The position numbers and the translations under genes were made by a program. The notes under the pieces were generated by a model. It was given only the letters and a program-made list of their open reading frames with translations. It made no database searches and was not told the DNA's origin. Shown in pieces: positions 1 to 64,000 of a DNA stretch of 64,000 bases (within the stretch, counting starts at the first letter, position 1; the number at the start of each line of letters is the position of its first letter). The stretch comes from Brevundimonas vesicularis (GTDB lineage Bacteria > Pseudomonadota > Alphaproteobacteria > Caulobacterales > Caulobacteraceae), in contig NZ_JACHLJ010000001.1 of the NCBI RefSeq assembly GCF_014204545.1, positions 930,001 through 994,000 of the forward strand, written 5' to 3'.

Positions 1-2
1 AG

Positions 3-1127
3 CATTTCCAGGAGACTCTGAACATCAGCCAAGCCGACAGCGCTTGGCTGCAGATCGCCTATTTCGGGGCCTATCTGCTGCTGTCGATTCCCGCGGGGAT
101 GCTGCTGCACGCGCGCGGTTACAAGTTCGGCATCGTCTCGGGTCTTGCGGTGACCGCCATCGGCGCCCTGTTGTTCATCCCGGCGGCGGGCGCGGGCGCC
201 TTCCTGCCCTTCGTCGGCTCTATGTTCGTCCTCGCCGCCGGTCTGTGCATCCTTGAGACCAGCGCCGACACCTACGTCAACGTCCTGGGCGATCCGGCCA
301 AGGCCTCGCAACGTTTGAACCTGGCCCAGTCTTTCAATGCGCTTGGCGTCTTCTTCGGTCCCCTGATCGGCGGCGCGGTCTTTTTCAGCCCGACGACGAC
401 CGAAGCCCTGGGCGGCGCGACCCGTTCGATCCAGATCGTCTACGGGCTGATCGCCGTCGGCGTGGTCCTGTTCGCCCTTGCCGTCTGGCGCGCCCGCCTG
501 CCGGAGACCGGTCTGTCCGACCACGGCGGCGCGGTGCAAGGCGACGCCCCTGCCCTGCCCCTGTCCAAACAGCCGCACTTCGTCGCCGGCGTGATCACCC
601 AAGCCCTCTACATCGGCGCCCAGGTCGGCATCGGCGCCTATTTCATCAATCTGGTGACGCATAATTGGCAGGGCCTGACGTCGCAACAGGGCGCCTTCAT
701 GCTGTCGCTCGCGGCCATCGGCTATCTGGTGGGTCGTTTCTTCGCCACCGCCCTGCTGCTGAAGATCAAGCCACGCGTGCTTCTGACGGCCTATGGCGTC
801 ATCAATATCGTGCTGACGCTGATTGTCGCCGCCGGCATCGACAAGGTCTCGCCCATCGCCCTGCTGGCCGTCTTCTTCTTCATGTCCACCATGTTCGCGA
901 CCATCTTCGCCTTGGGCACCGCCGGCCTGGGCGCCGGCACCAAGAAGGCCTCGTCCCTCATGGTCATGGCCATTGGCGGCGGCGTTCTGCTGCCTTGGCC
1001 GATGGGCCGGATCGCCGATCTGTACGGCGCCAATGTCGCCTTCCTCCTGCCCGCCGCCTGCTTCGCCGTCGTCGCCTGGTACGGCTGGAAAGGTGCGGGG
1101 CTGGGACTGAAGGCGGAGGCGAAGTGA
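3..1127 (+). CDS. FucP-like MFS sugar transporter (5' end missing)
   Basis: Major facilitator superfamily permease, partial. The frame is open from base 3, and the first visible residues read HFQETLNISQADSAWLQIAY followed by FGAYLLLSIPAGM, a segment typical of the FucP/sugar:proton symporter branch near TM1-TM2. About 374 residues with many hydrophobic helices are visible, so only the N-terminal part of a usual ~410-430 aa protein is lost. The stop codon overlaps the next start by one base (TGATG), so it is translated together with the glycoside hydrolase-like gene. Next to an oligogalacturonate lyase and the uxaC operon, the likely cargo is galacturonate or a pectin-derived monosaccharide; this is inferred from context only. 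Confidence 0.85.
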   Translation, partial: HFQETLNISQADSAWLQIAYFGAYLLLSIPAGMLLHARGYKFGIVSGLAVTAIGALLFIPAAGAGAFLPFVGSMFVLAAGLCILETSADTYVNVLGDPAKASQRLNLAQSFNALGVFFGPLIGGAVFFSPTTTEALGGATRSIQIVYGLIAVGVVLFALAVWRARLPETGLSDHGGAVQGDAPALPLSKQPHFVAGVITQALYIGAQVGIGAYFINLVTHNWQGLTSQQGAFMLSLAAIGYLVGRFFATALLLKIKPRVLLTAYGVINIVLTLIVAAGIDKVSPIALLAVFFFMSTMFATIFALGTAGLGAGTKKASSLMVMAIGGGVLLPWPMGRIADLYGANVAFLLPAACFAVVAWYGWKGAGLGLKAEAK

Positions 1128-3409
1128 TGCGTCTTCGCACCGCCCTCCTCGCCTTCACGCTGTTGGCCGGCTCTACGGCGGCCTGCGCTCAAACGGTCGC
1201 GCCCACCCCTGCCATCGCACCGGCCACACCAATCGACCGCCATGCGCTGGTCACGCGCCACAACGTGACCTTGACCGCCATCGATCGCCATGCGCCGATC
1301 ATGCTGGGCAATGGCGACCTGGGCTTCACCGCCGACATCACCGGGCTTCAAACCTTCCCGGAACAGTATTCGGAATTGGCGCCTCTGTTGACCATGGCCC
1401 AATGGGCCTGGCACAGCTTTCCTAACCCGAACGGATATAGTGAACAGGACGGCCTGATCGATGTGCCCGTGCCGGGCCGGGGCGAACAGCCCTATGCTTG
1501 GATGAAGTCTTGGTCCGTGGCCGAGACGCAACCCGCCTACACCTGGCTGCGGGCCAATCCGCATCGGTTCTCGCTCAGTCGCATCGGCCTGACCTTCGCC
1601 GACGGCAAGGCGCTGGACTTCGCCAAGATCGCAGACACGTACCAGACCCTGGACTTGTGGTCCGGTGCCCTGACCAGCCGCTTCACCTACGACGGCCAGT
1701 CGGTCGAGATCGTGACCCGCGTCCACCCGATGGTGGACATGCTCATGGTCGAGATCGCCTCGCCTCTCGTTTCATCTCAGGGCCTGGGCGTCCAGGTCCG
1801 CTATCCCGGCGTGAATCCCGCCATCAATCCCGACCCGACGATGTTCCACAGCGATGGCGAACAGAGCCTGAATATCGTCGCCTCCGACACAGGCGACGTC
1901 CACATTCGCCGCACCTTGGACGGCGCCACCTATTATTCCGGCATCACCGCATCCGGTAAGATCGAACAAAGCGCCCCCGACACTTTTCGCGTGGCTGCTG
2001 CTGGGCGCGAGCGGCTGACCGTCATGGTCCGCTTCGATCAGCAGGAGCCTGTTGAGAAGACGCCTGCTTATTCCGCCAGCGTCCAGGCGACGACCGCCCA
2101 CTGGAACGGTTTCTGGACTCATGGCGGCGCCGTTGATTTCACGGGCTCCACCGATCCACGAGCGGCAGAGTTGGAACGTCGCGTCGTCCTGTCGCAGTAC
2201 CTGTCGGCGGTGAACGGCGCCGGCGAATTGCCGCCGCAGGAAGAAGGCCTGTTCTCCAACAGCTGGTACGGCAAGTTCCACCTGGAAATGCATCCCTGGC
2301 ACGCCGGCTGGCAGGCGATGTGGGGTCACGCCGACATGCTTGAGCGCAGTCTGCCCTGGTATGTCGGCAATCTGGACAATGCGCGCGCCGAGGCCGCGCG
2401 TCACCACGTCAAGGGCGCCTGGTGGCCCAAGATGGTGGGGCCAGAGGGTCGCAATAGCCCCAGCCTGGTTTCGCCCTTCATCATGTGGCAGCAGCCGCAT
2501 CCAATCCTTTTGGCCGAACTGGTCTGGCGGGCCGAGAAGGATCCGGCCGTGCTGGATCGATACGGCGAGGTGGTCGAGGCCACGGCCGATCTTTTGGCCA
2601 CCTGGCCTATCGAACGCGACGGCCGGCTGAACTTGGGCACGCCGATGATCCCGGCGCAGGAGAACTATGATCCGCTGACCACGGTGAACCCGACCTTCGA
2701 GGTCGAGTATTTCCGCTGGGCTCTCGAAACCGCGCAGCAATGGCGCGAACGCAGAGGTCAGGCCCGCCGCGCCGACTGGGATCAGGCCCTGGCCAAGATC
2801 GCGCCGCCGCCGATGAGGGACGGCCTGTATCTGCCCGTCGAGAGCGTGCCGGACTTTTGGGAGACGGCCATGTCCGACGCCTGCCGCCGACACGCGGCGG
2901 CGGCTCAGTGCAAGAACCGCGACCACCCCTCCTTCCTGATGGCCTATGGCTTCATTCCCGGCGCGCGGATCGATCCGGCCGCCATGCGCCGCACCTTTGA
3001 AGCGGTGGAGCAGACCTGGGACGTGCGCCAGACCTGGGGCTGGGACTTCCCGATGATGGCGATGACGGCGGCTCGCCTTGGCGAACCGGACAAGGCGGTG
3101 AACTGGCTGTTCGCCGACCTGAAGAACAATCAGTGGGGCGTTACCGGCATGACCCCGCGCGTTCACCTGGACGAACACGCCGACGAACTGGTGCCCGTCT
3201 CGGCCGGCGCCGGCGGCGTGACAATGGCGGTCAATCCGGATGGTCCGGGCTATCGCCGCGCAGCCGAGACCTATTTCCCGTCCAACGGATCCCTGCTTAT
3301 GGCCGTCGGTTTGATGGCGGCGGGTTGGGACGGGTCCAGCGGCCACGCGCCCGGCTTCCCAAAGGAAGGCTGGACCGTCCGCGTCGAAGGCCTGACCCCC
3401 GCGCCGTAA
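1127..3409 (+). CDS. Exported six-hairpin glycoside hydrolase-like protein
   Basis: Protein of 760 aa with a Sec signal peptide (MRLRTALLAFTLLAG..., probable cleavage after ACAQ). The mature part begins with a beta-rich domain containing APIMLGNGDLGFTADITG (about residues 55-75), and a helical second half rich in W, H and E follows, in the style of six-hairpin (alpha/alpha)6 enzymes related to GH65/GH95-like proteins. I cannot assign a family number with certainty or point to the catalytic acid. The start ATG overlaps the MFS stop, and a PL22 lyase follows 26 nt downstream, so a periplasmic role in trimming pectin-derived oligosaccharides is likely but inferred. Confidence 0.75.
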   Translation: MRLRTALLAFTLLAGSTAACAQTVAPTPAIAPATPIDRHALVTRHNVTLTAIDRHAPIMLGNGDLGFTADITGLQTFPEQYSELAPLLTMAQWAWHSFPNPNGYSEQDGLIDVPVPGRGEQPYAWMKSWSVAETQPAYTWLRANPHRFSLSRIGLTFADGKALDFAKIADTYQTLDLWSGALTSRFTYDGQSVEIVTRVHPMVDMLMVEIASPLVSSQGLGVQVRYPGVNPAINPDPTMFHSDGEQSLNIVASDTGDVHIRRTLDGATYYSGITASGKIEQSAPDTFRVAAAGRERLTVMVRFDQQEPVEKTPAYSASVQATTAHWNGFWTHGGAVDFTGSTDPRAAELERRVVLSQYLSAVNGAGELPPQEEGLFSNSWYGKFHLEMHPWHAGWQAMWGHADMLERSLPWYVGNLDNARAEAARHHVKGAWWPKMVGPEGRNSPSLVSPFIMWQQPHPILLAELVWRAEKDPAVLDRYGEVVEATADLLATWPIERDGRLNLGTPMIPAQENYDPLTTVNPTFEVEYFRWALETAQQWRERRGQARRADWDQALAKIAPPPMRDGLYLPVESVPDFWETAMSDACRRHAAAAQCKNRDHPSFLMAYGFIPGARIDPAAMRRTFEAVEQTWDVRQTWGWDFPMMAMTAARLGEPDKAVNWLFADLKNNQWGVTGMTPRVHLDEHADELVPVSAGAGGVTMAVNPDGPGYRRAAETYFPSNGSLLMAVGLMAAGWDGSSGHAPGFPKEGWTVRVEGLTPAP

Positions 3410-3435
3410 TCCAGAAAACCGAGAGGACCGCCCCG

Positions 3436-4887
3436 ATGACGACCTCGAGACGCACCGCCCTGAAGGCCCTGCTCAGCGCCCCCGCCGTCGGCGCCTTCGC
3501 CACGACGACCGTTCAGGCGCAGGCTACGCCGGCCGTCCCGCCAGTGCCGGGACAGACCCCCGTCTGGCCCGCGCCCAACACCGCCCCACCTTCGACTCAG
3601 GAGGCGCCGGGCGAGCGGCCGCGCTGGGACGGCCCCGTGCCGACCGAGTGGGTCGATCCGAAGACCGGCCATCGCATCCGCCGCGTCTCGCCCGATGGCG
3701 GGGGCGGAAAGCCCTATTTCTACAAGAACATGTTCTTGCCCAACAAGGTCGGGGCGCCCGACCTGATGGTCATCTCGACGCCTCAGGGCATCTCGACCGT
3801 CAATCTGGCGACCTGGGCCGTCGACGTTCTGGTGCCCGATCATGACGCCGACCTGATGTTCACGGGCCGCAAGGGGCGCAACGTCTATTATTCGGTGACC
3901 GCGCCTGGCGAAGGCCAGTTGATGGACCGCGCCAAGACCCTGTTCGTCATCGACGTCGACACCAAGCAGCGTCGCGAGATCGGCCGGATACCGAACGGTC
4001 AGATCAATTCGGTCAATGCCGATGAGAGCCTGCTCCTGGGCTTCGTGGCCTATGACAGCCAACCGCTACAGCCGACCGTGCCCGATCCGCGCAACCGCCG
4101 CTTCGATCAGGCCGAATACGAAGCTGATGGGCCGGACGGAAAGCCGCTGAACTTCGCCCGCGCCAAGGGCGTGCGGATGCTTCAACGCTGGGCCGCGCGC
4201 TATCCGATGGAAATCTTCGTCATCGACCTGATCACGGGCGAGCGACGCGTGATCCACAAGACCAACGAATGGATCGGCCACACCCAGTTCTCCCCCACCG
4301 ATCCCCGGCAGATCATCTTTTGCCATGAAGGGCCTTGGCACCGCGTGGATCGAATGTGGGCTATCCGCGCCGACGGCACGGGCCTGAGAAAGACGCATCA
4401 GCGGACGATGAACTTCGAGATCTTCGGCCACGAATGGTTCAGCCCGGACGGCAAACAGGTGCTCTATGACCTGCAAACCCCGCGCGGCCAGGTCTTCTGG
4501 GTCGCCTCGGTCGATCTGGAGACGGGCCGCCGGGTCTATCGCAAGGTCGAGCAGAATGACTGGTCGGTTCATTACAACGTCTCGCCGGACGGCAGCCTGT
4601 TCGCTGGCGACGGCGGCGACGGCGACATGGTCGCGCATGCGCCAGACGGTAAATGGCTCGTCCTGTTGCGCCCCGAACCGATCGTCGATGAAGATCCGTC
4701 CAGCGACAAGGAAGACCAGATCTTCGTCGAATATCTGCGCTCCGAGCGTCTCGTGGATATGTCCAACCACGACTACCGGCTTGAGCCGAATCTGACCTTC
4801 ACGCCGGACGCAAAATGGATCGTCTTCGTGTCGAACATGCACGGCGCCAACCACGTCTATGCTGTCGAAGTCGATCGCCGCGCCTAG
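3436..4887 (+). CDS. ogl: Oligogalacturonate lyase, PL22, with Tat signal
   Basis: Cleaves (unsaturated) di- and oligogalacturonides to give 4-deoxy-5-hexosulose uronate. The 483 aa product carries the PL22 hallmark FCHEGPWHRVDRMWAI (H297-E298-G299-P300-W301) preceded by GHTQFSP (H282) and followed by FGHEWFSPDG (H332), within repeated beta-propeller-like blades. The N-terminus SRRTALKALLSAPAVGAFA is a twin-arginine signal, and about 90 residues precede the region that matches the ~388 aa cytoplasmic enterobacterial enzymes. The protein is therefore predicted to act in the periplasm. The start is supported by a GAGAGGA ribosome binding site just upstream. It lies downstream of the sugar importer and hydrolase, ahead of the TonB receptor. 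Confidence 0.9.
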   Translation: MTTSRRTALKALLSAPAVGAFATTTVQAQATPAVPPVPGQTPVWPAPNTAPPSTQEAPGERPRWDGPVPTEWVDPKTGHRIRRVSPDGGGGKPYFYKNMFLPNKVGAPDLMVISTPQGISTVNLATWAVDVLVPDHDADLMFTGRKGRNVYYSVTAPGEGQLMDRAKTLFVIDVDTKQRREIGRIPNGQINSVNADESLLLGFVAYDSQPLQPTVPDPRNRRFDQAEYEADGPDGKPLNFARAKGVRMLQRWAARYPMEIFVIDLITGERRVIHKTNEWIGHTQFSPTDPRQIIFCHEGPWHRVDRMWAIRADGTGLRKTHQRTMNFEIFGHEWFSPDGKQVLYDLQTPRGQVFWVASVDLETGRRVYRKVEQNDWSVHYNVSPDGSLFAGDGGDGDMVAHAPDGKWLVLLRPEPIVDEDPSSDKEDQIFVEYLRSERLVDMSNHDYRLEPNLTFTPDAKWIVFVSNMHGANHVYAVEVDRRA

Positions 4888-4976
4888 GACCATCGGCAGT
4901 TTCTCGAGCCCCAACGCCAGAGATGTCGAGGCTTCATCGACGTTCTCAGCAGGCTCTCTCGGTCGAGACATCATCT

Positions 4977-5004
4977 TGTTGCAAAATGCGGGAGGCTGTT
5001 GCAA
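4977..5004 (+). promoter_or_regulatory. Direct repeat TGTTGCAA, two copies 20 bp apart
   Basis: TGTTGCAA occurs at 4977-4984 and again at 4997-5004, a spacing of exactly 20 bp (about two helical turns), in the 207-bp gap between the lyase and the TonB receptor. Each copy holds the self-complementary TTGCAA core. Spacing and location suggest binding of a dimeric regulator or activator upstream of the receptor promoter. No regulator can be named from the sequence. Confidence 0.35.
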
Positions 5005-5052
5005 TAAGCGATACGTCGCTAATCCGAATATGCGCGACGGCATACCACAAAA

Positions 5053-5066
5053 TGACACCGGTGCCA
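5053..5066 (+). promoter_or_regulatory. LacI-type operator candidate before TonB receptor
   Basis: TGACACCGGTGCCA matches the even-symmetric LacI-family pattern TGxxACCGGTxxCA in every fixed position and ends 28 nt before the receptor ATG. A close relative (GACACCGGTTACCA) lies upstream of uxaC at 12625-12638, which suggests one regulator controls uptake and catabolism. No LacI- or GntR-family gene is inside the window. Confidence 0.5.
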
Positions 5067-5094
5067 GATGGACGCCGGGATGGGGAGAGAACGA

Positions 5095-7851
5095 ATGCGA
5101 CGGACCAACACCCGGACTCTGTGCGCCGTTGGCGTATCCCTGGCGGCCCTGACGGGTGCGTCGGCGGCTGCGGCTCAGGCCGTTCCTGCCTCAGAACCCG
5201 TCACGCAAGACGCTGCCCAGGACGCGACCGTGGTCGATGAAATCGTCGTCACCGGCTTCCGGTCCAGCCTGCAACAGGCGCTGAACATCAAGCGCCGCGA
5301 AGCTGGAGCGGTGGACGCCATCCTGGCTGAAGACATGGCCGACTTCCCGGATCAGAATCTGGCCGAAGCAATCCAGCGCCTGCCCGGCGTCACCATCGAT
5401 CGCGTGAACGGCCAAGGCACGACCATCTCGGTGCGTGGTTTGGGTTCCGATTTCACCCGCACCCGCATCAACGGCCTGGAAGCCCAAGCTGCGTCTGGCG
5501 GCAACCGCAACCGCAGCTTCGACTTCTCAATGTTCGCCTCCGAACTGTTCAACAGCATCAAGGTCCGCAAGACGCAATCGGCCGAGATCGAGGAAGGCTC
5601 GCTGGGCGCCACGGTCGATCTGCAGACCGGTCGCCCCCTGGACTTCAGCGGCAGCGGCCTGAACTCCGCCTTGTCTGTACAGGGCTCGTACAATGATCTG
5701 TCAGAGAAGACCGTGCCGCGGCTCGCGGGCCTGCTCAGCTGGTCGAACGCGGACCGGACTTTCGGCGCGCTGGTGTCAGTCGCCTATTCCGAGCGGTCAC
5801 CGATCCTGGGTAGCTTCAACACGACGCGTTGGCAAAAGGGCGACCCGTCAAACGTCAACGCCGCCGGCAATCCCTATGGGCGCGGCCAGAACTTCGGCGG
5901 CTGCATTCCCTGCACCACGACGGCGCAACGTGACGCCGTCCTGAACGCCTTCTATCCCCGCATCCCGCGCTACACCCTGGGCAATACTCAGGAAGATCGT
6001 CTGGGTATGACGGGCGCGCTGCAATGGCGGCCGAGCGACCGCACCGAGGCGGTGCTGGATGTTCTGTGGTCGCGTTTCAACGCGGAACTGGAAAGCCCGA
6101 ACATCGAAGCCTGGTCGTTCAGTCGCGCCAACGTCAACAGCGTCGTCGTGCGCGATTATGCGATCGACGCCGACAAGAACATCCTGTCCTACGGCGTCTT
6201 CGACAATATGCTGGTTCGCGCCGAAAACGGCTTCACCCGCAACGAAAGCAACTTCTACCAAGCCTCTCTGAACGTCCGCCACGATTTCAGCGACCGGCTG
6301 CATGGCAATCTGAAGGTCGGCGCCAACCGATCCGAAGCCCGCACGCCGCTCAATGTCGCCTATGCCTTCGAGGCCGCGGGCGTAAACGGCTATACCTTCG
6401 ACTTCCGCGAGGATGATCGCCGGCCGCGCATCAACTACGGCTTTGACGTCACTTCGGGTCAGCGCTTCACCCTGGTCAATGCGACGCGCAGCAACGCCGG
6501 AGGCAACTTTGACAATAAGGTCGGCGCAGGCTCGTTGGCCTACGACTGGTCCGACTTCCTGACTTTCAAGATCGGCGGCGAATATCGCACCTATGGGTTC
6601 GAGACCTTTGGCCTGACGCGGACCAAAACGTCTCCGACCGGCGCCGATCGGCTGACCGGGGTCGACAGCATCGGACGCGTCGTCAGCATCGGAGACGGTG
6701 TAAACGCCGGCGCAGGTTCGGACCTCAGCTTCATCGTTCCCGACATTTCCAAGATTGCCGACTTCCTCAGCTTCTATGACGATCCCCTTGCCCCTAATCG
6801 CAGCGAGCGTGAAGTGGACGAAACGGATAAGGGCGTCTTCTTGCAGGCCGACTTCAATACGACTGTTGGAGGTATGGTCCTGCGCGGCAATGCGGGCATC
6901 CGCTATGCCCAGACCGAGGTCACGGCCAAAGGCTGGCAAACCATCGCAGTGGGGACGCCGCCGGTCACGACCTATGACTATGTCACGACCGACAACGACT
7001 ATGACGACGTCTTGCCGTCCTTCAATCTGGCGCTGGAGCCGCGTGACGACGTCGTGATTCGCCTGGGCGCCGCCAAGGTGATGTCGCGTCCGACTCTCGG
7101 CGATCTGACGCCAGGCGGCAGCGTCTCACCGACCACCCGCACCGTCTCCTACGGAAACCCGCTTCTCGACCCGTTCCGCGCCACCAACTACGACTTCTCG
7201 GTCGAGTGGTATTTCCAGAATGAGGGCCTTCTGGCCGCCGCCGTCTTCTACAAAGACATCGACAGCTTCATTACCTCCGAAACCGTCGGCATCCCCTACA
7301 ACCAGTTGGGCCTGCCCAACGAACTGCTTCAGGGCGCTGCCAGCCCGACTGACATCTTCCAGGTCACGCGCCGCCTCAACGGCGAAGGCGGCGCGCTGAA
7401 GGGGATCGAAATTCAGTACCAGCAGCCCTTCACCTTCCTGCCTGGCCTTTGGTCCAACTTGGGCTTCACCGGGAATGTCACCTGGGTTGATTCCGAAGTC
7501 AGCTACGGCACGGCCGGCAAGAATCGCCTGACGGGCCAGTCAAAGAACACCGCCAACGCGACCCTGTATTATGAGGACGGCCCATTCCAGGCCCGCGTCT
7601 CGGTCGCACACCGCAGCCAGTATCTGCTGTCCTTCCCCGGTGCGAACGGCAACTCCGAAGAAGGCGTCAATGACACCACCAACGTCGATGCCTCTATGTC
7701 CTACGAGTTCACGCCGAACCTGACCTTCTCGCTCGAAGGCATCAATCTGACGGACGCCTACACCGACCGTTATGTCGACGTGACCAACCGCGTGTCCGAC
7801 TACCGTCACACCGGCCGGGAAATCGCCGTGGGATTGCGCTGGAAGTATTGA
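5095..7851 (+). CDS. TonB-dependent receptor (Xanthomonas/Caulobacter type)
   Basis: Outer-membrane receptor of 918 aa, probably importing pectin-derived oligogalacturonides. A signal peptide ending SAAAAQA is followed by the TonB box region VVDEIVVTGFRSSLQQAL, the plug domain (NLAEAIQRLPGVTIDRVNGQG, SVRGLGSDF) and a long 22-strand barrel ending in the aromatic residue of LRWKY. This is the TIGR01782-type layout of Caulobacterales and Xanthomonas receptors. The start at 5095 was preferred over an in-frame ATG at 5068 because GGGGAGAG lies five bases upstream. A rho-independent terminator follows. The substrate is inferred from the adjacent lyase and uxa genes. Confidence 0.92.
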   Translation: MRRTNTRTLCAVGVSLAALTGASAAAAQAVPASEPVTQDAAQDATVVDEIVVTGFRSSLQQALNIKRREAGAVDAILAEDMADFPDQNLAEAIQRLPGVTIDRVNGQGTTISVRGLGSDFTRTRINGLEAQAASGGNRNRSFDFSMFASELFNSIKVRKTQSAEIEEGSLGATVDLQTGRPLDFSGSGLNSALSVQGSYNDLSEKTVPRLAGLLSWSNADRTFGALVSVAYSERSPILGSFNTTRWQKGDPSNVNAAGNPYGRGQNFGGCIPCTTTAQRDAVLNAFYPRIPRYTLGNTQEDRLGMTGALQWRPSDRTEAVLDVLWSRFNAELESPNIEAWSFSRANVNSVVVRDYAIDADKNILSYGVFDNMLVRAENGFTRNESNFYQASLNVRHDFSDRLHGNLKVGANRSEARTPLNVAYAFEAAGVNGYTFDFREDDRRPRINYGFDVTSGQRFTLVNATRSNAGGNFDNKVGAGSLAYDWSDFLTFKIGGEYRTYGFETFGLTRTKTSPTGADRLTGVDSIGRVVSIGDGVNAGAGSDLSFIVPDISKIADFLSFYDDPLAPNRSEREVDETDKGVFLQADFNTTVGGMVLRGNAGIRYAQTEVTAKGWQTIAVGTPPVTTYDYVTTDNDYDDVLPSFNLALEPRDDVVIRLGAAKVMSRPTLGDLTPGGSVSPTTRTVSYGNPLLDPFRATNYDFSVEWYFQNEGLLAAAVFYKDIDSFITSETVGIPYNQLGLPNELLQGAASPTDIFQVTRRLNGEGGALKGIEIQYQQPFTFLPGLWSNLGFTGNVTWVDSEVSYGTAGKNRLTGQSKNTANATLYYEDGPFQARVSVAHRSQYLLSFPGANGNSEEGVNDTTNVDASMSYEFTPNLTFSLEGINLTDAYTDRYVDVTNRVSDYRHTGREIAVGLRWKY

Positions 7852-7885
7852 GCTTCCCTCCCTGACGCCTCCAGCGTGACAAACT

Positions 7886-7922
7886 AAAGGCCCGGAGCCA
7901 ACGGCTCCGGGCTTTCTTTTTT
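7886..7922 (+). terminator. Rho-independent terminator after TonB receptor
   Basis: Perfect 10-bp stem GCCCGGAGCC / GGCTCCGGGC (7890-7899 and 7903-7912) with a three-base loop, followed by TTTCTTTTTT. On the minus strand the same hairpin is followed only by CCTTTAG, so it may weakly end the convergent uxaA transcript too. Confidence 0.92.
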
Positions 7923-7968
7923 ACCCACGCGACAGGAGGTGATTGAGGTTCTCGATCCCTTGCCGCCT

Positions 7969-9468
7969 CTACAGATACGCCCCGACCTGCCAAGGCACGA
8001 ACTCGTTGTCGCCGATGCCTAGGGCCTCGGATTTGGACGGCTCGCCTGACGCGATATCGAGCATTTTGCGGAAGATGACCTCGCCGACCTCGGCCAAGCT
8101 GGTTCCGGTCAGGACGGGCGAGGCGTCGATGTCCATGTCCTGGTCCATCCAGTTCGCCAGCCTGGCGTTGGAGGCGACCTTGATCGACGGGGCGGGCTTG
8201 GCGCCGAAGACCGAACCCCGTCCCGTGGTGAAGACGATCAGATTGGCGCCCGAGGCGATCTGGCCCGTCGCCGAGCACGGATCGTAACCGGGGCTGTCCA
8301 TGAAGCTGAGGCCCTTCACCTGAAGCGGTTCGGCGTATCCGATCACGTCGTTCAGCGGGATCGAACCGGACTTGGCCACCGCACCCAGCGACTTCTCCAG
8401 GATGGTGGTCAAACCGCCCTTCAGATTGCCGGGCGACGGATTGTTGTTCAGCTCCATCTGATGGCGATCCGCATAGTCGCGCCACCACGCCAGGCGCGCG
8501 TTCAGCTTGTCCGCAACATTCTGCGACGCCGCGCGCCGCAGCAGCAGGTGTTCTGCCCCCCAGATCTCGGGCGTTTCCGACAGCATGGCCGAGCCGCCGT
8601 GCGCGACCAGCAGATCGACAGCCGCGCCCAAGGCCGGATTGGCGGTGACGCCGGACCAGCCGTCCGAACCGCCGCATTGCAAGCCGACCTTCAGGTGAGA
8701 TGCGGAAACAGGCTGGCGCTGGACCGTGGCGGCTTCGGCGACTAGGTCGCGCACGATGTCGATCCCCGCTTCAATGGCGCGGGCGGTGCCGCCGGCCTCC
8801 TGAATGGTCAGGGTGCGGAGGTGCGAGCCGGATTGCAGGCCTTCGTTGGCCAGCCAGGCGGGGATCTGGTTCGCCTCGCAGCCCAGGCCGACGATCAGGA
8901 TTGAGTGGAAGTTCGGATGCTTGGCATACCCCGCCAAAGTCCGCTGCAGCAGGGTCACGTCGCTGCTGAGCGAAGAGCCGCCGCAACCACCCTGGTGGGT
9001 GAAGGCGACGACGCCGTCCACGCCCTTGGGCAGACTGGAATCCGGGAAGGCGTCGGCGATGTGGCGCGCGACTGTGGCCGAACAGTTCACGCTGGTCAGG
9101 ACGCCGATGTAATTCCGCGTGCCGATGTGACCGTCCGGGCGAACGATGCCGTTGAACGTCGCGCCCGACAGCGGTGCGGGCGGGCGCAGATCGGCGCCGA
9201 CCTCGGCCTTACGCCCGTCCTCGGCCATCGCCAGGTTGTGGACGTGGACGTGGTCCCCGGCGGCGATGGCCGCCTTGGCGCGGCCGATGACCTGGCCATA
9301 GCGGCGAACCAGACCGCCCTCCTCCACCGCATGCCGAGCGATCTTGTGCCCGGTGGCGATGTCGGCGCGCGCCGGCGCGTCCAGGCCCTCGGGCGTGTCG
9401 CCGTTCGCGATGTCGTCCAGGGCGATGGCGACGTCGTCGGCGGGGTTCAGGATCAGGACGCGTGACAT
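7969..9468 (-). CDS. uxaA: Altronate dehydratase
   Basis: Dehydrates D-altronate to 2-keto-3-deoxy-D-gluconate. The 499 aa product has the N-terminal SAF-like domain (about 1-95; ILNPADDVAIALDDI, GHKIARHAV) and the large UxaA/GarD domain (GYVRPDGHIGTRNY-like start, NCSATVARHIADAF, THQGGCGGSS, GLGCEANQIP, LQCGGSDGWSGVTANPALG, CSATGQIASGANLIVFTTGRGS). Length and cysteine-rich motifs fit the iron-dependent family. It is the last gene of the uxaC operon, separated from the reductase gene by 192 bp holding a REP doublet, which could uncouple its expression from the two upstream genes. Confidence 0.95.
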   Translation of the reverse strand: MSRVLILNPADDVAIALDDIANGDTPEGLDAPARADIATGHKIARHAVEEGGLVRRYGQVIGRAKAAIAAGDHVHVHNLAMAEDGRKAEVGADLRPPAPLSGATFNGIVRPDGHIGTRNYIGVLTSVNCSATVARHIADAFPDSSLPKGVDGVVAFTHQGGCGGSSLSSDVTLLQRTLAGYAKHPNFHSILIVGLGCEANQIPAWLANEGLQSGSHLRTLTIQEAGGTARAIEAGIDIVRDLVAEAATVQRQPVSASHLKVGLQCGGSDGWSGVTANPALGAAVDLLVAHGGSAMLSETPEIWGAEHLLLRRAASQNVADKLNARLAWWRDYADRHQMELNNNPSPGNLKGGLTTILEKSLGAVAKSGSIPLNDVIGYAEPLQVKGLSFMDSPGYDPCSATGQIASGANLIVFTTGRGSVFGAKPAPSIKVASNARLANWMDQDMDIDASPVLTGTSLAEVGEVIFRKMLDIASGEPSKSEALGIGDNEFVPWQVGAYL

Positions 9469-9486
9469 GATCTAACCTCGTGTCGT

Positions 9487-9633
9487 CCTTCTCCCCTCGG
9501 GGGAGAAGATGGCTCGCGGAGCGAGACGGATGAGGGGGTTGCCGGATACGGGCCCGCTCTTGCCGTCAGTGGTGCGGACAGAGCCCCCTCATCCGAGCCC
9601 TTCGGGCCCACCTTCTCCCCCGAGGGGGGAAGG
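9487..9633. repeat. REPIN: inverted REP doublet
   Basis: Two copies of a ~50-bp palindromic element face each other at 9487-9538 and 9584-9633, separated by 45 bp. Each contains the short hairpin CTTCTCCCC...GGGGAGAAG, a second small stem (GGCTCGCGGAGCGAG; GAGCCCTTCGGGC) and a GGATGAGGGGG end. This is the structure of REP doublets mobilised in trans by RAYT transposases, common in intergenic spaces of Caulobacterales-type genomes. It lies between the uxuB-like gene and uxaA. No RAYT gene is in the window. Confidence 0.8.
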
Positions 9634-9660
9634 AAGAAAATGGCGAGTTCAGCCATCATT

Positions 9661-11130
9661 CTAGTCCACGACCTGTATCGCAGCGTCGATCGCGCCGTTC
9701 CGGCTGAGCGACAGATAGGCGCCCGTGACCGCGACCGCGAACCGGTCGTCGGCGGCGAGCGCGGGCGGGAAGACGGCGGACAGGCTCAGCAAGGCCGATA
9801 CCCGCGCCTGGTCGTCAGCGGCGCCGGCCAGCAGTTCGGCGGTCCTCGCCGCCAGGGGATCATCGACGACGAAGGTCTCGCCGCTTTCGGTCCCGCCCGA
9901 CTGCCATTTCATCCAGGCGGCGACGCCCAGGGCGATGGCGTCGATGCCCTGCCCGGTCGCCAAACGTTCGGCGGCGCCAGCCAGCAGACGCTGGGGCAGT
10001 TTCTGCGAACCGTCCATGGCGATCTGGCGGGTCCGGTGCATCAGGGCCGCGTTCGAAAACCGGGCCATCAGCGCATCGCGATAGGCGGGGATGTCCAGGC
10101 CGGACGGCGGGTGCAGCGTCGTTTGCGCTTCGTCCCACAGGGCTTCGACATAGGCGCGGAAGGCAGGGACGGCCACGACCTCGTGGACATGCTCATGACC
10201 CGACAGGGCGCCCAGATAGGCGATGGCCGAATGGGCGCCGTTCAGCAGCCGCAGCTTGGCGTCCTCCCAGGGTTCGACCGCGTCGGTCAGTTGCACGCCC
10301 AGAGCCGCAAAGTCCGGGCGCTCGCCGGCGAACCAGTCTTCGATTACCCATTGGGTGAAGGGTTCAGCCTTCACCATCCCCCGGTCTTCGACGCTGAGAC
10401 GGGTGGTCAGGCGGCCGATGTCGTCGGGGGTGGTCGCCGGGACAATCCGATCGATCATCGTTTGGGGGAAAGCGCCTTCGGCCTCGATCCAGTCGGCCAG
10501 CGAAGGGTCGATCCGACGAGCCATGGCGATGACGCCGGCGCGGATGCGCTTCCCGTTGTGGGGAAGGTTATCGCAACTGATGACGGTGAAGGGCTTGAGG
10601 CCTGCGGCCTTCCTCGCGCGCAAGGCCGCGACAATGAAGCCGGGCGCGGTTCGGGGCGCGGCGATATCAACCAGATCGCCCTCGACATCAGCGTCGCTCA
10701 AAAGCAGATCGCCCGTCGCCGGGTCGAGCCGATAGCCCTTCTCGGTCACGGTCAGGGTGATGATGTGGACATCGGCGTCGGCCATGGCGGCGACCAGGGC
10801 GGCGGGATCCTCCGGCCCGACCATCACGCCCGCGCAGGCGCCGATCACCCGCAGATGCTCCTCCGATCCGTCACGCACGACCAGGGTGTAGAGGCTGTCC
10901 TGCGGGTTCAGTTGCTCGCGCACGTCGGGCGACCGGAGCGAGGCGCCCAGCACGCCCCAACGCAGGTCGCCTCGCCTGATCGCATCATCAAACACAACCG
11001 CCTGGTGGGCGCGATGGAAGGCGCCGATGCCTAGATGGACGACACCCGTCTTCACCTGGGCGCGGTCGTAGCCGGGGACGGCGACGTCGGCGGGCAGCCC
11101 CTTCAGGGCGGCTTGGTTCAGTCTGCTCAC
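9661..11130 (-). CDS. Hexuronate (fructuronate/tagaturonate) reductase, mannitol dehydrogenase family
   Basis: NADH-dependent long-chain mannitol-dehydrogenase family oxidoreductase, 489 aa. VHLGIGAFHRAHQA (about 32-45) is the dinucleotide-binding start, followed by TVTEKGY and the catalytic-domain motif KLRLLNGAHSAIAYLG. The GAFHRAHQA signature is of the UxuB (fructuronate reductase) type rather than the E. coli UxaB type, yet the neighbours are UxaC and UxaA, so the physiological product should be altronate from tagaturonate. The start is GTG at 11130, forming a GTGA overlap with the uxaC stop, which shows tight translational coupling. I leave the symbol open because substrate choice between UxaB and UxuB activity cannot be settled here. 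Confidence 0.88.
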   Translation of the reverse strand: MSRLNQAALKGLPADVAVPGYDRAQVKTGVVHLGIGAFHRAHQAVVFDDAIRRGDLRWGVLGASLRSPDVREQLNPQDSLYTLVVRDGSEEHLRVIGACAGVMVGPEDPAALVAAMADADVHIITLTVTEKGYRLDPATGDLLLSDADVEGDLVDIAAPRTAPGFIVAALRARKAAGLKPFTVISCDNLPHNGKRIRAGVIAMARRIDPSLADWIEAEGAFPQTMIDRIVPATTPDDIGRLTTRLSVEDRGMVKAEPFTQWVIEDWFAGERPDFAALGVQLTDAVEPWEDAKLRLLNGAHSAIAYLGALSGHEHVHEVVAVPAFRAYVEALWDEAQTTLHPPSGLDIPAYRDALMARFSNAALMHRTRQIAMDGSQKLPQRLLAGAAERLATGQGIDAIALGVAAWMKWQSGGTESGETFVVDDPLAARTAELLAGAADDQARVSALLSLSAVFPPALAADDRFAVAVTGAYLSLSRNGAIDAAIQVVD

Positions 11131-12542
11131 AGCTTGTACGCCGCCTTGACCAGGCCATAGGTCAGAGCGTGGGCCAGTTCGTGGGCCTCGTCCTCCTCCA
11201 TTCGGTGCTCGACAACCAGTTTGGCCAGGAAACCGCAGTCCATGCGCCGCGCCACGTCGTGGCGGGCGGGTATGGACAGGAAGGCGCGGGTGTCGTCGTT
11301 GAAGCCGACCGTATTGTAGAAGCCGGCCGTTTCGGTGACCTGTTTGCGGAAGCGACGCATCCCCTCGGGACTGTCGTGGAACCACCAACTCGGCCCCAGC
11401 TTCAGCGCCGGATAGTGACCGGCGAGCGGTGCGAGTTCGCGGCTGTATGTGGTCTCGTCCAAGGTGAACAGGATCAGAGACAGACGGCTGTCCGAGCCGA
11501 ACCGATCCAGCAGCGGCTTCAGCGCGCGGACGTAGTCGGTCTGGGTCGGGATATCGCAGCCCTTGTCACGGCCGAAGCGGTTGAAGACGGTGGCTGAATG
11601 GTTGCGGAAGCTGCCGGGGTGCAACTGCATCACCAGACCATCCTCGACCGACATGACGGCCATTTCGGTCAGCATCTGGCCGCGGAACAGTTCGGCGTCG
11701 GCGGCGCTGGCAGGGGCGGTCGAGACACGCCGGAACAGGGCCTCGGCTTCGGCCTTGGGCAGATCGGCGGTGAAGGCGGTCGGGTGGCCGTGATCGGTCG
11801 AGGTCGCGCCCATCGCGATAAAGAAGGCGCGACGGTCGCGCAGGGCCTGCAGATAGCCGTCCCAGTTCATCGTATCGCGGCCGGTCTGATCGGCCAGAAC
11901 CTTCAGATTGTCGCGGAAACCCTCGTAGTCGGGGTCCAGCACCGGGTCGGGGCGATAGGCGGTCAGCACCTGTCCCTTCCAGCCCGAGGCTGCGATGGTC
12001 CTGTGATGCTCCAGCGTGTCCAGCGGGCTCTCGGTCGTGGTCAGGACCTCGATATTGTAGCGATCGAACAGGGCGCGCGGCCTGAAAGCGTCGGTCTTCA
12101 GGGCCGCATCGATCACGTCGTAATAGTGATCCGCCGTCTGGGCCGACAGGCGCACGTCGATGCCGAACGCCTCAGCATAGACCCAGTCGTGCCACATCCG
12201 CGAAGGCGTCCCCCGGAACAGGTGATAGTGCTCGGCGAAGCGCCGCCAGATCTTGCGCGGATCCGTTTCAACCGGCCCGCCATCGGCGCGCGGCACGCCC
12301 AGATCCTCCATCGCCATGCCCTGCGAGTGCAGCATGCGGAAGACGTAGTGGTCGGGCGTGATCAGAAGTTCGGCCGGATTGGCAAAGGGTTCGTTCAACG
12401 CAAACCAGCTCGGGTCCGTATGACCATGCGGGCTGATGATCGGCAGCCCCTTGATCTCACCATACAGACGACGCGCGATCGCCCGGGTGTCGGCGTCCGC
12501 CGGAAACAGGCGATCGGGGTTCAGTTTGAGCGGATGAACCAT
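11127..12542 (-). CDS. uxaC: Glucuronate/galacturonate isomerase
   Basis: Converts D-galacturonate to D-tagaturonate and D-glucuronate to D-fructuronate, the entry step of the hexuronate branch. The 471 aa length equals that of the E. coli enzyme (470). The metal-binding motif IISPHGHTDPSWF gives H39 and H41, and the amidohydrolase-like fold continues with MWHDWVYAEAFG, TTESPLDTLEHH and GFNDDTRAFLSIPARHD. The start at 12542 is preferred over ATGs at 12554 and 12629 because TGAGGA precedes it at good spacing. It is the first gene of the operon with the reductase and uxaA, and a LacI-type operator candidate lies 83 nt upstream. Confidence 0.95.
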   Translation of the reverse strand: MVHPLKLNPDRLFPADADTRAIARRLYGEIKGLPIISPHGHTDPSWFALNEPFANPAELLITPDHYVFRMLHSQGMAMEDLGVPRADGGPVETDPRKIWRRFAEHYHLFRGTPSRMWHDWVYAEAFGIDVRLSAQTADHYYDVIDAALKTDAFRPRALFDRYNIEVLTTTESPLDTLEHHRTIAASGWKGQVLTAYRPDPVLDPDYEGFRDNLKVLADQTGRDTMNWDGYLQALRDRRAFFIAMGATSTDHGHPTAFTADLPKAEAEALFRRVSTAPASAADAELFRGQMLTEMAVMSVEDGLVMQLHPGSFRNHSATVFNRFGRDKGCDIPTQTDYVRALKPLLDRFGSDSRLSLILFTLDETTYSRELAPLAGHYPALKLGPSWWFHDSPEGMRRFRKQVTETAGFYNTVGFNDDTRAFLSIPARHDVARRMDCGFLAKLVVEHRMEEDEAHELAHALTYGLVKAAYKL

Positions 12543-12624
12543 AGCGTTCCTCATGGCCTCGTGTCGGAGGCTTCGTTCGCCTCTCAATCTTGATCCAACA
12601 AACCTACAACATCGGCCGCAAAAA

Positions 12625-12638
12625 GACACCGGTTACCA
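12625..12638 (-). promoter_or_regulatory. LacI-type operator candidate before uxaC operon
   Basis: GACACCGGTTACCA shares GACACCGGT and the final CCA with the candidate operator before the TonB receptor (5053-5066). Around the central CCGG it keeps G..ACC/GGT..C symmetry but lacks the outer T and the exact outer A, so it is an imperfect site. Its position 83-96 nt upstream of the uxaC start fits a promoter-proximal operator. Confidence 0.4.
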
Positions 12639-12703
12639 TCATCGAACCTCAGCTTGTCTTTGGGCGTCGCACGTCGGATTTTCGGCAAGCCTGCGCTGGC
12701 GCC

Positions 12704-12732
12704 TTGCGTCCGGCCGCGAGGCTGGACATAAG
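12704..12732 (+). promoter_or_regulatory. Possible promoter of tRNA-Thr
   Basis: TTGCGT (12704-12709), 17-bp spacer, CATAAG (12727-12732), followed by a GC-rich stretch and the tRNA 21 bases later. The boxes are only moderate matches to a housekeeping promoter; the position is the main support. Confidence 0.3.
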
Positions 12733-12753
12733 GGCCCCTCACCGCCCGTGCGG

Positions 12754-12829
12754 GCCGGCTTAGCTCAGTTGGTAGAGCGCCAGTTTTGTAAACTGGATGT
12801 CGCGGGTTCGATTCCTGCAGCCGGCACCA
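12754..12829 (+). tRNA. tRNA-Thr (anticodon TGT)
   Basis: Complete 76-nt cloverleaf with encoded CCA. The acceptor stem GCCGGCT pairs with AGCCGGC, the D arm contains AGCTCAGTTGGTAGAGC, the anticodon stem CCAGT/ACTGG encloses the loop TTTGTAA giving anticodon TGT (reads ACA, threonine), and the T arm contains GGGTTCGATTCC. The discriminator base is A. It ends 21 bp before the TetR gene, which may be co-transcribed with it. Confidence 0.97.
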
Positions 12830-12850
12830 CGCCTTTCGACCATTGGGGAC

Positions 12851-13477
12851 ATGGCCGACACAACCAATAAGCTGGGCCACAAGATCGGTGCGCGAGGCGG
12901 CAGAACCCGCCAGGCGATCCTCGACGCGACCCAGCGCCTGTTGAACGAGCGGCACTACGGGGAAATCCGCGTCGCCGATCTGGCCTCGGCCGCCGGCGTA
13001 TCACCGTCGAATTTCTACACCTATTTCAAGACGGTCGAAGAACCTGTTCTGGCGCTGTGCGAGGTCGCTGCGACGGATTTCCAGGGGCTGGCGGCGCATT
13101 TCCAGGCCGACTGGCCGGGCGACAAGGCCTTCGTCATCGCACGCGCCTTCATTCTGGACGTGATGGCCATCTGGCGCAGTCACGGTCAGGTGCTGCGTGT
13201 CGAGCATATGCTGGCCGACAATGGCGACGCCGCCTTCGTCGAGAGCCGAGTGCGCCGCCTGCGCCGTCTGCACCTGGCCATTGAACGCCGCGTGGCCCAG
13301 GCCCACGCCAGCGGGCTGCACCCCAAGGATTACAATCCGCGCCTGGCCTCCTATCAGATCGCCTCGATCGCGGAATCGACGGCGGCCAGTTTCGATCTGT
13401 TGCGGCGGGCCGATACGCCCGAAGCCATCCTGGATACGGCGGCCATCATTATCGTGAAGCTGACGACGGGACGTTAG
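12851..13477 (+). CDS. TetR/AcrR-family transcriptional regulator
   Basis: The 208 aa protein has an N-terminal HTH (GGRTRQAILDATQRLLNERHYGEIRVADLASAAGVSPSNFYTYFKTVEEPV, about residues 14-65), the classic TetR_N domain with the SNFYTYF recognition helix. The helical C-terminal ligand domain is not specific to a recognised subfamily. The start was placed at 12851 (MADTTNKLG) because an earlier in-frame ATG at 12797 lies inside the tRNA. Targets are unknown: the convergent prepilin peptidase gene overlaps its 3' end by 4 bp, and the RND pump operon with TetR-like palindromes is 8 kb away. Confidence 0.88.
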   Translation: MADTTNKLGHKIGARGGRTRQAILDATQRLLNERHYGEIRVADLASAAGVSPSNFYTYFKTVEEPVLALCEVAATDFQGLAAHFQADWPGDKAFVIARAFILDVMAIWRSHGQVLRVEHMLADNGDAAFVESRVRRLRRLHLAIERRVAQAHASGLHPKDYNPRLASYQIASIAESTAASFDLLRRADTPEAILDTAAIIIVKLTTGR

Positions 13478-14238
13478 AGGCCCAAAGGCCCATACAGCCA
13501 GGTCAACCAGATCCCGACGGCCAGGAAGACGCCGAAGGGCAGCTTCTCCGATCCGCTGACGCTGCGCCGGACCACCAAAATACCGAAGACCAGACTGAGC
13601 CCGACCGCGCAGGCCCACAGCAGCACGCTGGGCAGGCCCATCCAGCCGACCCAGGCCCCTGCTCCCGCGAACAGGAAGGGGTCGCCTCCCCCCAGTCCCT
13701 GGCGTTTTCGGACGAGCTGGTACAGCCAGCCGACCAGCCAAAGTCCGCCAAAACCGACAGCCGCGCCAATCAGGTTGGATAAACCGAGGCCCCAATCCAG
13801 AATCAGCGCGACCGTGACGCCTGTCGAGATCAAGGGCAGCGTCAGACTATCAGGCAGCCAGAAGTGTTCGCCGTCGACGATGGCGATCAGCAACAGCTGC
13901 CAACCCAGAATGGCCGTGGCGGCGATCATGAATGTCGAGGCGCCGCTTGTCGCGCCCCATACCCCGGCCCAGATCCCGACGCCGGCCGACGCCAGTTCGA
14001 TCAAAGGATAACGTGGCGAAATCCGGGTGTGGCATCGCGCGCACCGCCCGCGCAAGGCAAGCCAGCTGAACACCGGCACAAGCTCCCAAGGGCGTAGTGC
14101 TTGATCGCAGCCACGGCATCGCGAGCGGGCGACGACGATGTCCTCGTCGCGCGGCAGGCGAACGCTGACGGCGGCGATGAAACTGCCGACGATCAGGCCC
14201 AGCCCGCCCATGACGGCGGCGGCGAGTACAGGATTCAT
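13474..14238 (-). CDS. Prepilin leader peptidase (A24 family)
   Basis: Inner-membrane aspartic protease of 254 aa that cleaves and N-methylates type IV prepilin-like proteins. The N-terminal GSFIAAVSVRLPRDE is followed by a four-cysteine metal motif (C41/C44 and C66/C69) and YPLIELASA, typical of bifunctional enzymes. The active aspartates are D122 (IVDGEHFWLPD) and D186 in GLGGGDPFLFAGAGAWVG. In most members the second motif reads GxGDxK; here the residues after D are PFLF, so the usual Lys is absent. It lies 33 nt downstream of feoB on the same strand and may share its transcript; no pilin genes are nearby. Its 3' end overlaps the TetR gene by 4 bp. Confidence 0.9.
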   Translation of the reverse strand: MNPVLAAAVMGGLGLIVGSFIAAVSVRLPRDEDIVVARSRCRGCDQALRPWELVPVFSWLALRGRCARCHTRISPRYPLIELASAGVGIWAGVWGATSGASTFMIAATAILGWQLLLIAIVDGEHFWLPDSLTLPLISTGVTVALILDWGLGLSNLIGAAVGFGGLWLVGWLYQLVRKRQGLGGGDPFLFAGAGAWVGWMGLPSVLLWACAVGLSLVFGILVVRRSVSGSEKLPFGVFLAVGIWLTWLYGPLGL

Positions 14239-14271
14239 CAGGGCGTCCAGACGGCGGCGAACCGCCTTGGC

Positions 14272-16137
14272 TTAGCCGCCTCCGAGCGCCACCGCCACAT
14301 GATAGGTGGCCAGCGACGCCAGATAGGCCAGACCGAACATGTAGCCGATCATGATCCAGGTCCATTTCAGCGAGTTGGTCTCGCGCCGCACCACGCCCAA
14401 GGTCGCTACACACTGAGGCGCAAAGATGTACCAGGCCAGGAACGACAGGGCCGTTGCCAACGACCAGTGCGACGCCAACGTCGAGGCAAGGAGGCCCGTC
14501 GCATTCTCGGCGTCTGCGATGGCGTAGGTCGTCCCCAGCGCCGCCACCGCGACCTCACGCGCCGCCATGCCGGGGATCAGGGCGATGACCATCTGCCAGT
14601 TGAAGCCGATGGGCGCGAAGATCGGCTCAAGCGCCCGACCGATCATCCCGGCGAACGAATAGTCGATGGCCGGCAGGGTCGCATTCTCCGGCGGATAGGG
14701 GAAGGTCGCCAGCACCCACAGAATGATTACGAGCGGCAGGATGATACGGCCCGCCCGGTTCAGGAATATCTTGGCCCGGAGCCACAGGTTGAAGCCTACG
14801 CTCTTCAGGTCCGGCGTCTTGTAGGTCGGCAGCTCCATCATGAAGGGCTCGACCGCGCCGCGCCAGAACACCTTGCGGATCACCAGCGACACCAGAAGCG
14901 CGCTGACGATGCCGGCGGCGTAGAGGCCGAACATCACCAGACCCTGTAGGTTCGCGAAGCCCCAGACCGTCTCGTTCGGAATGAAGGCGGCGATGATCAG
15001 CGTATAGACCGGGATGCGCGCCGAGCAGGTCATCAGGGGGGCGACCAGGATGGTGGTCAGGCGGTCGCGCCGCGAATCGATCACTCGCGCCGCCATGACG
15101 CCGGGAATGGCGCAGGCGAAACTGGACAGCAGCGGGATGAAGGCCCGGCCGTGCAGCCCCGCCCCGCCCATGATCTTGTCCATCAGGAAGGCCGCGCGGG
15201 CCATATAGCCGAAGTCTTCCAGCGCAATGATGAACAGGAACAGGATCAGAATCTGCGGCAGGAACACCAGCACGCTGCCGACGCCGGAAATGATGCCGTC
15301 CACGATCAGGCTTTGCAGCAGACCGTCGGGCAGCACATTGGCGACCAGGCCGCCCAACCAGGCGATGCCGGCCTCGATGCCGCCCATCAGGGGCGCGGCC
15401 CAGCTGAATACGGCCTGGAACATCACGAACAGCAGGGCGAACAGGATCAGCAGCCCGCCGACCGGATGCAGCAGCACCGAGTCGATCTTGCCGGTCAGCG
15501 TATCCGGCCGCTCGGGCGGGCGAACGCAGGCCTTCATGATCCGCTCGGCCTCGCGCGCGGCGGTCCGCAACTCGGCGGCGTCCGGACTGCGCCACTGGCT
15601 TTCAGTCACGGCGGCGACGGCGGCCTGGTCTTCTATCGCGGCGACCAGATCGTCGATGCCGCGCTTGCGCGTCGCCACGGTGGTGATGATCGGTACGCCC
15701 AGTTCGGCGCGCAGTCGCTCCAGATCGATGCGCAGCCCCTGGCGCTGGGCGATGTCATACATGTTCAACGCCAGAACCATGGGCCGACCCACCGCCTTCA
15801 GCTCCAGAATCAGGCGCAGGACCAGGCGCAGGTTGGTGGCGTCCGCGACGCAGACCACCACGTCAGGCGGCGTCTCGCCGGCCAGTCGCCCCAGCACTGC
15901 GTCGCGCGTGACCTCCTCGTCCGGGCTGCGGGCGCGCAGGGAATAGGTGCCGGGCAGGTCCAGCACCGACATCGTGCGGCCGGAGGCGCGGATCAGGCCT
16001 TCCTTGCGCTCCACGGTCACGCCGGCGTAGTTGGCGACCTTCTGGTGAGCGCCGGTCAGGGCGTTGAACAGGGCCGTCTTGCCGCTGTTGGGATTGCCGA
16101 CCAGAGCAACGCGAGCGGTCTTCAGCGCAATGTCCAT
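14272..16137 (-). CDS. feoB: Ferrous iron transporter B
   Basis: Inner-membrane Fe(II) transporter with cytoplasmic G domain, 621 aa (a short form compared with ~770 aa in E. coli). G1 is GNPNSGKT at residues 14-21, switch I is around VTVE (41-43), G3 is DLPG at 60-63, and G4 is NMYD near 123. The membrane part carries the two Gate motifs (AFACAIPGVMAARVI-like and PGMAAREVAVAALG). The start ATG shares one base with the feoA stop. A candidate Fur site upstream of feoA would repress both genes when iron is plentiful. Confidence 0.95.
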   Translation of the reverse strand: MDIALKTARVALVGNPNSGKTALFNALTGAHQKVANYAGVTVERKEGLIRASGRTMSVLDLPGTYSLRARSPDEEVTRDAVLGRLAGETPPDVVVCVADATNLRLVLRLILELKAVGRPMVLALNMYDIAQRQGLRIDLERLRAELGVPIITTVATRKRGIDDLVAAIEDQAAVAAVTESQWRSPDAAELRTAAREAERIMKACVRPPERPDTLTGKIDSVLLHPVGGLLILFALLFVMFQAVFSWAAPLMGGIEAGIAWLGGLVANVLPDGLLQSLIVDGIISGVGSVLVFLPQILILFLFIIALEDFGYMARAAFLMDKIMGGAGLHGRAFIPLLSSFACAIPGVMAARVIDSRRDRLTTILVAPLMTCSARIPVYTLIIAAFIPNETVWGFANLQGLVMFGLYAAGIVSALLVSLVIRKVFWRGAVEPFMMELPTYKTPDLKSVGFNLWLRAKIFLNRAGRIILPLVIILWVLATFPYPPENATLPAIDYSFAGMIGRALEPIFAPIGFNWQMVIALIPGMAAREVAVAALGTTYAIADAENATGLLASTLASHWSLATALSFLAWYIFAPQCVATLGVVRRETNSLKWTWIMIGYMFGLAYLASLATYHVAVALGGG

Positions 16138-16403
16138 CAGGCGGCGCCCAGCCGGATCGACAGGCTTTCCGCCTCGTGACGACGCAGGGCCACGCGCATG
16201 TCGTCCACCTTCATGGCGATGGGGTCGCGTCCGAACAGACCTTCGTGCAGCAGTTCGATCTGCGCGCCTTCGACAAAGCCCAGTTCAAGCAGACGGCGTT
16301 CCAGTTCGACCGTCTCGGCCTGATGGTGACAATGGGCGCCCACCTGAACGATGACGCCGCGATCGCCGCGTCGGGCCTGGCTCAACTTGATGGTGTCGGT
16401 CAA
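16137..16403 (-). CDS. feoA: Ferrous iron transport protein A
   Basis: Small cytoplasmic SH3-like partner of FeoB: residues KLSQARRGDRGVIVQVGAHCHH...LERRLLELGFVEGAQIELLHEGLFGRDPIAMKVDDMRVALRRHEAESL match the FeoA fold (~75-90 aa). The only ATG in frame is far upstream (16541) and would place the candidate Fur box inside the gene, adding 46 residues unlike any FeoA, so I chose the TTG at 16403 (88 aa). The ribosome binding site there is weak, and the start is the uncertain part. The stop overlaps feoB by one base. Confidence 0.8.
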   Translation of the reverse strand: MTDTIKLSQARRGDRGVIVQVGAHCHHQAETVELERRLLELGFVEGAQIELLHEGLFGRDPIAMKVDDMRVALRRHEAESLSIRLGAA

Positions 16404-16453
16404 TTCTACGCTCGCACGGGCGAGGCCGCTCCCCGACGGCTCCGCGTTTCTTT

Positions 16454-16467
16454 GACACTGATTATCA
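16454..16467 (-). promoter_or_regulatory. Candidate Fur box before feoAB
   Basis: On the minus strand TGATAATCAGTGTC matches 12 of 14 bases of the right part of the classical Fur consensus GATAATGATAATCATTATC. It lies about 51 nt upstream of the proposed feoA start, in the gap to the divergent cytochrome c gene, so it could affect either gene. Confidence 0.55.
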
Positions 16468-16554
16468 GGTGCGAGGGGGCTACGTCCAGCAGGACAGCTT
16501 GACCAATTGCCGCGCCGGTGCGTTGCGCTATCACAAGGCAAACAGGAAGCCGCA

Positions 16555-17058
16555 ATGACACGCCACGCCCTCGTCGCCCCCCTTCTTCTGGCCCCGCTTT
16601 TGACCCTGGCCGCCTGTGGTCAGGGCGAGCCGTCCGCAACCACGCCTGCCGCGCCGGTGCACGTGCTGACGGATGCGGAAAAGGCGACCCTGCTGGCCTC
16701 CCTACCTGCCCCCTACAATGCGGGCGATCTCGAGAACGGGCGTCGGGCGTTTGCGCGCTGTCGCGCCTGCCACACCATCGGCGAAGGCGGCCCCGACATG
16801 GCGGGGCCGAACCTGTATGGCGTGTTCGGCCGCAAGGCGGGCGATCGTCCGCGCTATAACTATTCCAACGCCATGCGCACGGCGAACTTCACCTGGGACG
16901 CCGAGAAGCTGGATCACTGGCTTGAAAACCCGCGCACCTTCCTGCCCGGCAACAAGATGACCTTCCCGGGTCTGCCCGACGCCACGGATCGCCGCGACGT
17001 CATCGCCTTCCTGAAGGTGGAGACGGGCTACAAGCCGGAGCCTGCGCCCGCCGCCTGA
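16555..17058 (+). CDS. Membrane-anchored class I cytochrome c (lipoprotein)
   Basis: The 167 aa electron carrier has a lipoprotein signal (LLAPLLTLAAC, lipobox LAAC) and one haem site C69-R-A-C72-H73, within ENGRRAFARCRACHTIGEGGPDMAGPNLYGVFGRKAG. NKMTFPG supplies the distal Met ligand. The pattern AGPNLYGVFGRKAG...YSNAM...W is that of cytochrome c2/c552-type proteins. AGGAAG precedes the ATG by five bases. Being lipidated, it probably works at the periplasmic face of the inner membrane. It is divergent from feoA; its partner oxidase or reductase is not in the window. Confidence 0.9.
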   Translation: MTRHALVAPLLLAPLLTLAACGQGEPSATTPAAPVHVLTDAEKATLLASLPAPYNAGDLENGRRAFARCRACHTIGEGGPDMAGPNLYGVFGRKAGDRPRYNYSNAMRTANFTWDAEKLDHWLENPRTFLPGNKMTFPGLPDATDRRDVIAFLKVETGYKPEPAPAA

Positions 17059-17062
17059 TCCG

Positions 17063-20000
17063 TCAGGCCTCGGGCAGTTCCTTGCGGCCGCCCTCGCGCA
17101 TTTCCTGCGCTTCCCACTCCTCGATCTTGCGGGCGGTCCATTCCGGCGACTTGGTGAAGCGCGCGAGGACGCCATAGATCACCGGCACCACAAACAGGGT
17201 CAGGACGGTGGCGAAGATGGCGCCGGTGAAGATCACTACGCCGATCGTCTGACGGCTGCCGGCGCCTGCGCCTTGCCACAGCACCAGCGGCAGAGCGCCG
17301 AAGGCGGTGGCGATCGATGTCATGATGATCGGACGCAGACGCAAGGACGACGATTCGACGATCGCCTCCCTGATCGACCGCCCCTGGTCGCGCAGCTGGT
17401 TAGCGAACTCGACGATCAGAATGCCGTTCTTGGCCGCCACGCCGATCAGGATGATCAGGCCGATCTGGCTATAGATGTTCAGGCTGGAGCCCGCCATCAG
17501 CAGGCCGAAAAGCCCGCCCGCCGCCGCCAGCGGCACCGTCAACATGATGACCGCCGGCGTGATCCAGCTTTCGAACTGGGCCGCCAGAACCAAGAAGACA
17601 AGCAGCAGCGCCAGACCGAAGGCCGCGAACACCGCCCCGCCTGCTTCCTGCTGATCGCGCGCCGCCCCGCCCCACTGAGTGACGACGGCCCCTTGCGGCT
17701 GCTTGGCCGCCTCGGCGTTCAGGAACTGTATCGCGTCGTCGATCGTGGTGCCGGGATTGAGGTCGGCCTGCAGGGAGATCGCGCGCTGCCGATCCAGACG
17801 GCGACGGTCCGGCGTGTCGCCGCTGGTCTTGGTCGTGACGACGGCCGACAAGGGCACCAGTTGGCCGCCCCCGGTCGCAACATACAGGGCTTCCAGGTCG
17901 GCGACCTCGCGACGGTTGTCGCGCTCGGTCTGCAGGATGACATCGTATTCCTGACCGCCCTTGATGTAGGTCGTGGCGCGGCGAGAGCCAAACATGGTCT
18001 CCAACGTACGGCCGATCGACTGGGACGAGACGCCCAAGGCGGCGGCTTTCTGCGGATCGACATCGACCAGCAGACGCGGCGAGTTTGGCTCATAGTTCAG
18101 GCGTGGACGCGAGAAGCCGGGATTGGCCTGGGCCGCGGCCAGCATCGGCTGGAGCCAGGCGTAGATCTGCTGGTAGTCGCTGCCGGTCGCGATCAACTCG
18201 ATCGAGTTGGAGTTGCCGCCGCCCCGCTGGAAGGCGCCGGGCGTCGAGGCATTGACCTGGGCGCCCGTCTGGCCGCGCAGCTTGCCGTTCAGTTCCTGAG
18301 CGATCTCGGCCGCCGAGCGGTCGCGCTTGGACCAGTCGGCGAGCGTGAGGACGGCGTTGCCCGAGTTGAAGCTGCCGCCGCCGAAGCCGGGCGCGGACAC
18401 CAGATAGCTGTCGGCCTCGCCGCTCGTCTTGTATTCGGCCAGCAGAGGCTCGAGCCCCAGCATGATCTTGCGGGTATAGTCGAAGCCCGCGCCTTCGGGC
18501 CCTGCGACGCGCACCGTGACCCGGCCGCGATCCTCGTCCGGCACCAACTCGTTGGGCAGGGTCAGGAAGATGCCGCCCGCCCCCGCAGCCACCAGCAGGA
18601 TCAGGGCGCCGACGCCGATCACGGCGATGCGACGGCCCAACAGCATGTCCAGCGACCGGCCATAGGACGACTTCAGCCGATCCATGCCCCAGTCGACCTT
18701 ACGCGCCACCCAGCCGCCGCCATGAGCAGGTCGCAGGATTTTGGACGCCAGCATCGGCGACAGGCTGAGCGCCAGGAAGGCGGAGAAGGCCACAGCCGCC
18801 GCGATCGCTGCGGCCAGTTCGACGAAAAGACGTCCGACATAACCCGGCAGGAACAGCAGCGGCGCGAAGACGGACAATAGCACGATGGTGGTGGCCACGA
18901 CCGCGAAGAAGACCTGGCGCGCGCCACGTTCGGCGGCGACCAGCGGCGGCTCGCCCAGATCCAGACGGCGCTGGATGTTCTCGACCACCACGATCGCGTC
19001 ATCGACCACCAGGCCGATGGCCAGAACCAGAGCCAGCAACGTCAGCAGATTTAGCGAGAAACCCAGCGGCGCCAGGACGATGAAGGTCGCCAGCAGACAG
19101 ATCGGCGCCACGATGGACGGGATCAGCGCGGCTCGCAGGCTGCCCAGGAAGATGAAGTTCACCAGGGCCACCAGCGCCATGGAGATGCCGATGGTGATCC
19201 AGACCTCATCGATCGCGTGCGAGGTGAAGACCGAGTTGTCGGATCCGACCTCGATGGTCACGCCCGGCGGCAAGGTCGGCCGGATTTCCTCGATCATCTT
19301 GTGGACGCCGTCCGAGATGGCGAGGTCGTTGGACTGCGCCTGACGAGTCACGGCCAGGCCGATCTGATCCATCCCGTTGCCGCGGAACAGACGACGATCT
19401 TCTTCCGGCGCCTCCTCAACGCGGGCGATGTCGCCAAGGCGCGTCACATAGGTCGGCTGCCCCTGGATGATGGCTGACGAGCCGCTGCCCGTCCCTGTGG
19501 CGACTGTCGCTGAGGCCGAGGCCGAACCGCGCGTGCCGATTGGCAGTTGGCGGAAGTCTTCCGGCAGGGCGTAGGTGCGCGCCACGCGAACGGTGTAGTC
19601 CTTGTCCGTCGATTCCAGCGAGCCGGCGGGCAGTTCGACGTTCTGGTTCGTCAGGGCCGTCTCGACGTCGTTGACCGTCAGGCCCCGCGCCGCCATGGCG
19701 GCGGAATCAAGCCAGATCCGCATCGAATAGCGCTGCTCGCCATAGATGTTCACCTGGGCCACGCCGGGCACCGTCGCCATGCGGTCGATCAGATAGCGGT
19801 CAGCGTAATCGGTCAGCTGAAGCCGGTTCATGCTGGTCGAGCGCAGGAAGACAATGATGATCGGCTGGCTGTCGGAATCGGCCTTGGCTACCTCGGGCGG
19901 GTCGGCCTGATCCGGCAGGCGGCCGACCACGCGGCTGACGCGGTCGCGCACATCGTTGGCGGCGTCGTCGATATTGCGGTCCAGCGAGAACTCGATGTTC

Positions 20001-20272
20001 ACGTTGGAGCGTCCGTCGCGGCTGGTCGAATTGATGCGTTCGACGCCCTGGATGCCGGCGATCTGCTGCTCCACAGGCTCGGTGATGCGGCTCTCGATCA
20101 CCTCGGCCGAGGCGCCGGCGTAGCTGGTGTTAACCGAGACGATCGGCGGATCGACGTCGGGCAGTTCGCGCACGGGCAGGAAGAAGAAGGCCGCTGCGCC
20201 GATGACGCACAGCACGATGGCCGCGACGGCCGCGAAGACGGGCCGCCGGACCGAGACATCGGACAGCATCAT
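17063..20272 (-). CDS. RND efflux pump inner-membrane permease (AcrB/MexF-like)
   Basis: The 1069 aa proton-driven exporter has the duplicated RND layout: TM1 at residues ~10-30, a periplasmic porter loop, a helix cluster with LALVLAIGLVVDDAIVVVENI (the paired aspartates for proton relay), a second loop, and a final cluster with LIGVAAKNGILIVEFANQLRDQG and GxxLRPIIMTSIA. Family HAE-1 by these motifs. Its ATG overlaps the stop of the adaptor gene by 4 nt (ATGA), so the two are co-translated. No outer-membrane factor gene (TolC/OprM type) is adjacent, so a shared channel must be encoded elsewhere. The substrate is unknown. Confidence 0.95.
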   Translation of the reverse strand: MMLSDVSVRRPVFAAVAAIVLCVIGAAAFFFLPVRELPDVDPPIVSVNTSYAGASAEVIESRITEPVEQQIAGIQGVERINSTSRDGRSNVNIEFSLDRNIDDAANDVRDRVSRVVGRLPDQADPPEVAKADSDSQPIIIVFLRSTSMNRLQLTDYADRYLIDRMATVPGVAQVNIYGEQRYSMRIWLDSAAMAARGLTVNDVETALTNQNVELPAGSLESTDKDYTVRVARTYALPEDFRQLPIGTRGSASASATVATGTGSGSSAIIQGQPTYVTRLGDIARVEEAPEEDRRLFRGNGMDQIGLAVTRQAQSNDLAISDGVHKMIEEIRPTLPPGVTIEVGSDNSVFTSHAIDEVWITIGISMALVALVNFIFLGSLRAALIPSIVAPICLLATFIVLAPLGFSLNLLTLLALVLAIGLVVDDAIVVVENIQRRLDLGEPPLVAAERGARQVFFAVVATTIVLLSVFAPLLFLPGYVGRLFVELAAAIAAAVAFSAFLALSLSPMLASKILRPAHGGGWVARKVDWGMDRLKSSYGRSLDMLLGRRIAVIGVGALILLVAAGAGGIFLTLPNELVPDEDRGRVTVRVAGPEGAGFDYTRKIMLGLEPLLAEYKTSGEADSYLVSAPGFGGGSFNSGNAVLTLADWSKRDRSAAEIAQELNGKLRGQTGAQVNASTPGAFQRGGGNSNSIELIATGSDYQQIYAWLQPMLAAAQANPGFSRPRLNYEPNSPRLLVDVDPQKAAALGVSSQSIGRTLETMFGSRRATTYIKGGQEYDVILQTERDNRREVADLEALYVATGGGQLVPLSAVVTTKTSGDTPDRRRLDRQRAISLQADLNPGTTIDDAIQFLNAEAAKQPQGAVVTQWGGAARDQQEAGGAVFAAFGLALLLVFLVLAAQFESWITPAVIMLTVPLAAAGGLFGLLMAGSSLNIYSQIGLIILIGVAAKNGILIVEFANQLRDQGRSIREAIVESSSLRLRPIIMTSIATAFGALPLVLWQGAGAGSRQTIGVVIFTGAIFATVLTLFVVPVIYGVLARFTKSPEWTARKIEEWEAQEMREGGRKELPEA

Positions 20273-21372
20273 TTGGCGGCGCCCGACTTGCGACCCTGGC
20301 CGCCCACGCTGACCGGTGCGCCCGGCTGAATACGGTTCAGGCCCGATCCGACGATGCGGTCGCCCGCCTCAATGCCGGACAGGATTTCAACGAAGCCGTT
20401 CTCGACGGCCCCGGTTTCGACCTCGACCCGCTGAGCGGTGGAGCCGTTCTGGCCGGGCGCGATGCGATAGACGAATGCGCCGGCGCCTTCGTATTGCACG
20501 GCCGACTCGGGCACGGCGGCGCTCTGACGCTGGCCCTGCTGAACCGCCACACGCATCAGCATGCCGGGACGGATGCGACCGCCGGGGTTGGGGAACTCCG
20601 CGCGCGCCGTTGCGGCGCGGGTCGTTTCGTTGACGCGCGTGTCGATCAGGGCGATCCGGCCCGTGAAGGGTTCATCGCCATAGGCATCCGCCGTCGCGGT
20701 CAGCTGGGCGCCGGGACGCAGAAGGTTCAGATAGCGCTCAGGCAGGGGGAAATCGACGCGGATCGTCGAGGTGTCGTCCAGCGTCGTGATTACCGCGCCC
20801 GGGTTTATCAGCGTGCCGGGCGTCACCGTGGTCAGACCGACACGGCCGGAGAACGGCGCCCGGATCATCCGATCGCCGCGACGCGCCTGGGCCGCCTGTA
20901 GCGACGCCTGGGCGGTTTCGAGCGCGGTCTCGGCCTGTTCCAGCATGACCTGGGGCGCGACGCCCCGGTCGGCCAAAGCTTTGTAGCGGTCGTATTCGCG
21001 CTGAGCCTGATTGACGTTGGCGCGGGCCTCGATAATGGCGGCGTCTTCTTCACGCGCTTGAAGCTCGACCAGGGGCGCGCCGGCCGAGACGTACTGGCCG
21101 TCCGCAAACAAGACGCGGGTGATCAGTTCGGTGGTCGAAGACGTCACGTTCACCGACCGTTCGCCGCGCGCCACGCCCAAAACGCGAATCTGATCCGAGA
21201 AGGGTCGCTGCGCCACGACGGCCTCGGACACCTGCTGCGCTCCGCGTCCGCGACCACCGCCCGGCCCTGCCGCCTTCTTTTCATCTCCAGCGGAGACTTT
21301 GACGATGGCGGCGACGACCATCAGAGCAAGCAGGATAGCGGCGGCGACGAGGAAGAAGTGACGTTTGATCAC
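20269..21372 (-). CDS. RND efflux periplasmic adaptor (membrane fusion protein)
   Basis: The 367 aa adaptor has an N-terminal membrane anchor (residues ~6-25), a Gly/Arg-rich linker, a lipoyl-type hairpin (RVLFADGQYVSAGAPLVELQ), a coiled hairpin of ~80 residues (AAIIEARANVNQAQREYDRYKALADRGV...) and a beta-barrel (IRAPFSGRVGLTTVTPGTLINPGAVITTLDD). It is the HlyD/MexE-type subunit linking the permease to an outer-membrane channel. Two palindromes in the 110 bp upstream of its start suggest repressor control of the pump operon. Confidence 0.93.
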   Translation of the reverse strand: MIKRHFFLVAAAILLALMVVAAIVKVSAGDEKKAAGPGGGRGRGAQQVSEAVVAQRPFSDQIRVLGVARGERSVNVTSSTTELITRVLFADGQYVSAGAPLVELQAREEDAAIIEARANVNQAQREYDRYKALADRGVAPQVMLEQAETALETAQASLQAAQARRGDRMIRAPFSGRVGLTTVTPGTLINPGAVITTLDDTSTIRVDFPLPERYLNLLRPGAQLTATADAYGDEPFTGRIALIDTRVNETTRAATARAEFPNPGGRIRPGMLMRVAVQQGQRQSAAVPESAVQYEGAGAFVYRIAPGQNGSTAQRVEVETGAVENGFVEILSGIEAGDRIVGSGLNRIQPGAPVSVGGQGRKSGAAK

Positions 21373-21405
21373 GCGGGGGTCTCTCGGTCAGGGGGACGCC
21401 GCATG

Positions 21406-21420
21406 CATTACCGGGTAATG
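21406..21420 (-). promoter_or_regulatory. Palindrome 1 upstream of RND operon
   Basis: CATTACCGGGTAATG is a perfect 7-bp inverted repeat around one central base, 34 nt before the adaptor start. Size and symmetry fit a TetR/MarR-type operator overlapping the promoter or leader of the efflux operon. Confidence 0.5.
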
Positions 21421-21432
21421 AAGTGCGCGCAA

Positions 21433-21450
21433 TGTTACGTATCAGTAACG
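21433..21450 (-). promoter_or_regulatory. Palindrome 2 upstream of RND operon
   Basis: TGTTACGTATCAGTAACG contains GTTAC/GTAAC arms separated by six bases, 13 bp beyond palindrome 1. Both sites share a TTAC/GTAA half-site with different spacing, so they may bind the same dimeric regulator or two different ones. Confidence 0.45.
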
Positions 21451-21484
21451 TGCCGCATCACATTTTCCGTCGCGGAAATCTTCC

Positions 21485-22267
21485 CTAAAATCGTCGCCAG
21501 ATCGCAAGAACCGGCCCGCGACTGATGGGAATCTCCTGGCCTGCGACGGTTTGTCTCCATCCGGCCTGCACGCTCCAGGCGCCGAAATCACGCACCACCG
21601 AGGCTTCCAAGGATAGCCAGCGCGCCCCGCCGTCAGCCGCGCCGCCAAACGCCTGACCGAGCACCATCCAATCCTCGCCGATCCGGGCGCCCGCCGTGGC
21701 GTCAATGCGGGTTTCATCCGGCAAGCCGTCGCGCAGACGACGTGCGACCTGAAGCTCGACAAATGCGCCGTCCATTCCCCAGCGCTCGCCCATCTCGCCG
21801 AGGGACCGGCCGACCGAGACTCGCGCCTCCCAATCGTGATCGCCGACGCCCGGCGCAGCATAGCCGGCGTTGCGCCCCTCCCCGGCCTGGGTATAGCCGC
21901 CGTAAAGGCTGACGGCGTTCCGGTCGTCGCGCCAGATCTGCCAGGTCGCGCCGATCTCGATGGGGCCGCGCCCGTTGTAATCGACGAAAGCGTCCTCGCC
22001 GTCCTGCCAGTCCGCCTTCAGCTGCAAGGTCAGCCGATCCGACACGCCGTATTCGGCGAACACGCCCAAGGTGGCGTCACGCCGCCGGCCAGACAGATCA
22101 AGTTCCTCGCCACCAGCGTCGAAACCTGTTTCAGCACTCAGCCGCTCGTATTTGACGATGGCCTGGCCCTTGCCCTTCGGCTGGGTCCAGGCGCCGGCGA
22201 GGACTTGAGTCGGCGTCAGCGCCGCGAGGACCAGCGCCCCCGCGACAACGGGAGTTAGGCGTCGTAG
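21485..22267 (-). CDS. Predicted outer-membrane beta-barrel protein, start codon unclear
   Basis: I do not recognise a family. From the proposed N-terminus LRRLTPVVAGALVLAALTPTQVLAGAW, a Sec signal, about 240 mature residues follow with alternating hydrophobic and polar strands (VSLYGGYTQAGEGRN, VQAGWRQTVAG) and a C-terminal phenylalanine (LAIWRRF), as in outer-membrane barrels. In this frame no ATG, GTG or TTG exists between 22459 and the signal peptide; ATG 22459 would lie 200 bp inside the aldolase gene and put 65 odd residues before the signal. The coordinate given is the CTA codon at the start of the signal-like segment, overlapping the aldolase stop. Coupled re-initiation, a rare start codon or a lost start are all possible. 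Confidence 0.55.
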   Translation of the reverse strand, partial: LRRLTPVVAGALVLAALTPTQVLAGAWTQPKGKGQAIVKYERLSAETGFDAGGEELDLSGRRRDATLGVFAEYGVSDRLTLQLKADWQDGEDAFVDYNGRGPIEIGATWQIWRDDRNAVSLYGGYTQAGEGRNAGYAAPGVGDHDWEARVSVGRSLGEMGERWGMDGAFVELQVARRLRDGLPDETRIDATAGARIGEDWMVLGQAFGGAADGGARWLSLEASVVRDFGAWSVQAGWRQTVAGQEIPISRGPVLAIWRRF

Positions 22268-23019
22268 CCCGGCGACTTGCGATCCAGCTGTCGCAGAGCG
22301 CCCGGCCAGGCGAGCGACGAGATGAAGCCGATGCCCCGCCCCTGCTCCTTGGTTTCGGCTTGGGCCTCGTCCGGCGCCAACAGGATGTGCTCGCGCCCGC
22401 CAGACAGCGCTGCAACCTGCTGCGCGCAGGCCCTCTCCAAAAAGAAGATGCCGATCCATGCCTGAGCCGCCGTTTCCCCGACCGCCAGCGTGCCGTGGTT
22501 TCGCAGCAGCATCAGCGGTTTGTCCCCAAGGTCGGCGACCAGACGTTCGCGTTCGTCATGGTTCAGGGCCAACCCCTCGTACCCATGATACGCAACCTGA
22601 TACTGTAGTAAACACGCGTTCTGACTGACGGGGAGCAAACCTTCGGCCTGAGCAGCGACGCCCACCCCGTTCACGGTATGCAGATGGATGACGAACTTGG
22701 CGTCCTCGCGCGCGGCATGGACCGCCGAATGGATGGTAAAGCCCGCCGGATTGATGAAATAGGGCGTGTCCTGGACGATGTTGCCCTCCAGATCGACCTT
22801 CACCAGCGACGAGGCCGTGATCTCGTCGAAGTAGAAGCCGTACGGATTGATCAGGAAATGATGCTCCGGCCCGGGCACGCGCGCCGAGATATGGGTGAAG
22901 ATCATGTCGTCCCAACCGTTCAGGGCGACCAGTCGATAGAGGGCCGCCAGCTCGACACGGACCTGCCATTCGGCTTCTGACACGCGCGACTTGATCGAGG
23001 GACTGGTTCCGTCCGCCAT
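22255..23019 (-). CDS. Class II aldolase/adducin family protein
   Basis: The 254 aa cytoplasmic protein has the aldolase II fold: LYRLVALNGWDDMIFTHISARVPG, FLINPYGFYFDEITASSLVKVD, the metal ligands H112 and H114 in VIHLHTVNG, and the third His in LLRNHGTLAVGETAAQA. This is the adducin-like branch rather than a clear fuculose- or rhamnulose-phosphate aldolase, so the substrate is unknown. AGGAGG sits right upstream of the ATG, the strongest ribosome binding site in this region. The gene is followed, with overlap, by the outer-membrane barrel gene, which may depend on it for translation. Confidence 0.85.
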   Translation of the reverse strand: MADGTSPSIKSRVSEAEWQVRVELAALYRLVALNGWDDMIFTHISARVPGPEHHFLINPYGFYFDEITASSLVKVDLEGNIVQDTPYFINPAGFTIHSAVHAAREDAKFVIHLHTVNGVGVAAQAEGLLPVSQNACLLQYQVAYHGYEGLALNHDERERLVADLGDKPLMLLRNHGTLAVGETAAQAWIGIFFLERACAQQVAALSGGREHILLAPDEAQAETKEQGRGIGFISSLAWPGALRQLDRKSPGYDA

Positions 23020-23130
23020 GATTTCCTCCTGCCTCTGGATGGGCTTTTACAAACCGTCACCCCGCGCGGTCGCGTCGTCAAGCCGACAAGGCCGTAGTTG
23101 ACGTTACGTTATCCCCAGCGGCACCCTTGC

Positions 23131-23145
23131 TTAACCCGGTCTTCA
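23131..23145 (+). promoter_or_regulatory. CtrA-like site before first DUF2336 gene
   Basis: TTAA-N7-TTCA, seven of eight fixed bases of the TTAA-N7-TTAA CtrA consensus, 48 nt upstream of the TTG start. A further GGTTAA half-site lies at 23160-23165. Confidence 0.35.
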
Positions 23146-23192
23146 TCACGCAAGCATATGGTTAAGCATCGTCGCCGGTTCGGGGAGCCGCC

Positions 23193-24317
23193 TTGTCTGT
23201 CGTTCAACTGGAGCCGCCCCGCGACGCCTGGGACGACCGCACTGTGTCTGAGCTTCTGGCGTTGGCCAGCAGCCGTTCGGCCGACGACCGTCAGCGCCTG
23301 CTGCTGAAGGTCACCTCGCTGTGTGATTCCAATCCGCCGCCGCCCAAGGTCGCGCCGCTGCTCAGCGACATCTTCCTCGCTCTGACGGCCCAGGCCGAGC
23401 GGGACATTCGATTGGCGCTGTCCGAACGGATCGCGGGCGTCGACTGGGCGCCGCCCGCCTTGATCAATATGCTGGCGCTGGATGAGATCGAGATCGCCCG
23501 CCCGGTCATCACCTCCAGCCCGCTTCTTCAAAACGCCGACCTAATACGCCTGCTGATCGAGGCGACGCTGGAGCATCAGATCGCCGTCGCCCGGCGCCCG
23601 CATCTGGCGCGGCCGGTCGTGGACACCATCGTCGATCGCGCCGAACCCGTCACCATGACAGCGCTGGCGTCCAACCGCACGGCCGACATTGGCGAGGAGG
23701 CCATGCGCAAGCTGGTCGATCATTCGCGCCGCATCGCGGGCCTGCGGGCGCCGTTGACGCGTCACCCCAGGCTGAACGAACAGTTGGCTCAGCAGCTTTA
23801 TCAATGGGTCGGCCAGGCTCTGCGTCAGTCGATCGGCGAACGCTTCCGCATCGACGGCGCCCAGTTGAATGCGGCGGTTCAGGACGCAGCGGCAAAGGCC
23901 GTCGGCAGCCCGGAGTGGCGCGCCATGCCCGCCCGGATGACCGAGGATCGCGCGCGCATCGACGCGGAACGACGACTGGTGGAAAAGCTTCAAACCGCCG
24001 GTCAACTGCGCCCCGGCCTGCTGGTCCGCGCGCTGCGGGAACAGCGTTTCGAACTGTTCGAACAGACGCTGGCGGTCCTGGGCGGCTTCAGCGAGGCTCA
24101 GGTGCATCACGCCATCCGAGCGCCGACCGCCGAGCCGCTTTACCTAGCCTGCATCGCCGTGGGCGTGGATAAAGCCGTCTTCGCTTCCCTCTTGGTCGAG
24201 GTGCGCAAACTGTCGGGCGGAATGCCTGCCGACGGCGGCTGGAAGGCGACACCGATGAGCGCGCACGCCGCCTCTCGCGCCTTCCATCAGATGATGCACA
24301 AGCCCGCGACCGTTTGA
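23193..24317 (+). CDS. DUF2336 domain protein (first copy)
   Basis: The 374 aa all-helical protein, without signal peptide, belongs to the alphaproteobacterial DUF2336 family (HEAT-like repeats; [44 protein letters not shown] and repeated helices with IAVARRPHL). Function of the family is not established. The start is TTG at 23193, supported by GGGGAG five bases upstream. A second family member lies convergent 1.5 kb away (25801-26940), with NAD kinase and an Hpt phosphotransfer protein between. A CtrA-like site upstream suggests cell-cycle control, which is inference. Confidence 0.82.
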
Positions 24318-24348
24318 CTCTGGGCCTAAGCTCGGGCCACGTCGCCAA

Positions 24349-25143
24349 GTGACTCAGTCAAGCCCCTCTCCCCTGCCGTCTTCGCCCCGATTGGCCTTCG
24401 TCGCCAGCGACCGGCCCGAAGCCCAGGCGGCGCGCAAAGCCCTGATCGCCCGCTATGGCGCGGTGCCTGAAGACGAGGCCGATGTGATCGTGGCCCTGGG
24501 CGGCGACGGGCAGATGCTGGAAACCCTGCACGGCAACCTGCGCAAGCGCACGCCGGTGTACGGGATGAACCGGGGGTCGGTCGGCTTTTTGATGAACGAC
24601 TACGACGACAACGGTCTGCTGGAGCGAATCGCGACGGCCGAAAAGACCGTCATCCACCCTCTGCAAATGGACGCCTGGACCGAAAGCGGCGAGGTGCACA
24701 CCGGCCTGGCCATTAACGAGGTGTCGCTGCTGCGCCAGACGCGCCAGTCGGCCAAGCTGCGGATCACCGTCGATGAGCGCGTGCGGCTGGAAGAACTGTC
24801 CTGCGATGGCTGCCTCGTGGCGACGCCTGCGGGATCGACCGCCTATAACCTTTCGGCACACGGCCCGATCATCCCATTGGACGCCCGCATCCTGGCCCTG
24901 ACGCCGATCAGCGCCTTCCGACCGCGTCGCTGGCGCGGCGCCCTGTTGTCACACGGCGCCAAGGTGCGGTTCGAGGTTCTGGAGGCCGACAAACGCCCGG
25001 TCTCGGCCACGGCCGACAACTTCGAAGTCCGACGCGTCGCCCGCGTCGAGGTGCGCGAGCGTCGTGACGTCACCCTGACCATGCTCTTCGATGCGGGCCG
25101 GTCGTTCGACGAACGTGTGATGGCCGAACAGTTCGCCAACTGA
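24349..25143 (+). CDS. nadK: NAD kinase
   Basis: Phosphorylates NAD to NADP in the cytoplasm. The 264 aa protein shows the signature [16 protein letters not shown] (G51-G52-D53-G54), [20 protein letters not shown] and [20 protein letters not shown], as in proteobacterial NadK (about 260-300 aa). It starts with GTG at 24349, 31 nt after the DUF2336 stop, with a weak ribosome binding site, so it may be translated from the same transcript. The Hpt gene follows 61 nt downstream. Confidence 0.95.
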
Positions 25144-25204
25144 TCGGTCACAGCTTCTTAAGCCCGCCACCGTATCTTGGCGTGAACGTCCTATGGAGCC
25201 CGCC

Positions 25205-25681
25205 ATGAGCAATCCGGCGCAGATCACCCCTCCGACCAACTCACTGCGGCTCAAGGTCGGCGGCGGCTTCGGCATCAACGCCGACGCCATCGCCAAGGCT
25301 GAGGAGGCGCTGAAAGCCATGTCGGCCCAGTTCGGCCAGTGGCTGAACGACGAGATCGTCAAGCTGGACAAGGCCCAGGCCGACATCCGTGAGCAGGGCT
25401 ACACCCCCGTCACCGCAGAGGCTCTATATTTCCGAGCTCATGATCTGAAGGGCTTGGGCACGACCTACGAATATCCGCTGGTCACCCGCATCGCCGGTTC
25501 GCTGTGCAAGATGCTGGACGACGCCGATCGCCGCATGACTGCGCCCATCGCCATCCTGGACGCCCATATCGACGCCATCCGCGCCGTCGTCCGCGACCAG
25601 ATCAAGACAGACGAACATCCGACCGGCCGCGCTTTGGCCGAGACCCTGGAAGCGCGCGTCGCAGATCATCTCGCAGGCTGA
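25205..25681 (+). CDS. Hpt domain phosphotransfer protein
   Basis: The 158 aa protein has an Hpt motif AHDLKGLGTTYEYPLVTRIAGSL with the phosphorylatable H79 followed by K82-G83 (HxxKG), placed in a predicted four-helix bundle. Such proteins relay phosphate between histidine kinases and response regulators. The start at 25205 has GGAG six bases upstream; the in-frame ATG at 25193 has none. It follows nadK and ends at a strong terminator. No kinase or response regulator is next to it, so its partners are unknown; the flanking DUF2336 genes are candidates for functional linkage only. Confidence 0.8.
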   Translation: MSNPAQITPPTNSLRLKVGGGFGINADAIAKAEEALKAMSAQFGQWLNDEIVKLDKAQADIREQGYTPVTAEALYFRAHDLKGLGTTYEYPLVTRIAGSLCKMLDDADRRMTAPIAILDAHIDAIRAVVRDQIKTDEHPTGRALAETLEARVADHLAG

Positions 25682-25701
25682 AGTCCCTCCAGCCGTTTGC
25701 G

Positions 25702-25735
25702 AAAGGCCCGTCGTCTCCGGCGGGCCTTTTTCTTT
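25702..25735 (+). terminator. Rho-independent terminator after Hpt gene
   Basis: AAAGGCCCG (25702-25710) pairs perfectly with CGGGCCTTT (25721-25729) around a 10-nt loop, followed by a T-rich tract TTTTTCTTT. It ends the DUF2336-nadK-Hpt transcript. Confidence 0.88.
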
Positions 25736-25800
25736 AAGCCTGATCGGTTAAGACGAATCGCTTCGCGATCTCGTCGACACCGTAAATCAGGCTCTCAGGA

Positions 25801-26940
25801 TCAGGCCGCGTTGGCGGCGGTCAGGCTGAGCGACGGCGACTGATCCAGCCGCTCCATCAGATAGGCCAGATCGTCGCGCAGCACGGCTGGACGCTGGGTC
25901 AGGAACCGCTCCAGCATCTGATCGCGGAAATAGGCGCTGGACGTATCGATCCCCTCCGCAGCCAGCGCACGCCAGGTGTCGACGCCCGCCCTGAAGGCCT
26001 GGAACAGGCGTGGCGGCAAACCCGCGCGATCATAGATGGCCTTCAGCCCCAGCGGACCGGCGTCATGCACCATCAGCCAGGCGCGGTGATGCGGCGTGTT
26101 GGCCAGTTCGGCCAGCCCATATTCGAACATCGCCATCTGACCCCGCGCCAGTCCGCGCAGCAGCAGCGATGCGTTCAGGACGCGACGGGCGTTCAGCTGG
26201 GCCATGAAGGCCGCCAGATCGGTGCTGACGCTGGCCTGATCGACCAGATCGACCGTCATCCGCTCACGAGAGTATTGGGCCAGACGGATCGCGGTTTCCG
26301 GCGCCACAGCGTGATGGCTGATCAGATGTTCGCGCACCGCCTCGCTGGCCAGCTGGATCAACCGTTCCGTCACATGCAGCGGCAGGACCTGGCGATAGGC
26401 GACCGCGGTCATGACTTCGGGCGCTTCTGCGAAACGATCGACGACGGTCGCCAGCGCGTCTTCGGACAGGTCGGCGTTGTCGTTGGCCGCCAAGGTGCGA
26501 ACAGACTGCTCGCATCCTTCGGCCGCCAGCACGGTCGCGACATCACGCGACACCCGCGTCCGCCCCGCCACGGCGACCTGACGCACGACCGATCCGGCGC
26601 GCACGATCTCGATCAGATCCTCATCGCTGAACGCCGGCGACGAGGCGATGATCGGCAGGGCGATGCTGTCCAGATCGCCGGCCAGCTTACGCGCCACGTC
26701 GTTGGGAATCAGATCGGACGCCTTCAGCGTGACGGCCATGGCGCGCCGCACCAGTTCGGCGGCGTCATTGGCCAGTAGCCGCAGGATTTTCTGCGCCGCC
26801 GCACGGTCGTCCTCATTCAGCTCCGCACGCTCCATATTGCGGCACAGCTTGTGCGCCGCCTCGGCCCGCTCATCGTCGTCCGTCGCCTTGATCAGGCGTC
26901 GAATGTCCACTTCTGTCAGGCGGGCGCGGAAGGCGGTCAT
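25801..26940 (-). CDS. DUF2336 domain protein (second copy)
   Basis: The 379 aa all-helical cytoplasmic protein is related in architecture to the 23193-24317 product: paired helices with LAGDLDSIALPIIASSPAFSDEDLIEIVRAG match the '[15 protein letters not shown]' segment of the other copy, and VRQVAVAGRTRVSRDV matches its '[15 protein letters not shown]'. Function unknown. Start ATG at 26940 with a weak ribosome binding site. A CtrA-like TTAA-N7-TTTA site lies 52 nt upstream. It is convergent with the nadK-Hpt transcript and lies downstream of the lytic transglycosylase gene on the same strand (88-nt gap). Confidence 0.82.
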   Translation of the reverse strand: MTAFRARLTEVDIRRLIKATDDDERAEAAHKLCRNMERAELNEDDRAAAQKILRLLANDAAELVRRAMAVTLKASDLIPNDVARKLAGDLDSIALPIIASSPAFSDEDLIEIVRAGSVVRQVAVAGRTRVSRDVATVLAAEGCEQSVRTLAANDNADLSEDALATVVDRFAEAPEVMTAVAYRQVLPLHVTERLIQLASEAVREHLISHHAVAPETAIRLAQYSRERMTVDLVDQASVSTDLAAFMAQLNARRVLNASLLLRGLARGQMAMFEYGLAELANTPHHRAWLMVHDAGPLGLKAIYDRAGLPPRLFQAFRAGVDTWRALAAEGIDTSSAYFRDQMLERFLTQRPAVLRDDLAYLMERLDQSPSLSLTAANAA

Positions 26941-26991
26941 GGACGGCTCGTGATGGAATCGGACATTGATCCCAGAATGAGACTGCCATGC

Positions 26992-27006
26992 TTAACGGGC
27001 GGTTTA
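26992..27006 (-). promoter_or_regulatory. CtrA-like site before second DUF2336 gene
   Basis: TTAA-CGGGCGG-TTTA keeps seven of eight fixed bases of TTAA-N7-TTAA, in the 88-bp gap between the transglycosylase stop and the DUF2336 start, and is followed by CCAT as in many CtrA half-sites. Confidence 0.4.
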
Positions 27007-27028
27007 CCATCGGTTGCAATGCAACGAC

Positions 27029-27826
27029 TCAGGTCGTTTCCTTGCCATTGGGCGAGAAAGCGCCACCAAAGCCGCTGCTGGACGATCCATCCTGACCGAG
27101 CAGTAGCGCTAGCAAGCCTTGATCCTGCTTCAACCGATCCAGACGTGCGGCCAGCATCTGGTCCTTGTCGCTAAGGTTCGGCACGGCGTATTTCGTCTCG
27201 CCGGCTCCGGCGGCGGGTGCGCCCTCGCCTGCCGTGCGCTGCAGATTGGCGTGAACCTCGGCGACCGTGGCGGCGCGTCCATTGCGATAGAAGATGCTGC
27301 GATTGGCCCGCGCGGCGTCCGGGAACAGAGCGGCGGCGCTGCCGCCGGGATTGCGATCCATCGCCTCCATCAACCCGGCCGCCCCAGCAGGCCCCAAGAA
27401 GTGAGCCGCATATAGATCGCCCGCGCCCGGTTCCTTACCCGTGCGCCCGCGCAGATAGGCGGCGTTGGACGCCGTCAACTCAGCCGCCATGGTCGAGGCT
27501 GCATGGGGATCGAACCGCAGGTCCAGCACCACATTGCGCGCCGAACCCTCGACGCGCCAACGGCCATCCGATCCGCGATGGATCAGGTCGGCGTATTGGC
27601 CATAGCCGTGCTGGGCCCCGTGCTGCTTGACCGTGCCCAGCCAGGTTTGTTCGATAAACTGAAACAGCCCGGCGGCCGACGAGGTCGGAGCCTTAGCCGA
27701 CGGGTTCATCGCGCTCTCGCGCCGCGCGGTCTTGACCAAGAAGTCATAGTCCACGCCAACGGCGTTAGACGCGCGCCGGATGGCCGCCTCTACTCCGCCT
27801 GTCGATGGAATCGCTCCGATACCCAT
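27029..27826 (-). CDS. Lytic transglycosylase-like protein (SLT domain)
   Basis: The 265 aa protein has an SLT-type N-terminal domain: VDYDFLVKTARRESAMNPSAKAPTSSAAGLFQFIEQTWL, where E37 of the RRES motif would be the catalytic acid and AAGLFQF the substrate loop; DLYAAHFLGPAGA follows. No signal peptide is visible, so export may use another route, as for some flagellar muramidases. The C-terminus is Gly/Ser-rich and disordered. The layout resembles the PleA-type flagellar/pilus transglycosylase of Caulobacter, but that identity is an inference. A canonical CtrA box lies 24 nt upstream of its ATG. Confidence 0.75.
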   Translation of the reverse strand: MGIGAIPSTGGVEAAIRRASNAVGVDYDFLVKTARRESAMNPSAKAPTSSAAGLFQFIEQTWLGTVKQHGAQHGYGQYADLIHRGSDGRWRVEGSARNVVLDLRFDPHAASTMAAELTASNAAYLRGRTGKEPGAGDLYAAHFLGPAGAAGLMEAMDRNPGGSAAALFPDAARANRSIFYRNGRAATVAEVHANLQRTAGEGAPAAGAGETKYAVPNLSDKDQMLAARLDRLKQDQGLLALLLGQDGSSSSGFGGAFSPNGKETT

Positions 27827-27849
27827 GTGCGAAGGGTCGGCGAACGTAG

Positions 27850-27864
27850 TTAACCAACTCTTAA
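27850..27864. promoter_or_regulatory. CtrA box (TTAA-N7-TTAA)
   Basis: TTAACCAACTCTTAA fits the CtrA consensus exactly, with the favoured TTAACC first half. More TTAA elements follow at 27868-27871 and 27880-27883. It lies between the divergent transglycosylase and tonB genes and could control either. Confidence 0.6.
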
Positions 27865-27993
27865 TTCTTAACGGCCGCGTTAACGCCTCGACCTTCGTCG
27901 AACGGGAAAACTTCGCCGTAAAGCCGCCACAACCTGCGCGCTCAACTTCCAGTTACGGGCGCTGCGGGGGCGGTGAACGAGGGAGTGAGTTTG

Positions 27994-28725
27994 ATGATGA
28001 TCCGTGCTGCCGGTGGACCCGGCTTGATCAGCCCGATCGACTTCGGGGAACGCAAGAAACCCATCCCGCGCTGGATGCTAGGCGCTATCGGCGTCTCCGT
28101 CGTCCTGCACGTTGCGGCGGGGGTGGTGCTTTATAATCAGCGGTTCGAGCTGAGTGCGGCGCCCATCGAAGACATCGTCGACCCGCCGGTCTCGGTGATG
28201 ATGGCGCCGCCCAAACCCAAGCCCTTGCCCACGCCTGAGCCGGCGGCGCCGCCCACGCCCATTCACAAGTCGGCGATCCCCGTGCCCTCGACGGTGCAGA
28301 CGATCCCGCTGACGCCGCCCGAGCCCGGCGTCGTTACCGCTCAACCCGGTCTGCCGACCATCAGCGTTGCCCCCACCGGCGTCGAGAGCGGCACGGCCAC
28401 CGTCGAGACGCCACCGCGTCCGCCGTCGGTGATCAACAATCCGTCTTGGGCCAGCCGGCCTTCGGCGGCGCAGATGGCGCGCGCCTATCCGACCCGCGCC
28501 GCAGAGAACGGCACGCCGGGTTCGGCCACGCTCAGTTGCGTGGTCAATGCAGACGGCGGCCTGAACGGCTGCCGAGTCGTGGGCGAGACACCGAGCGGCC
28601 AGGGCTTCGGCCGCGCCGCACAGAGCCTGACACGGTCGTTCCGCATGAACCCGCGCACCGTGGACGGCCGGCCTGTCGACGGCGCGACCGTCAACTTCAC
28701 CGTCCGGTTCGCGATGGAGGGCTAG
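27994..28725 (+). CDS. TonB energy-transducing protein
   Basis: Couples the proton-motive force to TonB-dependent receptors such as the two in this window. The 243 aa protein has a cytoplasmic tip, one membrane helix ([22 protein letters not shown], about residues 26-48), a periplasmic Pro-rich spacer ([18 protein letters not shown]..., about 65-150) and a C-terminal TonB domain ([49 protein letters not shown]...[12 protein letters not shown]). The start was set at ATG 27994 with GGGAG upstream; in-frame GTG codons at 27973 and 27985 are alternatives. No exbB/exbD is adjacent. The 3' end overlaps the convergent ThiO gene by 4 bp. Confidence 0.88.
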
Positions 28726-29735
28726 AACCGACCAGGGTCGAGGGCGCGGGCGTGCGGCGACGCCGTCCGCCCCTCGATCGCATCGGCGACCACTTCGCCG
28801 ACCAAGGGCCCCAGCAGCCAGCCGTTTCGACGCGGCGCCAAGGCCAAATACAGACCCTCTTCACCAGGCGCCGGGCCCGCGAGCGGCAGACCATCCCCCG
28901 TCGCGCCTCGAATGCCGACGCGCCATTCGATCGCCAGCGGTTCGGGCGACCGACCCAGCGCAGCCCAAGCCGCCTGGGTCAGGCGTTCGGACGCCTCGGC
29001 ATCCGGCGCCGTATCCCGCCGCCCCGGCTCCATCGTCGCTCCGATGACCGCGCCAGACGCCATTGGCGCGACATAGGCGCCCGGTCCACGCACGACATGA
29101 TCGACAAGATGTCCGGCTGCCACGCCGATCTGTCCTCCGATCGGCTCAATATCTGCGATCAACCGGCGCGCGGTCTCGGACAGACCCGCAATGGCGTCAC
29201 CGGCGCCGGTGGCGAGCACGACCGCCTCCGCATCCCGCCACTGATCGCCGACTTCGAGTCGCCAGCCGCCATCGGTACGGGCGATCTTCGTCACCGTCCC
29301 GGCCACGACAGCCTCGCCCAGCGCCTGCCTCAGCGCCGCTAACGCCTGTGCAGGATCGACCTGATAATCCTCTTCTGTCTTGACGGAGTCGCCCTCGCGC
29401 CATGCGTCGAAGCCCAGCGCGCGCAACCGCGCCTCCATCGCCCCCACATCGCCGCCTCTCCATTCGGCGGGTCGACGCGCCAGAGCGATGCCGGCCGCCG
29501 TCGCGAACTCGGACCACAGGTCGCGTCCCGCCCGAAACAGCCGGGCGCGTTCCGGCGATACGTCGTCGATAGCCGATTCCATCGCCGGGGCGATCATCCC
29601 GGCAGCCACCAGGGAAGCGTTCACCTCGCCCGGATCGACCACCAACACCGCCCGGCCGAGCCGATGCAGTTCGAACGCCGTGCAAAGCCCCAGCACGCCG
29701 GCGCCGACGATCACGATGGGAGAGGAAGACGTCAC
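28722..29735 (-). CDS. thiO: FAD-dependent oxidoreductase, glycine oxidase ThiO-like
   Basis: The 337 aa DAO-family enzyme has the FAD-binding start [21 protein letters not shown] (G11-x-G13-x-x-G16) and ends with the second FAD contact [18 protein letters not shown]. ThiO oxidises glycine to iminoacetate for thiazole synthesis by ThiG/ThiS, which are encoded 31 kb away at 60.6-61.7 kb, supporting the assignment; other D-amino-acid oxidase activities cannot be excluded. The start is GTG at 29735 with a poor ribosome binding site. Confidence 0.72.
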
Positions 29736-29783
29736 GGGCGGTGTGATCGACCCGTGACGCCCCTATTGCAAGATGGCTTTCGC

Positions 29784-31631
29784 CTATTCCGCCGCCATCG
29801 AGGCCGCGCCGGCGTCGTCCAAACGTGCGACCAGGGCCGCGTGCTGGTCCCACAAGGCGGTCGGCAGACGCTCGCCGAACTGGCGATAGAAGTCGGGGAT
29901 CAGCGCCGCCTCTTCGGCCCAGACGCCCGCATCCACGTCCAGCAGGATCGACAATTGCGCCGGCGTCAGGTCCAGGCCTGACAGGTCCAAAGCCGTGACT
30001 GACGGGACGCGCCCGACCGCCGTATCGACCGCCTCGGCCTCGCCGTCGATCCGCTCGCTGATCCACTTCAAGACGCGCGCATTGTCACCGAAACCGGGCC
30101 AGACGAAGCGGCCGTCCTGATCCTTTCTGAACCAGTTGACGAAGAAGATGCGTGGCAGTTTCGAGGCGTCTCGCCCTTGGCCCATCTTCAGCCAGTGGGC
30201 GAAATAATCGCCCATGTTGTAGCCGCAGAACGGCAGCATGGCGAAGGGATCGCGGCGCAGTTCGCCCACCTTGTTCTCGGCCGCTGCGGTGCCTTCGGAC
30301 GCCACGGTCGAGCCCATGAAGACGCCGTGTTCCCAATCGAAGGCTTCGGTCACCAGCGGCACGGCGCTGGCGCGGCGACCGCCGAACAGGATCGCGTCGA
30401 TCGGCACGCCCCTGGGATCTTCCCACTCCGGCGCGATGGCCGGGCATTGGCTGGCGGGCGCCGCGAAACGGGCGTTGGGGTGCGCGGCGGGTTCGCCAGA
30501 CGCAGGATCGTGCGGACGGCCCTTCCAGTCGGTCAGACCTTCGGGCGTCTCCTTGGTCAGACCCTCCCACCAGACATCGCCATCGTTGGTCAGGGCGGTG
30601 TTGGTGAAGATGGTGTTGGAGGCGAGGGTCTCCAGCGCATTGTGATTGGTGTTGCGGCTGGTGCCCGGCGCGACGCCGAAGAAGCCGGCCTCGGGATTGA
30701 CCGCATACAGCCGCCCGTCGTCGCCAAATCGCATCCAGGCGATGTCGTCGCCGATGGTCTCGGCGGTCCAGCCCGGCAGTGTCGGTTGCAGCATGGCCAG
30801 GTTCGTCTTGCCGCAGGCGCTGGGGAAGGCGGCGGCGACGTATTTCGCCCTGCCCTGCGGATCCGTCAGCTTCAGGATCAGCATATGCTCGGCCAGCCAT
30901 CCCTCATCGCGAGCCATGATCGAGGCGATGCGCAGAGCGTAGCATTTCTTGCCCAACAGGGCGTTGCCGCCATAGCCCGAGCCATAGGACCAGATTTCGC
31001 GCGTCTCGGGGAAATGAACGATCCATTTGTCGTCGTTGCAGGGCCAGGCCACGTCCGGCTGACCGTCGGCCAGCGGCGCGCCCAGCGTGTGGACGGCCGG
31101 CACGAAGACGCCCTTATCGCCCAACTGATCCAGCGCCGGCTTACCCATGCGGGTCATCACCCCCATGGATAGGGCGACATAGCCGCTGTCGGTGATTTCG
31201 ACGCCCAGGGCGCTGATCTCGGATCCCAGCGGGCCCATGCAGAACGGGACGACGTACATCGTCCGCCCGGCCATGCAGCCGTCGAACAGACCGTCCAGAC
31301 GTTCACGCATCTCGATCGGATCGGCCCAGTTGTTGGTCGGTCCGGCGTCAGTCTGGTCATCCGAGCAGATGAAGGTGCGGCTCTCGACGCGCGCGACATC
31401 GCGGGGATCGGAGGCGGCGTAGTAGCAGCCCGGCCGCTTGGTCTGATCCAGCGCCTTCAGCGTGCCCCTGGCCAGCAGGTCGGCGGTGATGGCCTCTTTC
31501 TCGGCCTCTGAGCCGTCGCACCAATGGACCTTGGCGGGCTTGGTCAGGGCGGCGATCTGATCGACCCAGGCGATCAGCCCGGCATGGGCGGTGGGCGCCG
31601 GGCGCAAGCCGGGCGTGGAAGGATTGGACAA
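29784..31631 (-). CDS. pckG: Phosphoenolpyruvate carboxykinase (GTP)
   Basis: Catalyses oxaloacetate + GTP to PEP + CO2 + GDP, the first step of gluconeogenesis. At 615 aa it is of the GTP-dependent class, with the kinase loop [15 protein letters not shown] (C273, K275), [52 protein letters not shown] and [15 protein letters not shown]. Start TTG at 31631 has AGGAG six bases upstream. The ATP-dependent PckA is the more usual type in alphaproteobacteria, so the GTP form is of note. A 205-bp gap with no gene separates it from the divergent methyltransferase. Confidence 0.97.
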
Positions 31632-31836
31632 GGACGTCTCCTGAGCAAAAAAGAGCCCGGCGATCTGACGCCGCCATGACCCGACATATAACGATCACGC
31701 ACTGTTACAAGCCCAATGCGCCGTCGTCTCCGCCACGTCAAACCGCGCACGAAAGCGCCGATGTCCACCGGTGTCGTGGGCAAAAGATCGCAGATGCGGT
31801 CGCGGCGTCGGAGCGGTAGAAGACCCTGTGCAAACC

Positions 31837-32463
31837 ATGGATTCGCTCACTGTCCTGCCTGACGGCGCGCTCACTTCGCCCGCCGCGCGTCGAAACGCCG
31901 AGGCGATTCTTCGCGTCCTCCGCGCCCATCTGCCGGGCCGTGGTTCGGTGCTCGAGATCGCGTCCGGATCTGGCGAACACGCCGCCGCCTTCGCCGCCGC
32001 CTTGCCGGATTTGGATTGGACGCCTAGCGATCCCAGCGATCAGGCCCGCGAAAGCATCGCCGCCTGGAGCCGCCAGTTCGCCGTGTCGAACCTGAGGCCG
32101 CCGTTCTCGATCGACGCAGGCGACGTCGCGACATGGCCGACCGACACGTTCGCCGCCCTGTATTGTGCGAACATGACGCACATTAGCCCCTGGTCGGCGA
32201 CCGAGGGGCTGATGGATCTGGCCGGTCGGGTCTTGAGACGCCCCGGCGGCCTGTTTGTGCTTTATGGCCCCTATCGCGAGGCCGAGGTTCCGCTGGCGGA
32301 GTCGAATGCGGCCTTCGACGCCAGTCTGAAGGCGCGGAACATGGAATGGGGTCTTCGTGATCGCGAAGCGGTCGAGACCCTAGCCCGCTCGCATGGCCTT
32401 GCGGCCACGCTGCGCGTTCAGATGCCGGCAAACAACCTCATTTTGCTGTTTCGCGCCGTCTGA
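31837..32463 (+). CDS. DUF938 SAM-dependent methyltransferase-like protein
   Basis: The 208 aa protein begins with LTSPAARRNAEAILRVLRAHLPGRGSVLEIASGSGEHAAAFAAALPDLDWTPSD, the motif I region of class I methyltransferases in the DUF938 family, and later has MTHISPWSATEGLM and LFVLYGPYREAEVP. Substrate unknown. The start ATG 31837 was chosen over an in-frame GTG at 31828 on family grounds. Its stop lies directly against the stop of the convergent DJ-1/PfpI-like gene. Confidence 0.8.
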   Translation: MDSLTVLPDGALTSPAARRNAEAILRVLRAHLPGRGSVLEIASGSGEHAAAFAAALPDLDWTPSDPSDQARESIAAWSRQFAVSNLRPPFSIDAGDVATWPTDTFAALYCANMTHISPWSATEGLMDLAGRVLRRPGGLFVLYGPYREAEVPLAESNAAFDASLKARNMEWGLRDREAVETLARSHGLAATLRVQMPANNLILLFRAV

Positions 32464-32955
32464 TCAGACGATCGCGCCGACCAGCTTGGACAGTTCGGAT
32501 CGCTCGTTCAGCAGGGTCACCGCCCCGTCCTTGAACACTGCTCCATCCGCCTGGGCCGGCACGCCAAAGCTCTCAGCCGCCAGCGTGACGCCATCGGCGA
32601 AGGCGATGACCGTCAGGCCGTTGGTGCGCGCCAGGTCGATCAGCGACCGCACGGCCGCCAACGACGCCTCATCCATCGACCCGCCCGGCACGACCAGACC
32701 CTTCAGACGCCCCTCGGCGATGTCCTTGGCCGTTGCGGTGGCCAGCACGGTCACGCCGCCGGCGATCAGGCTGGCGTCGCCTGTCGAGATCGGGGCCAGG
32801 CCCACGCCTTCGGCCCGCAACGCGCCCTCCACGTCGCCCAATTCGCCAAACGCCATGTCACGCCGCATCACCAGCCCCATGCGCAGACGGGTGGGAACAG
32901 GACGGTTGTAACCGGTGCGACGGGGGCCTGCGGAAGATTTGTTTTGAGCGAACAA
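32464..32955 (-). CDS. DJ-1/PfpI-like protein lacking the cysteine nucleophile
   Basis: The 163 aa protein has a flavodoxin-like core (GDVEGALRAEGVGLAPIS, VTVLATATAKDI, LKGLVVPGGSMDE, GLTVIAFADGVTLAAESFG) as in DJ-1/PfpI amidotransferase-like proteins. The position that is normally Cys in the AxCxG elbow is Ala here (AFADG), so peptidase, glyoxalase or chaperone-type chemistry is unlikely; a binding or structural role is possible. Start TTG at 32955 is firmly supported by AAGGAG five bases upstream. Confidence 0.7.
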   Translation of the reverse strand: MFAQNKSSAGPRRTGYNRPVPTRLRMGLVMRRDMAFGELGDVEGALRAEGVGLAPISTGDASLIAGGVTVLATATAKDIAEGRLKGLVVPGGSMDEASLAAVRSLIDLARTNGLTVIAFADGVTLAAESFGVPAQADGAVFKDGAVTLLNERSELSKLVGAIV

Positions 32956-33234
32956 GACGTCTCCTTGAGATGTTTCAATACTGATCCAGATCCGACAAGC
33001 GACGCTGTCGAACCACCCACGCCGATGACCAGAAAAACGAAAATCGACGGGTCCGACGCGTGTCGTCCCGCACTCTGGCTCATTTGTGGAATGCCGTCAG
33101 ATATAGTGACGATCCTGCCTGGATCAACCTGCCAGTTCGAACAGACTGGCCTTGTTGATTCTGAAAACGGCGATCCGCTTGCTCGCGATCGCGGCCGGCT
33201 CTAGACACCCGCATCGACTGGACGACGGAATCGC

Positions 33235-34014
33235 ATGGCCTTCACCCGCACCTATGATGGCGACGAACCCGTTCGCGTGAACAAATGGCTGGGCCAGACC
33301 GGCGTCTGTTCGCGGCGCGAGGCCGATACCCTGATCGCCAATGGTCTGGTCTCCATCGATGGCGAGACGATCAGCGACGCCGGCCGAAAGATTCAACCCG
33401 GCGAAACCCTGACCCTGAACGACACCGCCCAGGCTGCGCTGGCGACGGGCATGACCCTGGTGCTGCACAAGCCGGTCGGCTACGTCTCGGGCCAGCCCGA
33501 TCCCGGCAAGATCCCGGCGGTGCGACTGCTGAAGACGCCCAATCGTGTCGGCGAAGGCGAGACGCCTGCGCGGGATGCCTCCCTGCCCCCCATCGGTCGG
33601 CTGGATGAGGATTCGCGCGGCCTGTTGCTTCTGTCGTCGGACGGCGTCGTCGCCAAGGCCGTGATCGGCCCAGCGTCCGAGCTGGACAAGGAATATCTGG
33701 TCGTTGTCGAAGGCCAGATCACCGAAGGCAAGCTCAGCAAGCTGCGCCACGGCCTGTCGCTGAACGACAAGCCGCTAAAGCCCGCCCGCGTCACCCAGAT
33801 CGAGCAACAACGCCTGCGCTTCATCCTGACCGAGGGCAAGTATCGCCAGATCCGCCGGATGTGCGAACTGGTCGGGCTGGAGGTCGTGGACCTCTATCGC
33901 ACCCGCATCGGCCCGTTGGAACTGGGCGACCTGCCCGAGGGTCGCTGGCGTCACCTGAGCGATCAGGAACGCGCCATGCTGATCGCGGCCTCGACGACGC
34001 CTACAGCGCCGTAA
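33235..34014 (+). CDS. rRNA pseudouridine synthase, RsuA/RluF type
   Basis: Isomerises a specific uridine in ribosomal RNA. The 259 aa protein has an N-terminal S4 RNA-binding domain (VRVNKWLGQTGVCSRREADTLIANGLVSIDGE, about residues 13-48) and the catalytic domain with GRLDEDSRGLLLLSSDG (catalytic D124) and KYRQIRRMCELVGLEVVDLYRTRIG. Best fit is the RluF/RluB/RsuA subfamily, but the target site cannot be told. A 279-bp stretch upstream (32956-33234) has no recognisable gene. Confidence 0.9.
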   Translation: MAFTRTYDGDEPVRVNKWLGQTGVCSRREADTLIANGLVSIDGETISDAGRKIQPGETLTLNDTAQAALATGMTLVLHKPVGYVSGQPDPGKIPAVRLLKTPNRVGEGETPARDASLPPIGRLDEDSRGLLLLSSDGVVAKAVIGPASELDKEYLVVVEGQITEGKLSKLRHGLSLNDKPLKPARVTQIEQQRLRFILTEGKYRQIRRMCELVGLEVVDLYRTRIGPLELGDLPEGRWRHLSDQERAMLIAASTTPTAP

Positions 34015-34023
34015 TCGAGCGCT

Positions 34024-34776
34024 CTAATTGAGCGCTTTGAACCACCGGTCCAGAAGTTGGGCCTCGGCACGGCGCGCCTCGGTGCGTTCGGCGGCCTCGG
34101 CGTCCACGCCCCACTGCTCTTCCTGGAACAGCTCGTCGATCCGCGACAGGTCGAACGCCGCCCCGCCATCCAACGCCCCCTGCTCCACCGCCAAGGCCAA
34201 TACAGCCGACCCCAACAGCGGCACGGCCGTCGCCAGTCCAGTCAGGCGGAAATCATCCAGCGTCACAGCGTGCGCCTTCACCTTTGCGATGGCGTCCGGC
34301 GACTGCGGCCGATGCACGATGCCTTCAACAGGCTCCAGCGCCACCCCCATCTCGCGCGCCGCCCAATCGCGCCAAGGCCCCCACTCCTGCGCCTGCCGTT
34401 CGACCAGCGGCGTCGGATGCTCAGCCAGGTAGCAAACCACGTCCGATCCGGCATAGGCGGCGATCTCGTCCGCCACCGCCTCGCGCGCCTGCCCGATCCG
34501 GTCGATCGCGGTCGAGGCTAGCCGCGTCGCCGGCATGGTCGATGGGTCGAGAAACTGTTCCTGCGCCGCCCATTCGTCGGCGACCAACTGCGCCGCAGCC
34601 TGCGTCGGCAGGACCAACGCCGCCTTGTCCGGCGTCTTCGGCGTGCGCCCATCCAGCAACACGGCCCAGCCCCCGTCTGCATGCGGCCCCACCGTCGCTT
34701 CAGTCCAGAAACGGGAGATGCGATCCGGCGACTGTTCGACGAAACGCGGGCGATGCGGGGTGGGTTGATCGGTCAT
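34024..34776 (-). CDS. ATP12-family F1-ATPase assembly chaperone
   Basis: The 250 aa protein of the ATP12 family contains RFWTEATVGPHADGGWAVLLDGRTPKTPDKAALVLPTQAAAQLVADEWAAQ and YLAEHPTPLVERQAQEWGPWRDWA, conserved from alphaproteobacteria to mitochondria. In mitochondria ATP12 binds the F1 alpha subunit during assembly; the bacterial role is presumed similar. Start at 34776 follows the TPR/oxygenase gene after 17 bp, making this the last gene of a four-gene run starting with crcB. No atp genes are nearby. Confidence 0.88.
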   Translation of the reverse strand: MTDQPTPHRPRFVEQSPDRISRFWTEATVGPHADGGWAVLLDGRTPKTPDKAALVLPTQAAAQLVADEWAAQEQFLDPSTMPATRLASTAIDRIGQAREAVADEIAAYAGSDVVCYLAEHPTPLVERQAQEWGPWRDWAAREMGVALEPVEGIVHRPQSPDAIAKVKAHAVTLDDFRLTGLATAVPLLGSAVLALAVEQGALDGGAAFDLSRIDELFQEEQWGVDAEAAERTEARRAEAQLLDRWFKALN

Positions 34777-34793
34777 CAGAAGGTCCGTTGAAA

Positions 34794-36293
34794 TCAGGCG
34801 GGCACGACGTCGAACGCCAGCGTCAGACGCGACGCCTCGCCGCCGAACGGCTGGGTGCCATGCCACATATAGGAAGGAAACAGGACCAACGTGCCGGGTT
34901 GGGGCTGCACATAGTGTTCTGCCGCCAAGCTCGGCAGGCCGGGCGGCGCGCCGAACCGCAACCCCCCCTCGCAGCCCTCGCCCCGCACCGCCGGCGGCAG
35001 TTCGATATGGCAGGCCGAGGACAGCCAGCCGTTCGAATGGATGTGGTCGGCGTGAAATCCGTTCGGCCTCAACCGCACCGACCAACTGCCCTGGATGCGA
35101 TAGTCGCCCGTATTGCGCGCTCTCAGCGGATCGTCGCCGTGGCCAACCGCCGCCATATAGTCGCGGATCGGCTTGTCGATAGCCTGGAAGAAGGCGCGAA
35201 TGGCCGGATCTTCGCTCTGGGCCAGGGACGCGCTGGTCTGCGATCCCCCGCGCAGCGACTGGCCCACCGGATGGGTCTTTAGCGTATGCAGATCATGCAG
35301 CGCCCTCGCCAGATCAACCAGATAGGCCTCCAGGGACACCCACCCTTGCGGCGCCTGCAGCCGATACGGCCGGACGAAGGCGTCGTAGTCGTAAAGCTCA
35401 TGGTATCGAGGATCGCCGAGCATCCGCCACACCGTCGCCTGAAAGGCCAGCACATGCTGGTTCAGCGGCTCGCGCGCCCGCAGCGTCTCGATCGGAACCA
35501 GCGCCGCCTCTGTCTCGCCCAACGCCAGCAGACATTCGGCCTGGGTCACCATGATCGCCGCGACCTCGCCACCGGCAAGCGCCGCCGCCCGGTTCGCATG
35601 GTCCAGCGCTCGGCGTGGGTCCAGCGTCAGGCACGCCTGCGCCGCCGCCAGTTCCCCTGGCCCATCCAGCGGCCCGGCGACTAGGGTGCGATAGGCCCGC
35701 TCACCCTGCCCTGCATATTCCAGCAGCTTCGCTTTGATCTGGCGCAGCATGGGCGTCGCTGGCGATACGGCGATGGCGGCGTCCAACGGCGCGCAAGCAG
35801 TTTCCAGATCGGCATCCCGCATCCAGATCAACTGGCTCAAATCACGCAACGCGTCGCCATAGCCGGGACGCCGCGCCAGCGCCTGACGGTAGGCGTTATC
35901 CGCCTCGTCGAACCGACTCTGCGCCTGCAACGCCCGCGCCAGCACCAACCAGGTTTCCGGCGCATCGCCGCCGATGGACATGGCGGCGCGACACGCGACC
36001 TCCGCGTCGACCGCCCGCCCAAGATCGCCGAGGGTGGACGCCAGATTATGCCACGCCGGCACGCTCTGCGGCCGAACGCCGACGAGTCGCTGCGACAGCG
36101 CCGCGCTATCCTCCAAACGCCCCGCCCGCTTCAGCAGATCGGCCTGGACCGACAGCGCCTGCCACGGCGCATCGGCCGGCTGCGCTATCGGCGCCAGCAT
36201 ATCTACGGCCGCGTTTAGCTGCCCGGCGGCGGCCAGAGCCTTGGCCCCTTCGACCCTCGCCTGCCAAACCTGCGCTTGGAGGTCCGCCGTCAC
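34794..36293 (-). CDS. TPR protein with C-terminal 2OG-Fe(II) oxygenase domain
   Basis: The 499 aa protein has helical tetratricopeptide-like repeats over about residues 10-290 (AWHNLASTLGDLGRAVDAEVACRAAM, ALQAQSRFDEADNAYRQALARRPGYGDALRDLSQL) and then a putative 2-oxoglutarate/iron oxygenase: GFHADHIHSNGWLSSACHIELPP (H414, D416, H417, H419), PGTLVLFPSYMWHGTQPF (H478) and SRLTLAFDV with a 2OG-binding Arg. This is the family sometimes seen with sulfotransferase and TPR proteins; likely a protein or small-molecule hydroxylase. GTG start overlaps the upstream pseudouridine synthase stop (GTGA). Confidence 0.82.
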   Translation of the reverse strand: MTADLQAQVWQARVEGAKALAAAGQLNAAVDMLAPIAQPADAPWQALSVQADLLKRAGRLEDSAALSQRLVGVRPQSVPAWHNLASTLGDLGRAVDAEVACRAAMSIGGDAPETWLVLARALQAQSRFDEADNAYRQALARRPGYGDALRDLSQLIWMRDADLETACAPLDAAIAVSPATPMLRQIKAKLLEYAGQGERAYRTLVAGPLDGPGELAAAQACLTLDPRRALDHANRAAALAGGEVAAIMVTQAECLLALGETEAALVPIETLRAREPLNQHVLAFQATVWRMLGDPRYHELYDYDAFVRPYRLQAPQGWVSLEAYLVDLARALHDLHTLKTHPVGQSLRGGSQTSASLAQSEDPAIRAFFQAIDKPIRDYMAAVGHGDDPLRARNTGDYRIQGSWSVRLRPNGFHADHIHSNGWLSSACHIELPPAVRGEGCEGGLRFGAPPGLPSLAAEHYVQPQPGTLVLFPSYMWHGTQPFGGEASRLTLAFDVVPA

Positions 36294-37315
36294 CGAATTC
36301 GCTTCACGCCCAGGAAGGGATCGTCTTCGGCCTCATCCTCGGAGAAGCCGAAGTGGGCGAAGCCGGCTTTCATCTCAGGGCTCAAAGGGGCGGTGACCTT
36401 CAGGACGCCGCCGCGCGGGTGATCCAGTTCGATGCTGCGGGCATGCAGTTGCAGCTTCAGCGGACCCGACAGTTCACGCGATTTCTCGTCGCCGTATTTC
36501 GGGTCGCCCAGAATGGGATGGCCGATCCCTGCCATGTGGGCGCGCAGCTGGTGCGTCCGGCCGGTGAAGGGGCGCAGCGCCATCCATGACGCCCGATGCG
36601 AGGCGCGGCTGATGGTCGAGAAGGCCGTCTCGGCCGGTTCGGCGCGCGGGTCCTTGCGCTCGGCTGGGCGCATCATCTCGAAGTCGTTGATGCCCGTCTT
36701 CTTCAGCGGCATGTCGATCTGGCCCGAATAGGGTTTCGGATTACCGATCACGATGGCCCAATAGGTCTTCTTGGCCTGCCGACGCGCAAAGGCGCCCGCC
36801 AGACGCTTGGCCGCCTCCGGCCCCTTGCCCAGCAGCAGAACGCCCGAGGTGTCGCGGTCCAGCCGGTGCACCAGACGCGGTCGCTCCAATCCCTCGCCCC
36901 AGGCCGACAGCAAACGGTCCACGTGACGGCTCGTCTTGGTCCCGCCTTGCACCGCCAGGCCATGCGGCTTGTTCAAGGCGATGACCATGTCGTCTTCGTA
37001 CAGTACCAGCGACTTGGCGAAGGCGATGTCACGTTCTGAAAGGGTGTGGGCGTCGCCCGCCTGGCGAGACGTGTCGTCAGGGATCGGCGGCACGCGAACG
37101 GCTGCGCCGGCGGTCAGCCGGCCTTCGGGCTTGATGCGGGCCCCGTCCACGCGGATTTGACCGCTGCGGGCCATCTTCTGCACCTGGATGTTGGACAGAT
37201 GCGGCCAGCGCCGGCGGAACCAGCGGTCCAGCCGGATGCCGTCCTCATCCTCGGCGACATAGATCGTCAGGACTTCGCGCTTGGGCGCATCTGCTGCGGG
37301 CGGCTGGTCGGTCAA
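36290..37315 (-). CDS. rRNA large-subunit pseudouridine synthase, RluC/RluD type
   Basis: The 341 aa protein has an S4 domain (GIRLDRWFRRRWPHLSNIQVQKMARSGQIRVDGARI, about 26-62) and the RluA-family catalytic domain with VHRLDRDTSGVLLLGK (catalytic D153) and TGRTHQLRAHMAGIGHPILGDPKYG. RluC is the best guess, modifying several uridines of 23S rRNA. The start is TTG at 37315, overlapping the crcB stop by 4 nt (TTGA) and preceded by TTTGGAG; the longer upstream reading frame runs through crcB on another frame and is not credible. Confidence 0.9.
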   Translation of the reverse strand: MTDQPPAADAPKREVLTIYVAEDEDGIRLDRWFRRRWPHLSNIQVQKMARSGQIRVDGARIKPEGRLTAGAAVRVPPIPDDTSRQAGDAHTLSERDIAFAKSLVLYEDDMVIALNKPHGLAVQGGTKTSRHVDRLLSAWGEGLERPRLVHRLDRDTSGVLLLGKGPEAAKRLAGAFARRQAKKTYWAIVIGNPKPYSGQIDMPLKKTGINDFEMMRPAERKDPRAEPAETAFSTISRASHRASWMALRPFTGRTHQLRAHMAGIGHPILGDPKYGDEKSRELSGPLKLQLHARSIELDHPRGGVLKVTAPLSPEMKAGFAHFGFSEDEAEDDPFLGVKRIR

Positions 37316-37707
37316 GCGGGAACTCCAAAGGCGCGGCGGGCGAGCATCAGGCCGACGAACAGGGCCGCGATCGCCAGAACCACCGAGCCGATCACATAGG
37401 CGGCGGCCAGACCGATCTGGCGGCGCTCGATCATCTGCACCGCTTCCAGCGAATAGGACGAAAAGGTCGTGAACCCGCCCAATACGCCGACGGCTGCGAA
37501 CAGACGCACCATCTCCTGCTGCGCCCCGCCCCGGAACGCCAGCCAGCCGACGAGCAAACCCATCAGCAGACCGCCGGCGACATTGGCGGTGAAGGTGCCC
37601 ACGGGCCAACCGGCATTGGGCGCGAGCCGCCCGGCGGCGAGGCCAAGGCCATAGCGCGCCATGGAGCCGATGGCCCCACCTGCCGCAACGAGAAGAAAAC
37701 GTGTCAT
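37312..37707 (-). CDS. crcB: Fluoride channel FluC/CrcB
   Basis: The 131 aa inner-membrane fluoride exporter has four helices: FLLVAAGGAIGSMARYGLGL (the GGxxGxxxRY motif), TFTANVAGGLLMGLLVGWL, and the hallmark GVLGGFTTFSSYSLEAVQMI, where the FTTFSSY stretch lines the pore. The start at 37707 was preferred to an ATG at 37860 that adds 51 Arg-rich residues. It heads an overlapping operon with the RluC-like, TPR/oxygenase and ATP12 genes. No fluoride riboswitch is seen; a perfect 6-bp hairpin lies directly before the start and no clear ribosome binding site is present. Confidence 0.93.
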   Translation of the reverse strand: MTRFLLVAAGGAIGSMARYGLGLAAGRLAPNAGWPVGTFTANVAGGLLMGLLVGWLAFRGGAQQEMVRLFAAVGVLGGFTTFSSYSLEAVQMIERRQIGLAAAYVIGSVVLAIAALFVGLMLARRAFGVPA

Positions 37708-37710
37708 CGT

Positions 37711-37729
37711 GCGGCGATATATACGCCGC
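37711..37729 (-). promoter_or_regulatory. Hairpin directly upstream of crcB start
   Basis: GCGGCG (37711-37716) and CGCCGC (37724-37729) flank an AT-only loop ATATATA, ending three bases from the ATG. The hairpin occupies the place where a ribosome binding site should be, so it may limit or regulate crcB translation. Confidence 0.4.
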
Positions 37730-37747
37730 CCGCGACGAAAGCGATGG

Positions 37748-38236
37748 TCAGCGCGGGATGGAGCCCTGCGCCGAGCGCGCATCATAGGCGTTCGGCCGAT
37801 CCGGCTTCTGGCCGCGTCCCAAAAGCACTTCCAGGGTCGTCGAGGTCGGCTGCGGTCCACTGAAGTTCAGACCGACGCCCACGCCGACGCCCGAGGCCGA
37901 ATAGCCGCCGTATCGACTGCTGCCGCCGCCGATGGAGACGCTCGGGCTGACGCCGCCTGCGCCACCCGGCCGACCATCGGTCCAGCTCTGCGTCACCTCG
38001 AACCAGTCGTAGCCCTGTTCGGTGGTCAGGTCGGCGGCGCGCACCAGCGCCCAATCGGCGACACGGCCCGCCGCGCCGACGCCGTTGTAGGTTACACGGT
38101 AGCGATTGGATTCGATGCGCTGCTCGGAATACCCCTGCCCGTTCGGCCCCATCTGGGCGCCATAGGGCGCCAGGCTGGCGCAGGCGGTCAGGGCCAGGGC
38201 GGAAAGACCGGTCAGGGCGAGGGCGAGACGCTTCAT
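37748..38236 (-). CDS. CC0125/CC1285-type lipoprotein
   Basis: The 162 aa protein has a lipoprotein signal (LALTGLSALALTAC, lipobox LTAC) and the segment YSEQRIESNRYRVTYNGVGAAGRVADWALVRAADLTTEQGYDWFEVTQ, characteristic of the CC0125/CC1285 family of Caulobacterales envelope lipoproteins. The C-terminal part is Gly/Ser-rich (SVSIGGGSSRYGGYSASGVGVGVGLNF). Function unknown. AAGGAT precedes the start. It lies between crcB and the second RluA-type gene on the same strand. Confidence 0.78.
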   Translation of the reverse strand: MKRLALALTGLSALALTACASLAPYGAQMGPNGQGYSEQRIESNRYRVTYNGVGAAGRVADWALVRAADLTTEQGYDWFEVTQSWTDGRPGGAGGVSPSVSIGGGSSRYGGYSASGVGVGVGLNFSGPQPTSTTLEVLLGRGQKPDRPNAYDARSAQGSIPR

Positions 38237-38300
38237 CAGAGGTATCCTTTCAACGACATAGCGCCAAAACGCGCACGGCGTTCCCTGAAGCGACCGTGCC

Positions 38301-39026
38301 CTAAAGACCCAGAGCCGTCCTCAGCGTCGCGAAATCCTCGGGCGGCGGCGCTTCGACCGTGGTCGTCCCGCCCTCGGGATGCGGAAAACTCAGTTTGGCG
38401 GCATGCAGCATCAGGCGTGGCGCCGGCCCGACCGGCGTGGTCAGGGCGCCGCCGTAACGCACATCCCCGATCAACGGCCGACCGACATGGGACATATGCA
38501 CCCTCAACTGATGCATCCGCCCCGTCAGAGGCTCCAGCTCGACTACCGCCCCTTCGGATCCCGAGGCCAAGGTCCGATATCGGCTCTGCGACCCCTGCGC
38601 GCCCGGCGCATCAAAGGCGACGACCCGCATATAGCTTTCGCGCCCGATCTCCTCGCGTCGCAACGGCGCGTCGATGGTCGCCGCCTTGGGCTCAGGCGCG
38701 GCCGACAGCAGGGCCAGATACTGTTTTCTGAACCGCCGCATCTGCAACGCCTTGCCCAGAAAACTCGCCGCCGGCTTGGTCTTGGCCGCCAGGATCACGC
38801 CCGAGGTGTCCCGGTCCAGCCGATGCACCAGTTCCGGCCGCTTGCCGTTGGACCGGGCGAACGCCCACAGCAGATCGTCCAGCGTATGCGCCTTGATCCG
38901 CCCGCCCTGGCTGGACAGGCCCGGCGGCTTTGAGAAGGCGATGACGTGCGCATCCTCGTGGATCACCCACGACCGGACGGCGGCGATTTCGTCTGGGGAT
39001 AGGGCGACGGGTTGGCGTTCGGACAT
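38301..39026 (-). CDS. RluA-family pseudouridine synthase without S4 domain
   Basis: The 241 aa protein is a bare catalytic domain: VHRLDRDTSGVILAAKTK (catalytic D71), TGRMHQLRVHMSHVGRPLIGDVRYGG and LMLHAAKLSFPHP. The lack of an S4 domain and the size fit the RluA/TruC-like group, which acts on tRNA or short rRNA targets. It starts 17 nt after the rarA stop, so the two form an operon. Confidence 0.87.
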   Translation of the reverse strand: MSERQPVALSPDEIAAVRSWVIHEDAHVIAFSKPPGLSSQGGRIKAHTLDDLLWAFARSNGKRPELVHRLDRDTSGVILAAKTKPAASFLGKALQMRRFRKQYLALLSAAPEPKAATIDAPLRREEIGRESYMRVVAFDAPGAQGSQSRYRTLASGSEGAVVELEPLTGRMHQLRVHMSHVGRPLIGDVRYGGALTTPVGPAPRLMLHAAKLSFPHPEGGTTTVEAPPPEDFATLRTALGL

Positions 39027-39042
39027 CGGGCGCTTCTAGAGG

Positions 39043-40371
39043 TCAGTCGCCCGCCGCGTCCACAGCGCCGTCCACCGCCATCCGCGCCCGCATCTCGGCC
39101 CAGCGCTCCAACCGCGCCTTGACCTTCTCCTCGTGCCCCTCGCCCTTGGGCTTGTAGAAGGTGCGACGGTCCATCTCGTCGGGAAAGAAGTTCGCGCCCG
39201 AGAAGCCCTCGGGCGTGTCGGGGTCGTATTGATAGCCCTTGCCGTACCCCAGCGACTTCATCAGCTTGGTCGGGGCGTTGCGGATGTGGGCGGGGGGCAT
39301 CAGCGAGCCCGTCTCATAGGCCGCCTTCTTTGCCGCCTTGAACGCCTCATAGACCCCGACCGACTTGGGCGCCGTCGCCAGATGCACCACCGCCTGAGCC
39401 AGGGCCAGTTCACCCTCGGGACTGCCCAGGAAGTCGTAAGTGTCCTTGGCGGCATTGGCGACCAGGATCGACAGCGGATCGGCCTCGCCGATGTCCTCGA
39501 CCGCCATCCGCACGATCCGTCGCGCCAGATACAGCGGATCCTCCCCCCCGTTCAGCATGCGCGCCAGCCAATAAAGCGCCGCGTCGGGGTCCGACCCCCG
39601 TACCGATTTATGCAGGGCGGATATGAGGTTGTAGTGTTCTTCTCTCGACTTGTCATAAGCGGGCGCGCGGCGTTGCAGCACGCCCGCCAGACCCTGCACG
39701 TCCAGCTTTTCGCCCTCAGGCAGGTCGAACAGCACCTCCGACATGGTCAGCAGATACCGCCCGTCGCCATCGGCCAAGGCCAGCATCGCCTGTCGCGCCT
39801 CCGGCGTCAGCGGCAGGGTCCGGTCCATATGCGTCTCGGCACGGCTCAGCAGCTGATCCAATGCAGCGTCGTCCAGCCGCTTCAGCACATAGACCTGACT
39901 GCGCGACAGCAGGGCGCCGTTCAGCTCGAAGCTGGGGTTTTCCGTCGTGGCCCCGACCAGGGTCACCACGCCTGCCTCGACGAAGGGCAAAAAGCCGTCC
40001 TGTTGGGCGCGGTTGAAGCGGTGGATTTCATCGACGAACAGCAGCGTGCTCTGTCCCGCCGCACGCCGCATCCGCGCCGCCTCGAACGCCTTCTTCAGGT
40101 CGGCGACGCCCGAAAAGACCGCGCTGATCGCCTGATATTCATAGCCGGCGGCCTGGGCCAGCAGCCGCGCGATCGTGGTCTTGCCCGTCCCCGGCGGTCC
40201 CCACAGGATCATCGACCCCAACCGCCCCGCCTCGATCATTCGCCGGATCGGCCCGCCTGGTCCCAGCAGATGATCCTGCCCCACCACCTCGTCCAGCGTG
40301 CGCGGACGCAGGCGGTCGGCCAGAGGGGCGTCGGGGGGCAGAATGCCGGAGGCTTCGAACAGGTCGCTCAT
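39043..40371 (-). CDS. rarA: Replication-associated recombination protein A
   Basis: The 442 aa AAA+ ATPase acts at stalled replication forks (RarA/MgsA; related to eukaryotic WRNIP1). Features are PLADRLRPRTLDEVVGQDHLLG, Walker A GPPGTGKT (58-65), Walker B LLFVDEIHRFN, sensor GATTENPSFELNGALLSRSQVYVL and the C-terminal tetramerisation domain with YDKSREEHYNLISALHKSVRGSDPDAALYWLARML. Length is normal (E. coli 447 aa). First gene of an operon with the RluA-type synthase. Confidence 0.96.
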   Translation of the reverse strand: MSDLFEASGILPPDAPLADRLRPRTLDEVVGQDHLLGPGGPIRRMIEAGRLGSMILWGPPGTGKTTIARLLAQAAGYEYQAISAVFSGVADLKKAFEAARMRRAAGQSTLLFVDEIHRFNRAQQDGFLPFVEAGVVTLVGATTENPSFELNGALLSRSQVYVLKRLDDAALDQLLSRAETHMDRTLPLTPEARQAMLALADGDGRYLLTMSEVLFDLPEGEKLDVQGLAGVLQRRAPAYDKSREEHYNLISALHKSVRGSDPDAALYWLARMLNGGEDPLYLARRIVRMAVEDIGEADPLSILVANAAKDTYDFLGSPEGELALAQAVVHLATAPKSVGVYEAFKAAKKAAYETGSLMPPAHIRNAPTKLMKSLGYGKGYQYDPDTPEGFSGANFFPDEMDRRTFYKPKGEGHEEKVKARLERWAEMRARMAVDGAVDAAGD

Positions 40372-40445
40372 GGGTGCGACCTATGTAGGCGTTCGCCAAA
40401 GGCTTTTCACGCGTTAGTATGGCGAACCGCCACGGAGACCGCCCC

Positions 40446-40868
40446 ATGACCGACACCAATCCGAACCAGGGTCCGACTTCTGGCGTGACGCCGCACCTGA
40501 CCATCCCGTCGCGCGGCGCTTCTGCGGCGATCGATTTCTACATCATCGCCTTCGGCGCCGAGGTTCTGGACCGCAGGCTGGCGGACGACGGCGAGCGGCT
40601 GATGCACGCCCACCTGAAGATCAATGGCGCCAGCGTCATGTTGAATGACGAGTTTCCGGAATACGGCGGCTCGCAGGACCTGCGGCCCGCCGGCGTCACC
40701 CTGCATCTTCAAGTCGCCCATCCCGACGCCTGGTGGACGCGCGCCATGACCGTCGGCGGCGCGGAACCCGTTCTGGACATGGCCGATCAATTCTGGGGCG
40801 ACCGCTACGGAGTCCTGCGCGACCCCTTCGGCCACACCTGGTCGATCGGCGGGCCGACGAAGGCCTGA
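40446..40868 (+). CDS. VOC/glyoxalase-fold protein (PhnB-like)
   Basis: The 140 aa cytoplasmic protein has two beta-alpha-beta-beta-beta modules: TPHLTIPSRGASAAIDFYIIAFGAEVLDRR...MHAHLKINGASVMLNDEF and VTLHLQVAHPDAWWTRAMTVGGAEPVLDMADQFWGDRYGVLRDPFGHTWSIG, the layout of PhnB-like members of the vicinal oxygen chelate superfamily. Substrate unknown. GGAG precedes the ATG at 40446. It converges on the HtrA gene with only 4 bp between stops. Confidence 0.82.
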   Translation: MTDTNPNQGPTSGVTPHLTIPSRGASAAIDFYIIAFGAEVLDRRLADDGERLMHAHLKINGASVMLNDEFPEYGGSQDLRPAGVTLHLQVAHPDAWWTRAMTVGGAEPVLDMADQFWGDRYGVLRDPFGHTWSIGGPTKA

Positions 40869-40872
40869 CGAC

Positions 40873-42276
40873 CTATCTCAGCACGCCGCGGATCTGACGG
40901 CCGCCCCGGTTGACCACGACCTCCCACGGGCCGCGACCGGAACTGGCGGCCTCGACATCGCGGGCCGAGCCGATGGCGCGGCCGTTGATGCTGACGATAA
41001 GGTCGTTCTGGCGGAAGCCCGCGCGGGCCGCATAGCCGCGCCCCGACACGCCGGTCACGATGACGCCCGTCGCGAACGGATCGCCGCCCAGTCGGTCGGC
41101 CAGAGCAGGGCTGAGCGCGACGACCTCGGCCCCGGCGAAGGGGCCGGACTGGATCGTCACTCCCTGCTTCGGATCGGCGTCGCCCGGCAGAGTCTGCACC
41201 CGCGCGGTCAGGGTCTGCGCCCGACCGTCGCGCAGGATGGACACCTGCACCTGGTCGTTCGGATTGCGCGAGCCGACGCGGTAGTTGAGCCCGTTCTGGT
41301 CGTTGATCTCCTGACCATCGACTGAGGTGATGACATCGCCCTGACGAATGCCGGCGCGCGCGGCCGGACCGTTGGCGTAGACGTCGGTGACGACCAATCC
41401 CTGCGGCCGGCTCAGGCCCAGGCTGCCGGCGATGTCGCCAGTCACAGTGTCGCCCTTCACGCCCAGCCACGGCCGCACCACAGCCGTCGCGCCGCCCAGC
41501 GCGCTGTCGACGACCCGCTTGACCATGGCCGCCGGCACCGCGAACCCGACTCCGGCCGAGGAGCCTGAGCGCGAGAAGATGGCGGTGTTGATGCCGATCA
41601 GGTCGCCGTCCATGTCCACCAGCGCCCCGCCCGAGTTGCCGGGATTGATGGCCGCATCGGTCTGGATGAAGGAGCCGCTGTCGGAAATGCCGGTCTCGGT
41701 CCGGTTCAGGGCCGAGATGATGCCGTTCGTCACCGTCTGGCCCACGCCGAACGGATTGCCGATGGCCAAGACCAGATCGCCGACCTGCTGCTCTTCCTGA
41801 TCGTCGATGGCCAGCACCGGCAGGCGGTCGCTGACGTTCTCCAGCCTCAGCACGGCAATGTCGCTGCGCTCGTCGGCTAGGATAACGGTGGCGGGAAACT
41901 CGCGCCGATCGTTCAGCACGACCTTGATCTGCTGGGCGCCGTCGATGACGTGGTTGTTGGTGACGACGATCCCGTCAGAGCGGACGATGACGCCAGAGCC
42001 CACGGATTCCGCCACCCGCGCCTGGGGAATGCCGCCGCCGAAGAACTGGAAGAAAGGATCGGCCTGCACCCGCTGCACGCTGCGCGCCGAGATATTGACC
42101 ACGGCCGGCGCGGCGGATCGCACTACCGGCGCGAAGCTGGACTTCATCCCCGCCGCATCGGCCGGAGCGGTGCGCGTCGGTTGGGCGAACTCGCCCTCCT
42201 GCGCCTTGGAATTCGAGGGATTGCCGCACGCCGACAGGGCGAAGGCGGCGGCGAGCACGATCGATCGGGTCTTCAT
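40873..42276 (-). CDS. HtrA/DegP-type periplasmic serine protease with two PDZ domains
   Basis: The 467 aa envelope quality-control protease has a lipoprotein-like signal (IVLAAAFALSAC, lipobox LSAC), unlike soluble DegP. The triad is H109 (TNNHVIDG), D139 (DERSDIAVLRL) and S215 (NPGNSGGALV). Two PDZ domains follow (GLVVTDVYANGPAARAGIRQGDVITSVDG, about 305-380, and GVIVTGVSGRGYAARAGFRQNDLIVSINGRAIG, about 420-460). Start at 42276 was chosen for the signal sequence. A membrane-tethered form is inferred from the lipobox. Confidence 0.92.
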   Translation of the reverse strand: MKTRSIVLAAAFALSACGNPSNSKAQEGEFAQPTRTAPADAAGMKSSFAPVVRSAAPAVVNISARSVQRVQADPFFQFFGGGIPQARVAESVGSGVIVRSDGIVVTNNHVIDGAQQIKVVLNDRREFPATVILADERSDIAVLRLENVSDRLPVLAIDDQEEQQVGDLVLAIGNPFGVGQTVTNGIISALNRTETGISDSGSFIQTDAAINPGNSGGALVDMDGDLIGINTAIFSRSGSSAGVGFAVPAAMVKRVVDSALGGATAVVRPWLGVKGDTVTGDIAGSLGLSRPQGLVVTDVYANGPAARAGIRQGDVITSVDGQEINDQNGLNYRVGSRNPNDQVQVSILRDGRAQTLTARVQTLPGDADPKQGVTIQSGPFAGAEVVALSPALADRLGGDPFATGVIVTGVSGRGYAARAGFRQNDLIVSINGRAIGSARDVEAASSGRGPWEVVVNRGGRQIRGVLR

Positions 42277-42307
42277 GGGCATCCGAGGCTGGGGCATCCG
42301 AGACTGG
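42277..42307. repeat. Short tandem duplication in the htrA leader
   Basis: GGGCATCCGAGGCTGG (42277-42292) is repeated as GGGCATCCGAGACTGG (42292-42307), one mismatch, sharing one base. It directly precedes the protease start. The rest of the 219-bp gap to the divergent EttA gene shows no gene. Confidence 0.5.
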
Positions 42308-42495
42308 CAAGCGTAAAGCGACGCCATTCCGCACCTGGTTTCGGGCCGGATCAAGGCGCGCCATTGTCATCAACGGACACGCTTTACAGCCGTTCCGTTC
42401 GGCCGCCTGCCCGCCATATTTGCCCTTCGCGCGCAGGATCGCTACATCCGGCGCAACTCCCCATTCAGACGAACCCGAAGGGCGCACCGCACCTC

Positions 42496-44163
42496 ATGGC
42501 GCAGCAATATATTTTCCAGATGCAGGGTCTGACCAAGACCTTCCCCGGCGGCCGCAAGATCTTCGAGAACATCTGGCTCAGCTTCTACAACGACGCCAAG
42601 ATCGGCGTCGTCGGCGTCAACGGCTCGGGTAAGTCCACCCTGCTGAAAATCATGGCCGGCCTGGACAACGAGTTCAACGGCGAGGCCCGCGCCGCCGACG
42701 GCATCAAGCGCGGCTATCTGGAGCAGGAGCCCAAGCTCGACGACAGCCTAAACGTTCGTCAAAACGTCGAGGCCTGGTGCGAAGAGAAGCAGTGGGTCAA
42801 CCGCTTCAACGAAGTCGCCGCCGAACTGGGCGAAAACTACACCGACGAGCTGATGGAGGAGATGACCTCCCTTCAGGAGAAGATAGACGCCGGCGACGTC
42901 TGGGACATCGACAGCCGCATCGACCAAGCCATGGGCGCCCTGCGCTGCCCGCCTGACGACTGGGAAGTCACCAACCTGTCCGGCGGTGAAAAGCGCCGCG
43001 TGGCCTTGGCCCGCCTGCTGCTGTCAAAGCCCGACATGTTGCTGCTCGACGAACCGACCAACCACCTGGACGCCGAATCCGTCGCCTGGCTGCAGCACCA
43101 CCTGGAAAACTTCCCCGGCTGCGTCATCCTGGTGACCCACGACCGCTACTTCCTGGACCTCGTCACCAAGTGGACGCTGGAGCTGGACCGCGGCAAGGGC
43201 CACCCGCACGAGGGCAACTACTCCTCGTGGCTGGAAGCCAAGACCAAGCGCGTCGTGCAGGAACAGTCGGAATCCGAAGCCCGCCAGCGCGCCCTCACCC
43301 GCGAACTGGAATGGGTGCGTTCGGGCGCCAAGGCCCGTCAGGCCAAGTCCAAGGCCCGTCTGGCCGCCTACGAGCGGATGGTCGAGGAACAGGAATCGAT
43401 GCGCGGCGCCCAGACCCACGCCCACATCCAGATCCCGCCCGGGCCGCGCCTCGGCAACGTCGTTCTGGAAGTCGAGGGTCTGCAAAAGACCTATGGCGAC
43501 AAGACGCTGTTCGACAACCTGACCTTCAAACTGCCGCCCAACGGCATCGTCGGCGTCATCGGCCCGAACGGCGCCGGCAAGTCGACCATGTTCAAGCTGA
43601 TCACCGGCCAGGAACAGCCCGACGGCGGCACGATCAAGGTCGGTGAAACCGTCAAACTGGCCTATGTCGATCAGTCGCGTGACGATCTGAAGCCGGACGA
43701 AACCATCTGGCAGGCCATTTCGGGCGGCACCGACGTGATGATGGTCGGCAAGCGCGAGATCAACACCCGCGCCTATGTCGGCAGCTTCAACTTCAAGGGC
43801 GGCGACCAGCAGAAGAAGGTCGGCCAGTTGTCCGGCGGTGAGCGCAACCGCGTCCACCTGGCCAAGACCTTGGCCTCGGGCGGCAATCTGATCCTGCTCG
43901 ACGAACCGACCAACGACCTGGACATCGAGACCCTGCAGAACCTCGAAGAGGCTCTGGAAGAGTTCGCGGGCTGCGCCGTGGTCATCTCCCACGACCGCTG
44001 GTTCCTTGACCGTCTGGCCACCCACATTCTCGCCTTCGAGGGCGACGGCCATGTAGAATGGTTCGAGGGCAACTTCGAAGCCTACGAACAGGACAAGATG
44101 CGTCGCCTGGGCGCCGACAGCATCATCCCCAAGCGCATCCAGCACCAGAAGTTCGGCCGCTGA
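42496..44163 (+). CDS. ettA: Energy-dependent translational throttle protein EttA (ABC-F)
   Basis: The 555 aa protein is identical in length to E. coli EttA. It has two ABC domains with Walker A GVNGSGKST (40-48) and GPNGAGKST, signatures LSGGEKRRVALARLLLS and LSGGERNRVHLAKTLAS, Walker B/E motifs LLLDEPTNHLDAESV and ILLDEPTNDLDIETL, and the arm and linker (RALTRELEWVRSGAKARQAKSKARLAAYERM). It binds the ribosomal E site and gates entry into elongation according to the ATP/ADP ratio. ATG 42496 gives the family start MAQQYIF. Confidence 0.96.
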   Translation: MAQQYIFQMQGLTKTFPGGRKIFENIWLSFYNDAKIGVVGVNGSGKSTLLKIMAGLDNEFNGEARAADGIKRGYLEQEPKLDDSLNVRQNVEAWCEEKQWVNRFNEVAAELGENYTDELMEEMTSLQEKIDAGDVWDIDSRIDQAMGALRCPPDDWEVTNLSGGEKRRVALARLLLSKPDMLLLDEPTNHLDAESVAWLQHHLENFPGCVILVTHDRYFLDLVTKWTLELDRGKGHPHEGNYSSWLEAKTKRVVQEQSESEARQRALTRELEWVRSGAKARQAKSKARLAAYERMVEEQESMRGAQTHAHIQIPPGPRLGNVVLEVEGLQKTYGDKTLFDNLTFKLPPNGIVGVIGPNGAGKSTMFKLITGQEQPDGGTIKVGETVKLAYVDQSRDDLKPDETIWQAISGGTDVMMVGKREINTRAYVGSFNFKGGDQQKKVGQLSGGERNRVHLAKTLASGGNLILLDEPTNDLDIETLQNLEEALEEFAGCAVVISHDRWFLDRLATHILAFEGDGHVEWFEGNFEAYEQDKMRRLGADSIIPKRIQHQKFGR

Positions 44164-44192
44164 TCGCCTGACCTGACAAGAGGAGCCGCTGC

Positions 44193-45119
44193 ATGACCCA
44201 ACGCCCCGCCGTTCTCATCATGCAGCGGCATCTTGCGCCGCTCTCGGGATTTCTGGAGAGCGCCTACGACGTCTATCGTTTCTGGGAAGGTCCGCCGATC
44301 GAGGCCGCCCACGACATCCGCGTCCTGGTCGTCGCCGGCGAGGCGCCGCTGGATAAGGCGCTGATCGAACGCTTGCCCAATCTCGACCTGATCGCCTGTT
44401 TCACCTCCGGCTATGATGGGATCGACATCGACTGGTGCCGCCAGCGCGGCCTGCCTGTCACCCATGCCCCCGGCGTCAATCACGAGGATGTCGCAGATCA
44501 CGCCCTGGGCCTGATCCTGGCCGCACGCCGCCAGATCGCCTCGGGCGACCGTCAGGTCCGCGCTGGCGGCTGGACCTTCGAGACGCGCACCATCACGACG
44601 TCGCTCGCTGGCCAGAAGCTGGGCATTGTCGGCTTGGGCCACATCGGCAAGGCCGTCGCCGACCGCGCCGAGGCCTTCCGCATGGCGGTCAGCTGGTGGG
44701 GGCCGCGCCCGCACGACGCCGAATGGCCACGCGCCGACAGCTTGCTGGCGCTCGCCAAGGCCAGCGACATCCTGGTCGTCGCCTGCAAGGCGGACGAGAC
44801 CAATCGCGGCCTGATTTCGCGGGACATCATCGAGGCGCTTGGCCCGGACGGCCTGCTGGTCAACGTCTCGCGCGGTCAGGTCGTGGACGAGGACGCCCTG
44901 ATCGCCGCTTTGAAGTCAGGGACATTGGGTCAGGCCGCCCTGGATGTCTTCATCGAAGAGCCGACAGACCCAGCGCGCTGGGCCGACGTTCCCAATGTTA
45001 TTCTCACGCCCCACACCGCCGGGGCCACGACCGCCGGCGTGCAGGGCATGCTGACGCTGCTGATCGACAACCTGCAGGCGCATTTCGCAGGCGAGCCGCT
45101 GAAGACGCCCGTCGTCTGA
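44193..45119 (+). CDS. D-2-hydroxyacid dehydrogenase (hydroxypyruvate/glyoxylate reductase type)
   Basis: The 308 aa NAD(P)-dependent enzyme has the substrate-domain motif CFTSGYDGIDIDWCRQRGLPVTHAPGVN, the Rossmann motif LGIVGLGHIGKAVADRAEAF, and catalytic regions LLVNVSRGQVVDEDALIAAL (Arg), ALDVFIEEP (Glu) and ILTPHTAGAT (His). The C-terminal context is that of GhrB-like 2-ketoacid reductases. The exact substrate cannot be told. It follows EttA by 29 nt and is convergent with the EF-hand gene. Confidence 0.88.
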   Translation: MTQRPAVLIMQRHLAPLSGFLESAYDVYRFWEGPPIEAAHDIRVLVVAGEAPLDKALIERLPNLDLIACFTSGYDGIDIDWCRQRGLPVTHAPGVNHEDVADHALGLILAARRQIASGDRQVRAGGWTFETRTITTSLAGQKLGIVGLGHIGKAVADRAEAFRMAVSWWGPRPHDAEWPRADSLLALAKASDILVVACKADETNRGLISRDIIEALGPDGLLVNVSRGQVVDEDALIAALKSGTLGQAALDVFIEEPTDPARWADVPNVILTPHTAGATTAGVQGMLTLLIDNLQAHFAGEPLKTPVV

Positions 45120-45121
45120 CT

Positions 45122-45526
45122 TCAGCGGGGACGCTGCGGCCGCTCGTCCGCCGTCACCACGCCGTCGCCGTTCTTGTCCATCGCCTTGAAGGCGGCGGCG
45201 AGGCCCACGTCGAACTCCTCGCGAGTGATACGTCCGTCTGCATCGGCGTCGAAGCGCGCCAGCATCCGACCGCCGCGCGCATTGGCCAGTTCGCTGGCGT
45301 CGACTACGCCGTCTTCATTGGCGTCTAGGCGGTTGAACATCTGGGTCATGCGCGCCTGCATCTGGGCTAGGTTTTCGCGCTCCGGCGGCCGCATCTGTCC
45401 GCCCATAGGCCGCCCTGACATTTCAGGTCCAGACATTTGAGGCATGGGCGTCTCGGGAAAGTCGCTCTGGGCCAACGTCGGACTGGCGGCGGCGACAGCA
45501 AGAGCGGCGATGAACAGGCTACGCAT
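45122..45526 (-). CDS. Exported EF-hand calcium-binding protein
   Basis: The 134 aa protein has a Sec signal (MRSLFIAALAVAAASPTLAQ), a Met/Pro-rich linker and three calcium-binding loops: DANEDGVVDASEL, DADADGRITREEF and DKNGDGVVTADE, each with the D-x-D/N-x-D-G pattern. Likely a periplasmic calcium-binding or sensor protein; function unknown. The start has TTGGAG upstream. The final basic RPQRPR tail is typical of short family members. Confidence 0.85.
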   Translation of the reverse strand: MRSLFIAALAVAAASPTLAQSDFPETPMPQMSGPEMSGRPMGGQMRPPERENLAQMQARMTQMFNRLDANEDGVVDASELANARGGRMLARFDADADGRITREEFDVGLAAAFKAMDKNGDGVVTADERPQRPR

Positions 45527-45618
45527 AAGATCACTCCAAGACGGGTCTGTGGGCTTTAACGCACGCACGAACCATTCCCGTCGACGCGGTTCCAAGAAAC
45601 CGATTTCACTTGCCAAAT

Positions 45619-45640
45619 CATATAAGGATATCTTTATATG
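45619..45640 (+). promoter_or_regulatory. 22-bp palindromic operator before the methionine operon
   Basis: A near-perfect palindrome with arms CATATAA and TTATATG around GGATATCT matches in 10 of 11 base pairs. It ends five bases before the start of the ArsR-type regulator. Size and AT-rich arms fit ArsR-family operators, so autoregulation of this regulator-metF-metH operon is likely. Confidence 0.7.
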
Positions 45641-45645
45641 AGCAT

Positions 45646-46605
45646 ATGAGTTTGTCCGCCGATCAGACTGTCGAAGCCCTCCGCGCCGCTGGCGAACCCA
45701 CCCGTCTGCGCCTTCTGTCGCTGCTGGCGGGTGAAGAGCTGTCGGTCATGGAAATGTCCCGCATCCTGGATCAGAGCCAACCCCGGGTGTCGCGCCATCT
45801 AAAGCTGATGACCGACGCCGGGCTTATCGAGCGCTTTCCCGACGGCGCCCGCGTCTATTACCGCCTGTCACACGACGCCCAAGCGCGCCGGCTGATCGAC
45901 ACGGTGCTGGACATCCTGGCCGACGACGCCGGCGAAGCTGATCATCGGCGTCTGGACGAAGTCCGCAAGGACCGCGAGGAAGCCGCCGTCAGCTATTTCG
46001 AACAGGTCGCGCCCCAGTGGGACCGCCTGCGTTCGCTCTACGTCAGCGAAAGCGCTGTCGAGGCGGCGCTGGAAAAGGCTGTGGGGCCCGGCCCCTTCGA
46101 ACGCGTCGTCGATCTGGGCACGGGTTCTGGCCGGATGCTGACCCTGTTCGGCAAGAAGGCCAAGATGTCGGTCGGGCTGGACCTCAGCCAGAATATGCTG
46201 AACATCGCCCGCACCAACGTCACCAAGGCGGGTGTGGAGCAGGTCGAACTGCGCCACGGCGATATCTTCGCCACCCGCCTGCCCGCCGCCAGCGCCGATC
46301 TGGTGATCGTGCATCAGGTGCTGCACTACCTGTCCGATCCGTCCGCCGCCGTGGCCGAGGCCGCCCGCCTTGTCAGTCCGAACGGCCGCCTGGTCATCAT
46401 CGACTTCGCCCCGCACGACTTCGAACATATGCGCGAGGCGCATCAGCATCGCCGCCTGGGCTTCGCCGACAGCGAGATCAACGGCTGGCTGCTCGACGGC
46501 GGCCTGACGCCATCGGCCCCGATCGCTCTGCCGCACGACGCCGAGGGCCTGACCGTGACCATCTGGACGGCGGAACGCCGCGTCCAGGACAGAAAGACCG
46601 CCTGA
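45646..46605 (+). CDS. ArsR regulator fused to SAM-dependent methyltransferase (SahR-like)
   Basis: The 319 aa protein has an N-terminal winged HTH (EALRAAGEPTRLRLLSLLAGEELSVMEMSRILDQSQPRVSRHLKLMTDAGLIERFPDGARVYYRL, about 8-75) and a class I methyltransferase domain with motif I VVDLGTGSGRML (D156-G162) and SADLVIVHQVLHYLSDP. This fused architecture next to metF and metH is that of regulators sensing S-adenosylhomocysteine (SahR group) in proteobacteria; ligand and enzymatic activity are inferred. The ribosome binding site is weak and the palindrome reaches almost to the ATG. The stop shares one base with metF. Confidence 0.85.
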   Translation: MSLSADQTVEALRAAGEPTRLRLLSLLAGEELSVMEMSRILDQSQPRVSRHLKLMTDAGLIERFPDGARVYYRLSHDAQARRLIDTVLDILADDAGEADHRRLDEVRKDREEAAVSYFEQVAPQWDRLRSLYVSESAVEAALEKAVGPGPFERVVDLGTGSGRMLTLFGKKAKMSVGLDLSQNMLNIARTNVTKAGVEQVELRHGDIFATRLPAASADLVIVHQVLHYLSDPSAAVAEAARLVSPNGRLVIIDFAPHDFEHMREAHQHRRLGFADSEINGWLLDGGLTPSAPIALPHDAEGLTVTIWTAERRVQDRKTA

Positions 46606-47561
46606 TGGCCTCCTCCGCCTCCCTCAACCTGGCCGATGCCCGCGCCCTGCTGCTGTCGCCGCTTGGCCCCGTAGCCCGCGCCGGATCGAACCGCGACGCC
46701 GTGCGAGTCTCGTTCGAATTCTTTCCGCCCAAGACCGATGAGGCCGAGGCCAATCTGTGGAAGGCGATCCGCCGTCTGGAGCCGCTGAACCCCGCCTTCG
46801 TCTCCGTGACCTACGGCGCCGGCGGTTCGACCCGCGAACGGACCCACCGCACAGTCCAGCGCATCATCACCGAGACTTCGCTACGACCCGCCGCCCACCT
46901 GACCTGCGTCGAGGCCAGCAGGGAAGAAGTCGACGAGGTCATCGAAGGCTACAAGGTGATCGGCGTCGATCACATCGTGGCCTTGCGCGGCGATCCGCCC
47001 GGCGGGGCTGGCATCGGCGGCGTCTATCAGCCGCGCGCCGACGGCTATGCCAACGCCACCGAACTGACCGCCGCCATCAACCGCATAAGCGGCTTCGACG
47101 TCACGGTCGGCGCCTATCCCGAGCGCCATCCCGAAAGTCCGTCCATCGATCACGACATCGAGGTGCTGAAGGCCAAGGTTGACGCCGGAGCCACCCGCGC
47201 CGTCAGCCAGTTCTTCTTCGACATCGACGCCTTCCTGCGCTTCCGCGACCGGGTGCGGGCGGCGGGCGTCACTATCCCCCTGATTCCCGGCGTCATGCCG
47301 GTGTCCAACTTCGCCGGCCTGACCCGGATGTGCGGCGCCTGCGGGGCCAGCATTCCCGACTGGCTGAAGGCGCATTTCGACGGCCTGGACGACGATCCTG
47401 AGACCCGCAAACTGGTGGCCGCCTCGGTCGCCGCCGAGACCTGCGCGCGTCTGCAGGAAGAGGGCTTCTCGGACTTCCACTTCTACACTTTGAACCGCGC
47501 CGACCTGGTTTATGCGATCTGTCGCGTTCTGGGCGTGCGCGAGACGGCGGCAGCCCAATGA
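46605..47561 (+). CDS. metF: 5,10-methylenetetrahydrofolate reductase
   Basis: Reduces methylene-THF to methyl-THF, the methyl donor for the methionine synthase encoded next to it. The 318 aa FAD enzyme has VRVSFEFFPPKTDEAEANLWKAI (catalytic Glu in SFEFFPP), FVSVTYGAGGSTRERT, HLTCVEASREE, ALRGDPPGG, GAYPERHPES and AVSQFFFDIDAFLRFRDRVRAAG. It overlaps the regulator stop (TGATG) and the metH first-part start (ATGA), so its translation is locked to its neighbours. Confidence 0.96.
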   Translation: MASSASLNLADARALLLSPLGPVARAGSNRDAVRVSFEFFPPKTDEAEANLWKAIRRLEPLNPAFVSVTYGAGGSTRERTHRTVQRIITETSLRPAAHLTCVEASREEVDEVIEGYKVIGVDHIVALRGDPPGGAGIGGVYQPRADGYANATELTAAINRISGFDVTVGAYPERHPESPSIDHDIEVLKAKVDAGATRAVSQFFFDIDAFLRFRDRVRAAGVTIPLIPGVMPVSNFAGLTRMCGACGASIPDWLKAHFDGLDDDPETRKLVAASVAAETCARLQEEGFSDFHFYTLNRADLVYAICRVLGVRETAAAQ

Positions 47562-48652
47562 CCGCTTCTCTAACTCGGGCAGAACGCATTGCCGCCCTGC
47601 ATCAGGCGGCCAAGGAACGCATCCTGGTCCTCGATGGCAGTTGGGGCGTCATGATCCAGCGTCGGGGGCTGGACGAGGCCGACTTCCGCGCCGACCGCTT
47701 CGTCGCCGCCAAAGGCTATGACGAGAAACACCAGATGAAGGGGAACAACGACATCCTCTGCATCACGCGGCCCGATGTCATCGCCGACCTGCACGACCAG
47801 TATTTCGCCGCCGGCGCCGACATCAGCGAAACGAACACCTTCTCGGGCACCACCATCGCTCAGGAGGACTACGCCCTGGACGCCCAGGCGGTGTGGGACA
47901 TCAATCTGGAGGGCGCGAAACTGGCCCGCGCCTCGGCCGACCGCTGGACCGCCATGGAGCCGCACAAGCCGCGGTTCGCCGCCGGCTCCATCGGCCCGCT
48001 GAACAAGATGCTGTCGATGTCGTCCGACGTGAATGACCCCGGCGCCCGCAGCGTGACCTTCGACCAGGTCTATGAGGCCTATCGCCATCAGGTGAAGGCG
48101 CTGAACCAAGGCGGGGTCGATCTCTATTTGATTGAAACCATCACCGACACGCTGAACTGCAAGGCCGCGATCAAAGCGATCAAGGACTTGGAAGACGAAG
48201 GCATGGACGTCCTGCCGATCTGGATTTCGGGCACCATCACCGACCGTTCGGGCCGCACCCTGTCGGGCCAGACGGCCGAAGCCTTCTGGAACAGCGTACG
48301 CCACGCCAAACCCTTCGCCGTCGGCTTCAACTGCGCCCTGGGCGCCGACCTGATGCGACCCTTCATCGCCGAGCTGAGCCGCGTCGCCGACACTCTGGTC
48401 GCCGCCTACCCCAACGCCGGCCTGCCCAACGCCATGGGCCAGTACGACGAAGAACCGCACGAGACCGCCCACTTCATCGAGGAATGGGCCGCCTCGGGTC
48501 TGGTCAATATCGTCGGCGGCTGCTGCGGCACGACGCCGGATCACATTCGTCACGTCGCCGAAGAGGTCGCGCCGCTGAAGCCCCGCGTCATCCCGGAACG
48601 ACCGGTGGCCTTGCGGCTATCCGGCCTCGAACCGTTCGAGATGGTGGCGTGA
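47558..48652 (+). CDS. metH: Methionine synthase, homocysteine-binding part (split MetH)
   Basis: Provides the zinc-dependent homocysteine S-methyltransferase domain (residues 1-340 of MetH) as a separate 364 aa protein: [53 protein letters not shown], and the zinc ligands C259 (GFNCALG) and C322/C323 ([10 protein letters not shown]). It must pair with the pterin/cobalamin part encoded at 49110-51776. Start overlaps the metF stop by ATGA; its own stop overlaps the following unknown gene by GTGA. Confidence 0.93.
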
Positions 48653-49109
48653 GCAAGACCGGAGAGGTCGAGGCGTTCGAGCGGTTGCGTATCGAACTCC
48701 GAAAACTAGCAGCAAGCAGCCCCGCCTGCGTGATCGATCACGACTCTGAGAAATATATTCTTCTCCGAATGGGGGACGGCGGCGACATGTCTCTTCTGGA
48801 GGCGCGTCTGGGTAGCTACGAGCTAGGCCTGAGTTGTGGCCAAGGCCTAGACTTCAAACGTCTCCGAAATGATCACGACGTCGAAGAGGCACTCGCTCTT
48901 TGCGACGCGGTCATAGCAGGCCGAGGCGTCTCTGTCAGCGGTCCCAAAGGCTATCCGACACGCTCCTGGATATTCCTGGATAGTCGGGGCTTCAAAAAAG
49001 CCGTCACGACCGGTGCTGTATCCATCATGTCATGGCGCCGCGCCCGGTCGATCAAGAAAAGCCTCTGGCAGCGAAACAGGTTGCCTATCCTCGTAGTTGA
49101 GTCCGCCTG

Positions 49110-49110
<1 letters not shown>
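48649..49110 (+). CDS. Unknown protein encoded between the two metH parts
   Basis: The 153 aa protein matches no family I recognise. It starts GTGAGCAAG at 48649 inside the metH first-part stop and ends in TGATG shared with the second part, so it sits in translational register with both. No signal peptide or membrane segment; mixed charged helices first ([16 protein letters not shown]), then beta-like segments ([24 protein letters not shown]) and a basic C-terminal stretch ([17 protein letters not shown]). Codon use is unlike the operon: AAA, CTA, GCA, ATA, AGA-like AT-rich codons are frequent and GC is clearly lower, pointing to acquisition. A helper or regulator of the split synthase, or an unrelated hitchhiker, are both open. 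Confidence 0.75.
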
Positions 49111-51765
<2,655 letters not shown>

Positions 51766-51776
<11 letters not shown>

Positions 51777-51794
51777 GCCGGGCTCAAGCCGCCG
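51766..51794 (+). terminator. Perfect 14-bp inverted repeat at the metH stop
   Basis: CGGCGGCTTGAGCC (51766-51779) and GGCTCAAGCCGCCG (51781-51794) are exact complements around one base and include the metH TGA. No U-tract follows, so it is either a weak terminator or an mRNA-stabilising 3' hairpin shared with the convergent gene. Confidence 0.6.
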
Positions 51795-51821
51795 TCTGTG
51801 ATCGGGTAACCGCCGAACCGA

Positions 51822-52376
51822 TCAGTTGATACCGACGCTCTCCAGCGTGGCAGGCGGCGTTGTGATGTTGTCGCGCAGGCGGCGCGCGGCGTGCTCGCAG
51901 CGGCCCGGCAGACCGAAGAACAGGCCAAACGACTGGCTGCGCGCCTCGGCGTCAGGGTTCGCCATCAGCGGCGCCCACTGCGCCTTGACGGCGGCGACGG
52001 CCTGCTCGGCCTCGGCCTTCGAAGCCGCCGACTGGCGCGGCGCGGCCGCCTCCAGGGCGCTACGGAAATCCTGGGCTTCGAGACGGCCCAGACGCACCAG
52101 CTCGACATCCTCCGGCGCACGCGACGTCAGCGTCTCGCCCAGATCGGCATGGCCCGTCACCAGCGCATCGCACCACGCCACCAGCGGATAGTCGGCGCTT
52201 GGCGCGCCGCGCGGCAACGGCCGTGCATAGGCGATGGCCTCGCGCGTCTTCAACGCATCGGCCGTCTCGCCCGAGCGATTACCCGTCACGATCGGCCCAT
52301 CCTGCGTTTGAGCAACCGCCGCGCCGGCAGCCAGCAGCGACAGGACCGATAGTCCGGGAACGACAAATTTCAGCAT
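51822..52376 (-). CDS. Exported protein of unknown function
   Basis: The 184 aa protein has a Sec signal (MLKFVVPGLSVLSLLAAGAAVAQTQ). The mature part is Ala-rich and helical, with two cysteines (VAWCDALVTGHADLGETL and LPGRCEHAARRLRD) that could form a disulphide, and the C-terminus is NITTPPATLESVGIN. I do not recognise the family. AAGGAAG precedes the ATG at 52376. It is convergent with metH and lies downstream of the second TonB receptor, beyond that gene's terminator. Confidence 0.7.
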   Translation of the reverse strand: MLKFVVPGLSVLSLLAAGAAVAQTQDGPIVTGNRSGETADALKTREAIAYARPLPRGAPSADYPLVAWCDALVTGHADLGETLTSRAPEDVELVRLGRLEAQDFRSALEAAAPRQSAASKAEAEQAVAAVKAQWAPLMANPDAEARSQSFGLFFGLPGRCEHAARRLRDNITTPPATLESVGIN

Positions 52377-52464
52377 GATCTTCCTTGGAGGGGCGCGCCG
52401 CAAATAGGCGACGATCCGTAACGCTCGCCCGCGCGAATGGTTTTTCTACGGCGCCGCTTAAACG

Positions 52465-52494
52465 AAAAAGGCGGCGGAGCGTTGCTCCGCCGCC
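52465..52494 (-). terminator. Rho-independent terminator of second TonB receptor
   Basis: Read on the minus strand: GGCGGCGGAGC, three-base loop, GCTCCGCCGCC, then TTTTT (52469-52465). An 11-bp perfect stem with U-tract, 25 nt after the receptor stop. Confidence 0.92.
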
Positions 52495-52518
52495 TCAGTC
52501 TGTCGTCGATGACCGGCC

Positions 52519-55476
52519 TTAGAACTTGGCGGTCAGACCGACGTAGTAACGGCGACCCAGCACATCATAGGTGGACGGGTCGGTGTTGGCCTGAACGCCA
52601 GGAACGAAGACGTTCGGCTGTTCGTCGGTCAGGTTGTTCACACCGCCGCGCAGCGACACCGTGTCGTTGATGGACCACGAACCGTTCAGATCGAAGTAGT
52701 CGATGGAAGGCAGGACCTCGGTGGTGTTGATCACCGTGATTTCGCCAACCCGACGCCAGCGTGCGCCGACCGAGAATGGACCGCTCGCCCAAGTCACCGA
52801 CGTCAGAGCTTTCCATTCCGGGAAGGTGTTTCCGAAGGTGCTGTCGATCGTGCCCGTACGGTCAGTGAAAGCGCCGCCTTCGACGACGTTGTCTTCGTAG
52901 TTCTCCAGCCAGCTGATGACCGTGTTGAACTTCAGACGGCCCCAATCGCCACCACCGATGTCGGCGATGTTGAACGCCCAGTCGGCCTGGAAGTCGACGC
53001 CAGACGTCTTGATCATGCCAAGGTTGGCCTGATTTTCGATCGCGCCGACAATGTTGCCGGACAGCGGATCGCGGCTGAACAGCTGGCAGTAGCTATTGGC
53101 GTTGCTGAAGGTGGGGTTTTCGCCCGTTACGTTGAAGCAGCCGGCCAGCGAGTCGTCTGCCGCGATCGATCCGATCGCGTCGGTGATTTCGATGTTGTAG
53201 TAGTCGATCGAAGCCGAGAAGCCCGACAGCCAAGGCGACGTGAACTGCGATTGATACACCAGACCGACCGACCAGCTGTCCGAGGTCTCTTCAAACAGGT
53301 TGGGGTTGCCACCGGTGCGGCTTTCGACCTGGTTGTTGGAGAAGGTGTAGCGATCGATCGCCTGAGCCGAAATCCCTTGCGCCAAGCACAGCGCACGGAC
53401 GGCAGCGGCGTTAGAGCCCTGGCGGAAGCTGCTGCGAATATCGCAGGGGTCACCACCGGTGCCCGCAGCCGAGGGCGCGCCGATGCTCGGGAAGTTCGTG
53501 CTCGCGGTGGCGAACAGCTCCCCGATCGACGGCGCACGAACCGAGCGGCTATAGCCGCCACGAGCGCGCAGACCGCCGGCGACGGTCCAGTCTAGCTCCG
53601 CACGATAGGCCTGCGTGCCGCCAGCGGTGCTGTAGTCGGCGTAACGATAGCCGAGGTTCAGATCCAGTTGCTCGACGAAAGGCAGATCCGAGAGCAGCGG
53701 GACCAGCGCTTCGATGAACAGTTCCTTGGAGTTTGTACCACCGCTCAGCGAAGGCGTCGGGTTGAAGCCGGCGATTTCCGAACCACCGACATTGCCGCCG
53801 TCCGGCTGGCCATTTGCGCCCAAGTGAGGCGTGACCGCGTTCTGTTGAGCGAGCGAGGAGTCGGCGCCGAAGGCGAAGTCGTCTTGGCGATACTGAGCGC
53901 CGAGGGCGACACGAACTTCACCGGCCGGCAGATCAAACGCCTTGCCCTGAAGCGACGCTTCGATGACCCGTTGTTCGGTCACGGTCGAGTTACGCGCCGA
54001 ACGACCGATGTAGTTGATGCACTCGGCCGACAGGTCTGTCACGCCAAACGGATCGAAACCACCAGCGCAGAGGCTGCGTCCGCCGTCCGCAGCGTCCAGC
54101 AGTCGCTGAACCGACGAGCGAGAAACGTTGCCGGTTTGAGTGGTCGTGTTGGAAACGCGGCCATACGAACCGTAAACGTCATACGTCCAGGTGCTTTGCG
54201 GAACCTGACCACGGACGCCCGTGGTGATCTGATAGATGTTGTACTCTTCCGTCGAGTGGCGACCGCCCAGCGACGTGAAGCGCTTGTTCAGCAGGAACGA
54301 ACCATTCGGATTAGCACGCGAGTTCAGGAATCTGCGGAGATCAGCCGTGATGAACGGGTTGGTCGCCGGGACGCGGAAACCGGTTCCGCTGGCCGCGGGG
54401 CTAGCCGCCAGTTCGGTGTCGGCGACATATTGGGTGAACAACGCATTGGCATAGACTTCAGCGTTGTCATTGATCTTGTAACGGCCGCCACCGTAGACGT
54501 TGTAACGGTCAAGCGGCAGTTGCAGATAGTTCAGCGGACCCGTGTTGAACGTGTAGTTGGCGCCGGGCGCCGTGTATTCCGCGCCGGCTCCAGCCGGATT
54601 CTTGACGTTCAGCTTGCCAGTGTACGAGAACAGCGTGTTGTCATCGTTGAAACCGAACGCGCCCGTTTCAACAAGCGTCGGGCTGTTGAAGTAAGATCTG
54701 ACCAAAGCCAGGCTTGGCAGGTTGTTGCTGTCGAAGATCGTCGAACCCAGGGGCGAGGTGCCCGAAGGGCCGGACACCGCCGAGAAGTCACGCGCGGCGT
54801 TGAAGATCACATCGCGGGTCGAACGGCCGAGCGACAGCACCATGTTGCCACGGTCGTCGTCGAAGTTGCCGCCGACAGTGACCGAGTAGCTTTCGGTCTT
54901 GCCGTCGCTGCGATCGGTTTCACCGTACTGGGCGTCGACCTGAACGCCCGAGAAGTTCTCGTCGAGGATGAAGTTCGCAACACCAGCCAGGGCGTCCGAA
55001 CCATAGGCCGCCGAGGCGCCGCCCGAGATGACTTCAATATTTTTGATGAGGGCCGTCGGGATCAGGTTGACGTCAACCGAACCGTCCGAGTTCGACGGCA
55101 CAACGCGACGGCCGTTCATAAGAACCAGCGTGCGGTTCGAACCCAGGTTACGCAGGTTGATGTTGGCTTGGCCGCCATTGGACGGGTTGTTCGAGGTCGA
55201 CGAGATCGACGGCGTGAACTGCGGCAGATCGTTGATCAAGGTGTCGATCGTGACCGAACCCGTCGCCTGGAAGTCCTGGGCGGTGACCGTGACGATCGGG
55301 CTAGTCGAACGATAGTCCTGACGCGCGATGCGCGAACCCGTGACGACGATCTCGCCGACGTCGGTCGCTTGGTCGTCAGCCGACTGTGCGAACGAGGGCG
55401 TAGCGGCCATCGCCAAAGCGGCGCCGCCGATGATCGTGGTTGCCAGCAGGCCGCGACGATATCTGTTGTTGTTCAA
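52519..55476 (-). CDS. TonB-dependent receptor, second
   Basis: Outer-membrane receptor of 985 aa. A signal peptide (RYRRGLLATTIIGGAALAMAATPSFAQ) is followed by the TonB-box region VGEIVVTGSRIARQDYRSTSPIVTV, plug (TIDTLINDLPQFTPSISSTSNNPSNGGQANINLRNLGSNRTLVLMNGRR) and a barrel ending YYVGLTAKF. The plug is of the type with an Asn/Ser-rich 'NNPSNGGQA' segment, common in Caulobacter and sphingomonad receptors for carbohydrates, peptides or other complex nutrients; the substrate cannot be told. Start TTG at 55476 follows GGGAG at 8 nt; ATG 55536 would add 20 residues without a charged start. Nothing metabolic is adjacent. Confidence 0.9.
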   Translation of the reverse strand: MNNNRYRRGLLATTIIGGAALAMAATPSFAQSADDQATDVGEIVVTGSRIARQDYRSTSPIVTVTAQDFQATGSVTIDTLINDLPQFTPSISSTSNNPSNGGQANINLRNLGSNRTLVLMNGRRVVPSNSDGSVDVNLIPTALIKNIEVISGGASAAYGSDALAGVANFILDENFSGVQVDAQYGETDRSDGKTESYSVTVGGNFDDDRGNMVLSLGRSTRDVIFNAARDFSAVSGPSGTSPLGSTIFDSNNLPSLALVRSYFNSPTLVETGAFGFNDDNTLFSYTGKLNVKNPAGAGAEYTAPGANYTFNTGPLNYLQLPLDRYNVYGGGRYKINDNAEVYANALFTQYVADTELAASPAASGTGFRVPATNPFITADLRRFLNSRANPNGSFLLNKRFTSLGGRHSTEEYNIYQITTGVRGQVPQSTWTYDVYGSYGRVSNTTTQTGNVSRSSVQRLLDAADGGRSLCAGGFDPFGVTDLSAECINYIGRSARNSTVTEQRVIEASLQGKAFDLPAGEVRVALGAQYRQDDFAFGADSSLAQQNAVTPHLGANGQPDGGNVGGSEIAGFNPTPSLSGGTNSKELFIEALVPLLSDLPFVEQLDLNLGYRYADYSTAGGTQAYRAELDWTVAGGLRARGGYSRSVRAPSIGELFATASTNFPSIGAPSAAGTGGDPCDIRSSFRQGSNAAAVRALCLAQGISAQAIDRYTFSNNQVESRTGGNPNLFEETSDSWSVGLVYQSQFTSPWLSGFSASIDYYNIEITDAIGSIAADDSLAGCFNVTGENPTFSNANSYCQLFSRDPLSGNIVGAIENQANLGMIKTSGVDFQADWAFNIADIGGGDWGRLKFNTVISWLENYEDNVVEGGAFTDRTGTIDSTFGNTFPEWKALTSVTWASGPFSVGARWRRVGEITVINTTEVLPSIDYFDLNGSWSINDTVSLRGGVNNLTDEQPNVFVPGVQANTDPSTYDVLGRRYYVGLTAKF

Positions 55477-55653
55477 GGCTTGTTCTCCCAGAAGAGCCAA
55501 GATCGTTAGAAACGAACTGCTCAATACATTAGCCATTTGCCGACCATGCGATCGGTTGGGCGCGAGAGCATACCAACGCAGGCAGCAAGTCCAGCGAGAA
55601 GGTGGCGCTTGAACACATTGGAGACACGCCTGTCGCAAAGACGACACACCATA

Positions 55654-55667
55654 GTCGCTACAGCGAC
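55654..55667. promoter_or_regulatory. Palindrome in gap before second TonB receptor
   Basis: GTCGC-TACA-GCGAC is a perfect 5-bp inverted repeat in the 253-bp divergent gap (55477-55729), which otherwise shows no gene. It could serve the receptor or the divergent exported protein. Confidence 0.25.
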
Positions 55668-55729
55668 ATCGGACACGACTCGAATTCTAATGATATACTG
55701 GCCGCCACCTTAATGAGACGAAGAAGATT

Positions 55730-56269
55730 ATGGCCCGTTCAGATGGCAAACACGCCAAAAAAATCGCCGTTCTATCGGTTGCATCGGTTATTTTTGCGTC
55801 AAACCAGGCTTTAGCGCAGCAAGGTTTGTCTTCGTTAGGGAGCGACTTGGTCGGAGCCGTGACGCAATGCACGACGATCGCGGCCGATGCCGCCCGACTG
55901 GCGTGTTTCGACGCCGCCGCGGCTCGATTGGCAGCCGCCGGCGAGGTTGCGATCGTCAGCCGGCAGGATGTGGAACAGAATCAACGTCGACTGTTCGGCT
56001 TCAACGTAACGGGCTTGAACCCATTCAGCGGGTCAGGGCGATCCGAAGAATTGCAGTCCATCACGGCGACGATGACCTCAGCCCGAAACCTTGGCAGGGG
56101 GGAATGGTCCATCACGCTGGATGACGGCTCGGTATGGCGTAAGACCGACGGCGTGGATGTGCTCTTTTCGGCGAACCGGCAGAATCCGGTTACCGTGCGC
56201 AGGGCAGCGTTGGGAAGCTACATGATGAAGGTGGCGAACGATCCGCCCTTCCGTGTACGCCGCGAGTAG
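55730..56269 (+). CDS. Exported protein with conserved C..D..RLACFD motif
   Basis: The 179 aa protein has a signal-like N-terminus (KKIAVLSVASVIFASNQALAQQ), then CTTIAADAARLACFDAAAARLA, a two-cysteine helical motif found in several small alphaproteobacterial exported proteins and in VasI/TagO-like type VI secretion accessories. The C-terminal half is beta-rich (GEWSITLDDGSVWRKTDGVDVLFSANRQNPVTVRRAALGSYMMKV). No type VI genes are near, so it is best left as an exported protein of unknown function. Region upstream is AT-richer than its surroundings. Confidence 0.72.
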   Translation: MARSDGKHAKKIAVLSVASVIFASNQALAQQGLSSLGSDLVGAVTQCTTIAADAARLACFDAAAARLAAAGEVAIVSRQDVEQNQRRLFGFNVTGLNPFSGSGRSEELQSITATMTSARNLGRGEWSITLDDGSVWRKTDGVDVLFSANRQNPVTVRRAALGSYMMKVANDPPFRVRRE

Positions 56270-56273
56270 TTCT

Positions 56274-56420
56274 CTAGCGTTGGATCCCCCCCCGCGCCGC
56301 ATAGGGCGCGGGCTCCGGCGTGCAGGAGGCGGCGATCAGTTGCACCGCGGCGAGACACAGGATCGCCGCCGCGACGAACGGGAGCCGATTTGATACAGCG
56401 TTGGCGATCGAACGGGCCAT
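56274..56420 (-). CDS. Small single-pass membrane protein (48 aa)
   Basis: A 48-residue protein with one hydrophobic helix (LPFVAAAILCLAAVQLIAAS, residues about 14-33), followed by CTPEPAPYAARGGIQR. A GGAG ribosome binding site lies 8 nt before the ATG, and a CtrA-like site lies 20-35 nt upstream. Too small for family assignment; the hydrophobic segment and the site upstream favour a real gene. Confidence 0.5.
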   Translation of the reverse strand: MARSIANAVSNRLPFVAAAILCLAAVQLIAASCTPEPAPYAARGGIQR

Positions 56421-56440
56421 TGTGGGCGCTCCAGGCATGA

Positions 56441-56455
56441 TTACCAAGACGTTAA
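56441..56455 (-). promoter_or_regulatory. CtrA-like site before small membrane protein and MBL gene
   Basis: On the minus strand TTAA-N7-GTAA (seven of eight fixed bases). It lies between the divergent 48-aa gene and the MBL-fold hydrolase gene, so either could be its target. Confidence 0.35.
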
Positions 56456-56480
56456 CGCAAGCTCTGCGCCAAACGCGGCC

Positions 56481-57389
56481 GTGACGGTGATCCCGTTCGT
56501 GAGAGCCTTCGACTTCGCCTATGGGCGGCGCGATCAGGTGTCGCCGTTGATCCAGCGCGTGGTCGCCGACAATCCGGGGCCTTTCACCTTCACCGGAACG
56601 GGGACCTATATCGTCGGCCGCCTGGATCGAGGGGCCGAGGTCGCGGTGATCGATCCGGGGCCGATGGACGAAGCGCATCTGGCGGCGCTGATGGCGGCGG
56701 TCAAGGGGCGGCGGGTCAGCCATGTGCTGGTGACGCATACGCATCGGGATCATGCGCCGCTGGCCCGGCCGTTCGCCGAGGCGACCAAAGCACGGATTTG
56801 GGCGGCCCGGCCCCCGGTGCGGGAAACGCATGCGTCGGGTGCGCTGGACGAGGATGAGGATGCGGACTTCGCGCCCGATGTGGTGCTGACGGGCGACGAG
56901 GTCATCGAAGGCGACGGCTGGACGATCGAGGCGATGTTCACGCCCGGCCATGCGTCAAATCATATGGCCTTCGCCTTGCGCGAGGAGAACGCGCTGTTTT
57001 GCGGCGACCATGTCATGGGCTGGTCGACGACGGTCGTGGCCCCGCCGGATGGGAGCATGCGCCACTATATGGCCAGCCTGGACGCGGTGATCGCGCGCGA
57101 CTTCGATGTGCTTTGGCCGACGCACGGGGCGCCGGTGACGCAGGTGCGGCCGTTTCTGGAGGCTTATCGCGCTCATCGGATGGAGCGGGAGGCGCAAGTG
57201 CTTCAGCGGCTGGCGGCGGGGGATCGCACGATCGCCGAGATGGTCCCGGTTCTGTACGCCGCCGTCGATCAGCGGCTGTGGCCGGCCGCCTCGCTGTCGG
57301 TACTGGCGCATCTGATCAAGCTGGTCGAGGACGGCGCGGCGATCAGCGATGGCGCGCCCGGCCTGTCGGCGCAGTTCCGGCTGGCCTAG
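56481..57389 (+). CDS. MBL-fold metallo-hydrolase (LACTB2-like)
   Basis: The 302 aa metallo-beta-lactamase-fold hydrolase has the metal site THTHRDH (H86, H88, D90, H91), further ligands in FTPGHASNHMAF and FCGDHVMGWSTTVVAPPDGSM, and LWPTHGAPV at the end of the core. The C-terminal helical extension (MEREAQVLQRLAAGDRTIAEMVPVLYA) is that of the LACTB2 group, some of which are RNA endonucleases or thioester hydrolases. Start is GTG. The 3' end overlaps the convergent DUF1499 gene by 4 bp. Confidence 0.85.
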   Translation: MTVIPFVRAFDFAYGRRDQVSPLIQRVVADNPGPFTFTGTGTYIVGRLDRGAEVAVIDPGPMDEAHLAALMAAVKGRRVSHVLVTHTHRDHAPLARPFAEATKARIWAARPPVRETHASGALDEDEDADFAPDVVLTGDEVIEGDGWTIEAMFTPGHASNHMAFALREENALFCGDHVMGWSTTVVAPPDGSMRHYMASLDAVIARDFDVLWPTHGAPVTQVRPFLEAYRAHRMEREAQVLQRLAAGDRTIAEMVPVLYAAVDQRLWPAASLSVLAHLIKLVEDGAAISDGAPGLSAQFRLA

Positions 57390-58054
57390 CTTTCCGCCCC
57401 AAGGTTTAGGGTGATCTTGGCGGCGAGACGGCAGGTGGCGCCGCCGTCGGGACGACTGCCGCGTGCGGCGACGCGGATGTCGGTGCGGCCGGGACGGATG
57501 CGAACGACCGCGTCGGTGGCGAAGCCGAACCAGGCGCCGGCGTGCACGGCCTCGACCTGGAAGGTTGTGGCGCGGGTGACGACGAAACCGGCGTCGACCA
57601 GGGCCGAGGTCGCCTGCTGGGCCAGGACCTGGGTCGGGACGGCGTCCACACCCTCGCAGGCTTGAGGCGCGCCGCTGCGCACGCCGGCGGCGCGGGGCAG
57701 GCCGGGCGGCTCGTCCAGATTGGTGCTGACGTCACGCGGATGGGGCGTCGCATCCTGACCCTGACGCAGCACGAAGCCGGCGACGGTCGCGCCCGAGAGA
57801 ACCAGCGCCACCAGTGCATAAATCCCCCTGCCCTTCAGATCGCGCAGCGCCAGCACCGCCGCCGTCAGAGCCGCCGCCAAACCGACCCAGGCCAGGATGC
57901 GCGCCACGGTCCAGGTCAGCAGGTCGTAGCCGATCGCCAGATCGAGCCCGCCGAACCGCGTCGCCGTAACGGCCGCCACGACCAGCACAAAGGGCGCCGC
58001 CGCAAGCGCCGTCAGCCAGGGCAGAATGGCGGGTACGGGCTTTCTGGTCGGCAT
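57386..58054 (-). CDS. DUF1499 membrane protein
   Basis: The 222 aa protein has three predicted helices (LPWLTALAAAPFVLVVAAVTATRF, ILAWVGLAAALTAAVLALRD, IYALVALVLSGATVAGFVL) and a C-terminal DUF1499-type periplasmic domain (DVSTNLDEPPGLP..., ALVDAGFVVTRATTFQVEAVHAGAWFGFATDAVVRIRPGRTDIRVAARGS). Function unknown. It lies 19 nt downstream of the acyl-CoA ligase stop on the same strand and may be its operon partner. Confidence 0.78.
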   Translation of the reverse strand: MPTRKPVPAILPWLTALAAAPFVLVVAAVTATRFGGLDLAIGYDLLTWTVARILAWVGLAAALTAAVLALRDLKGRGIYALVALVLSGATVAGFVLRQGQDATPHPRDVSTNLDEPPGLPRAAGVRSGAPQACEGVDAVPTQVLAQQATSALVDAGFVVTRATTFQVEAVHAGAWFGFATDAVVRIRPGRTDIRVAARGSRPDGGATCRLAAKITLNLGAES

Positions 58055-58073
58055 TCAGGCTCCGGTTCTAGGG

Positions 58074-59702
<1,629 letters not shown>

Positions 59703-59872
59703 GTCGTATCCTTGTCCCTTGGATGCGTCTGCTTTGATGCGACGCTTGAGCCGACGCTAACATCGGTGATCGGCGATAAGCAACGTGACCCAACGTCAAC
59801 TGGGGCGTCAGCCACGGCGCGGCGGATCGTCCCCCGTGGCGTCGGCAGGTTCAGCGGTCTAGAAGGTCGCCC

Positions 59873-60520
59873 ATGACCATACTGATCGCGATCACGGGGG
59901 GCTCCGGCTCCGGCAAAAGCACCCTGGCGGAGGCGCTGGTCTCGGCCCTGCCGGAAGGGTCGGCCGTGCTGGTGCGCGAGGACAGCTATTACAAGGACGC
60001 AGCCTCCCTGCCCGGCTTCGACGCCGCGACCTTCGACTTTGACGATGTGACGGCGCGCGATCACGACCTGATGATCGCAGACCTGAAGGAACTGAAGGCC
60101 GGGCGCGCGGTGACGGCGCCGGTCTATTCCTTCATCCACCACGGCCGCGAGCCGGGCGGCGAGCCGATTCCGGCGGCCGAGGTGGTGATCGTCGAGGGCA
60201 CGCATGTTCTGTGCACTCCCGACCTGACCGCCCTGTTCGACATTCGCGTCTTCGTGGACACCCCTGCCGACATCCGCTTCATCCGCCGCCTGCTGCGCGA
60301 CCAGGCCGAGCGGGGCCGGTCGGCGGATTCGGTCGTGGCGCAATATCTGGCGACTGTTAGGCCGGGCCACGAACGCCTGACCGAACCGTCGCGCACCCAC
60401 GCCGACTTCATCGTCGCCGACGCCACGGCGGCCGTCCGCCTGGAAGACCCCCAGGCCGTGGTGCGTCTTGCCGCTCCGGTCCTGGCCCATCCGCTGCTGC
60501 AGGCCCTGCTGGACGATTAG
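59873..60520 (+). CDS. udk: Uridine kinase
   Basis: Salvage enzyme phosphorylating uridine/cytidine. The 215 aa protein has the P-loop ITGGSGSGKST (G9-T17), LVREDSYYKD, FDFDDVTARDHDLM and VVIVEGTHVLC with RRLLRDQAERGRS as lid region. Length is typical. Neighbouring genes are not functionally related: acyl-CoA ligase upstream divergent, thiG downstream convergent. Confidence 0.92.
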   Translation: MTILIAITGGSGSGKSTLAEALVSALPEGSAVLVREDSYYKDAASLPGFDAATFDFDDVTARDHDLMIADLKELKAGRAVTAPVYSFIHHGREPGGEPIPAAEVVIVEGTHVLCTPDLTALFDIRVFVDTPADIRFIRRLLRDQAERGRSADSVVAQYLATVRPGHERLTEPSRTHADFIVADATAAVRLEDPQAVVRLAAPVLAHPLLQALLDD

Positions 60521-60572
60521 GACCAAGGGCTCTGATGTGGTCTTGCGTATCTATTCGCGAGATCGTGAGGAT

Positions 60573-60623
60573 GAACTGCGTTCACCCTCCGCGTGCCCAC
60601 TTCTCCTCTATGGAGGAAGGTGG
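60573..60623. repeat. Decayed REP-like element
   Basis: The stretch CTTCTCCTC-TAT-GGAGGAAGG with an upstream CCCTCCGCG segment resembles one half of the REP doublet at 9487-9633, with changes. It lies in the short gap between the convergent udk and thiG genes. No partner copy is visible, so it would be a single, degenerate element; it may act as a hairpin between the two 3' ends. Confidence 0.35.
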
Positions 60624-60626
60624 CGT

Positions 60627-61409
60627 TTAGATCAGTCCCGCCAGCGGCGACGACGGGTCTGCATACATGCGTTTCGCCATCCGGCCGGCCAGATAGGCGT
60701 CGCGGCCGGCGATGACGGCGTGTTTCATGGCGCGGGCCATGCGGATGGGGTCCTTGGCCCCGGCGATGGCGGTATTCATCAGGACGGCGTCGCAGCCCAG
60801 TTCCATCGCACGGGTCGCATCCGAGGCCGTGCCGACGCCTGCATCAACCAGAACCGGCACCTTGGCCTGTTCGACGATGAGGCGGACGTTGACCTCGTTC
60901 TGGATGCCCAGGCCCGAGCCGATCGGGGCCGCGGCGGGCATGATGGCTGCGGCCCCGGCGTCTTCGAGCCGCTTGGCCATCACCACGTCGTCGGTGCAAT
61001 AGACCATGACGTCGAAGCCGTCCTTGATCAGCAGATCCAGCGCCCGCAGGGTCTCGATCATGTCGGGATAAAGGTGAGCGGTGTTGGACAGCACCTCCAG
61101 CTTGACCAGGCTCCAGCCGCCGGCCTCGCGCGCCAGACGCAGGGTGCGAACCGCATCCTCACCCGTGAAACAGCCGGCGGTGTTGGGCAGGAAGGTGAAG
61201 CGGTCGGGCTTCACATAGTCGACCAGCATCGGCTGGGTCGGGTCCGACAGGTTCACACGGCGCACCGCGACGGTGACGATCTCGGCCCCGGCCGCCTCGG
61301 CGGCGGCGGCGTTCTGGGCGTAGTCGGCGTACTTGCCAGTGCCCACGATCAGACGTGAGTTGAAGGTGCGGCCGGCGACGGACCAGGTTTCGTTGGCTGT
61401 ATCGGTCAT
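60627..61409 (-). CDS. thiG: Thiazole synthase
   Basis: Forms the thiazole ring of thiamine from DXP, ThiS-thiocarboxylate and iminoacetate. The 260 aa TIM-barrel protein has [48 protein letters not shown] (Schiff-base lysine K103), [10 protein letters not shown] and [36 protein letters not shown]. Start ATG 61409. It forms a cluster with thiS 61 nt upstream; the iminoacetate supplier would be the ThiO-like enzyme at 28.7 kb. Confidence 0.96.
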
Positions 61410-61470
61410 GGATGCTGACCTAGGCCTCTCCGGCGCGCGGGGGAACCCGTCGTAGCCGGATTTGATCTGA

Positions 61471-61677
61471 TCACCCGCCGCCGACGAACTGGACCAGCTC
61501 GATACGATCGCCTGCGGCCACCGGCGTGGCGGCGTGCAGGGACTTGGGCACGATCTCGAGATTGCGTTCGACGGCCACCTTGCGCGGGTCCAGCGACAGT
61601 TCCTCGACCAAAGCCAGGATGGTGGCGGCCTGGACCTGGCGTGGTTCGCCATTGAGATGGATCTGGTGCACGCGCAT
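61471..61677 (-). CDS. thiS: Sulfur carrier protein ThiS
   Basis: The 68 aa beta-grasp ubiquitin-like protein carries sulfur as a C-terminal thiocarboxylate. It has [61 protein letters not shown]; the usual C-terminal Gly-Gly is present as GGG. Located just upstream of thiG on the same strand. No TPP riboswitch is seen in the 100 bp before it. Confidence 0.92.
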
Positions 61678-61751
61678 TCTCCCTGACCTTCGCCCCTCCG
61701 ACCGTCGCGCGTCAGATAGACGGTGACAGGCCGCTTCGCCAGACTATGCGT

Positions 61752-61847
61752 TCAGCCCGCCTCGAACAGGAAGGCGCCGACCGCGACGGCCAGGGCCGCC
61801 AAGGTCGCCACCACGGTTCTCAGGATCAGTTTGCCGTCCTGGCGCAT
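61752..61847 (-). CDS. Possible 31-aa membrane peptide
   Basis: [31 protein letters not shown] (in pieces: a charged start, a ~20-residue hydrophobic helix and a short tail) begins at 61847 with GGGAG about 8 nt upstream. It fills the middle of the 344-bp gap between thiS and aroQ, where nothing else is visible. Single-pass small membrane proteins of this type are common near housekeeping genes, but without homologues the call is weak. Confidence 0.4.
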
Positions 61848-62021
61848 CCTCGGCGCTCCCTCAGGCCGTCCCGACCAGGGACGATGGCAGCCGGCGCTGC
61901 GAAATCCACGCCATCGCACGCAACGTCGGGTAAGGTTCGACGCTGCGAGCGTTTGACCCACGCCCTGCGTCCGCTAAAAGGCCCCTCTTGCGCCGCGCTG
62001 CGCCGGATCGATTCTGGAACC

Positions 62022-62468
62022 ATGGCCGAAACGCCCGTCATTCATGTGCTGAACGGCCCCAACCTGAACCTGCTCGGGGTTCGGGAGCCGGACATCTATG
62101 GCCGCGACACCCTGGCGGACATCGAGCAGCGCTGCGTCCGGGCGGCCGGCGAGGCGCAGATCGTGTTTCGCCAGACCAACCATGAAGGCGTGCTGGTGGA
62201 CTGGATCCAGGAGGCGCGCGAAGGCGCCCACGCCCTGATCCTCAATCCGGCGGCCTATGGGCATACGTCGGTGGCGCTGCATGATGCGTTGAAGACGCTG
62301 TCGATCCCGGTGATCGAGCTGCATCTGTCCAATCCGGCGGCGCGCGAGGCGTTTCGCCATCACTCCTATGTGTCCTCCGCCGCGACCGGCGTCATCGCCG
62401 GCTTCGGCGCGGCGGGCTATGAACTGGCCGTCCAGGCGGCCCTCACCCAGGTTCGGGAACGCGGCTGA
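62022..62468 (+). CDS. aroQ: 3-dehydroquinate dehydratase, type II
   Basis: Third step of the shikimate pathway. The 148 aa protein has [20 protein letters not shown] with the catalytic Tyr (Y26), [36 protein letters not shown] and [37 protein letters not shown]. Length and motifs match the dodecameric type II enzyme. It precedes accB-accC, an arrangement common in alphaproteobacteria. Confidence 0.96.
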
Positions 62469-62515
62469 GGCCCGTCCCGTTTATCAAAGACCACGAAAGA
62501 CAAGGCGCAACTCCA

Positions 62516-63007
62516 ATGGCCGATGACAAGAAACACGCCGAGATCGACGCCGCCCTGGTTCGCCAGCTGGCCGAGATCCTGAACGAGACCGATCTGACGG
62601 AAGTCGAGGTCGAGCGCGGCGAACTGCGTATCCGCGTGGCGCGCGAAGTCACCATCAACGCCGCCCCGGTTCAGTACGCCGCCGCCCCCGCCCCGGTTGC
62701 CGCTGCGCCCGCTGCCGCTGCTGCGCCGGCCGCCATGCCGTCGGACCCCGCCACCATCGTCGCCCGCGCCGGCGAAGAGGTGAAATCGCCGATGGTCGGC
62801 ACCGCCTATCTGCAGGCCTCGCCGGAGGCCCCGGCCTTCGTCCAGCCCGGCGACAAGGTCAAGAAGGGTCAGACCCTGCTGATCGTCGAAGCCATGAAGA
62901 CGATGAACCCGATCCAGGCCCCGCGGGACGGCGTTGTGGCCGAAATCCTGGTCGGCGACGCCCAGCCGGTCGAGTTCGGCGAACCCCTCGTCCTGCTGGA
63001 AGCCTAA
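62516..63007 (+). CDS. accB: Biotin carboxyl carrier protein of acetyl-CoA carboxylase
   Basis: The 163 aa protein has an N-terminal helical domain (IDAALVRQLAEILNETDLTEVEVERGELRIRVARE), a Pro/Ala linker (about 50-85) and the biotinyl domain VKSPMVGTAYLQASPEAPAFVQPGDKVKKGQTLLIVEAMKTMNPIQAP, with biotin attached to K128 in EAMKTM. It carries the carboxyl group from AccC to the carboxyltransferase in fatty acid synthesis. Three bases separate its stop from the accC GTG. Confidence 0.95.
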   Translation: MADDKKHAEIDAALVRQLAEILNETDLTEVEVERGELRIRVAREVTINAAPVQYAAAPAPVAAAPAAAAAPAAMPSDPATIVARAGEEVKSPMVGTAYLQASPEAPAFVQPGDKVKKGQTLLIVEAMKTMNPIQAPRDGVVAEILVGDAQPVEFGEPLVLLEA

Positions 63008-63010
63008 GCC

Positions 63011-64000
<990 letters not shown>

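Follow-up and report, generated by a model that had tools for sequence, protein, structure and literature searches.

A variable gene slot between the two parts of split metH in Brevundimonas, with gene X as its probable cargo in Brevundimonas vesicularis

Why does a small gene of foreign appearance lie between the two parts of a split methionine synthase gene, overlapping both? In the 64,000-nucleotide stretch of B. vesicularis DNA analysed here (the window), a preliminary description made from the sequence alone had pointed to such a gene, called X below, and had set two possibilities side by side: that X bridges, regulates, or protects the two-part synthase, or that it is a cargo gene that uses the operon for its expression. 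Comparison with other Caulobacteraceae genomes leads us to favour the second in a particular form. With a probability of roughly 0.7, X is expressed cargo of an accessory-gene slot that is exchanged through its metH flanks, and in which the stop-start overlap is kept for the translation of metH-C.

Gene X within the met operon

The genes and junctions concerned are listed here.

45610..46605, + strand: fusion of an ArsR-type HTH and a SAM methyltransferase, first operon gene (PF01022, PF08241); 45610 is a mechanical ORF start
46605..47561, + strand: metF, overlapping metH-N by ATGA, a junction used as control (PF02219, E 4.2e-92)
47558..48652, + strand: metH-N, which borders the slot on the left and encodes the homocysteine S-methyltransferase half of the split enzyme (PF02574, S-methyl_trans, E 4.9e-93)
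48649..48652, + strand: left slot junction, a 4-nt overlap (GTGA) shared by the metH-N stop (TGA, 48650-48652) and the GTG start of X (from sequence)
48649..49110, + strand: gene X, 153 aa, GTG start, present cargo of the slot (from ORF reading, family profile, selection, and composition)
49108..49112, + strand: right slot junction (TGATG), in which the X stop (TGA, 49108-49110) has one base in common with the metH-C ATG (from sequence)
49110..51776, + strand: metH-C, which borders the slot on the right and encodes the pterin, B12, and activation domains of the split enzyme (PF00809, PF02607, PF02310, PF02965)

The operon thus runs ArsR-methyltransferase, metF, metH-N, X, metH-C, and every junction overlaps (TGATG, ATGA, GTGA, and TGATG, respectively). 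Pfam assigns the homocysteine half and the pterin/B12/activation half of MetH to separate genes, as expected of a split MetH, and metH-C carries Pterin_bind, two B12-binding domains, and Met_synt_B12. The ArsRM protein of Brevundimonas sp. M20, which has the same make-up and place as the product of 45610-46605, is reported in the accessible part of its description to methylate arsenite and to bind its own promoter (PMC10190100).

All the features for which X had been singled out were found, including its 153 codons and its GTGA and TGATG overlaps with the two metH halves. Its GC content is 0.576 and its GC3 0.636, compared to GC3 values of 0.843, 0.852, and 0.876 in metF, metH-N, and metH-C, and the codons AAA, CTA, GCA, and ATA are each commoner in X. 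This composition supports the earlier impression that X was acquired, and the unbroken series of overlaps bears out the view of it as an exact fit in the translational chain. No match to a sigma-70-like promoter of its own was found for X, and its placement is best read as one for expression with the met operon.

Between X and its close homologue in genome G025 (67% identity), dN is 0.229 and dS 1.67, which is near saturation. The resulting dN/dS ratio is 0.14, and ratios of about 0.09, 0.12, and 0.31 were obtained for three other pairs of the family, some of them with dS near saturation, while a fifth pair was identical. On this evidence X is kept as a protein by purifying selection, and the low ratios disfavour the possibility, raised at the outset, that X is an insertion scar. 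The range of 0.09-0.31 in four pairs and the confident model of a Caulobacter family member (see below) together suggest that X is a translated protein.

The G025 homologue also lies between metH-N and metH-C, downstream of a methyltransferase gene, and distant homologues with the motif LAxxDA..G...LxxRG occur among the slot ORFs of other genomes. A profile of eight members gave 14 strong matches (E<=4.3e-19) in 390 Caulobacteraceae genomes, 10 of them in Brevundimonas and 4 in Caulobacter, and each of the 14 sits in the interval from metH-N to metH-C; this holds for the best nine candidates at most in each genome, so that copies elsewhere may have escaped. All 14 also have a GC3 below that of their flanks. 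Four further matches were marginal (E 0.004-0.0084). The preliminary description would have taken X for a hitchhiker had its homologues been found only outside met operons; the opposite is the case, and because of it a link between X and MetH keeps some plausibility. One genus match (G063, E 2.5e-4) runs antisense to two long ORFs, which we take to be murE and murF, and was discarded as chance. Across the class, a 12-member profile found X in 1 of 337 genomes, the window's own (best 11 candidates or fewer per genome), and in none of the 76 genomes of sister family f2 (best 50 candidates or fewer).

Library searches gave no name to the family. X had no match in Pfam or PADLOC, its best E values against NCBIfam and PHROGs were only 0.11 and 0.56, and none of 12 family members matched Pfam at E<=1. 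Plasmid and phage records yielded no tblastn match at E<=1, the 13 pattern matches in viral contigs were unrelated to X, and the best match of the profile among PDB sequences had an E of 0.027. The model of the window protein reached a pLDDT of 70 and a pTM of 0.70, and that of a Caulobacter member, with values of 86 and 0.83, shows a confident alpha/beta fold. Foldseek found no match at E<=0.001 in PDB or viral models. The best VIA-align Z scores were 7.0 for the window model and 5.8 for the Caulobacter member, and the frataxin and Mediator rows among the best may reflect a common arrangement only. The immunity protein CdiI (6cp9_H) aligned to the window model with Z 5.1 and rmsd 2.8 over 64 residues, without a significant Foldseek match, and to the better Caulobacter model with Z 2.9 and rmsd 3.1 over 63 residues. 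The X family is unnamed and diverse, and it matches no described family.

Contents and turnover of the slot

Both the metH-N stop and the metH-C start were located in 121 Brevundimonas loci, comprising the window and 120 of the 126 other genomes with a metH match (G053, G069, G070, G092, G095, and G126 were left out, and four more genomes gave no metH match). The gap between them is at most 1 nt in 37 loci, 13-48 nt in 3, and 127-2268 nt in 81. Hence the expectation that the parts of a split MetH are usually adjacent is not borne out here, as 81/121 loci hold an insert of at least 100 nt. Seven loci (L024 and L124-L129) have a metH-N that ends in TAA and is followed directly by the in-frame GTG of metH-C, with one stop codon between the halves; this single-stop split was also seen in the first nine rows of the Brevundimonas metH match listing.

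The slot is present in Caulobacter too. Among 64 of the 74 genomes with a metH match (G201, G207, G222, G238, G248, G258, G260, G266, G270, and G273 being left out), it is empty in 1, short in 3, and filled in 60, where the metH-C start is uncertain in L166 and L195. Gaps of 1141-4865 nt separate metH-N from metH-C in eight Asticcacaulis loci, and gaps above 1 kb also occur in sister family f2 of the same order (e.g., G735, G743, and G774). Two other junctions of the operon served as controls. The ArsR-methyltransferase/metF junction was scorable in 114 of the 121 Brevundimonas loci and was free of large inserts in all 114. The metF/metH-N junction, scorable in 116, exceeded 40 nt in 19, a count that is perhaps too high because the metH-N start was extrapolated from the alignment. 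In L014, L041, L078, and L102 the metF/metH-N junction is widened by about 850 nt. Judged from these gaps, Brevundimonas has a hypervariable gene slot at the metH-N/metH-C junction, where core-gene flanks stay constant, accessory genes differ, and turnover is high; variation at the two control junctions is much smaller.

The Brevundimonas occupants include frequent short ORFs derived from palindromic repeats, a class-I methyltransferase, DUF4259, DUF6882, and DUF6508 proteins, the X family, a PIN protein with a small partner, an amine oxidase with a RidA-like protein, an alpha/beta hydrolase, and singletons. Seven kinds of cargo are common to the slots of Brevundimonas and Caulobacter (X, DUF4259, DUF6882, the methyltransferase, the PIN pair, the amine oxidase pair, and a PNPOx-like protein), and the Caulobacter slot also holds D-Ala-D-Ala-ligase-like genes and a 127-aa family without a Pfam match. 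In 131 Brevundimonas genomes, all 6 matches to DUF4259 and all 4 to DUF6882 lie in the slot. The methyltransferase was found at 18 places in these genomes, 11 in the slot, 6 elsewhere, and 1 (G069) unplaced, and the slot copies include all 8 with at least 71% identity. Ten cargo proteins had no PADLOC match, and Pfam found no integrase or transposase among 25 cargo representatives and seven neighbouring genes of the window.

Several single loci deserve mention. The PIN-domain gene and its conserved small upstream partner, in a toxin-antitoxin-like arrangement, occupy the slot in L074, L079, and L118 of Brevundimonas and in L165, L176, L202, and L207 of Caulobacter. In L103 and L114, the slot ORF reproduces the metH-C start (MRPTFINVG) at its own beginning and continues with repeat-like sequence, as if a repeat had entered metH-C and its start had been duplicated. 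The remnants in L090 (16 nt) and L121 (13 nt) form 7- and 6-codon ORFs that join metH-N to metH-C, although at this size most shuffled stretches are coupled too, by chance; the remnant in L090 resembles the tail of a 52-aa palindromic-repeat ORF.

How these contents are distributed was followed on a quick MetF + MetH-N tree of the 121 loci, in which four rows had under half of their columns filled. Slot content, scored in seven classes, requires 55 changes compared to a mean of 65.3 after shuffling, and none of 200 shuffles was as low; it is thus weakly tied to the tree and yet not random, which implies some vertical descent. X requires 8 changes for 10 carriers (as low in 5/500 shuffles), DUF4259 6 for 6, and DUF6882 4 for 4. 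The window's five nearest relatives by path have an empty slot, the best of them being 98% identical in MetF + MetH-N, and X is therefore not needed for MetH. Content turns over quickly while both flanks stay. Identity near the slot is lower in pairs with different content, a weak effect that label permutations reach in 33/1000 cases, and in the single, noisy case of the window and its empty relatives, identity is 0.87-0.89 in the bin 49110-49260 and 0.88-0.97 in other bins. The simplest account, which these comparisons support modestly, is that fitted slot genes pass between strains together with flanking metH sequence.

Fit of the inserts and competing readings

We called an insert coupled if a chain of ORFs connects the stop of metH-N with the start of metH-C, each start lying 8 nt before to 2 nt after the previous stop. 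Coupling was found in 72 of the 84 Brevundimonas inserts that measure 10 nt or more, compared to 8.5 for shuffled inserts, and the shuffled window insert gave a coupled chain in 0/200 trials. By size, 32/33 Brevundimonas inserts of 10-300 nt (8.4 expected), 38/44 of 300-1000 nt (0.25 expected), and 2/7 above 1000 nt (0.01 expected) are coupled; the corresponding Caulobacter values are 4/14 (0.4 expected), 20/21 (0.89 expected), and 9/26 (0.01 expected). The shortest inserts reach coupling easily by chance. Full coupling is absent from 6/44 gene-sized and 5/7 larger Brevundimonas inserts, and from 10/14 short and 17/26 long Caulobacter inserts. Read from their sequences, gene-sized inserts are, a few exceptions aside, co-oriented ORFs that overlap both the metH-N stop and the metH-C start.

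Among filled Brevundimonas slots, the left 6-mer is GTGATG in 38/81 and CTGATG in 4/81, and the right border is a 1-nt overlap in 38/81. Over the Brevundimonas junctions as a whole, the second codon of metH-C is AGA in all 32 with a 4-nt overlap (NTGA) and CGN in all 65 with a 1-nt overlap, so that arginine is kept at this position under both overlap types; the codon choice is partly forced, because an NTGA overlap dictates that A follows the start codon.

Could X nonetheless act on MetH? It might be a MetH-specific modulator, chaperone, or guard that binds the two-part synthase, as a bridge or as a protection of its cobalamin chemistry, with the other slot families as its functional substitutes, confined to the slot for that reason. 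The restriction of X, DUF4259, and DUF6882 to the slot (14/14 strong homologues, 6/6, and 4/4 matches) is the strongest fact against a function independent of MetH, and the overlap of cargo ORFs with both halves in most cases points in the same direction. We nevertheless consider a MetH modulator unlikely. The 37/121 Brevundimonas loci without an insert carry both halves (scored as presence of metH-N and metH-C, not as full-length integrity), and the PIN, amine oxidase plus RidA-like, alpha/beta hydrolase, and D-Ala-D-Ala-ligase-like occupants have no evident link to MetH; repeat-derived peptides among the occupants and the low GC3 of all 14 X members also speak against this role. Because empty loci keep both halves and others hold unrelated genes, bridging, regulation, or protection of MetH by X is not needed, and of the two possibilities set out in the preliminary description, it is the cargo gene that we favour. 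A broader version, in which the junction is a dedicated Caulobacteraceae exchange site to which X, DUF4259, DUF6882, and others are obligately tied because they would act on the split synthase or be under its control, as swapped, unrelated MetH guards or modulators in start-to-stop cassettes that keep the translational relay, strikes us as slightly less likely still.

Two further readings are more doubtful again, and about equally so. A site-specific mobile element or targeted integration could place ORF cassettes at overlapping TGATG sequences, which the counts of left 6-mers and 1-nt right overlaps and the many occupants derived from palindromic repeats would suit. However, TGATG at both ends is also expected of overlapping start-to-stop ORFs, the left border in the window lacks it, the seven neighbouring window genes that were scanned gave no integrase or transposase match, and searches of the genus met X, DUF4259, and DUF6882 in the slot alone, a pattern that a general mobile element would not be expected to give. 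Alternatively, X could be a neutral hitchhiker, inserted by chance and surviving because it left metH-C translation unbroken. X is indeed absent from the nearest relatives, slot content follows the tree only weakly, and the short repeat-derived ORFs at the same place look functionless; yet the dN/dS ratios of 0.14 for the window versus G025 and about 0.09, 0.12, and 0.31 in the other pairs, the confident fold of the Caulobacter member (pLDDT 86, pTM 0.83), and the recurrence of the family in two genera argue that X is not neutral.

Our preferred reading, X as expressed cargo of a flank-exchanged slot, would work as follows. Homologous recombination in the conserved metH genes on either side would carry slot alleles from one strain or species to another, and a gene that has once entered would be handed on as a ready-fitted, start-to-stop cassette. 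Selection would keep the stop-start overlap if metH-C is translated by reinitiation, by ribosomes that terminate on the preceding gene, and the passage of ribosomes from metH-N through the cargo to metH-C would then be the main constraint on the slot. We infer for X itself a small alpha/beta protein, made at the level of the operon, whose benefit would be its own, dependent on the lineage, perhaps protective, and outside methionine synthesis. The first entry of start-to-stop genes into the slot lies outside this account.

Comparison with known systems

Integron gene cassettes, each with an attC recombination site and served by an integron integrase nearby, are single ORFs that trade places at a fixed site, where their expression is driven from outside. 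The slot shares these traits; it differs in that no integrase was found among the neighbours scanned and in that coupled ORFs fill the slot, leaving little room for attC. Orphan immunity proteins of bacterial competition systems are encoded by small, single, fast-diverging genes of odd composition, as is X. By contrast, X matches no immunity family in sequence and none significantly in fold.

Split MetH is itself known. The met operon of Brevundimonas sp. M20 is described as four genes, arsRM-metF-HMT-1-metH, with the same gene order as in the window, a split metH, and an ArsR-methyltransferase fusion in first place, and the accessible part of that report mentions neither an extra gene between the metH parts nor variability (PMC10190100). 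Split MetH is also known in Caulobacter crescentus (PMC6538847), where our assignment of two genes to the two halves is a reading of a figure legend. In roseobacters, a split methionine synthase is encoded by separate genes that evolved separately from classical MetH (PMC12478193). Both cases resemble the window in having MetH functions on separate polypeptides; the roseobacter system differs in being distributed among separate genes, and the part of that source available to us says nothing of a variable cargo slot. A further source (PMC4239095), as far as it was accessible, added nothing on split metH. In one licensed literature collection, surveyed mostly at listing level, nothing came up on a variable slot separating the parts of metH. 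Flank-exchanged hotspots and split MetH are thus already known, and for a cargo site of this kind, coupled and slot-restricted, lying between two parts of a single enzyme, we found no earlier description.

The slot, with so many insertions at a single position, amounts to a natural experiment in which the operon demands of each newcomer an unbroken stop-start relay, and it allows the role of translational coupling between the two subunits to be tested directly. It is also a place to seek uncharacterised small-protein families such as X, DUF4259, and DUF6882, which in Brevundimonas were found only there, and one may ask why cargo came to be housed within a split enzyme gene.

The closest parallel is with integration hotspots that lack mobile elements and whose content is exchanged when the core genes beside them undergo homologous recombination, as set out in the accessible part of Oliveira et al. 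2017 (PMC5635113). Like these hotspots, the slot has fixed, conserved flanks, fast turnover, no integrase seen, and content common to lineages. Unlike them, as far as that text describes them, it is set within an operon of tightly overlapping genes and separates two parts of a single enzyme; its cargo consists mostly of start-to-stop genes on the operon strand that overlap at both ends, and X, DUF4259, and DUF6882 were found nowhere else in the genus.
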